A stretch of 24,954 nucleotides of DNA from a virus. The stretch lies in IMG/VR virus record IMGVR_UViG_3300034198_020612, positions 1-24,954 of that record; one strand, written 5' to 3'. Each line of letters opens with the position of its first letter. Within the stretch, counting starts at the first letter, position 1. The translations under genes and the position numbers were made by a program. The notes beneath the pieces are model-generated. The model saw nothing but the letters and a program-made list of their open reading frames with translations, made no database searches and was not told the origin of the DNA. Below are positions 1 through 24,954 of the stretch, piece after piece.

Positions 1-15
1 CCGCAGCGCGGGGGC

Positions 16-375
16 ATGTCACTGGCGAAGTTCTCCAATCTGTTTGGGTCGCAGGGACTCACGCCGCTGGTGGCCGGGGCAACCAACATCTACACCGGCA
101 ACCGCGCGCTGTCGGCGCAAGAACGTGCGAACACCGCGGCCTCTGCGGCCGAGCAGGCAGCCGCGCAGCGCGCCTACGAGCAGAGCGAGCGGCACTATCA
201 GGACGCGCTTGCGCTGGACAAAGAGCGCTGGGCCGCGCAGCAGGAGCAGGACCGTCTCGACCGCGAGGCCGCCAACGCGCGGTACGCGTCGCAGATGGCG
301 GCGTACGCCGAACAGCAGGCGCGCCGGCAGCCGTACATCAACGAAGCGCTGCGCCTCGGCGCAATCGCGCGATAG
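16..375 (+). CDS. Small coiled-coil virion-type protein
   Basis: A 119-aa protein starting at the first ATG of the window after a GGGG-rich stretch. Residues about 35-110 are rich in Ala, Gln, Glu and Arg with heptad-like spacing, so a long alpha-helical coiled coil is likely; there is no cysteine and no obvious membrane segment. I do not recognise a named family. It opens a rightward run of ejection-type proteins and its TAG stop is fused to the ribosome site of the next gene (TAGGAG), which suggests coupled translation. A minor internal virion or head-tail junction protein is the most likely role, by position only. Confidence 0.8.
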   Translation: MSLAKFSNLFGSQGLTPLVAGATNIYTGNRALSAQERANTAASAAEQAAAQRAYEQSERHYQDALALDKERWAAQQEQDRLDREAANARYASQMAAYAEQQARRQPYINEALRLGAIAR

Positions 376-384
376 GAGAGCACG

Positions 385-1293
385 ATGGCCACATGGGATG
401 ACCCGTACGCTTACAACGCCGGTTCCGCGCCAGTAGGCGCGCCGCCTGACGATGGGCGTGCGTACCTCTGGGACGGCACGCAGTGGGTTGTAGACCCGCA
501 GTACACGTACAAAGTCGACCCGACATGGGGGGGGGCTGGCAAACCGCGTTACATCCCGACCAACCCGGACGGCAGCACGATGACGCCTGCGCAGCAGGGC
601 GTGCCTGACTCGCCGACCGACCCATACGCGTCGACCACGCCACCGTCGACCACGCCACCGCCGACCGCGCCGAGCACATCGCCGACGACAACTACGACGA
701 CGACAGGTACCGGCGGCGGCGGCGGCGGCGGCAACACGGCAGCGGTAGCCCCGTCGACGACGGGCACGCCGTTCGACTGGGCCTCGAAGCCCGCCTACCG
801 CGAACTACCCGAGTATCAGGCGGCGGCGTGGGAAACGCCAACCCCGTTCAACTACGGTGCGGCCCCGACGCGCGAGAGCATCTACTCCAACCTGCAGAGC
901 GACCCCGGCTACCAGTTCCGCCTGCAGCAGGGGCTCGGCGCGATGCAGAACGCCGCCATCTCGAAAGGTATCGCGCGCACGGGCGGCACGATGAAGGGAC
1001 TGATCGACTACGCCGGCAACTTCGCGTCGCAGGAAGGCGCCAACGCGTTCGATCAAGCGCTGCGCGGCTACCAGACGGGGCTCGAAGGCGCCAAGACCGC
1101 GTGGGACACCAACTACGGGGCGATGCGCGACCGCAACCTTGGGATGCAAACGAACGCGCAGGACCTGTACAAGTCGAAACTGGCGTCCACCGAGACAGCG
1201 AGCAAGAACGCGTGGGACTATTGGAAGTACATGGCTGATCGCTCGAACGATTGGGACATGATGAAGTACAAAGTCGGCACGTCGATGATGTAG
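385..1293 (+). CDS. DNA-transfer-like virion protein with low-complexity hinge
   Basis: A 302-aa protein with TAGGAG 5' of its ATG. The N-terminal part (1-65) is Tyr/Asp/Pro rich. Residues about 70-125 are a Pro/Thr-rich linker containing a seven-Thr run and a seven-Gly run encoded by a GGC repeat (about 714-734). The C-terminal half (about 165-300) carries the pattern DPGYQFRLQQGLGAMQ, then SKGIARTGGTMKGL and ASQEGANAFDQAL, a signature I associate with phage proteins often annotated as DNA transfer or injection proteins next to the ejection genes. A run of nine G at 527-535 leaves the frame intact. The role in genome delivery is inferred from the signature and the neighbours. Confidence 0.85.
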   Translation: MATWDDPYAYNAGSAPVGAPPDDGRAYLWDGTQWVVDPQYTYKVDPTWGGAGKPRYIPTNPDGSTMTPAQQGVPDSPTDPYASTTPPSTTPPPTAPSTSPTTTTTTTGTGGGGGGGNTAAVAPSTTGTPFDWASKPAYRELPEYQAAAWETPTPFNYGAAPTRESIYSNLQSDPGYQFRLQQGLGAMQNAAISKGIARTGGTMKGLIDYAGNFASQEGANAFDQALRGYQTGLEGAKTAWDTNYGAMRDRNLGMQTNAQDLYKSKLASTETASKNAWDYWKYMADRSNDWDMMKYKVGTSMM

Positions 1294-1302
1294 GAGACGC
1301 CC

Positions 1303-2769
1303 GTGGCAGGTATCTACGTCCCGCAACCGTACACACCGGGAGCTGGTCTACAGCAGTGGCAGCAGCAGCTTGTCGACTCGCGTCTGAAACAGGAGCTGGC
1401 GATGGCGGCCGAAATGCGCCGCCGCGGCGATGTCGAGGCGCAGCGCTGGGGCAACATCGGCAAGACTTTCACGGCGACGCTGGCGGACATTGCGCAGAAC
1501 CGTGACGTGGCGAAGAAGCTTGAGCTCGACGCCGCGACGCGCGCCGAGGGCGTGCGCCAGTTCGACGCGAAGATGCGCTTCGAACAAGACCAGCTTGAAC
1601 AGAGCAAGGCGGTCGAGCGCGCGCGTCTTGCGCAGCAGACCGCTCAGATGAAACGCGAGGAGCAGACGCGCCGCGATGCGTTCGCCACGCAGATCGTGGC
1701 CGGCATGAACCCGAAGGACCGCATCGACCCCGACATGTTCAGGTCGATGTTCGCGGGGACGCCCTCGGCCGTTCGATTCGGATACGACACGGGCATCGAA
1801 CGGATGCTGCCGGCCGACACGGTGACGGGCGAGGCGCCCGGTCCATCACCAGACGACCAGTTCCGCTCGTGGCAGGACCGTGCGGCCGCCTACGAGCTGC
1901 AGCCCACCTACGAGCAGCGCCGGCAAATGGAAGCCGACCAGCTCAAGGAGCAGCAGCGCGTCGCGAGTCAAAGTGCGGCCTCGGAGCTGTCGCAGATCAC
2001 AGACCCAGAGCTGTGGCGCCAGCGCGCGTCGTTCTGGGAAGGGCAGGGCGCGACTATCGGGGCGTACACGGCGCCGCCGCGGCCGACCGACGAAGACAAG
2101 ACTTTCGCGGACTGGAGGCTGACGCATCCGAGCGGCACGCGCGCTGACTTCGCGCAGTGGCAGGCGACCATCCGACCGAACGCGCAGACCATCGGGTACG
2201 GCCAGTTCAACTTGAACGAAGTCCAGCAGCGCATCGCGGCCGGATACCAGAATGCGTATCTCAGCGCGCCGCAGACAACGCAGTTCTTCAACACGGCAAA
2301 CGCGTTCAACACGATTCGGAGCGCTGGCACGATGGCGGTGCCGACCGGCGCGAGCGACCTCGCGATGATCTACGCCAGCGTGAAGATGAACGACCCGAAC
2401 AGCGCCGTGCTGAACGGCGAGAAGATGACGGTCGAGAACGCGCGCAGCGTGCCCGAAAGCATTCGGACGCAGTTCAACAACTGGCTGTCGGGCTCGGGTG
2501 GCGACCAGTTCCAGCTTCTCACGCCTGAGCAGCGGCGCACGCTGTACGCGCAGGCGCAGACACGCATGTCGAACGCGCAACAGATGCAGCGCAACTTCCG
2601 CGACAGCTTGGCGGCGTCTGCGACCGCATCGACGGGTATTCCAGCAGAGGCGATGTATCCCAAGCACCCCGAGCTGTACATGAATGTATATGACCAGCCG
2701 GGTAATGCGAACGAGAAGGTGCCGCCGAATTGGGACGATGTGCGGAAGCAGCAGAAGGGGGGCAAGTAG
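1303..2769 (+). CDS. Internal virion (ejection-type) protein, 488 aa
   Basis: The start is a GTG at 1303, chosen because TAGGAGACGCCC lies directly before it and its stop-fused layout matches neighbouring genes. The N-terminal third is Gln/Ala/Arg/Glu rich (QQWQQQLVDSRLKQ, then long charged helices to about residue 130), typical of helical ejection proteins; the middle and C-terminal parts are also mostly helical with many Gln and few Cys. No enzyme motif is visible. It sits second in a series of increasingly large proteins placed between a DNA-transfer-like gene and the tail fibre, the position of the ejection proteins in many podoviruses. Function is inferred from composition and order. Confidence 0.8.
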   Translation: MAGIYVPQPYTPGAGLQQWQQQLVDSRLKQELAMAAEMRRRGDVEAQRWGNIGKTFTATLADIAQNRDVAKKLELDAATRAEGVRQFDAKMRFEQDQLEQSKAVERARLAQQTAQMKREEQTRRDAFATQIVAGMNPKDRIDPDMFRSMFAGTPSAVRFGYDTGIERMLPADTVTGEAPGPSPDDQFRSWQDRAAAYELQPTYEQRRQMEADQLKEQQRVASQSAASELSQITDPELWRQRASFWEGQGATIGAYTAPPRPTDEDKTFADWRLTHPSGTRADFAQWQATIRPNAQTIGYGQFNLNEVQQRIAAGYQNAYLSAPQTTQFFNTANAFNTIRSAGTMAVPTGASDLAMIYASVKMNDPNSAVLNGEKMTVENARSVPESIRTQFNNWLSGSGGDQFQLLTPEQRRTLYAQAQTRMSNAQQMQRNFRDSLAASATASTGIPAEAMYPKHPELYMNVYDQPGNANEKVPPNWDDVRKQQKGGK

Positions 2770-4433
2770 TGCCGCAATCCGCCGCGGAGCTGTTCCTGCA
2801 GCTTCCGTTCAACGACAGCCAGCGCGACAAACTCTTCTCAGCGACGTCATCTGAGGAAGCGGTGCAAATCATTGGCGGAATGAACCTGCCCGACGACGTA
2901 TCCAACAAAGCGTTCGACGCGTGGCGTCTATCTGAGACCGAGCGCCTACCCGACTTCCGAAGCGAAGCGACGCTGCCGACGCCCGAGGCGCCGATGACAG
3001 CGCGCGATGTGCTCGTGGGTGCCGGCAAGGGGCTCGTGAACACCGCGTTTGGCGTGTCGGAGATGGTGACGCCTTCGCGGGCGCTGGCGCGCGGCTACAG
3101 CCTCGGCGCGGGCACGCCGGTCTCACGCCCGCAATGGATTCCCGAATCGCAGTGGAACGCCGCCGAGGGGCGCCCGTCCATCACGATGCCGGCGAACCGC
3201 GGCGAGAAGTACGGGCAGACCGCAGAGCAGATGCTGGAATTCTTGGTGCCCGGGCCGGCCGAGGGGCGCCTCGCTAAAGGGGCGTGGGACGCCGGCCTCG
3301 CGTTCGCGCAGAGCCGCAGTCCGGTGATGGCGGCGGCGAGCGGCGCGCTGGGCGCGGCACTGCCGTCGAGGACGACTATCGCAAACATGGGGCCGCGGCT
3401 ACAGCGCTCGGCTGAACACGAAGTCGCGCAGGCGCTCGGCGCGACGCAGACAGCGCTGAAGCGTGAAGCCCAAGAGGTGGCGCCGTGGATGTTGGAAAAC
3501 GGCATCAGCGGCACACGCGACGAACTGCTACAGCGGGCCATCGCGCAAACCGACGCCACGCTGGGGCCGCAAATCCGAACCGTCGTCGACACGGCCGCGC
3601 AGCAAGGCGCCGCCGTGCCCTCGGCCGACGTGAATGCGATCATCGACGGCGTCATTGCGAAGTTCACGCGACCCAACCCGGCGAAGCCTACCGCACTAGA
3701 CCCCGTGTTTGGGTTCGAGGCCAAGGTCGACCAGCTCAAACAGCTCAAGGACTATATCGCTGGCTACGGTTCGGACATCCCGGTCGATGAGGCCCAGCGC
3801 ATCAAAATCCTGTGGGACGACATTGTGTACGGCACGAATTCGCTGTCGCCGCGTCCTGAGCGTGAATCCGCCGCGGTGTTCAAGTCTGGCGCCGACGCCC
3901 TGCGTGGGCTTATCGAGCCGCTCGTGCCGGGCCTCGGCTCGCTCAACGAGCAATTCGGACACTGGAACGCCTTGCGCAAGGTGTTGACCGCCACCGACGT
4001 GCGCACCGGCTCGCAGGGGCAAAGCCTCGCGCAGCAGATGGCGACAGGCACGTCCGCGCTCGTGGGGCTCGGCGCCTCCGCGGCGCGCGGCGCCGACACC
4101 GCGACGACGGCGATGGTCAGCGCGTTGGCCGCCGGCGCGGGCAACATGGCGATGCGCCTGATGCAGTCGCCGTGGTTTCGCACGACCGCGTCTGGCCCCG
4201 CGAAGGCCGCGCTCGCGACCGCGCTGGGGAATGGCAACGTCGTCGAGGCCGCGCACCTCGCGTCGCGCATTATCGCTACAGCGCCGGCCGCCGTGCGTGC
4301 GACACTGGCGCCCACACCGACGCAGCGCGCGCCCATTTCCATCGGCGACGTGGTGCCGGTGGGGGGCACCAAGCACCGCGTCACCAAAATCAATTCCGAT
4401 GGCACGTTCGTTGGCGTGCCGGTCCGCGAGTAG
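2769..4433 (+). CDS. Internal virion (ejection-type) protein, 554 aa
   Basis: I choose GTG at 2769, giving MPQSAAELF..., because it overlaps the previous stop by one base (TAGTG) and has an AAGGGGGG ribosome site just upstream; an in-frame ATG at 2730 would add 13 residues inside the previous gene. Residues 75-100 contain a Gly/Ala amphipathic stretch (ARDVLVGAGKGLVNTAFG) and residues about 420-475 a second Ala/Gly-rich segment, both of the kind seen in proteins that enter membranes during DNA ejection. The tail ends in a compact beta-rich piece (IGDVVPVGGTKHRVTKIN). No catalytic motif was recognised. Its place between two other large helical proteins supports an ejection role. Confidence 0.8.
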   Translation: MPQSAAELFLQLPFNDSQRDKLFSATSSEEAVQIIGGMNLPDDVSNKAFDAWRLSETERLPDFRSEATLPTPEAPMTARDVLVGAGKGLVNTAFGVSEMVTPSRALARGYSLGAGTPVSRPQWIPESQWNAAEGRPSITMPANRGEKYGQTAEQMLEFLVPGPAEGRLAKGAWDAGLAFAQSRSPVMAAASGALGAALPSRTTIANMGPRLQRSAEHEVAQALGATQTALKREAQEVAPWMLENGISGTRDELLQRAIAQTDATLGPQIRTVVDTAAQQGAAVPSADVNAIIDGVIAKFTRPNPAKPTALDPVFGFEAKVDQLKQLKDYIAGYGSDIPVDEAQRIKILWDDIVYGTNSLSPRPERESAAVFKSGADALRGLIEPLVPGLGSLNEQFGHWNALRKVLTATDVRTGSQGQSLAQQMATGTSALVGLGASAARGADTATTAMVSALAAGAGNMAMRLMQSPWFRTTASGPAKAALATALGNGNVVEAAHLASRIIATAPAAVRATLAPTPTQRAPISIGDVVPVGGTKHRVTKINSDGTFVGVPVRE

Positions 4434-4436
4434 ACC

Positions 4437-7400
4437 ATGCCGATCACCAGCCGCACGTTCAGTGTGTCAGACATCGACCCGTCGTACGACGGGTCGAGCT
4501 TCAACCTGAGCCTATACAGCGACGAGGACGGACGTCCGCGGCCGCAGGACTACCCGGACGAGGCGTCGTATGTCGCCGCCTTCCGCGCGTGGCAGGCGCA
4601 GCAGGCCGACGCGGATGCCGCTGCGGGGCTCTCAGAGCCCACTTTCCGCTCGCACGCTGTCGTCCCTACCGACGAGCAGCTTGCGGCCGCACAGGCGCCC
4701 GCAGACGCCTCCGCGGGCCTGTCTGGGCGCATGTCGCTGGCTGACATGGCCAGCAACTTCATGCCGATGGCCGGCACGACGCTGGGCAGCGTCGTCGGCG
4801 GGACGCCGGGCGCGGTGATTGGCAACGCCGCCGGCGCCGGGTACGGGGCGCTGCTGCGCCACGGCGCCGACATCGGCCCAGCGCTCCGTGATATCTACCA
4901 GAACTACCGCGGCGGCGACCCGGCCGTGCGGAGCGCTATGCTCGGCGGCGCCGGCGCCGGGATGGCCGAAGGCGCGGTGCGCGTGATGCCCGGCGGCATG
5001 TCGGGCATGGACGCGGTCGAGGACGTGCGCCGCGGCAACTACCTGTCGGCGGCGGCCGAGGCGGGGTTGTCCGCGCTCGACCTTGCCGGCGTCAGCGGTG
5101 GCGGCGCAATGGGCGCCGCGCTGCGTGAGGCACCGAGGCGCACCCTCGCGGGCCTCGCGGCCGGCATCCCGGCTGGCGCGGTGGCGAGTATGGGCGCCGC
5201 CGAGGCCGCGCGCATGGCGGGCCTGAGCCCGGACGCGCAGCGCGCGCTCGGGATTGCGGGTGGCGCGCTTGGCGGTATGGGCGCCGGCGCGCTGGCGCAC
5301 GGGTCTCCGCTGAACGCCGCCGACGAGACTGGCGCGGTGGGTGATGTCGCTGGGGCGCGCGCGCGCCGTCTCGACACGACCACCGAGGCGCCATCCGACG
5401 TCACCCCGAATTCGCTCGCCGCGCTTGCGCAGGGCGAGCCCACGCCACCAGCGGTGGCCCCACGGGCCACGGGCACCGAGACCACGGCGCCGGGCGTGCC
5501 ATTCGAGTACCCGGCGAACTCGGGCGCATGGACGCCGACCAGCGTGCCGGCTGTCGTGAAGTCGCTCCCGGCGAAAGTGGGCGCCAAACTGGTCAACGCG
5601 TTGAAGGCCGTGCCGGCTGCCAAGAACACGCTGAAGCATCTGCACCCCGACGAGATCGAGGCGCTGTTCACCGGCAACAACGCCGAAGAGCGCCTGACTG
5701 AGCTGCAATACTGGCGCGAGCGTATGCCGAAGGTCGACGACGTCATCGGCACCATCCTCGGTGGGCGTACCAAACAAGGTTGGTACGAGAACAGTCGCAA
5801 GGCTATCGAATTGGTCTTTGGGTCCGACGCTGATGTGTTCACGGGCATCCTTGCGGCAACATCGCCGCAGACGAGCGTGGAAAGCAATCTGTCCAACGCG
5901 CTCAACATCTATGTCAATTGGGTAAAAGCCGGACGCCCGAGGGACGAGGCCAGCATCGTAACGGTCATGGGCCGCAGTGTGCAGGGCAATAAAGGCGACG
6001 CGTCTGTCCTCAACGCGTGGCGTAATAACACGGTCGCGGCCATCCAAGAGAAAATGAACGGGACACTGAGCGGCCCGAAGGTCGACAGCTTCTGGGCGAA
6101 CCTGCGGTCTCGCCCGCGCGTGCTCGTCGAGGGCGGCGGCATGGACCCACGCCAAGCGGCCACGATGGACGCGTGGATGTCCAACATCTTTGGCGTGGTG
6201 CAGAGGGCGTTCGGCAGTGGTCCCAAGAAGTTGGAGGCGGGGAACCCGGGCATGAGCGAAGGGTACCTTGCCGGCACAGCCCTCCTCCGCGAAGCGGCCG
6301 CGAAGCTGGGCATCTCAGCGTCCGAGGCGCAGGAGACGGCGTGGAGCTGGGGCAAGGCACTGTACGAGAAGGCCGACGAGCTGAGTGCGCTGGAGGGCCG
6401 CCGCGTCACAGCGCGCGAGGTTATTGAGAAGGGGCTCCTCTCCGAGAAAGACATCCTCGCGACGCCCGACTTCTCGTCGCTGTTGCAGGATGAATCACTG
6501 CCGTACGCGCGCATCTTGCAGTCGATGCCGGGCATGGACCCTGCGGCTCGACTGAAGGGATTGCAGGGTGTGGCGCGCACTATCGCCGCGCCGACAGCTA
6601 TCCAGAAGCAATGGCTGCTCCGTAGCGCCGACCGCCTCGATGCGCTGAAGGCAATGCGCGACATCAACGCGGACCTGAAAGCCGGCACGCCGCGCGCGGG
6701 GTCGGTCGTAGCGGCTCTCCCTATGGAAGGGCGCCCCGGGATGACCACCGGCGTGAACCCGGCCGCGTGGGACGCGAGCATGACACAGAAGCAGCAGGAC
6801 TCGGCCTCTGGCAAAGTGCTAAATCCGCTGACGAACGCAGGTGGGCGCAGCGTGATGCTCGACGCGATGCTCCCGGGGCGCGTCGGCGAGACACGCTCGG
6901 GCACGGGGTACTATGCGCCAGAGGGGCGCCCCGTGGAGCTGAATCGCAGCGCCGTGTACCCCGTACGCGTGCAGGCCGGGAAACTCCCGAAGAGCGCGCG
7001 TGGTGAGGGCGACGAGGGCATCCGTATCAACCCGAAGCAGGAAGGCGCTATCGAGATGGCGGGACGCCTGCAGGGGGCTATGACGGGGCAGAAAGCGACC
7101 GTGCATTCCGCGCTGGCGTTTGGCACGCCCAAGCAGCCGCTGCTCGAAGGCGAAATCGACGCGGTCCGCATGCCGATGAACAAGCGAATGCCGCGCGACG
7201 GCGTCGCGGCCATCGTGCCCGAGGTAAAGGCCGCGCTCAGAGAACTGGGCGCCGAGGGCGCCGATCCCGATTACGACCTGATCGCGCACGAAGACGGGCT
7301 TGACCTGATCCGTGTCGACGGGAAGCCGATGTTGAGCAGCGAGCGCGACACGGTGAAGCGTGTGCTGACCACCGTCGCCTCGCGCTACATGGACGTGCCG

Positions 7401-7775
7401 AAGCAAGGGTTCAAGTTTGCGGACGGCAAAAACATCTCACACGATGCCTACCAGACCGTGCCGTGGTCGAAGCAGCAGGGCACCGGGGCGGTGACGCAGT
7501 TTGCGATGCGAGGGTACGACGAGTTGTCGCGCGCGCAGCAATCCGCGCTCGACGGGCGCGACGTGAAACTCGCGGCCGCAAAGCTGTTCGATTACTACTC
7601 AACCGACCCCAACACGCGTCAGGATCATCTCAACATGTTGCGCATCATCTCGGAAGGTGGTGTGTCTGCGCTGGCCCGGGCGATGAAAGACCCGGCGCAG
7701 GTGCTGCCCGCGCTGGCCGCGCTGGGGCTGGCCCCGTACCTTGCGTCGACAAGCACCCAGCCGCAGCAGAACTAG
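4437..7775 (+). CDS. Giant polyvalent ejection-type protein, 1112 aa
   Basis: The largest gene of the window, starting three bases after the previous stop. Residues about 95-300 are long Gly/Ala-rich stretches (for example GTTLGSVVGGTPGAVIGNAA), resembling membrane-active ejection proteins. Residues about 400-645 form a distinct globular domain with WYENSRKAIELVFG, then LAATSPQTSVESNL and a Trp/Lys-rich helix, a pattern I have seen in other large phage and mobile-element polyvalent proteins whose activity is unknown. A second compact region lies at about 820-1000, ending with helices near the C terminus. No lysozyme or transglycosylase motif was found. Its size and place just before the tail fibre fit the largest ejected protein; one domain may be an effector delivered with the DNA. 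Confidence 0.8.
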   Translation: MPITSRTFSVSDIDPSYDGSSFNLSLYSDEDGRPRPQDYPDEASYVAAFRAWQAQQADADAAAGLSEPTFRSHAVVPTDEQLAAAQAPADASAGLSGRMSLADMASNFMPMAGTTLGSVVGGTPGAVIGNAAGAGYGALLRHGADIGPALRDIYQNYRGGDPAVRSAMLGGAGAGMAEGAVRVMPGGMSGMDAVEDVRRGNYLSAAAEAGLSALDLAGVSGGGAMGAALREAPRRTLAGLAAGIPAGAVASMGAAEAARMAGLSPDAQRALGIAGGALGGMGAGALAHGSPLNAADETGAVGDVAGARARRLDTTTEAPSDVTPNSLAALAQGEPTPPAVAPRATGTETTAPGVPFEYPANSGAWTPTSVPAVVKSLPAKVGAKLVNALKAVPAAKNTLKHLHPDEIEALFTGNNAEERLTELQYWRERMPKVDDVIGTILGGRTKQGWYENSRKAIELVFGSDADVFTGILAATSPQTSVESNLSNALNIYVNWVKAGRPRDEASIVTVMGRSVQGNKGDASVLNAWRNNTVAAIQEKMNGTLSGPKVDSFWANLRSRPRVLVEGGGMDPRQAATMDAWMSNIFGVVQRAFGSGPKKLEAGNPGMSEGYLAGTALLREAAAKLGISASEAQETAWSWGKALYEKADELSALEGRRVTAREVIEKGLLSEKDILATPDFSSLLQDESLPYARILQSMPGMDPAARLKGLQGVARTIAAPTAIQKQWLLRSADRLDALKAMRDINADLKAGTPRAGSVVAALPMEGRPGMTTGVNPAAWDASMTQKQQDSASGKVLNPLTNAGGRSVMLDAMLPGRVGETRSGTGYYAPEGRPVELNRSAVYPVRVQAGKLPKSARGEGDEGIRINPKQEGAIEMAGRLQGAMTGQKATVHSALAFGTPKQPLLEGEIDAVRMPMNKRMPRDGVAAIVPEVKAALRELGAEGADPDYDLIAHEDGLDLIRVDGKPMLSSERDTVKRVLTTVASRYMDVPKQGFKFADGKNISHDAYQTVPWSKQQGTGAVTQFAMRGYDELSRAQQSALDGRDVKLAAAKLFDYYSTDPNTRQDHLNMLRIISEGGVSALARAMKDPAQVLPALAALGLAPYLASTSTQPQQN

Positions 7776-7784
7776 GAGCACTGA

Positions 7785-9470
7785 ATGGCTACCGGCACAG
7801 TCATGCCGTCGCCCAAGTTTGTGGGCTACGACAACAACGGCGACCCGCTATCAGGCGGCAAGCTATACACGTACGCGGCGGGCACCACGACGCCACAGAC
7901 CACCTACAGCGACGTCGCCCTGTCGGTACCGAACGCGAACCCGATCATCCTTGATGCCGCAGGGCGCGCGACGGTGTTTTTATCGGGCACGTCCTACAAG
8001 TTCGTACTCGCGGGCGCGAACGACAGTGTGGTCTGGACGCAGGACAACGTCAGTGCGGTCGCGCCGTTCTCCGTCAACCTCGACATCCCGGGCACGGCCG
8101 GCGAATACCTGCCGGCGAACGCGGTAGTGTATTTATCGGATGGCTCGGGCTCGAAGACCGCCGGCCAGTGGTATCTCGCCGACGCCGATTTCGCGTACGC
8201 CTCGACGGGCCCGCAGATTGGCATGACGCCAGACGTTATTGCGCTTGGCGCGAGCGGGTCTATTCGCGTACAAGGCCGCGCGACCACTGCCAGCGCGGTG
8301 GTTGTCGGCAGCACGTACTACGTGAGCACAACCGCCGGCGGCGTGGTGACGCCGGCGCCGGGGACCAACGCGCGCGTGGTCGGCGTCGCCGATAGTGCGT
8401 CCACGCTGGTTATCTCGCCCAACCCGGCGGCGCTCGGTCTAAACCCGACGTTCACGACGGTGACGGCGACGTCGTCGATGAGCGCGCCTGTGTTTGCAGG
8501 CAGCACGTCGGTATCCGCGCCAGCCGTCTCTGCCACCACCAGCCTGACAATGGGCGCCACCAACAAGTTCTACTTGGATGGCGGCGGCGACACATACCTG
8601 ACTGAATCGAGCGCCAACAACGTCTCGCTGCAGGTGGGCGGCGGCGAGCGTGTGTCGGTGAGCACATCGCTCGTCAACGTCACGACGGGCCTGACGGTGG
8701 CAGGCACGACGACAGTCGGGGCGGTGTCTTTAACCGGCGGCGCGTCGGCGACCGTGACCACCACTGGCACCATCAACGACCTCGCTACCGGGTTGACGTT
8801 CAGGCCCGGCGTCGAAGTGGTGCTGCGCATGAACAACGCGAGCGACGCGACCATCACTGGAGTCTCGGGCGGTGTAGACGGCGCCATCTTAAGCATCATC
8901 AGCATCGGCGCCGGCAATGTGTTCCTGTCACATCAAGCCGCCGGCAGCACCGCGACTAACCGCCTGATCAACATCATCACCAGCTCGACAACGCCGTTGG
9001 CGGCGGTCGTGGGTACCGCCACCTACGTCTACGACTCCACGTCGGGCCGGTGGCGTCTGATCCGTCACGAGCAGGGCGGCTTTATCACGTACACGCCAGC
9101 ATTGACCAATATCACCATCGGCAACGGCACGGTCGCTGGTCGCTACTATGTGCGCGGCCTTGACGTGCGCATCGAGATGAAAGTAACTGCTGGCAGCACA
9201 ACGACGTTTGGGGCTGGTGGTTCGTTTACGTATAGTGTGCCGTATACAGCGAGTGCGCCATACACTACGTATCCTGTGTCAAACGCGACTGGCTACCATG
9301 TAGGTACAGGACTCTCGACGGGTGCGATTGGACTCAACAATGGCGCGTCCACATTTGCCGTCAGTCGTGTGACTGATTTAGAAAGCGCAAACGGGTGGAA
9401 TAACTCGACGCCGTTTGTGTGGTCGAGCGGCGACTATATGGCTATCTGTGCCATCTACGCCACATCGTAG
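7785..9470 (+). CDS. Tail fibre / receptor-binding protein, 561 aa
   Basis: Preceded by TAGGAG fused to the previous stop. Residues 1-95 (PSPKFVGYDNNGDPLSGGKL, then TTYSDVALSVPNANPIILDA and GRATVFLSG) form the N-terminal attachment domain typical of podoviral tail fibres and spikes. The middle is Thr/Ser/Val/Gly-rich, beta-structured and repetitive (many TTVTATSS-like strands). A region near 325-430 (DLATGLTFRPGVEVVLRM) looks like a generic fibre repeat domain, and the end (TPALTNITIGNGTVAGRYY to YATS) is a receptor-binding tip of a common type. No autoproteolytic chaperone domain is visible. Bases about 9170-9460 are clearly richer in A/T than the rest, suggesting an exchanged tip. Confidence 0.88.
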   Translation: MATGTVMPSPKFVGYDNNGDPLSGGKLYTYAAGTTTPQTTYSDVALSVPNANPIILDAAGRATVFLSGTSYKFVLAGANDSVVWTQDNVSAVAPFSVNLDIPGTAGEYLPANAVVYLSDGSGSKTAGQWYLADADFAYASTGPQIGMTPDVIALGASGSIRVQGRATTASAVVVGSTYYVSTTAGGVVTPAPGTNARVVGVADSASTLVISPNPAALGLNPTFTTVTATSSMSAPVFAGSTSVSAPAVSATTSLTMGATNKFYLDGGGDTYLTESSANNVSLQVGGGERVSVSTSLVNVTTGLTVAGTTTVGAVSLTGGASATVTTTGTINDLATGLTFRPGVEVVLRMNNASDATITGVSGGVDGAILSIISIGAGNVFLSHQAAGSTATNRLINIITSSTTPLAAVVGTATYVYDSTSGRWRLIRHEQGGFITYTPALTNITIGNGTVAGRYYVRGLDVRIEMKVTAGSTTTFGAGGSFTYSVPYTASAPYTTYPVSNATGYHVGTGLSTGAIGLNNGASTFAVSRVTDLESANGWNNSTPFVWSSGDYMAICAIYATS

Positions 9471-9479
9471 GAGACGCCA

Positions 9480-9716
9480 ATGATCGCAGGTATTTTGAAC
9501 CGGGCCGAAATGGAAATCGACGCTGTCACTGGCGCCGCGGCCCTCACCGCTGTGGTCGAACTCGTCGACGACGCGCTTGGGCCCGTGGGCGTGCGACGCG
9601 AGCCTGTCACGGACCCTACCATCGTGGCGCAGGTTGTCGCCTTTACGGACGCGCTCCTGCCAGCGCTGAGTGCGCAGATGGGGTTCACCGTGACGCGCCC
9701 GCAGGCGCAGGCGTGA
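9480..9716 (+). CDS. Small hypothetical protein, 78 aa
   Basis: Follows the tail fibre with the same TAGGAGACGCCA leader. The product is Ala/Val rich and acidic in the middle (TAVVELVDDALGPVGV), with a hydrophobic but not clearly membrane-spanning C-terminal helix (FTDALLPALSAQMGF). There are no cysteines and no motif I recognise. It lies four bases before a coiled-coil/membrane protein and three genes before the holin candidate, so it belongs to the same late operon. Function unknown. Confidence 0.75.
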   Translation: MIAGILNRAEMEIDAVTGAAALTAVVELVDDALGPVGVRREPVTDPTIVAQVVAFTDALLPALSAQMGFTVTRPQAQA

Positions 9717-9719
9717 GGT

Positions 9720-9956
9720 ATGAGCGCGCCGGTGTCGAAGGAGCTGTTCGAGGCGGTGATGATTCCGCTGCGGGAAGACGTGCGACAGCTTGTCGACCTC
9801 CAGCGTGAGCAGAACGGACGCGTGGCCAAACTCGAAACGCGGCTGTCGGTACTGGAGGACCGCAGCCCGGGCCGCGCGGCGAGTATGTGGGGCGCTGTTG
9901 CAGGCGGCGCGATATCGGTGCTGACCCAGATGCTGAGTACAGGAGGACGCAAGTGA
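9720..9956 (+). CDS. Coiled-coil plus membrane-anchor protein (XhlA-like)
   Basis: A 78-aa protein. Residues about 5-48 form a charged amphipathic coiled coil (LREDVRQLVDLQREQNGRVA, then KLETRLSVLEDR), followed by one hydrophobic segment at about 53-72 (MWGAVAGGAISVLTQML) and a short basic tail. This coiled coil followed by one membrane helix is the plan of small haemolysin XhlA-like or spanin/holin-accessory proteins in phage lysis cassettes. Its stop overlaps the next start (GTGA), and a strong AGGAGG near its end serves that gene. Assignment to lysis is from architecture and neighbours, not from a database match. Confidence 0.72.
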   Translation: MSAPVSKELFEAVMIPLREDVRQLVDLQREQNGRVAKLETRLSVLEDRSPGRAASMWGAVAGGAISVLTQMLSTGGRK

Positions 9957-10108
9957 CCGAAGACGTGAAAGTGGGCGACGTGCCTTCGATGGACCCCGAG
10001 GAGTACTGGCGGCAGTCGAAGATTGCCGTGAAAGAGGAGGCCAAGAAGGTTACGGTGTGGCAGCTCGTGTCGGCTATCGCCGGCATCTTCAAGCGGAAGC
10101 GCCGATGA
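9953..10108 (+). CDS. Small amphipathic protein, 51 aa
   Basis: Translation most likely begins at GTG 9953, which overlaps the preceding TGA and is preceded by the excellent AGGAGGACGCAA. The product is acidic at the N terminus (TEDVKVGDVPSMDPEEYWRQ), then basic with a short hydrophobic segment (VWQLVSAIAGIF) and a KRKRR tail. Its stop overlaps the ATG of the holin candidate (ATGA). It is probably a peripheral membrane protein of the lysis module; no family recognised. Confidence 0.7.
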   Translation: MTEDVKVGDVPSMDPEEYWRQSKIAVKEEAKKVTVWQLVSAIAGIFKRKRR

Positions 10109-10287
10109 CACTCACCGTGTCTATTCTCGCGGCTGTATGCCGGTGGGCGCTCGCGCTCGCCGGCATGTCGGAGATGATGAGCGCGGACGAGCAGATGCAG
10201 CTCGTCGGCGCGCTCGCGTCTGTACTCAGTCTGGCGTGGTCGGTGTGGCAGAAGGTTCAGACACACCGTCGCGAGCAGCGGCGGTAG
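10105..10287 (+). CDS. Putative holin, two membrane helices
   Basis: A 60-aa protein starting at the ATG that overlaps the previous stop by four bases. It has two hydrophobic segments (about 5-20, VSILAAVCRWALALAG, and about 33-47, LVGALASVLSLAWSVW), separated by a short acidic turn (MSADEQ), and a charged tail ending in HRREQRR. Small size, two helices and the ending SVWQK fit phage holins of the Pam3-gp28-like type: membrane pores that release or activate the lysin. Its last 62 bases overlap the end of a nuclease gene on the other strand. No recognisable endolysin lies beside it. Confidence 0.72.
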   Translation: MTLTVSILAAVCRWALALAGMSEMMSADEQMQLVGALASVLSLAWSVWQKVQTHRREQRR

Positions 10288-10552
10288 CACGCACGCGCTG
10301 CACATGACGCGCGACGTCGTCGATGGTGCGCACGACCGCGACGTCCCAGTGCGTGTGCCAGTTGACCTGCGCAGGCGTCAGCGTCCCTGACCTCTGCTTC
10401 ACCTCGACCAGCGCGAGCACGCCGTCGATGCTGACCAGCAGGTCGGGCACGCCGCGCCCGAGCGCAGCGAGTGACTGCACCAGCGCACCACAGTCGCGGT
10501 ACGTCTGCACAATCACCGCCTGATTCCCGTCGACCTTTGCCGCGCGTCTCAT
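10226..10552 (-). CDS. VRR-NUC domain nuclease
   Basis: A 108-aa protein; the start MRRAAKVDGN is chosen because its ATG overlaps the stop of the Dps gene (ATGA), although the frame is open further upstream. It shows the PD-(D/E)XK pattern of VRR-NUC nucleases: GVPDLLV (Asp37), then LALVEVKQRSG (Glu50, Lys52), then LTPAQVNWH (Gln62). VRR-NUC enzymes cut branched or Holliday-type DNA; in phages stand-alone copies are frequent in replication or recombination operons. It is the last gene of the leftward operon and runs 62 bases into the convergent holin gene, an unusual overlap. Confidence 0.85.
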   Translation of the reverse strand: MRRAAKVDGNQAVIVQTYRDCGALVQSLAALGRGVPDLLVSIDGVLALVEVKQRSGTLTPAQVNWHTHWDVAVVRTIDDVARHVQRVRATAAARDGVSEPSATPTTPD

Positions 10553-11019
10553 CCGAGCGTGGCTCGGAGCTGCCACGCCCATTTGTTGTGCGCGATGAGA
10601 CGGTCCTGCGCGTAGTTCGCAAGACCGCAATCGCCACCCTTCTCGGCGACCTCGTAGAGGTTCTGCAGGTCATCAATCACGCGGTCGTTCACCGCCTGCA
10701 GGTTCTGCAGCAACGCCTTGCCGGTGTACCCGCCGGTGTCGCTCATCGTGGCGGTCAGATTCGGAATGCCCTCGGCCTCGTTCGCGAAGTCGAGCACTGA
10801 ACACGGCGCCTCGACCTGATGCGCGCGCAGGAATTCCGCGAGCGGGTCGACAGACTCGTGGACGTCTTGGTAGATCGAGCCGAACAACTCGTGCAATTGG
10901 GGAAACGCGGCGCCCTCGACATTCCAGTGCGCAGCGTGCGCGCGCACATACATCGAGAAGACGTTCACTAGTGTCAGGCGCAGGCCAGTGACCATCGTGA
11001 TCTGAGCGGAAGGGCTCAT
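10549..11019 (-). CDS. dps: Dps-like ferritin
   Basis: A 156-aa protein of the Dps/ferritin family. The signature YVRAHAAHWNVEGAAF and the following LHELF and HESVDPLAE place the Dps ferroxidase ligands at His31, His43, Asp58 and Glu62, all present. Dps proteins form 12-subunit shells that oxidise and store iron, and some bind DNA and protect it from peroxide. No lysine-rich N-terminal tail is seen, so DNA binding by the E. coli mode is not expected. The ribosome site AGGAGACACCG is fused to the stop of the upstream gene (TAGGAG). It is a cargo gene in a phage operon; use in the host cell or in the virion cannot be told apart. Confidence 0.88.
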   Translation of the reverse strand: MSPSAQITMVTGLRLTLVNVFSMYVRAHAAHWNVEGAAFPQLHELFGSIYQDVHESVDPLAEFLRAHQVEAPCSVLDFANEAEGIPNLTATMSDTGGYTGKALLQNLQAVNDRVIDDLQNLYEVAEKGGDCGLANYAQDRLIAHNKWAWQLRATLG

Positions 11020-11028
11020 CGGTGTCTC

Positions 11029-11949
11029 CTATGCGACGCCGTTGCCGGCGCCCATGACCCGCACGGGGCCGAGTGGTCCCGGCACGGGTGTCGTTGTGAC
11101 GGCCGTCACCGCCCACGCGTTCTGTTCGGGTTCAGGCATGTTGCGGTTGTAGGCGTCCATCGCTGTAATCTCCAGCGCGATGACGTCGAACGGATGGCCG
11201 AACCCGCTCGTCGGTGAGCAGCCATAGTTCCCAGCAAACCGCTCCAGAATGTCCACCAGCCGCGCCTGATATTCTTCTTTGCCCCACTGGTCAGGCCCGT
11301 CTTGTACTCGCTGGTGCAGCAGGCCGGTCAGCTTACCAACGTTCCGGTTCCAGTACCCAGCGAAACTGGCGTTGGGGCCATCGACATCGAAGCTCGCGTA
11401 TCCCTGCTGGAAGTGGACGTACAACTTGCCGTCCCACGGCGTCACGAGCGGCGCCATCCAATCCGTGAGCGCTTGCACCTGCACCGGCTGCAGCCAAATG
11501 GACAGCTCCCAGCCGACGCTGATTCGACCCGCCACGCGCGTCAACGCTTGCAGCGCAGGGGCGATACGGCGCTTCAGCTCCTCGACGTCCGATGGGTCGT
11601 AGTCTTTCGAGCACATCATCGAGGTCACGTCGAAGCCGGCGTCGTACAGCTCCCGACACGTCGCCGCGAAACTCTCAGGCGTAGCTCCAATCGCTCGTGA
11701 ATCCGGCCACGACATCAGCCAGTCAGTAAACCCACGCCGTGCGTATTCGGCGCGAATTCGTGCCCGCGTGGGCGCATCGTAGCGGTCATAGAACCATGAC
11801 AGAAAAAGGTCAGGGTTGCGCGATCCGCCCGGAATTGACGGCAATCCGGCGATGTAGATGCCGCACATGTTGCCGCGGTATGCGCGTGGTGCCGGGCGCC
11901 ACACAGGCGGCGCCGGCGCGCTGCTATCGAGCAGCAGCAGGCTGTTCAT
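11029..11949 (-). CDS. Putative TIM-barrel glycoside-hydrolase-like protein
   Basis: A 306-aa protein starting at an ATG that overlaps the upstream stop (ATGA). The sequence alternates strands and helices across its length: RGFTDWLMSWPDSR, YDAGFDVTSMMCSKDYD, RISVGWELSIWLQP, GKLYVHFQQGYASF, PFDVIALEITAMDAY. This looks like an eight-stranded beta/alpha barrel, with glutamates in the SVGWELSIW and VIALEITA strands placed as the acid/base and nucleophile of a retaining glycoside hydrolase might be. I know similar unassigned proteins in other phages but no tested function. It could be a capsule- or cell-wall-acting enzyme, or a lysin substitute; no signal peptide is seen. Confidence 0.7.
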   Translation of the reverse strand: MNSLLLLDSSAPAPPVWRPAPRAYRGNMCGIYIAGLPSIPGGSRNPDLFLSWFYDRYDAPTRARIRAEYARRGFTDWLMSWPDSRAIGATPESFAATCRELYDAGFDVTSMMCSKDYDPSDVEELKRRIAPALQALTRVAGRISVGWELSIWLQPVQVQALTDWMAPLVTPWDGKLYVHFQQGYASFDVDGPNASFAGYWNRNVGKLTGLLHQRVQDGPDQWGKEEYQARLVDILERFAGNYGCSPTSGFGHPFDVIALEITAMDAYNRNMPEPEQNAWAVTAVTTTPVPGPLGPVRVMGAGNGVA

Positions 11950-12203
11950 ACGCCCTCGGCAAGCGGCAGGGCGTACGAGCCCGTGGGATACTGCGACGAC
12001 CGCCAGACCAGTTTATTGCCGACGCGGTACGCCAGCTCCCACGGCCCCACCTCGGTGCTGTTGGGCCGGCTGGACACCGAGCCGTCCGGCAGGATACTGA
12101 CGCGCGAGTCTGCGACTTGCGACCGAACGGTCACGCGGCCGGGCCAGTCACTCGCGATCAAATCAGACTCAGCGAAACAGATGGATGCTGTCTGTGGATT
12201 CAT
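11946..12203 (-). CDS. Small beta-rich hypothetical protein, 85 aa
   Basis: The start MNPQTASICF is chosen for its AAGGAG ribosome site 10 bases upstream; the frame extends further but runs into the preceding gene. The product is rich in Ser, Val and Arg with short predicted strands (PGRVTVRSQVADSRVSILPD, then WELAYRVGNKLVWRSS). It has no cysteine pair and no membrane helix. Its stop overlaps the start of the barrel protein, so the two are probably co-translated; it might be a partner or accessory domain of that enzyme. No family recognised. Confidence 0.7.
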   Translation of the reverse strand: MNPQTASICFAESDLIASDWPGRVTVRSQVADSRVSILPDGSVSSRPNSTEVGPWELAYRVGNKLVWRSSQYPTGSYALPLAEGV

Positions 12204-12228
12204 CGACGCGGAGCTCCTTGTATAGTTT

Positions 12229-12747
12229 TTAGTCAACGGGCTCGAGAATGCGCGCCGGCGACAACATCGTGATGGGCCGCGCGCGCGCCACATCAATATA
12301 CGCGTTCTCGCGCAGCGCCAAGCCCCCGTTGACGCTTGCCTTGGTCTCGGTCCGCTCGAACCAAAAGCGGACCGCCAGCGATGCGTCAGGGTGAGTCAGA
12401 CGCACGATGAGCAGGACGTCGTCGGGGACGAGGTACAGCAGGCCGAGGACCGGCACATGCATGACAGACGAAAAACGCTGGGCCGCCGTCAGCTTGTTGT
12501 ACGACAACAGCCAGCGCGCGTGATACGTGCGCATCAAGTCATCGTGCGTGACGCGGCGCGCTTTCGTTTCGAGCCCGTAGCACAGCTCGCCGCGACCAAC
12601 CGCGACGCCGTCGAGCAGCGCCGGGCTCGCTTTCGGGCTGCCGGCGTAGTCCAGCCCAGTGTGCTGGCGGAAGATGTCGGCCGCGCGGCGCTCGTGCGCA
12701 AGCGTCTCGCGGCCGGCGGGCGTGTCAATGTCGAGTGGCATCGGCAT
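12229..12747 (-). CDS. PD-(D/E)XK-like nuclease candidate, 172 aa
   Basis: A mixed alpha/beta protein of 172 aa. After an N-terminal helix (TLAHERRAADIFRQHTG) it contains ALLDGVAVGRG (Asp46) followed by CYGLETKARR (Glu60, Lys62), the D-x13-E-x-K spacing of PD-(D/E)XK nucleases, then HDDLMRTYHARWLLSYNK, a plausible helix after the core. The C-terminal half is beta-rich (VPVLGLLYLVPDDVLLIVRL). A second ATG six bases downstream of 12747 is an alternative start. Both starts lie inside the upstream zinc-protein gene by about 20 bases. A DNA-processing nuclease in a replication operon is my inference; a specific family was not recognised. Confidence 0.75.
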   Translation of the reverse strand: MPMPLDIDTPAGRETLAHERRAADIFRQHTGLDYAGSPKASPALLDGVAVGRGELCYGLETKARRVTHDDLMRTYHARWLLSYNKLTAAQRFSSVMHVPVLGLLYLVPDDVLLIVRLTHPDASLAVRFWFERTETKASVNGGLALRENAYIDVARARPITMLSPARILEPVD

Positions 12748-12916
12748 CGTGTGAGATCCGTAGTAGATCGCGCGCGGTGTCGTGGCACAGCGACATCATC
12801 GAGGCGTTGAAGCGCGCGAAGTTTTCCACGTAGTCGTCCACCAGCGCGCGAAGAACGCACACCGGGCACGGCCCCTCGTCATACTCGACGCGCGGGTGAT
12901 GGTAGTCACATGTCAT
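12725..12916 (-). CDS. Small zinc-binding-type protein, 63 aa
   Basis: The start MTCDYHHPRVEYDEGPCPVC is chosen because its ATG overlaps the stop of the upstream membrane protein gene (ATGA). Cys3, His6, His7, Cys17 and Cys20 make a compact candidate zinc site, followed by a helix (VLRALVDDYVENFARFNASM). Such short Cys/His proteins are common and uncharacterised in phage replication operons. The last 23 bases overlap the next gene. Confidence 0.7.
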   Translation of the reverse strand: MTCDYHHPRVEYDEGPCPVCVLRALVDDYVENFARFNASMMSLCHDTARDLLRISHDADATRH

Positions 12917-13068
12917 AGACGTGCCTCTCGGTGGGACGCGTCGTACTGCGCAAGCGACACGCCCAGCGCTTCGAGCCGGCGCGCGAATCGCCACGTCCAG
13001 AGATACGCCACGAAGGCGCCCGTCATTGCGCCGAGCACGAAGGCCGCGAACGATTCGCTAGATGTCAC
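12913..13068 (-). CDS. Small single-pass membrane protein, 51 aa
   Basis: A short gene read from GTG at 13068, with GGAGGTGA five bases before it. The product begins MTSSESFAAFVLGAMTGAFV and continues with AYLWTWRFARR, so residues about 7-25 form one membrane helix followed by a basic and then charged cytoplasmic tail (EALGVSLAQYDASHREARL). Gene overlaps on both sides (11 bases with the upstream stop; ATGA with the downstream start) support it as real. It may be a spanin-like, holin-like or membrane-anchoring protein; no family recognised. Confidence 0.7.
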   Translation of the reverse strand: MTSSESFAAFVLGAMTGAFVAYLWTWRFARRLEALGVSLAQYDASHREARL

Positions 13069-13483
13069 GGGTCACCTCCGCGTCGGTGTACGACGGTAGG
13101 AGCGCCACCGGCGCAGCCACGGCATCCATCGCTTTCATCGCCTGCCGGTAGCACGCGCACCGGCGCACGCGGTCCTGCTCGTCGTACTCGAAGTGCGACG
13201 GGTGCTCGCACGAGGCCAGTAGCAGCGCGGCGGCGCGCTGGCGGGCCTCGTCGACGACCTCGGCGATGGCGCCCTTGAGCTGCGGCGCTGTGGGCAGCCC
13301 GTAGAACTTGCGGCCAGCGGCCGCCTGTTCGATGAGACGGTCCGCTGCGGCCAGCAGCCAGCGGTCCTCGACGCCGTCGAGGGCGCGCTCGTACGCGCGC
13401 ACCTGCCATGTGTCGACCTCGACTCTGAACGTCGCGCAGAGCAGCGCCAGCGCGTCCTGCAGCGCTTTCCGCGGCGCGTTCAT
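13058..13483 (-). CDS. Replication accessory protein (helicase loader/inhibitor-like)
   Basis: A 141-aa mostly helical protein. The N-terminal 75 residues (LLCATFRVEVDTWQVRAYER, then ALDGVEDRWLLAAADRLIEQ, then FYGLPTAPQLKGAI) resemble the small helical domain of phage helicase loader/inhibitor proteins, in which a short protein guides the replicative helicase. Downstream, Cys92, His94, Cys109 and Cys111 could bind a metal. It lies directly after a gene with a replication-protein C-terminal signature and overlaps it by four bases, which supports a replication role. The assignment is by pattern and context only. Confidence 0.65.
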   Translation of the reverse strand: MNAPRKALQDALALLCATFRVEVDTWQVRAYERALDGVEDRWLLAAADRLIEQAAAGRKFYGLPTAPQLKGAIAEVVDEARQRAAALLLASCEHPSHFEYDEQDRVRRCACYRQAMKAMDAVAAPVALLPSYTDAEVTRDI

Positions 13484-13770
13484 CGCTGCCCCCCGTAGAT
13501 TGCGCGCAGCGTGCGCACGCTTTTCTCAGCAAGCTGCGGCGCCTGCACGGGCTCGTCGGCCCAGCGCTCGGCGTTTAGCCACGTCGTCGGGTGCGGGATG
13601 TAGTTGCCGCCGTCGCGCAACCACTGATCCTGCGACCGCTGCCACTCCAGAGCGACCAGCATCTCGTCAAGCGTCGCGAGTGTGCGCGCTTTCACGAATG
13701 CCTTACGCGCCGGGCCTTTGCCGACTTTGCGCGGGTACGCGCGCCAGAACGTCTCGAATTCATCCACCAT
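13480..13770 (-). CDS. Stand-alone phage replication-protein C-terminal domain
   Basis: A 96-aa protein. I choose ATG 13770 (MVDEFETFW...) rather than ATG 13776 because the GGGAGG ribosome site is eight bases from the former but only two from the latter. The signature FWRAYPRKVGKGPARKAF, then HPTTWLNAERWADEP is the conserved C-terminal module of many phage O/DnaD-type replication proteins, which normally carry an N-terminal DNA-binding winged helix. Here that winged helix is missing, so this is either a split initiator whose DNA-binding part is elsewhere or a helicase-recruiting partner. It opens the leftward operon, below a dyad- and G-rich control region. Confidence 0.82.
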   Translation of the reverse strand: MVDEFETFWRAYPRKVGKGPARKAFVKARTLATLDEMLVALEWQRSQDQWLRDGGNYIPHPTTWLNAERWADEPVQAPQLAEKSVRTLRAIYGGQR

Positions 13771-13821
13771 GTTCATTGCCTCCCAGCAAGCACGAAACAG
13801 AAAGAACTACGGGCACACCTT

Positions 13822-13855
13822 CCCCGCCTCCCCTCCTCCCTCCCTCCTCCCTCCC
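13822..13855 (-). promoter_or_regulatory. G-quadruplex motif upstream of leftward operon
   Basis: The plus strand is a polypyrimidine tract; read on the minus strand it has six G-runs of three or four (four G3 runs at 13855-13838 with loops A, AGGA, A, then two G4 runs at 13833-13830 and 13825-13822). This meets the usual G-quadruplex pattern. It lies 50-85 bases before the first gene of the leftward operon, so it would be in its promoter or leader, on the coding strand. Confidence 0.6.
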
Positions 13856-13858
13856 TCA

Positions 13859-13872
13859 AAGATCTAGATCTT
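13859..13872. repeat. 14-bp perfect palindrome
   Basis: AAGATCTAGATCTT is a perfect 14-bp inverted repeat, next to the G-rich tract and followed by repeated GGTC/GTC units (13876-13897) and a small GTCAG..CTGAC hairpin (13895-13908). A protein-binding operator or part of an origin is plausible; nothing more can be said. Confidence 0.5.
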
Positions 13873-14061
13873 CTCGGTCGGTCGTCGGTCAGTCGTCAGA
13901 GCACTGACAGCCGCTACACCTTGATCTCGCCACCGCGCGGGCGACCCTCCACCGACGAACGCTCGGCCCCGGGGTGTAGTGACTGGCCGCAATGTTCAAC
14001 CGGCTGACCCGGCCTTCATTGCGACCGCAAGGTGTTGATGGAAGGCTGATGGACACGCGGA

Positions 14062-14070
14062 TGATAGAAT
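14062..14070 (+). promoter_or_regulatory. Extended -10 promoter candidate
   Basis: TGATAGAAT fits the extended -10 element (TGnTAtaaT with one mismatch). No good -35 is found 16-18 bases upstream. Transcription would start near 14077 and reach the strong terminator at 14111-14150 after about 70 bases, so its product would be a small RNA. Confidence 0.4.
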
Positions 14071-14076
14071 CCGCAC

Positions 14077-14150
14077 AGTCGCTCAGGTGTTTCCGGCACC
14101 TCTGCGTCTCAACGCCTCGGGTGCTTGTCACACCCGGGGCGTTGTTGTTT
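14077..14150 (+). ncRNA. Candidate small RNA or leader attenuator
   Basis: Between an extended -10 element and a strong intrinsic terminator lie about 70 bases containing a first hairpin (AGGTG, loop TTTCCGG, CACCT; 14085-14101) and the terminator hairpin. No credible ORF or ribosome site is inside. This is the layout of a small regulatory RNA. Alternatively it is the attenuated leader of the downstream early operon, with read-through under an antiterminator. The exact ends are estimates. Confidence 0.4.
14111..14150 (+). terminator. Intrinsic terminator
   Basis: A 13-bp stem (AACGCCTCGGGTG with CACCCGGGGCGTT, one G-U pair) around a seven-base loop, followed by GTTGTTT. The T-rich tail is on the plus strand only. 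It lies upstream of the promoter at 14192, so it ends transcripts started further left or at 14077. Confidence 0.7.
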
Positions 14151-14191
14151 ATGTCACACATCGAATCGCGGCGCAAGCGCGAACATGGAAG

Positions 14192-14220
14192 TTGATGCGC
14201 GCGTACGCGTGGGGTACAAT
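14192..14220 (+). promoter_or_regulatory. Sigma-70 promoter for early operon
   Basis: TTGATG and TACAAT separated by exactly 17 bases make a near-consensus sigma-70 promoter. Transcription would begin near 14227, leaving a 13-base leader that carries the GGAGGTGA ribosome site of the first early gene. The spacer contains GCGCGCGTACG, also found in the promoter at 16206. Confidence 0.75.
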
Positions 14221-14239
14221 GTGCGGCTGGAGGTGACAA

Positions 14240-14476
14240 GTGTCAAACACGATCATGCCGGCGACGCTCCGAGAGCGCGTCGAAGTTTTCGCACAGACGA
14301 AGCGGATGACGGTAGACGAGGCGCTCTGGTATCTCAGCTCTGTCGGACTCGACGCGACTGCGATGTGGAGCCGTGCTGGCCGCGCGCGCGCGGACAAGCA
14401 GACGCCCGAGCAGCGCCGGGCGCAAGCGCGGAAGGCCATCGAGACGAGATGGGCGCGCGCGCGCGGTCATGCGTGA
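14240..14476 (+). CDS. Small putative DNA-binding protein, 78 aa
   Basis: Starts at GTG 14240 with GGAGGTGACAA just upstream and a strong promoter 20 bases before. Residues 8-38 (LRERVEVFAQTKRMTVDEAL, then WYLSSVGLDA) have a strand-helix-helix look reminiscent of ribbon-helix-helix regulators, and the C-terminal 35 residues are strongly basic (RRAQARKAIETRWARARGHA). As the first early gene it may be a regulator; the family assignment is tentative. Confidence 0.72.
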   Translation: MSNTIMPATLRERVEVFAQTKRMTVDEALWYLSSVGLDATAMWSRAGRARADKQTPEQRRAQARKAIETRWARARGHA

Positions 14477-14663
14477 GCAATGCGCGCGCTGTTGCGGCGT
14501 GCTGCACACATTCAACGAGCCCGCGTGGGCGCACGCCGGGCGCATGTACTGCGCCGCGTGTTACGAGCGAGATACTGATGTCCGGACGCAAAGCCCCGTA
14601 CGACCCGAAACCCATTTCCATTGCGATGATGCCCGACTTGCTGACGATGCGGCAGGTCGCTGA
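14469..14663 (+). CDS. Small zinc-ribbon protein, 64 aa
   Basis: ATG 14469 overlaps the end of the preceding gene. The product has CARC (Cys5, Cys8) and YCAAC (Cys28, Cys31), a CxxC-x19-CxxC zinc ribbon separated by a tryptophan-containing loop (EPAWAHAGRMY). The C-terminal part overlaps the next gene by 86 bases, unusually long for this phage, so either the overlap is real or the functional part is the first 35 residues. No strong ribosome site is seen; translation may be coupled. Confidence 0.55.
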   Translation: MREQCARCCGVLHTFNEPAWAHAGRMYCAACYERDTDVRTQSPVRPETHFHCDDARLADDAAGR

Positions 14664-14823
14664 CATCCTGCAAGTGCAGCATCAGACGATTCGCAAATGG
14701 GTGACGATGAGACACATCCCAGTCCACCGCATCGTCATTGCCGGTGGCCGCGGCCTCGTGCGCATCCACCGCGCGGAGGTCGAGCGCATGATCGCGCAAG
14801 GGTATCAGGCAGTCGAAGACTGA
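14578..14823 (+). CDS. Excisionase/MerR-type HTH protein, 81 aa
   Basis: The start MSGRKAPYDPKP is chosen by protein similarity; the frame is open further upstream. Residues about 21-75 (LLTMRQVADILQVQHQTIRK, then WVTMRHIPVHRI, then GLVRIHRAEVERMIAQG) are a helix-turn-helix of the excisionase/HTH_17 kind: helices around AQVADILQVQ and HQTIRKWV, then a short wing and an Arg-x-His strand. Such proteins bind DNA as regulators or recombination directionality factors. No integrase accompanies it in the window, so regulation is more likely. It is followed by a GC hairpin. Confidence 0.8.
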   Translation: MSGRKAPYDPKPISIAMMPDLLTMRQVADILQVQHQTIRKWVTMRHIPVHRIVIAGGRGLVRIHRAEVERMIAQGYQAVED

Positions 14824-14828
14824 AACGG

Positions 14829-14862
14829 AAAAACGCCCGGCCCTCCGAAGAGGAGCCGGGCG
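14829..14862 (-). terminator. GC hairpin, terminator-like on minus strand
   Basis: CGCCCGG (14834-14840) pairs with CCGGGCG (14856-14862) around a smaller CCTC/GAGG stem. Read on the minus strand it is followed by five T (14833-14829), a standard intrinsic terminator, yet the genes on both sides run rightward. On the plus strand it is a hairpin placed just before CACTGGGAGG, the same hairpin plus ribosome-site module found in the leftward operon. Confidence 0.55.
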
Positions 14863-14887
14863 CACTGGTCACTGGGAGGCAACACAG

Positions 14888-15190
14888 ATGTCACAGTATA
14901 TCAAACTGGAAAGTGTGTGGTCAGGCGCGACGTGGCGCCAGTTCTACGAGCCCATCACCCCAGACGCGCGCCGGCCGAAGGGCGCGCTGACAGAGTTGGT
15001 GTTCAGCGCGACTAGTGCTGATGAGTGGCGCACGGCGTCGGAAGTGTCTCAGCGCATCGGGTGCGGCACAGCGACCGCCTCGTCCTTGCTTTCGCGGTGG
15101 GCGCAGCGCGGGCGTCTGGAGCACCGGGTTCGCCGGCGCCTGTCGAACGGGCGCCCCGAGAACGAATGGAGAAGGGTCGTGGTGCGATGA
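14888..15190 (+). CDS. Winged-helix DNA-binding protein, 100 aa
   Basis: Preceded by CACTGGGAGG nine bases before the ATG. After a short N-terminal strand region, residues about 43-95 (SADEWRTASEVSQRIGCGTA, then TASSLLSRWAQRGRLEHRVR, then NGRPENEWRRV) form a winged helix-turn-helix: recognition helix TATASSLLSRWAQRG followed by a beta wing with Arg/Trp. Likely a phage transcription regulator of the early region; it lies just before the NrdR-box promoter at 15223-15293. No effector-binding domain is present. Confidence 0.78.
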   Translation: MSQYIKLESVWSGATWRQFYEPITPDARRPKGALTELVFSATSADEWRTASEVSQRIGCGTATASSLLSRWAQRGRLEHRVRRRLSNGRPENEWRRVVVR

Positions 15191-15226
15191 CCGTGCAATC
15201 CGCCCTCGTCGACGCCTGACCACCAC
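15189..15226 (+). repeat. 38-bp inverted duplicate of a gene end (copy 1)
   Basis: These 38 bases are identical to the minus strand of 19533-19570, which holds the last codons (TVQSALVDA and stop) of a 75-aa gene and the bases after its stop. Here only the gene end is present, in the same orientation as the promoter that follows. It reads as a remnant left by recombination; its final CCAC is the beginning of the first NrdR-like box. Confidence 0.85.
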
Positions 15227-15293
15227 ATCTAGTGGCACGGTTATGCGGCGTTCCTACATTATGTGGGATACGATTCCAGCGAGTTGGTATATT
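15223..15293 (+). promoter_or_regulatory. NrdR-box-pair promoter (rightward)
   Basis: Two palindromic boxes, CCACATCTAGTGG (15223-15235) and CTACATTATGTGG (15254-15266), have centres exactly 31 bp apart. They are followed by the dyad CCAGCGAGTTGG (15276-15287) and the extended -10 TGGTATATT (15285-15293). No consensus -35 is visible. The boxes fit the known NrdR operator (core CWATATMTWGTG, paired at three helical turns). It drives the repeat-protein gene at 15351. The same layout recurs at 21072-21146 and 21949-22022. Confidence 0.65.
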
Positions 15294-15307
15294 CTTCTCT
15301 GGTCGGT

Positions 15308-15322
15308 CGGCGATGGGCGCCG
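15308..15322 (+). promoter_or_regulatory. Conserved leader hairpin
   Basis: CGGCG-ATGGG-CGCCG folds into a 5-bp hairpin near the start of the transcript. A 21-base stretch around it (15306-15326) is 20/21 identical to 21059-21039 on the minus strand, and the ERF leader at 16241-16259 has a closely similar hairpin. Confidence 0.5.
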
Positions 15323-15350
15323 CCGCGGGTCTACTGAGAGGAATAGAGCG

Positions 15351-16001
15351 ATGTGCAACTTTCTGAGCGTGCTGGTGCTGCGGGACGGCAGCGTGCGTCA
15401 TCACCCGATGCTCGACTCCCACAGCGATCTCGTGCGCTATTTTGAGATGCCTGACAACGACGAGTTTGTGCATCACTTCGTTAAAGCGGAACTCACGCCG
15501 ACGACGGATTGGACCGATGCGGCAACGTGGCGCTGGCGGATTGATGAGGACGTGAAGCCGGTGTGGTTGACCGACGACGTGGAAGCGCAGGCCGAAGCCG
15601 CCACGCGTGCGATCGCGCAGCGCATGGTGCTGAAGGACGTGGACCGTCAACTCATCGTGGACGGCTGCTGGATCATCGCGGGCGCGTCGAAGATCCGAGA
15701 TGTTCGGTATGGGCGCATCGTGCGCGTGCAGGACTCGGCCAGCATCATCGGTGTGTGGGGCTCGGCCAGCATCAGCAATGTGGGGGGCTCGGCCAGCATC
15801 AGCAGCGTGTGGGACTCGGCCCGCATCAGCGGCGTGTGGGACTCGGCCAGCATCATCGGTGTGTGGGGCTCGGCCAGCATCAGCAGCGTGAGGGGCTCGG
15901 CCAGCATCAGCGATGTGGGGGGCTCGGCCAGCATCAGCAATGTGTGGGGCTCGGCCAAGTTGGATGCGTCGGCGAAAGCGCGGGTGAGCCGCTCACGATG
16001 A
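15351..16001 (+). CDS. Beta-solenoid repeat protein of unknown function
   Basis: A 216-aa protein starting MCNFLSVLVLRDGSV with GAGAGGAA upstream. The N-terminal 125 residues (SHSDLVRYFEMPDN, then VKAELTPTTDW, WRIDEDVKPVW, VDRQLIVDGCWIIAG) match an uncharacterised domain I have seen in phage and proteobacterial proteins that end in repeats. Residues 128-199 are eight perfect 9-residue repeats of the form (D/G)SASI(S/I)xV(W/G), then a partial ninth; such SAS-x-V repeats are expected to form a narrow beta-helix. The ending (SAKARVSRSR) is basic. The stop overlaps the next start (ATGA). Function unknown; a surface for protein or nucleic acid binding is possible. Confidence 0.85.
   Translation: MCNFLSVLVLRDGSVRHHPMLDSHSDLVRYFEMPDNDEFVHHFVKAELTPTTDWTDAATWRWRIDEDVKPVWLTDDVEAQAEAATRAIAQRMVLKDVDRQLIVDGCWIIAGASKIRDVRYGRIVRVQDSASIIGVWGSASISNVGGSASISSVWDSARISGVWDSASIIGVWGSASISSVRGSASISDVGGSASISNVWGSAKLDASAKARVSRSR
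15732..15947 (+). repeat. Eight 27-bp tandem repeats in coding sequence
   Basis: Units start at 15732, 15759, 15786, 15813, 15840, 15867, 15894 and 15921, with a partial ninth at 15948. Each begins G(A/G)CTCGGCC(A/C)GCATC and ends in a variable GTG triplet region. The period keeps the reading frame, so slippage or recombination would change the protein by whole 9-residue turns. Confidence 0.9.
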
Positions 16002-16288
16002 AGGAGCCGACATTGCCCGGCGTCACACTTAACGACTTGCTGCGCGATTCAGTCGACTGCTCTCGACGCCTGCGTCCGCGAGACGGTCTCGCGCTCGTGT
16101 TGCGCACGCTTGCGGCGCAGCTTGTCGATTCGTGGGACTCTGCTGACGCGGTCGAACCACAGCGCGTGTGCGACACGTACGGCCCGGCGGTTGTCGTCGA
16201 AGCGCTTGCGCGCGCGTACGGCTGTAGTACAATGTTGACTCGCGGCGATGGACGCCGCGCACTGGGAGACTCCGATGACACACTCTGA
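15998..16288 (+). CDS. Small hypothetical protein, 96 aa
   Basis: ATG 15998 overlaps the stop of the repeat-protein gene (ATGA). The product is helical and acidic/basic mixed (LNDLLRDSVDCSRRLRPRDG, then LALVLRTLAAQLVDSWDSAD), with AVVVEALARAYG near the end. No family recognised. The last third of the gene contains the promoter at 16206-16233 and the leader of the ERF gene, and its final 14 bases overlap the ERF start. Confidence 0.65.
   Translation: MKEPTLPGVTLNDLLRDSVDCSRRLRPRDGLALVLRTLAAQLVDSWDSADAVEPQRVCDTYGPAVVVEALARAYGCSTMLTRGDGRRALGDSDDTL
16206..16233 (+). promoter_or_regulatory. Sigma-70 promoter for recombination cassette
   Basis: TTGCGC and TACAAT separated by 16 bases, inside the end of the preceding gene. 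The start would be near 16240. The spacer holds GCGCGTACG as in the promoter at 14192, and both continue TACAATGT. Confidence 0.6.
16241..16259 (+). promoter_or_regulatory. Leader hairpin of ERF gene
   Basis: CGCGGCG-ATGGA-CGCCGCG is a perfect 7-bp hairpin at the expected 5' end of the transcript, followed by CACTGGGAGACTCCG and the ATG. The core CGGCG-ATGGR-CGCCG also occurs in the leaders at 15308 and 21043. Confidence 0.6.
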
Positions 16289-16907
16289 GCACATTCACGA
16301 CATTGCCGCCGCGTTGTCGAAAGCGCAGGCCGCTGTGCGCGGCGCGCAGCGCGACTCGGCCAACCCGTTCTACAAGTCTACGTATGCAGACCTGCAGTCT
16401 GTCTGGGACGCGTGCCGCGACGCCCTGTCTGTTAATGGTCTCGCGATCGTGCAGTCGGCGGGCGCAGACGCGCAGGGCGTGCGCGTCAGTACGATGCTCG
16501 TCCACGCGTCCGGGCAATGGTTCGCCGATGACCTGCACCTGAAGCCGAAAGACGACGGTCCGCAGGCGCTCGGGTCGTGCATCTCGTACGGCCGCCGCTA
16601 CGCGCTGGCCGCGTTCGTGGGCGTCTATCAGACGGACAATGACGCGGAAACTGCGGAGGGCCGCGGTGACCATGCGGCGCCGGCGCCGAAGGCAAACGTG
16701 CCCAAGGCGACAGCGACGAAGCCGGACGGGTACGACTCGTGGCTGTCGACAATGCAGCGAGTGGCGACCAAGGGTCTCGCCGCGCTGCAAAGTGAATTCA
16801 AGGCCGCGAGTTTTGAGCAGCGACGCTACGCGACGACTACCGACAAAGTTCGATGGGGCGTCGTCAAAGCCGCGGCGACCGCTGCGGACGCAAAAGGGGG
16901 CGAGTAA
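16275..16907 (+). CDS. ERF-family single-strand annealing protein
   Basis: A 210-aa protein; the start MTHSEHIHDI is chosen for its CTGGGAGA ribosome site. Residues about 8-135 show the ERF family pattern: LSKAQAAVRGAQRDSANPFY then KSTYADLQSVWDAC, LSVNGLAIVQS, TMLVHASGQWFADDLHL, and the closing QALGSCISYGRRYALAAFVG. ERF proteins anneal complementary single strands during phage recombination, usually after an exonuclease has resected the ends. The C-terminal 75 residues are Ala/Lys-rich and variable. The stop overlaps the start of the exonuclease (TAATG), making a matched pair. Confidence 0.93.
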   Translation: MTHSEHIHDIAAALSKAQAAVRGAQRDSANPFYKSTYADLQSVWDACRDALSVNGLAIVQSAGADAQGVRVSTMLVHASGQWFADDLHLKPKDDGPQALGSCISYGRRYALAAFVGVYQTDNDAETAEGRGDHAAPAPKANVPKATATKPDGYDSWLSTMQRVATKGLAALQSEFKAASFEQRRYATTTDKVRWGVVKAAATAADAKGGE

Positions 16908-17557
16908 TGCAGCGTGCGTTCGAGGAGATCTGTGTGCCGCAGGGCTCACCGGAGTGGCTCCATGCGCGTGCTGGACATGTCACCGGCTCGCGCGCCGACG
17001 ATGTGCGCGCGACGCTGAAGAGCGGCAAGCCGGCTGCGAGCCGAGAAGACTACCGCGCGCAGCTCGTGGCAGAGCGCTTGACCGGCAAACCGCAGGAAGA
17101 GTTTTTCGAGAATGCGGCGATGAAGCGAGGCACGCTGTTGGAGCCGTACGCTCGCGCGGCGTACGAACAGCACACGGGCTACATGGTCGTCGAGAGTGGG
17201 TTCCTCCGTTCGACGACGCGGCCGTGGGTCGGATGCAGCATCGATGGACACATCGCTGGCCCTATTCGCAAGATCATTGAGATCAAGTGTCCCGGCGCGA
17301 AGAATCACTTAAAGTGGCTGCGTGACGCGCGCCTGCCTGCGGCATACGAAGCGCAGGTGCTGCACAATCTGCTCGTGACTGGCGCCGACTCATGCGACTT
17401 CGTGTCGTATCACCCGGACATGCCCGAGCACCTGCAGCTCTTCATCGTGACCGTCCTGCCGGCGCTCCTGCCGGTCGAGGAGTACACGCACGCACTAGAC
17501 ACGTTCCTCTCGGATGTCGCGAGGGACGCAGAGGAGTGGTCGACATGGACAGTATGA
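16907..17557 (+). CDS. YqaJ-type (lambda-exonuclease fold) recombination exonuclease
   Basis: A 216-aa protein. Key elements are GSPEWLHARAGHVTGSRADD (N-terminal), GTLLEPYARAAYEQHTGY, the catalytic core GCSIDGHIAG (Asp) followed by KIIEIKCPGAKNH (Glu-x-Lys) and AAYEAQVLHNLLVTG (Gln). These are the residues of YqaJ/lambda-type alkaline exonucleases, which resect double-stranded ends 5' to 3' and hand the single strand to an annealing protein. It directly follows the ERF gene (TAATG overlap), so the two form a two-component recombinase. Confidence 0.92.
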   Translation: MQRAFEEICVPQGSPEWLHARAGHVTGSRADDVRATLKSGKPAASREDYRAQLVAERLTGKPQEEFFENAAMKRGTLLEPYARAAYEQHTGYMVVESGFLRSTTRPWVGCSIDGHIAGPIRKIIEIKCPGAKNHLKWLRDARLPAAYEAQVLHNLLVTGADSCDFVSYHPDMPEHLQLFIVTVLPALLPVEEYTHALDTFLSDVARDAEEWSTWTV

Positions 17558-17769
17558 AGCACGAGCGCGACGAGGAGATGGGCGCCCTGTGGGTGAAGCA
17601 GGGCGCGCGCGGCGAATTCTGGACGGGGAAGATCGGCGATGTGCCGGTCGTTGTCTTCCGCAACGACAACAAGAAAAACCCGAAGAGCCCCGACTTCCGT
17701 ATCCTGCGCGCGCGGACGCAGGACAAGCCGGCGCCCGCGCCGGCCGACGACTTCGATGTCCCGTTCTGA
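17545..17769 (+). CDS. Small protein with SSB-like acidic tail, 74 aa
   Basis: I choose ATG 17545 (MDSMKHERDEEMGALW...) for its AGAGGAG eight bases upstream. The body (GALWVKQGARGEFWTGKIGD, then VPVVVFRNDNKKNPKSPDFR) is a short beta-rich fold with an aromatic/basic face. The chain ends APADDFDVPF, closely like the conserved C-terminal tip of bacterial SSB (DDDIPF), which recruits exonucleases and repair proteins. With the ERF and exonuclease genes just upstream, it may act as the phage single-strand-binding or SSB-mimic partner. This is inferred from the tip and context. Confidence 0.8.
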   Translation: MDSMKHERDEEMGALWVKQGARGEFWTGKIGDVPVVVFRNDNKKNPKSPDFRILRARTQDKPAPAPADDFDVPF

Positions 17770-17986
17770 GTATCAACTTGTCTGCGAGGGTCGGTGCAAC
17801 CCGCACCGGCCCCTGCTTGACGAGCAAGTGGAGGAGGTGCGCCGCCTCATCACGCCCGGGGCACAAGCGCATGAGCACATCACTCACATGCTGCGCACGC
17901 TCACTCACACGGCGCATCAACGCGTCGGCCCGGGTCGTTACGCGTGCGCCATGTGTCAGACGGTGAGACGCTATGGCTCGCTCTGA
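17756..17986 (+). CDS. Small Cys/His-rich protein, 76 aa
   Basis: ATG 17756 lies 14 bases inside the preceding gene. Two Cys pairs (QLVCEGRCNPHR near residues 10-17 and YACAMCQTV near 63-70) flank a helical segment (LDEQVEEVRRLI), suggesting a zinc-stabilised fold. The region AHEHITHMLRTLTHTAHQR adds several His. Its end overlaps the next start by 14 bases. No family recognised. Confidence 0.72.
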   Translation: MSRSEYQLVCEGRCNPHRPLLDEQVEEVRRLITPGAQAHEHITHMLRTLTHTAHQRVGPGRYACAMCQTVRRYGSL

Positions 17987-18356
17987 GTACACCGGCCGCG
18001 TGTCGGACGATGGTCGAGAACTGTCGTTTGACGACGGCGACCGCTTGCGCGCGTTTCTCGCAGCGCACGCCGGCCGCGACATCGACATCCTCGTGCGCGT
18101 GGCGACCGCTCGCAGTGCGAAGGCGCGCAGGATGCCGAGGTTGCGCTACTACTGGTCGGTCGTCGTCCCGACGCTGGCTGAGTACTGTGGCTACGAGCAC
18201 GATGAGATGCACCGCGTGCTGCGGTGGAGACATCTGGACGACCGCTCGACGACGGACTTAAGCGACGAAGAGATGAGTGACTACATCGAACGCGTCAGTC
18301 GATGGGCCGCCGTCAGCCTCGACTGCTACATCCCCCCGCCGCGGAGAACGACGTGA
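17973..18356 (+). CDS. Recombination-accessory-like protein, 127 aa
   Basis: After an N-terminal half with DDGDRLRAFLAAHAGRDIDI, the protein shows RYYWSVVVPTLAEYCGYEHD, then EMHRVLRWRHL, STTDLSDEEMSDYIERVSRW and SLDCYIPPP. This succession (YYW..V, helix, STT..LS, then a Trp-containing helix ending in Pro-Pro) is a common uncharacterised phage pattern near recombination genes and somewhat resembles NinB. I give it only as a likely recombination accessory. It lies in the same operon as ERF and the exonuclease. Confidence 0.72.
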   Translation: MARSEYTGRVSDDGRELSFDDGDRLRAFLAAHAGRDIDILVRVATARSAKARRMPRLRYYWSVVVPTLAEYCGYEHDEMHRVLRWRHLDDRSTTDLSDEEMSDYIERVSRWAAVSLDCYIPPPRRTT

Positions 18357-18514
18357 CTGAGTACGAGCGCATCGCGCGCGACACTGAACAGTACAACGCG
18401 GAGCACTATCGCAACGTCGCGCTCGCCCTCCAGCAGCGCATCACCGAGCTCGAACGACGGCTGAAGGCCGCCGAGGCCGGCCGTGCCGCGCAGCAGCCCC
18501 GCCAAGGACGCTAG
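18353..18514 (+). CDS. Small coiled-coil protein, 53 aa
   Basis: Starts at GTG 18353, overlapping the preceding TGA (GTGA), with GGAGAA upstream. The product is one long charged helix (NVALALQQRITELERRLKAA) with heptad spacing, then a short Arg/Gln tail. Probably dimeric; no family recognised. Its last 32 bases overlap the HNH gene. Confidence 0.62.
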   Translation: MTEYERIARDTEQYNAEHYRNVALALQQRITELERRLKAAEAGRAAQQPRQGR

Positions 18515-18824
18515 GAGGGCGCAGGAGCGACGAGCGCAGGCGGGCTGCTACAAGGACGTCGACCTGAGAGATCGACGCGCCTGTAGGCTCTGCGGCGCCT
18601 TCGCGGCGGGGCATCATCATCACCACTTGCGATACCGCAGTCTGGGCGGCCGGCACACGCCGGCGAACGTGCTGCTGCTCTGCGCGAGGTGCCACCGCGA
18701 CGTCCACGCCGCGCGCGTCCGGCTGTCCGGCGACGCTGACGCACGAGACGACGCGGGGCGCCTCGCCGGCGTGACGGTCGAGCGACCGGGGCCAGACGGC
18801 TGGCACGTTGTCGGTCTCGTGTAG
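18483..18824 (+). CDS. HNH endonuclease, 113 aa
   Basis: GTG start at 18483, preceded by a weak GAGG. The core is CRLCG (Cys34, Cys37), a run of five His (44-48) leading into HLRYRSLGGRHTPANVLLLC with Asn62, and CARCHRDVH (Cys67, Cys70, His71, His75). This is a zinc-stabilised HNH (beta-beta-alpha metal) nuclease. It stands at the end of the rightward early operon, far from the terminase, so it is more likely a homing or DNA-degrading nuclease than a packaging partner, although packaging-associated HNH proteins exist. Confidence 0.9.
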   Translation: MPRSSPAKDARRAQERRAQAGCYKDVDLRDRRACRLCGAFAAGHHHHHLRYRSLGGRHTPANVLLLCARCHRDVHAARVRLSGDADARDDAGRLAGVTVERPGPDGWHVVGLV

Positions 18825-18890
18825 ACTCGGTGGTGCGGTCGGGCGCCTCTTGCTGTCTTTCGCCCTCGCCGCGCGCGAAGCCGGACAGCG

Positions 18891-19376
18891 TCAGCGCGCG
18901 GGCCGCCGCCCGGCCGGTGGGAGGCGCAGGTTATGCTGCTCTGCGGCGCCCTCTCCTGCCGGCTGGGCGTCGACGACATGTAGCGACACGGGGCCGCCTG
19001 CCCGCTCCAACACCTGCACCAGCGCATCGACCATCAACCGCGACCGCACCAGTTTGTCTCGCGCGCGCGTGCCGACCAGAATGCATCCCTCGGTGTCGGC
19101 AATCGTATTGCCGGCATGAATACGCACGCCAGCGAAGCCGGGCACGTCATGCACGAGCGGCAGCACGCGCTTGAAGCGCGGCGAGTATGTGAGATCGAGT
19201 GAGTATGTGCCGGCGGGGATGGCGGTCGACCCCTGAACTTTCGGGCCACCGTGTACAGCATCTTCAAGCGTGTCGCACAGTAGTCGCCCGTCGACGTGGA
19301 GACGCCCGAAGGTGGCGCCGTCGACGCTGGGCGACCGCTGCAGCGTGAGTATCAATCCTTGAATAGGCGCAGCCAT
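18891..19376 (-). CDS. DUF5675 family protein, 161 aa
   Basis: Start MAAPIQGLILTLQRSPSVDG; it lies 25 bases inside the preceding membrane-protein gene and has no clear ribosome site, so translation is probably coupled. The pattern TFGRLHVDGRLLCDTLED, then STAIPAGTYSLDLTYSPRFK, VPGFAGVRIHAGN, DTEGCILVG is that of DUF5675, a family frequent in phages and bacteria. The His...Cys arrangement (RIHAGN, EGCILVG) recalls L,D-transpeptidase-like folds, so a cell-wall role is possible but unproven. It ends the leftward operon, convergent with the HNH gene. Confidence 0.88.
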   Translation of the reverse strand: MAAPIQGLILTLQRSPSVDGATFGRLHVDGRLLCDTLEDAVHGGPKVQGSTAIPAGTYSLDLTYSPRFKRVLPLVHDVPGFAGVRIHAGNTIADTEGCILVGTRARDKLVRSRLMVDALVQVLERAGGPVSLHVVDAQPAGEGAAEQHNLRLPPAGRRPAR

Positions 19377-19492
19377 GCTGCGAGTGTACCAAGTAGCGCG
19401 CCGGCGGGGAGGCACGCGGCCAGCGCGAGCGCGCGATGCGCCTCTGGCTGCATCCACGCGCGTGCCGCGGCAATACATTCGTAGTGTGTCAT
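19352..19492 (-). CDS. Small membrane protein, 46 aa
   Basis: ATG 19492 with CACTGGGAGACGCAC upstream and a GC hairpin before that. The product has one hydrophobic segment (about 20-42: RALALAACLPAGALLGTLAA) between a short Cys/His-containing N terminus (THYECIAAARAW) and a basic end (LRLFKD). It overlaps the start of the DUF5675 gene. A membrane anchor or small holin-like protein working with DUF5675 is possible. Confidence 0.65.
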   Translation of the reverse strand: MTHYECIAAARAWMQPEAHRALALAACLPAGALLGTLAAWLRLFKD

Positions 19493-19511
19493 GTGCGTCT
19501 CCCAGTGAAAG

Positions 19512-19532
19512 GCCCGGGCACGAGGCCCGGGC
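19512..19532 (-). repeat. GCCCGGGC intergenic hairpin (copy A)
   Basis: GCCCGGGC pairs with GCCCGGGC around a five-base loop (minus strand CTCGT). It lies between the 75-aa gene stop and the ribosome site of the 46-aa membrane protein. No T-run follows, so it is not a standard terminator. Confidence 0.7.
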
Positions 19533-19570
19533 GTGGTGGTCAGGCGTCGACGAGGGCGGATTGCACGGTC
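19533..19570 (-). repeat. 38-bp inverted duplicate of a gene end (copy 2)
   Basis: The minus-strand sequence is identical to 15189-15226. Here it is the genuine end and 3' flank of the 75-aa gene and is followed by the GCCCGGGC hairpin. Confidence 0.85.
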
Positions 19571-19767
19571 GACAGGCTCAAATAGTCCCGGCCGATGGCT
19601 GTGCGTCCGGTCTTCCGCAGGCGTGCGGCCGCGCGCGCCGCGAGAGGCCGCGCGTCTGGGTGGAACCGGACGTAGCGGTCTCGCTCCGCGCGCGTCGTAC
19701 ATGTGATGAGCACGAGCCCGGCGCCGTCGAGCCCGGGCACGGTCACGGTGTGGAGCGCGTAGTACAT
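19540..19767 (-). CDS. Small hypothetical protein, 75 aa
   Basis: ATG 19767 with GAGGAGGATGACGC upstream. The product begins with strands (YYALHTVTVPGLDGAGLVLI, then TCTTRAERDRYV) and continues as a basic helix (ARPLAARAAARLRKTGRTAI). It resembles a small alpha/beta fold of unknown role. Its start lies 25 bases inside the preceding zinc-protein gene. Its last codons are duplicated at 15189-15226 on the other strand. Confidence 0.72.
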   Translation of the reverse strand: MYYALHTVTVPGLDGAGLVLITCTTRAERDRYVRFHPDARPLAARAAARLRKTGRTAIGRDYLSLSTVQSALVDA

Positions 19768-19883
19768 GCGTCATCCTCCTCTCGCTCGCGCGCCGCCTCT
19801 TCGCAGGCCGCGCTGCAATAATCCTCGCCGGCGTACCCCGTCTCGGCGTCGCCGGCATCGTCGCGGCCACATTCGGGGCACAT
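19743..19883 (-). CDS. Small zinc-finger-type protein, 46 aa
   Basis: ATG 19883 overlaps the preceding TGA by one base and has AGGAGGTGTCG before it. CPEC (Cys2, Cys5) and YCSAAC (Cys23, Cys27) form a compact treble-clef-like zinc site, followed by a very acidic/basic helix (EEAAREREEDD). Similar tiny Cys4 proteins are common in phages. Function unknown. Confidence 0.7.
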   Translation of the reverse strand: MCPECGRDDAGDAETGYAGEDYCSAACEEAAREREEDDACTTRSTP

Positions 19884-20146
19884 CACGACACCTCCTGCTC
19901 TTCGATGATGTCGGCCACGTCGAACGCGGCCAGCGGCAATTCGATATGCCCGATTTGTCCCGTATGTGTCCAACGGGCTGACACTTCGAGGTCAATACGC
20001 CCGTTCTGGGCAAGCGCGCCGGCATTCGCGACATCTTCCGCACCACGCGCCCATGCGTCGATATAGCGTGGTTCGTATGGTAGCGACGTTTCCGACCAGA
20101 TGTAGTGCCGGATCATTTCCAGACCGATGTTGTTAACTGTGTACAT
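19883..20146 (-). CDS. Small hypothetical protein, 87 aa
   Basis: The start MYTVNNIGLEMIRHYIW is set by the GGGAGGTATTACG ribosome site; the open frame extends into the upstream hairpin. The product is acidic with aromatic residues and a beta-hairpin region (RIDLEVSARWTHTGQIGHIE). No Cys pair and no membrane segment. The stop is fused to the next start (TGATG). No family recognised. Confidence 0.72.
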   Translation of the reverse strand: MYTVNNIGLEMIRHYIWSETSLPYEPRYIDAWARGAEDVANAGALAQNGRIDLEVSARWTHTGQIGHIELPLAAFDVADIIEEQEVS

Positions 20147-20167
20147 CGTAATACCTCCCAGATGAAG

Positions 20168-20187
20168 GCCCGGGCCGAAGCCCGGGC
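20168..20187 (-). repeat. GCCCGGGC hairpin with TTCG loop (copy B)
   Basis: On the minus strand, GCCCGGGC-TTCG-GCCCGGGC: an 8-bp stem closed by a stable UUCG tetraloop, followed by CTTCATCTGGGAGG, which serves as the ribosome site of the 87-aa gene. There is no T-run. Confidence 0.75.
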
Positions 20188-20195
20188 GTGTGACG

Positions 20196-20507
20196 TTAGC
20201 GCGGAAACCCAATGATCGCGACGCGCGGGGTCGTCACCCGCGACTCGCCGCGCGGCGTGATGAACAGCGCGATGTGATGGCCGCCCTCGTACGCCCAGCG
20301 CGTGCTGTCTTCGGCCAGCCAGCGCGACACTGCCTTCTCCACGTCGCGGCGAACAATCTCGGGCAGCGTCAGCGGCTTGCAGACTTGGACCAGCGTGGCC
20401 GCGCCAATCAAATCGTATTCATTGCGCAGGACGCTCAGGTGCGCCGACAGCGATTCCAATTCGGACGGCTGTTCAATGTCGAAGGTGAAGAGGTTGTAGC
20501 GGCTCAT
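20196..20507 (-). CDS. Small hypothetical protein, 103 aa
   Basis: Start MSRYNLFTFDIEQPSELE with AGGAGACACGCAC upstream. Residues 1-50 are a beta-alpha unit (FTFDIEQPSELESLSAHLSV), then helices (LPEIVRRDVEKAVSRWLAED) and an end strand (HHIALFITPRGESRVTTPRV). No recognised family. It sits between two GC hairpins in the leftward operon. Confidence 0.74.
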   Translation of the reverse strand: MSRYNLFTFDIEQPSELESLSAHLSVLRNEYDLIGAATLVQVCKPLTLPEIVRRDVEKAVSRWLAEDSTRWAYEGGHHIALFITPRGESRVTTPRVAIIGFPR

Positions 20508-20542
20508 GTGCGTGTCTCCTAGTCCTGCGGCTTGTGGTGAAG

Positions 20543-20562
20543 GCCCGGGCCGAAGCCCGGGC
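20543..20562 (-). repeat. GCCCGGGC hairpin with TTCG loop (copy C)
   Basis: The same GCCCGGGC-TTCG-GCCCGGGC sequence as copy B, lying between the 149-aa gene stop and the ribosome site of the 103-aa gene. Confidence 0.75.
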
Positions 20563-20571
20563 TCGTGGACG

Positions 20572-21021
20572 TTACTGGACGCGTGTGCCGTCGAGCGCGT
20601 AGATGCGGACGTCGCGATACCGGCGCCCCTCCTCACCGGCGGCCAGCTTCACCGCAAGGTCGAGCCGTCCGCACCACCCGAGCACGCTCAAATCGGTGGC
20701 GACGTCGGCCGTGATCGGCGTGCTCTCGGCCAATTTTTGCTGCAGTTCCGAGATCCAATTGGCGTAGCTGCCATCGGCGATCCGTTTTGCGGTGTTCCCA
20801 CGGCTCCACTCGGTACGGTCCTCCGGGTTAATGCCCGTACGCACAATTTCGAGGTACTGCTTGAGGGCTCGTCGAATGTGTGCATTGTTGCTGACGCGCC
20901 GAGCCTCAAGCGCCTCATGCCGCTCGTTGGCGACGACCACGATGTGGCTGTAAGTGCGCGCCGTGGTGCGCGTGAAAGTGCCGGCGTCGGTGGTCACGGT
21001 GAGGGTCTGCTTCTTTGCCAT
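20572..21021 (-). CDS. Hypothetical protein, 149 aa
   Basis: First gene under the NrdR-box promoter at 21072-21146. Start MAKKQTLTVTTDAGTFTR with CTGGGAGACACCG upstream. The N-terminal third is beta-rich and Thr-rich (TTDAGTFTRTTARTYSHIVV), the middle helical (HIRRALKQYLEIVRTG), then WSRGNTAKRIADGSYANW, and the end has a single Cys in VLGWCGRLDL. No family recognised. Its leader is nearly the same as that of the repeat-protein gene at 15351. Confidence 0.76.
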   Translation of the reverse strand: MAKKQTLTVTTDAGTFTRTTARTYSHIVVVANERHEALEARRVSNNAHIRRALKQYLEIVRTGINPEDRTEWSRGNTAKRIADGSYANWISELQQKLAESTPITADVATDLSVLGWCGRLDLAVKLAAGEEGRRYRDVRIYALDGTRVQ

Positions 21022-21042
21022 CGGTGTCTCCCAGTCCTGCGG

Positions 21043-21057
21043 CGGCGCCCATCGCCA
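21043..21057 (-). promoter_or_regulatory. Conserved leader hairpin
   Basis: Minus strand TGGCG-ATGGG-CGCCG, a 4-bp stem extended by a U-G pair, in a 21-base stretch 20/21 identical to 15306-15326. It lies in the leader of the 149-aa gene. Confidence 0.5.
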
Positions 21058-21071
21058 ACCAACACACTAAG

Positions 21072-21146
21072 TCTATACCAGCGCGCTGGAATCTGTACCC
21101 CACATAATGTAGTGACGCCGTGTGTGGGCGCCCCTACATCTTGTGG
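21072..21146 (-). promoter_or_regulatory. NrdR-box-pair promoter (leftward)
   Basis: Read on the minus strand: distal box CCACAAGATGTAG (21146-21134) and proximal box CTACATTATGTGG (21112-21100), with box centres 31 bp apart. Then the perfect dyad CCAGCGCGCTGG (21089-21078) and the -10 TATAGA (21077-21072) with TG before it. The downstream leader matches that at 15306-15326. It drives the 149-aa gene and the genes to its left. Confidence 0.65.
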
Positions 21147-21152
21147 TTTGGG

Positions 21153-21497
21153 CTATCTCACGCGTTCTCCACTCGACCATTCGGCCTCGACGGCGTCGAC
21201 GACGTACTGGCCGCGGTCAATCAGTCGCCAGCGCTCGACGCTCCAGCGCACCGGGCGCCGCGCGACGATGCGCAGGGCGTCGGGCCTGCCGGCCGGCGCG
21301 TAGCACGTCTCCTGCGACCATGCTCCGCCGTGCGCTAGGACGTCGGTGGACTCGATGGCGTCTTCGAGACACCCGTGCTCTGAGACAGGCGTGTCGCCAC
21401 AGAGCGTGATGTAGACTCCGCCGTCGGCGGCATTGGCGCACTCAAGGGGTCGCCCCCCGCATCGTGAGCAGCTCTGAGTCTTGTATGTGTACGTCAT
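21153..21497 (-). CDS. Hypothetical protein with Cys pair, 114 aa
   Basis: Start MTYTYKTQSCSRCGG with GGGAGACGCAC upstream. CSRC (Cys10, Cys13), Cys19, Cys32 and Cys42 lie in the first 45 residues (CANAADGGVYITLCGDT), so a zinc-binding N terminus is likely, followed by a beta-rich domain (DALRIVARRPVRWSVERWRL, then GQYVVDAVEAEW). Not recognised. It ends just before the distal NrdR-like box of the next promoter. Confidence 0.74.
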   Translation of the reverse strand: MTYTYKTQSCSRCGGRPLECANAADGGVYITLCGDTPVSEHGCLEDAIESTDVLAHGGAWSQETCYAPAGRPDALRIVARRPVRWSVERWRLIDRGQYVVDAVEAEWSSGERVR

Positions 21498-21517
21498 GTG
21501 CGTCTCCCGCGCTGAAT

Positions 21518-21721
21518 TCAGACACCCCAGTACGTACGCGCCGCACCTGTCAAAAATATCCGGCACAGTGCGGCCACTCGCTCACGGGCTGACTCGATGC
21601 CCATCAAAGCCTGATCGCACAGGTCGGCACAGGACACATCGCCAGCGGAAAACGCTTCGGCGCGGAGCGCCAAAATCTGTGCGCGGGTGAGGTTTTCGGG
21701 GGTGATGATGAAGCGTTCCAT
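21518..21721 (-). CDS. Small hypothetical protein, 67 aa
   Basis: ATG 21721, two bases after the preceding stop, with GGGGCG upstream. The product is a helical hairpin-like protein (NLTRAQILALRAEAFSAGDV, then DLCDQALMGIESARERVAAL) with Cys at 31, 35 and 53. It may be translationally coupled to the 57-aa gene. No family recognised. Confidence 0.7.
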   Translation of the reverse strand: MERFIITPENLTRAQILALRAEAFSAGDVSCADLCDQALMGIESARERVAALCRIFLTGAARTYWGV

Positions 21722-21723
21722 GG

Positions 21724-21897
21724 TTAGCGCCCCGCTTCCAGCAGTTCCGTCAGTCCGTGTTTCGTGAATAGGCCGACGTGCCCCTCTACGTGGTAGGCCG
21801 CTGAACTGTTGACGCGGGCGGCGGCTTTCGTCACCTTGAGCCCAGCTCGCTTGGCTTCGGCGAGGATTTTCACGATCGTGGGTTCGTAAGAAGTCAT
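21724..21897 (-). CDS. Small basic protein, 57 aa
   Basis: First gene under the leftward promoter at 21949-22022. Start MTSYEPTIVKILAEAKRAGL with GAGAGACACT upstream. A basic helix (ILAEAKRAGLKVTKAAARVN) precedes a short beta part (YHVEGHVGLFTKHGL). DNA or RNA binding is possible from the charge, not from a family match. Confidence 0.7.
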   Translation of the reverse strand: MTSYEPTIVKILAEAKRAGLKVTKAAARVNSSAAYHVEGHVGLFTKHGLTELLEAGR

Positions 21898-21948
21898 AGT
21901 GTCTCTCGCTTTTATTGCGGCGGCGGTAGTGCCGACCGACCAGAGAAG

Positions 21949-22022
21949 AATATACCAGCTCGCTGGAATCGTATCCCACATAATATGGTGACGATGGTCT
22001 CGAGCCCCCCTATATCTTGTGG
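21949..22022 (-). promoter_or_regulatory. NrdR-box-pair promoter (leftward)
   Basis: On the minus strand: distal box CCACAAGATATAG (22022-22010), proximal box CCATATTATGTGG (21988-21976), centres 31 bp apart; then the dyad CCAGCGAGCTGG (21966-21955) and the extended -10 TGGTATATT (ending 21949). The plus-strand form of the distal box, CCCCTATATCTTGTGG, is the closest of the six to the NrdR consensus. It drives the 57-aa and following genes. Confidence 0.65.
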
Positions 22023-22041
22023 TCTGGGGTAGTCTGGCCTG

Positions 22042-22182
22042 ATGACGCGCTACACCTGCACCACCTGCGGCTCGCGCTGGGATGTCGGCCGGCCCGGCTT
22101 CGGGCCCGTCGAGGCCCGCCCCACGCCTCGCTGCCCCGCCTGCCCCGCCCCTCCCAGCCTCCCCAGCAGGCCCAACCCCTGA
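22042..22182 (+). CDS. Possible zinc-ribbon microprotein, 46 aa
   Basis: ATG 22042 opens a short frame with CTTC (Cys6, Cys9) and CPAC (Cys31, Cys34) flanking a Trp/Gly/Arg-rich loop (GSRWDVGRPGFGPVEARP), a typical CxxC...CxxC zinc ribbon, and a Pro/Ser-rich tail. There is no clear ribosome site. It starts 20 bases after the distal box of the divergent promoter, so it may be a leaderless or weakly expressed gene. The motif makes it more than noise, but it is uncertain. Confidence 0.45.
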   Translation: MTRYTCTTCGSRWDVGRPGFGPVEARPTPRCPACPAPPSLPSRPNP

Positions 22183-22296
22183 GAGAATGGAATAGCCGCA
22201 GACAGGGCGCCACATAGCCCCAGATAGCCCCGCAGGGGCCGCAACGGGGCTGTCTGGCGCTAGACGACAGACCACCGACGCGGTAGACTGCGGACC
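22183..22296. other. Intergenic hairpin region before small terminase candidate
   Basis: No gene seen. It contains a long hairpin: CAGATAGCCCCG (22221-22232) pairs with CGGGGCTGTCTG (22245-22256), 12 bp with one G-U, around a 12-base loop. No T-run follows. A weak TAGACT (22284-22289) could be a -10 for the next gene. Function unknown; a packaging or processing signal is possible given the terminase genes downstream. Confidence 0.5.
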
Positions 22297-22710
22297 ATGC
22301 CAGAACCCAAACCTGCCCATTTGGCCGACTCCGGTGTACACACGGCGCGCTCGGGCCGCCCGGATGAGCTGACGGTGGCCGCTGCGGCGGTGCCGGCCGT
22401 TGTGCCGGACGTGCTCGACGCGCTGACCGACGAGGAGCTCGAAGCGGTCGCGGCCGGCAAGCGCGTCGGGCGCATCGGCGGGCGCCAGAAGGGCACGGGC
22501 AACCACATCGGCAGGGCTGCTCGCAGGCTGTCTCGCAAGCTTGTGAGCGACCCGGCGTACCTCAAGTCTGTCGAACAGCGCCTACTGGAGGGGCGCGCGC
22601 CGAACTTAGAGACGCTCCTGTGGCACTACGCGTACGGCCGGCCTGCGCAGCAGGTCAATCTCGACGGTCAGATGGCCGTGGCGCAGGTCACCGTGGTCAA
22701 AGCGTGGTGA
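22297..22710 (+). CDS. Candidate terminase small subunit, 137 aa
   Basis: The protein has an acidic N-terminal region (VPDVLDALTDEELEAVAAGK), then GGRQKGTGNHIGRAARRLSR and KLVSDPAYLKSVEQRLLEGR, followed by NLETLLWHYAYGRP. The GGRxxGTxN start, a basic helix and the LLWHYAYGRP turn are seen in small proteins directly before large terminase genes in other phages, usually called small terminase or left unnamed. No strong ribosome site precedes the ATG. The terminase call is by position and pattern; DNA binding through the basic segment is inferred. Confidence 0.65.
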   Translation: MPEPKPAHLADSGVHTARSGRPDELTVAAAAVPAVVPDVLDALTDEELEAVAAGKRVGRIGGRQKGTGNHIGRAARRLSRKLVSDPAYLKSVEQRLLEGRAPNLETLLWHYAYGRPAQQVNLDGQMAVAQVTVVKAW

Positions 22711-23018
22711 GGGCGCAGATGTAACTCTAAGGAATGCAATGGGTTACCGGCGCTTGGCTATGCCTGATGTCCGATAATGCACATTATGTTAACTAAGCGG
22801 GCCGTGGTCATGGGGCTCGCTGGCTGGCTGGGCCAAGGGCGACCCGAGCCCGCAACCCGTTGGGTATCAACGCTTTAAGGCCGGGCATCTCTGGCCCGAG
22901 AATTCGGCTGCGGGTGCGTTTTTGGGGTGGTCACGGGGGGCTCGGGGCCACCCGAGGGTCCGGGTCTGGAGCCGGAGATCACCGCTCCGCACAGCCCCCG
23001 GTTTTAGGATACTGACGT
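22711..23018. other. Non-coding region between terminase genes
   Basis: About 308 bases without a credible gene. It holds the dif-like site, two small hairpins (CGGGC-ATCTCTG-GCCCG near 22880-22900, and CTCGGG-GCCA-CCCGAG at 22941-22956) and several G-runs (22935-22947). The ribosome site of the large terminase (AGGA, nine bases before the ATG) is at its right end. A packaging initiation (pac or cos) site could lie here, as phages often keep it near the terminase genes. Confidence 0.5.
22767..22794 (+). other. dif-like Xer recombination site
   Basis: The 28 bases have the dif plan of an 11-base XerC arm, a 6-base centre and an 11-base XerD arm. The right arm TTATGTTAACT matches the E. coli dif XerD arm (TTATGTTAAAT) at 10 of 11. 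The centre is TGCACA (E. coli TGTATA). The left arm ends CCGATAA against GCGCATAA, so the XerC half is weaker. The inner repeat is ATAATG-CA-CATTAT. Host XerCD could recombine the phage DNA here, for integration at the host dif or to resolve multimers. Confidence 0.55.
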
Positions 23019-24338
23019 ATGAGTACGATAGACCTTGGGTACCGCCCGCGTCCGCAGCAGGTCGCGCTGCACCGGGCGATTGAGTCGCATCGGTGGACGG
23101 TGGCGGTGTGCCACCGGCGCATGGGGAAGACGGTGGCGGCGCTGGTGCATCTTATTGTGGCGGCACTGGAGTGTCAGAAGCCGAGGCCGCGCTTCGCGTA
23201 CGTGGGGCCGACGTACCGGCAGAGCCGGCTGGTGGCGTGGGACTACCTGAAGGCGTACACCCGGGACATCCCGGGCGTCGAGCACCGGGAATCGGAGTTA
23301 GTGTGCAACCTGCCGGGCGAACGGCGCATTCAATTATTCGGAGCGGACCAGCCGGACAGCTTGCGCGGGGTGTACTTCGACGGGCTCGTGCTCGACGAGT
23401 ACGGGATGCAGGCCGGCAACGTGTTCTCGGAGGTGCTGCGTCCGGCGTTGGCGGACCGCCGCGGGTGGGCGTTGTTCTTGGGCACGCCGAACGGGCACAA
23501 CCAGTTCCACGAGGCCGCGAAGCAGGCGCAGGCGGACGAGACGGGCGAGTGGGCGTACCTGTGCTTCAAGGCGTCGGAGACGGGCATTCTGGCCCCGGAC
23601 GAGCTGGCCGGCGCCCGCGACGCGATGACAGCGGACGAGTACGCGCAGGAATTCGAGTGTTCGTTCACCGCCGCGGTTCGCGGGTCCATTTACGGCCCAG
23701 AGATCGACGCGGCGCGCGCGGAAGGCCGCGTCGGGACCGTGAATTACGACCCGGTGCTGCCGGTCGACACGACGTGGGACTTGGGCGTGGGGGACGCCAC
23801 CAGCATCTGGTTTTCGCAGACGCTCCGCGGCGGGGAAATCCGGCTGATCGACTACTACGAAGCGTCTGGGGAAGGGCTCCCGCACTACGCGCAGGTGCTG
23901 CAGCGCCGCGGGTACACGTACCGCACGCACTGGGCGCCGCACGACATCCAAGTGCGCGAGCTGGGCACCGGCCGCAGCCGGCTGGAGGTGGCCGCCAGCC
24001 TCGGCATCAAGTTTAAAACGGTCCCGCGGCTGCACCGCGGCGTCGATGGGGAGCTCGAAGAGGGCATCCACGCCGTGCGGATGCTGCTGCCGAAATGTTG
24101 GTTCGACGCGCAGAAGACCGAGCGTGGGCTCGAAGCGCTCCAGCACTACCGGCGCGACTTCAACTCGCGTCTCGGCGAGTTTCGGGCAACACCAGTCCAC
24201 GACTGGGCGTCTCACGCGTCAGATTCCTTCCGGTATCTGGCAATTTGGCATCACACACCGGCGCAAAAGCCTGAGAATGCGTACACCAGACCGTCTCGCA
24301 GCCATCGGCTGTCGGAGACGGGGTGGATGGGGGGCTAG
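23019..24338 (+). CDS. terL: Terminase large subunit
   Basis: A 439-aa packaging motor protein. ATPase elements: a variant Walker A CHRRMGKT (31-38), Walker B LVLDEYG (123-129) and the coupling motif FLGTPNG (153-159). Nuclease elements: WDLGVGDATSIW (Asp254), HWAPHD (Asp309) and WASHASDSFRYL (Asp402), the acidic residues of the RNase H-like headful-type nuclease. The ATPase pumps DNA into the prohead and the nuclease cuts the concatemer. Length and motif order suit a full-length terminase. It starts with AGGA and is followed by a one-base stop/start overlap with a small protein. Confidence 0.96.
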   Translation: MSTIDLGYRPRPQQVALHRAIESHRWTVAVCHRRMGKTVAALVHLIVAALECQKPRPRFAYVGPTYRQSRLVAWDYLKAYTRDIPGVEHRESELVCNLPGERRIQLFGADQPDSLRGVYFDGLVLDEYGMQAGNVFSEVLRPALADRRGWALFLGTPNGHNQFHEAAKQAQADETGEWAYLCFKASETGILAPDELAGARDAMTADEYAQEFECSFTAAVRGSIYGPEIDAARAEGRVGTVNYDPVLPVDTTWDLGVGDATSIWFSQTLRGGEIRLIDYYEASGEGLPHYAQVLQRRGYTYRTHWAPHDIQVRELGTGRSRLEVAASLGIKFKTVPRLHRGVDGELEEGIHAVRMLLPKCWFDAQKTERGLEALQHYRRDFNSRLGEFRATPVHDWASHASDSFRYLAIWHHTPAQKPENAYTRPSRSHRLSETGWMGG

Positions 24339-24532
24339 TGGCGGACACAGCACAGCGGCTGCGCGGCATGCAGAAAGACTTCCGCGACATCAAGCAGGCA
24401 TTCGGGCTGATGATCACCATCATCGACCAGCACACGGCGGCCATCGCGGCGATGCACGCGCGCCTCGACGCGTGTGCGCCGCATTCCGACGCGGCGCCGG
24501 CGCCCGACGCCGGCACTGGGGCAACGGCGTAA
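24338..24532 (+). CDS. Small coiled-coil protein between terminase and portal
   Basis: I choose GTG 24338 (MADTAQRLRGM...) because it overlaps the terminase stop (TAGTG); an in-frame ATG at 24323 with GGAGACGGGG upstream would add five residues and is a real alternative. The product is 64 aa: an amphipathic helix (RLRGMQKDFRDIKQAFGLMI), a second helical part (DQHTAAIAAMHARLDAC) and an Ala/Pro tail. It may be a packaging or portal accessory protein by position only. Confidence 0.65.
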   Translation: MADTAQRLRGMQKDFRDIKQAFGLMITIIDQHTAAIAAMHARLDACAPHSDAAPAPDAGTGATA

Positions 24533-24535
24533 CAC

Positions 24536-24954
24536 ATGGCGGACCGCACCGACATCGTCCAGACCATCCGCGCACGGTTCACGCTCGTCTCGAACGCGGA
24601 GAACGAGCAGCGGCGCCGCGAGCTGGAAGACCTGCGCTTCGACGCGGGTGACCAGTGGGCCGACGACGTGAAAGCGGCCCGCGGCGGGCAGGTGGTCGAC
24701 GGCGTGCCTATCCCGGCGCGCCCCATGTTGACGATCAACAAACTCGACCAGCCGGTGCAGCTCATCATCAACCAAATGCGCAACGCGCATCTGGCTATCA
24801 ACATTCACGCCGATTCGGAAGACGCCGACGACGACACCGCCGAGGTGCTGCAGGGGCTCATTCGCCACATCGAGGTGGCGAGCCGGGCGCCGCTCGCGCG
24901 CCAGTGGGCGTACGAGCGCGGCGTGAAGGTGGGCCGCGGCTTCTGGCGCATCAA
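24536..24954 (+). CDS. Portal protein (P22-type), 5' part
   Basis: The gene starts at ATG 24536 and runs off the window after 139 residues. The pattern ENEQRRRELEDLRFDAGDQW, then ARPMLTINKLDQPVQLIINQ, then TAEVLQGLIRHIEVASRAPL and RQWAYERGVKVGRGFWRI matches the N-terminal domain of P22-like podoviral portals, which form the ring through which DNA enters and leaves the capsid. It sits two genes after the large terminase, as expected. The start has no strong ribosome site but lies four bases after the previous stop. Confidence 0.9.
   Translation, partial: MADRTDIVQTIRARFTLVSNAENEQRRRELEDLRFDAGDQWADDVKAARGGQVVDGVPIPARPMLTINKLDQPVQLIINQMRNAHLAINIHADSEDADDDTAEVLQGLIRHIEVASRAPLARQWAYERGVKVGRGFWRI

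Follow-up and report, generated by a model that had tools for sequence, protein, structure and literature searches.

A dif-type Xer site upstream of the large terminase gene in tailed phages and its possible use by host XerCD

Gene context of the site

The window, i.e., the whole stretch of DNA that was analysed, is a linear virus fragment of 24,954 bp. Near its right end, a non-coding region delimited by ORF positions (22711..23018) separates a putative small terminase gene (TerS; 22297..22710, plus strand) from the large terminase gene (TerL; 23019..24338, plus strand). TerL matches phrog_2 (E 1e-32) and is 45-48% identical to the TerL of cultured pelagiphages. The putative TerS ORF yielded no PHROG hit and is named by position, with homologues upstream of TerL in the related contigs L004, L005 and L074. 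The 5' part of a portal protein gene follows (24536..24952, plus strand; phrog_156, E 1e-18), at which the contig ends. The feature under study, a 28-bp dif-type XerC/XerD recombination site (22767..22794, plus strand), lies in the non-coding region, 225 bp upstream of the TerL start (23019), and the single coding overlap at the site is a 33-codon chance ORF.

No integrase was found among the 31 ORFs scanned in this 24.9-kb fragment, and the sole integration-related match in the window is an HTH_17/excisionase-like regulator (14584..14823, plus strand; PF12728, E 1e-8; phrog_66, E 2e-9). Genes for DNA replication and recombination comprise a replication initiation (primosomal) protein fragment (13480..13776, minus strand; phrog_270, phrog_9474), an ERF-type single-strand annealing protein (16248..16907, plus strand; PF04404), with homologues at the same ORF in relatives, and a YqaJ/RecE-like exonuclease (16853..17557, plus strand; phrog_149, phrog_434; PF09588). 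Elsewhere in the window, a Dps/ferritin-like protein (10549-11019, minus strand; PF00210) is apparently phage-encoded, and an ORF at 15015-16001 (plus strand) contains many imperfect repeats of the GSASISNVW/GSASISSVR type.

The 28-bp site

The site, ATGTCCGATAATGCACATTATGTTAACT, divides into a XerC arm ATGTCCGATAA (22767..22777), a central hexamer TGCACA (22778..22783) and a XerD arm TTATGTTAACT (22784..22794), all on the plus strand. This is the dif/xrs layout of the 28-30 bp class: an 11-bp XerC arm, a centre of 6-8 bp and an 11-bp XerD arm, with near-palindromic inner arms. In comparison with the published dif of Desulfovibrio vulgaris (PMC2731167, Table 1), the site presents 25 identities in 28 positions and 21 in the 22 arm positions, the XerD arm being identical and the XerC arm matching at 10 of 11. 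In comparison with Frankia dif (PMC3025954), it presents 22 identities in 28, with 19 contiguous bases that include the whole centre (6/6). The XerD arm matches that of Escherichia coli dif at 10 of 11 positions.

Against the proteobacterial consensus arms NNTNCGCATAA-N6-TTATGTTAAAT, the site has 4 mismatches in 20 positions, a value reached by none of 300 first-order Markov sequences of the same length and composition, eight of which had 5 mismatches. Even with one mismatch tolerated, the pattern GTCCGATAA-N6-TTATGTTAACT occurred in 0 of 530 whole genomes (241 from the Verrucomicrobiota group and 289 from the class Alphaproteobacteria), and a blast search with the 32-mer against cultured phages gave a best hit of only E ~3. 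The original prediction of a dif-like Xer site at this position, with a right half close to the bacterial XerD arm, is borne out by these values. The XerC arm had been described as the weaker one, which holds against the E. coli consensus but not against D. vulgaris. The 28-mer is almost certainly a Xer-type site. It is the phage's own rather than host flank, and it is not a chromosomal dif near a replication terminus, since its place is in a virus record, flanked by the putative TerS gene and the TerL gene.

Recurrence upstream of TerL in related phages

TerL relatives of the window were taken from IMG/VR and their upstream DNA was scored for the dif motif, with the reversed motif as control. 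A dif-type site was found upstream of TerL in L002 (68% TerL identity), L034 and L035/L037/L038/L048, and no match of that quality was obtained with the reversed motif. L002 has the same XerD arm as the window, at a comparable place, yet among the 22 relatives closest to the window in TerL (at least 60% identity, usable upstream sequence) no other carries a site, L023 being ambiguous. Poor conservation in close relatives with conserved flanks had been proposed as grounds for rejecting the site; the first half of this pattern was found, but the intergenic flanks are not conserved among these 22 relatives either. In the window's own branch, the site looks like a sporadic acquisition.

Two other groups present a far more regular picture. 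For the TerL-A subclade, 80 relatives with 86-100% identity were fetched with the TerL of L182; every one of the 75 contigs whose upstream sequence was examined carries a dif-type site, located at -297 to -364 from TerL, with 0-3 mismatches to the generalised dif motif in 74 contigs and 4 in one. For TerL-B, 80 relatives were fetched with a TerL-B protein, and of the 54 whose upstream sequence extends to 1650 bp or more, 47 have a site with a score of 0-1 at -609 to -1498, while the best score of the reversed motif in the same stretches is 3-6. The window's exact arms, ATGTCCGATAA and TTATGTTAACT, recur in many TerL-B sites. A TerL-B subgroup (L662-L670) is without a dif-type site and has a degenerate relative, ATGTACCTCAATGCTTAACATGTTAAGC, at about -645, which perhaps reflects decay or the Xer specificity of another host.

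The association was also obtained from the opposite direction. Many contigs fetched by the dif pattern alone (at least 35 among the matches listed) carry a TerL homologous to the window's or to TerL-B; the site is upstream of TerL in all such TerL-A/B contigs, at distances of 137-1498 bp, and none of the contigs fetched by the reversed pattern has a TerL of either group. Given that the degenerate 16-base pattern and its reversed control are both abundantly matched in viral contigs, raw pattern counts in IMG/VR are no evidence, and the evidence is the link to TerL. This abundance, together with the scarcity of the site among the window's nearest relatives, would be compatible with a chance resemblance in the window. 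Such a coincidence is nevertheless very improbable given the 300 random windows, the agreement with a published dif, the 530 genomes without a match and the XerD arm shared with L002.

Cultured relatives provide an informative comparison. HTVC010P-type pelagiphages are podoviruses whose TerL is homologous to that of the TerL-A subclade (57-59% identity); unlike the latter, all twelve cultured pelagiphages compared have no similar site in the 419-1500 bp examined upstream (best score 3-6), and their host, Pelagibacter ubique, is reported to be without dif/Xer (PMC2731167). The recurrence in two TerL families, a dif-like information profile and this absence in twelve relatives whose host reportedly has no Xer system strongly support the assignment of a Xer/dif-type site to tailed phages. 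Among other cultured phages, C72C1 has a weaker site at -145 (score 2). The TerL-B relative phiM5 has an annotated 357-bp terminal repeat directly upstream of TerL, the region in which the dif-type sites are found in related phages. This placement would suit a site in or beside the terminal repeat that serves XerCD in circularising the incoming linear genome, a role that loxP-Cre can play for P1; given that phiM5 itself has no dif-type site upstream of TerL, we consider such a role in cyclisation improbable.

Conservation pattern within the site

In the sites of related phages, the XerD arm is better kept than the XerC arm and the inner parts are the most conserved, which fits the rules given for dif (PMC2731167) and for the Xer sites of plasmids and megaplasmids (PMC11724359), where the same profile has been described. 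In TerL-A, the inner XerC bases (ATAA) and the inner XerD arm are invariant (pairwise identity 1.00, partly a selection effect because the motif score rewards the inner arms), and the outer XerD arm has an identity of 0.80. In the XerC-side half of the centre, pairwise identity falls to 0.39, compared with 0.37-0.44 in the flanks. Arms that are kept around a XerC-side centre that drifts like neutral DNA suggest that the site recombines with another copy of itself rather than with a fixed host dif. This argument is weaker for TerL-B, whose centres are more constant and mostly have TG at the XerC side; such constancy would also be expected with a host dif as partner.

The orientation of the site at the same locus differs between close relatives, in TerL-A as well as in TerL-B, so it would appear to have been flipped or replaced repeatedly. 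Both observations bear on whether the element is instead a promoter or operator of the terminase operon, possibly XerCD-bound, and not a recombination site. Its intergenic, AT-rich position upstream of late genes and a promoter-like match that overlaps it on the minus strand (n=1, 0.1 expected) are consistent with regulation. However, a regulatory element is hard to reconcile with both orientations at one locus, with conservation that follows the XerC/XerD arm plan rather than promoter hexamers, and with the absence in all twelve pelagiphages, and we regard it as quite improbable.

Gene content of site-bearing phages

No tyrosine integrase (PF00589) was found in 16 site-bearing contigs of 13-62 kb, which have one site per genome unit (n=16, up to 61.9 kb); those of up to 35 kb have a single site. 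The combination that characterises IMEX phages, a dif-like attP and no integrase, is hence present in the related contigs and, within its 24.9-kb fragment, in the window. In G032 and G006/G004, two near-complete genomes, gene content was considered through Pfam matches, selected genes and a PHROG view comprising the 25 most frequent of 97 families. Their selected non-structural genes include a primase-helicase, an exonuclease, a RuvC-like resolvase, TerS, a holin and an endolysin; no repressor, ParA or integrase was found among the Pfam matches and selected genes. More generally, ParA was not found in the window or in the TerL-A and TerL-B genes scanned, and the latter also gave no plasmid Rep and no repressor.

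One of these contigs, G004 (L444-L447, 61.9 kb), has two identical dif-type sites 36 kb apart, one per phage copy. It was considered as an integrated prophage and rejected, as it consists of two diverged copies of about 36 kb of one phage, end to end, without host DNA. The tandem is either a strain-mixed assembly or a real tandem dimer.

Search for integrated copies and for the host

The site might act as an attP through which the phage enters the chromosomal dif by means of host XerCD, like the filamentous IMEX phages, which would make it an integrase-free tailed lysogen. Several features are compatible with this: the mimicry of dif, with a centre identical to that of Frankia, the lack of an integrase in site-bearing contigs, the TG at the XerC side of most TerL-B centres, which is the part needed for XerC-first integration, and the excisionase-like HTH protein in the window. 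Direct searches for integrated copies do not agree with it. No close TerL prophage was found in about 85,000 genomes, where the best match was ~52%, most were lower, and partial MAG matches were at 51-63%, although the TerL motifs used do match TerL-A members. In 369 Gammaproteobacteria genomes, nothing above 34% to TerL-B was found.

Moreover, no phage-host junction at the site was seen in TerL-A/B contigs, and no TerL-A alignment of close pairs ended there; the only alignments ending at the site were L116/L114, and L150 against TerL-B loci at 85-86%. The XerC-side centre of TerL-A, which varies like its flanks, argues against a fixed host partner, and the two near-complete genomes gave no repressor among the genes scanned. 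Entry into the chromosome at dif, as raised in the original prediction, is therefore not supported by these data. Integration at a host dif, as in IMEX phages, was not observed among the genomes sampled, and the hosts may be unsampled, which is the main escape for a mechanism that has no positive support and failed several tests. Integration is possible, yet we judge it unlikely.

As for the host, a 27-mer of the window site with up to 3 mismatches was found in one of 198 sampled Desulfobacterota genomes, and Desulfovibrio TerL relatives have no close site near TerL. Proviral records in which dif lies close to an end (G014-G017) were set aside as evidence: G014 and G017 have a tyrosine-recombinase-like ORF next to the site, and G015 and G016 are host-flank-like, as judged from ORF sequences only. 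In two large proviral records from high-GC isolates, a tyrosine-recombinase-like ORF directly adjoins an actinobacterial-type dif (L464 1-1352, L465 6150-7495). The presence of contig ends close to the site was judged uninformative as an indication of recombination.

Acinetobacter phage-plasmids as comparator

A set of podoviral phage-plasmids from Acinetobacter, which are no close relatives of the window, offers an analogy. The isolate-derived 38.6-kb record G013 encodes a podoviral portal, a ParA-like protein and KilAC, and is related to Acinetobacter plasmids; phage structural genes together with plasmid replication or partition genes are present in both the record and its plasmid relatives. 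Its dif-type site, AGTTCGCATAATGCCCATTATGTTAAAT (L459 2622-2649), shares the arms of the site AGTTCGCATAAGCTGTATTATGTTAAAT in the complete circular plasmid pPUMA0246_2 (L471 36547-36574), while the centres differ (TGCCCA and GCTGTA, respectively). Plasmid pA1254_1 is without a site of this kind; in the interval that, judged from gene order, apparently corresponds, it encodes a serine recombinase (L472 16580-17137). Multimer resolution predicts just such an exchange, with a resolvase in place of a Xer site.

Discussion

Recombination by host XerCD between copies of the phage's own site, which would resolve multimers of circular phage genomes, fits the observations somewhat better than integration into host dif. 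We favour it tentatively, at a little short of even probability. A phage of this type would have no recombinase of its own for the task and would have host XerCD act on sites in phage DNA. Circular genome copies may fuse by homologous recombination, for which the ERF and YqaJ/RecE-like proteins encoded in the window would be suited, and XerCD would then recombine the two identical sites and restore monomers. The extrachromosomal form could be a phage-plasmid, a carrier state or a replicating circle. Binding and recombination of the site by XerCD, a substrate in phage DNA instead of the chromosomal dif, and an extrachromosomal state are all inferred.

The resolution of multimers of a plasmid-like prophage had been suggested from the outset. 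That part of the suggestion which concerns resolution fits better than dif integration in view of the variable centre, the lack of close prophages and the Acinetobacter comparator, whereas a plasmid state is not evident in the window or in the TerL-A/B genes scanned, given that no ParA was found there. In Enterobacteriaceae, dif-type sites that have no accessory sequences depend on FtsK and are nearly confined to large replicons, and plasmids of 30-100 kb tend to be without Xer sites (PMC11724359). This rule and the missing plasmid genes count against self-recombination.

Known systems resemble these phages in part. IMEX elements likewise have a single dif-like site and no integrase of their own, with host XerCD presumed active; the present phages differ in being tailed podoviruses with terminase and portal, in having an intact 28-bp site with a 6-bp centre, in the variation of that centre among relatives and in the lack of an integrated copy among the genomes searched. 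Plasmid and megaplasmid Xer sites (xrs, cer/psi, Acinetobacter pdif) also have conserved inner arms, a XerD arm that is kept best, a centre that is not conserved, and one copy per replicon, but the phage site has a fixed place by the terminase in a replicon of ~35 kb. Phage-plasmids (P1 with loxP/Cre; pPUMA0246_2 and pA1254_1) share a site or recombinase able to keep a circular phage genome monomeric; P1, however, encodes its own recombinase and, unlike P1, the window and the TerL-A/B phages have yielded no ParA.

The expectation that Xer exploitation is known mainly from filamentous phages and small islands agrees with the literature, to which gokushoviruses, tailless vibriophages and plasmids are to be added. 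In the open-licence literature, no account of XerCD/dif use by a podovirus was found, but one for a filamentous prophage, and any novelty is provisional. A wider picture can be proposed, though we think it rather less likely to hold than to fail: two abundant podovirus lineages and, through a separate acquisition, the phage of the window may use host XerCD on a dif mimic beside the terminase without integrating, so that chromosome-dimer resolution would become genome monomerisation, the site being absent where the host is reported to lack Xer.

If true, a fixed dif-type site in common podoviruses without an integrase would be a feature of lifestyle that is overlooked when phages are classed as strictly lytic for want of an integrase. 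In addition, the arm sequence may hint at the dif type of the host, and the choice between multimer resolution and integration becomes a direct, testable question.
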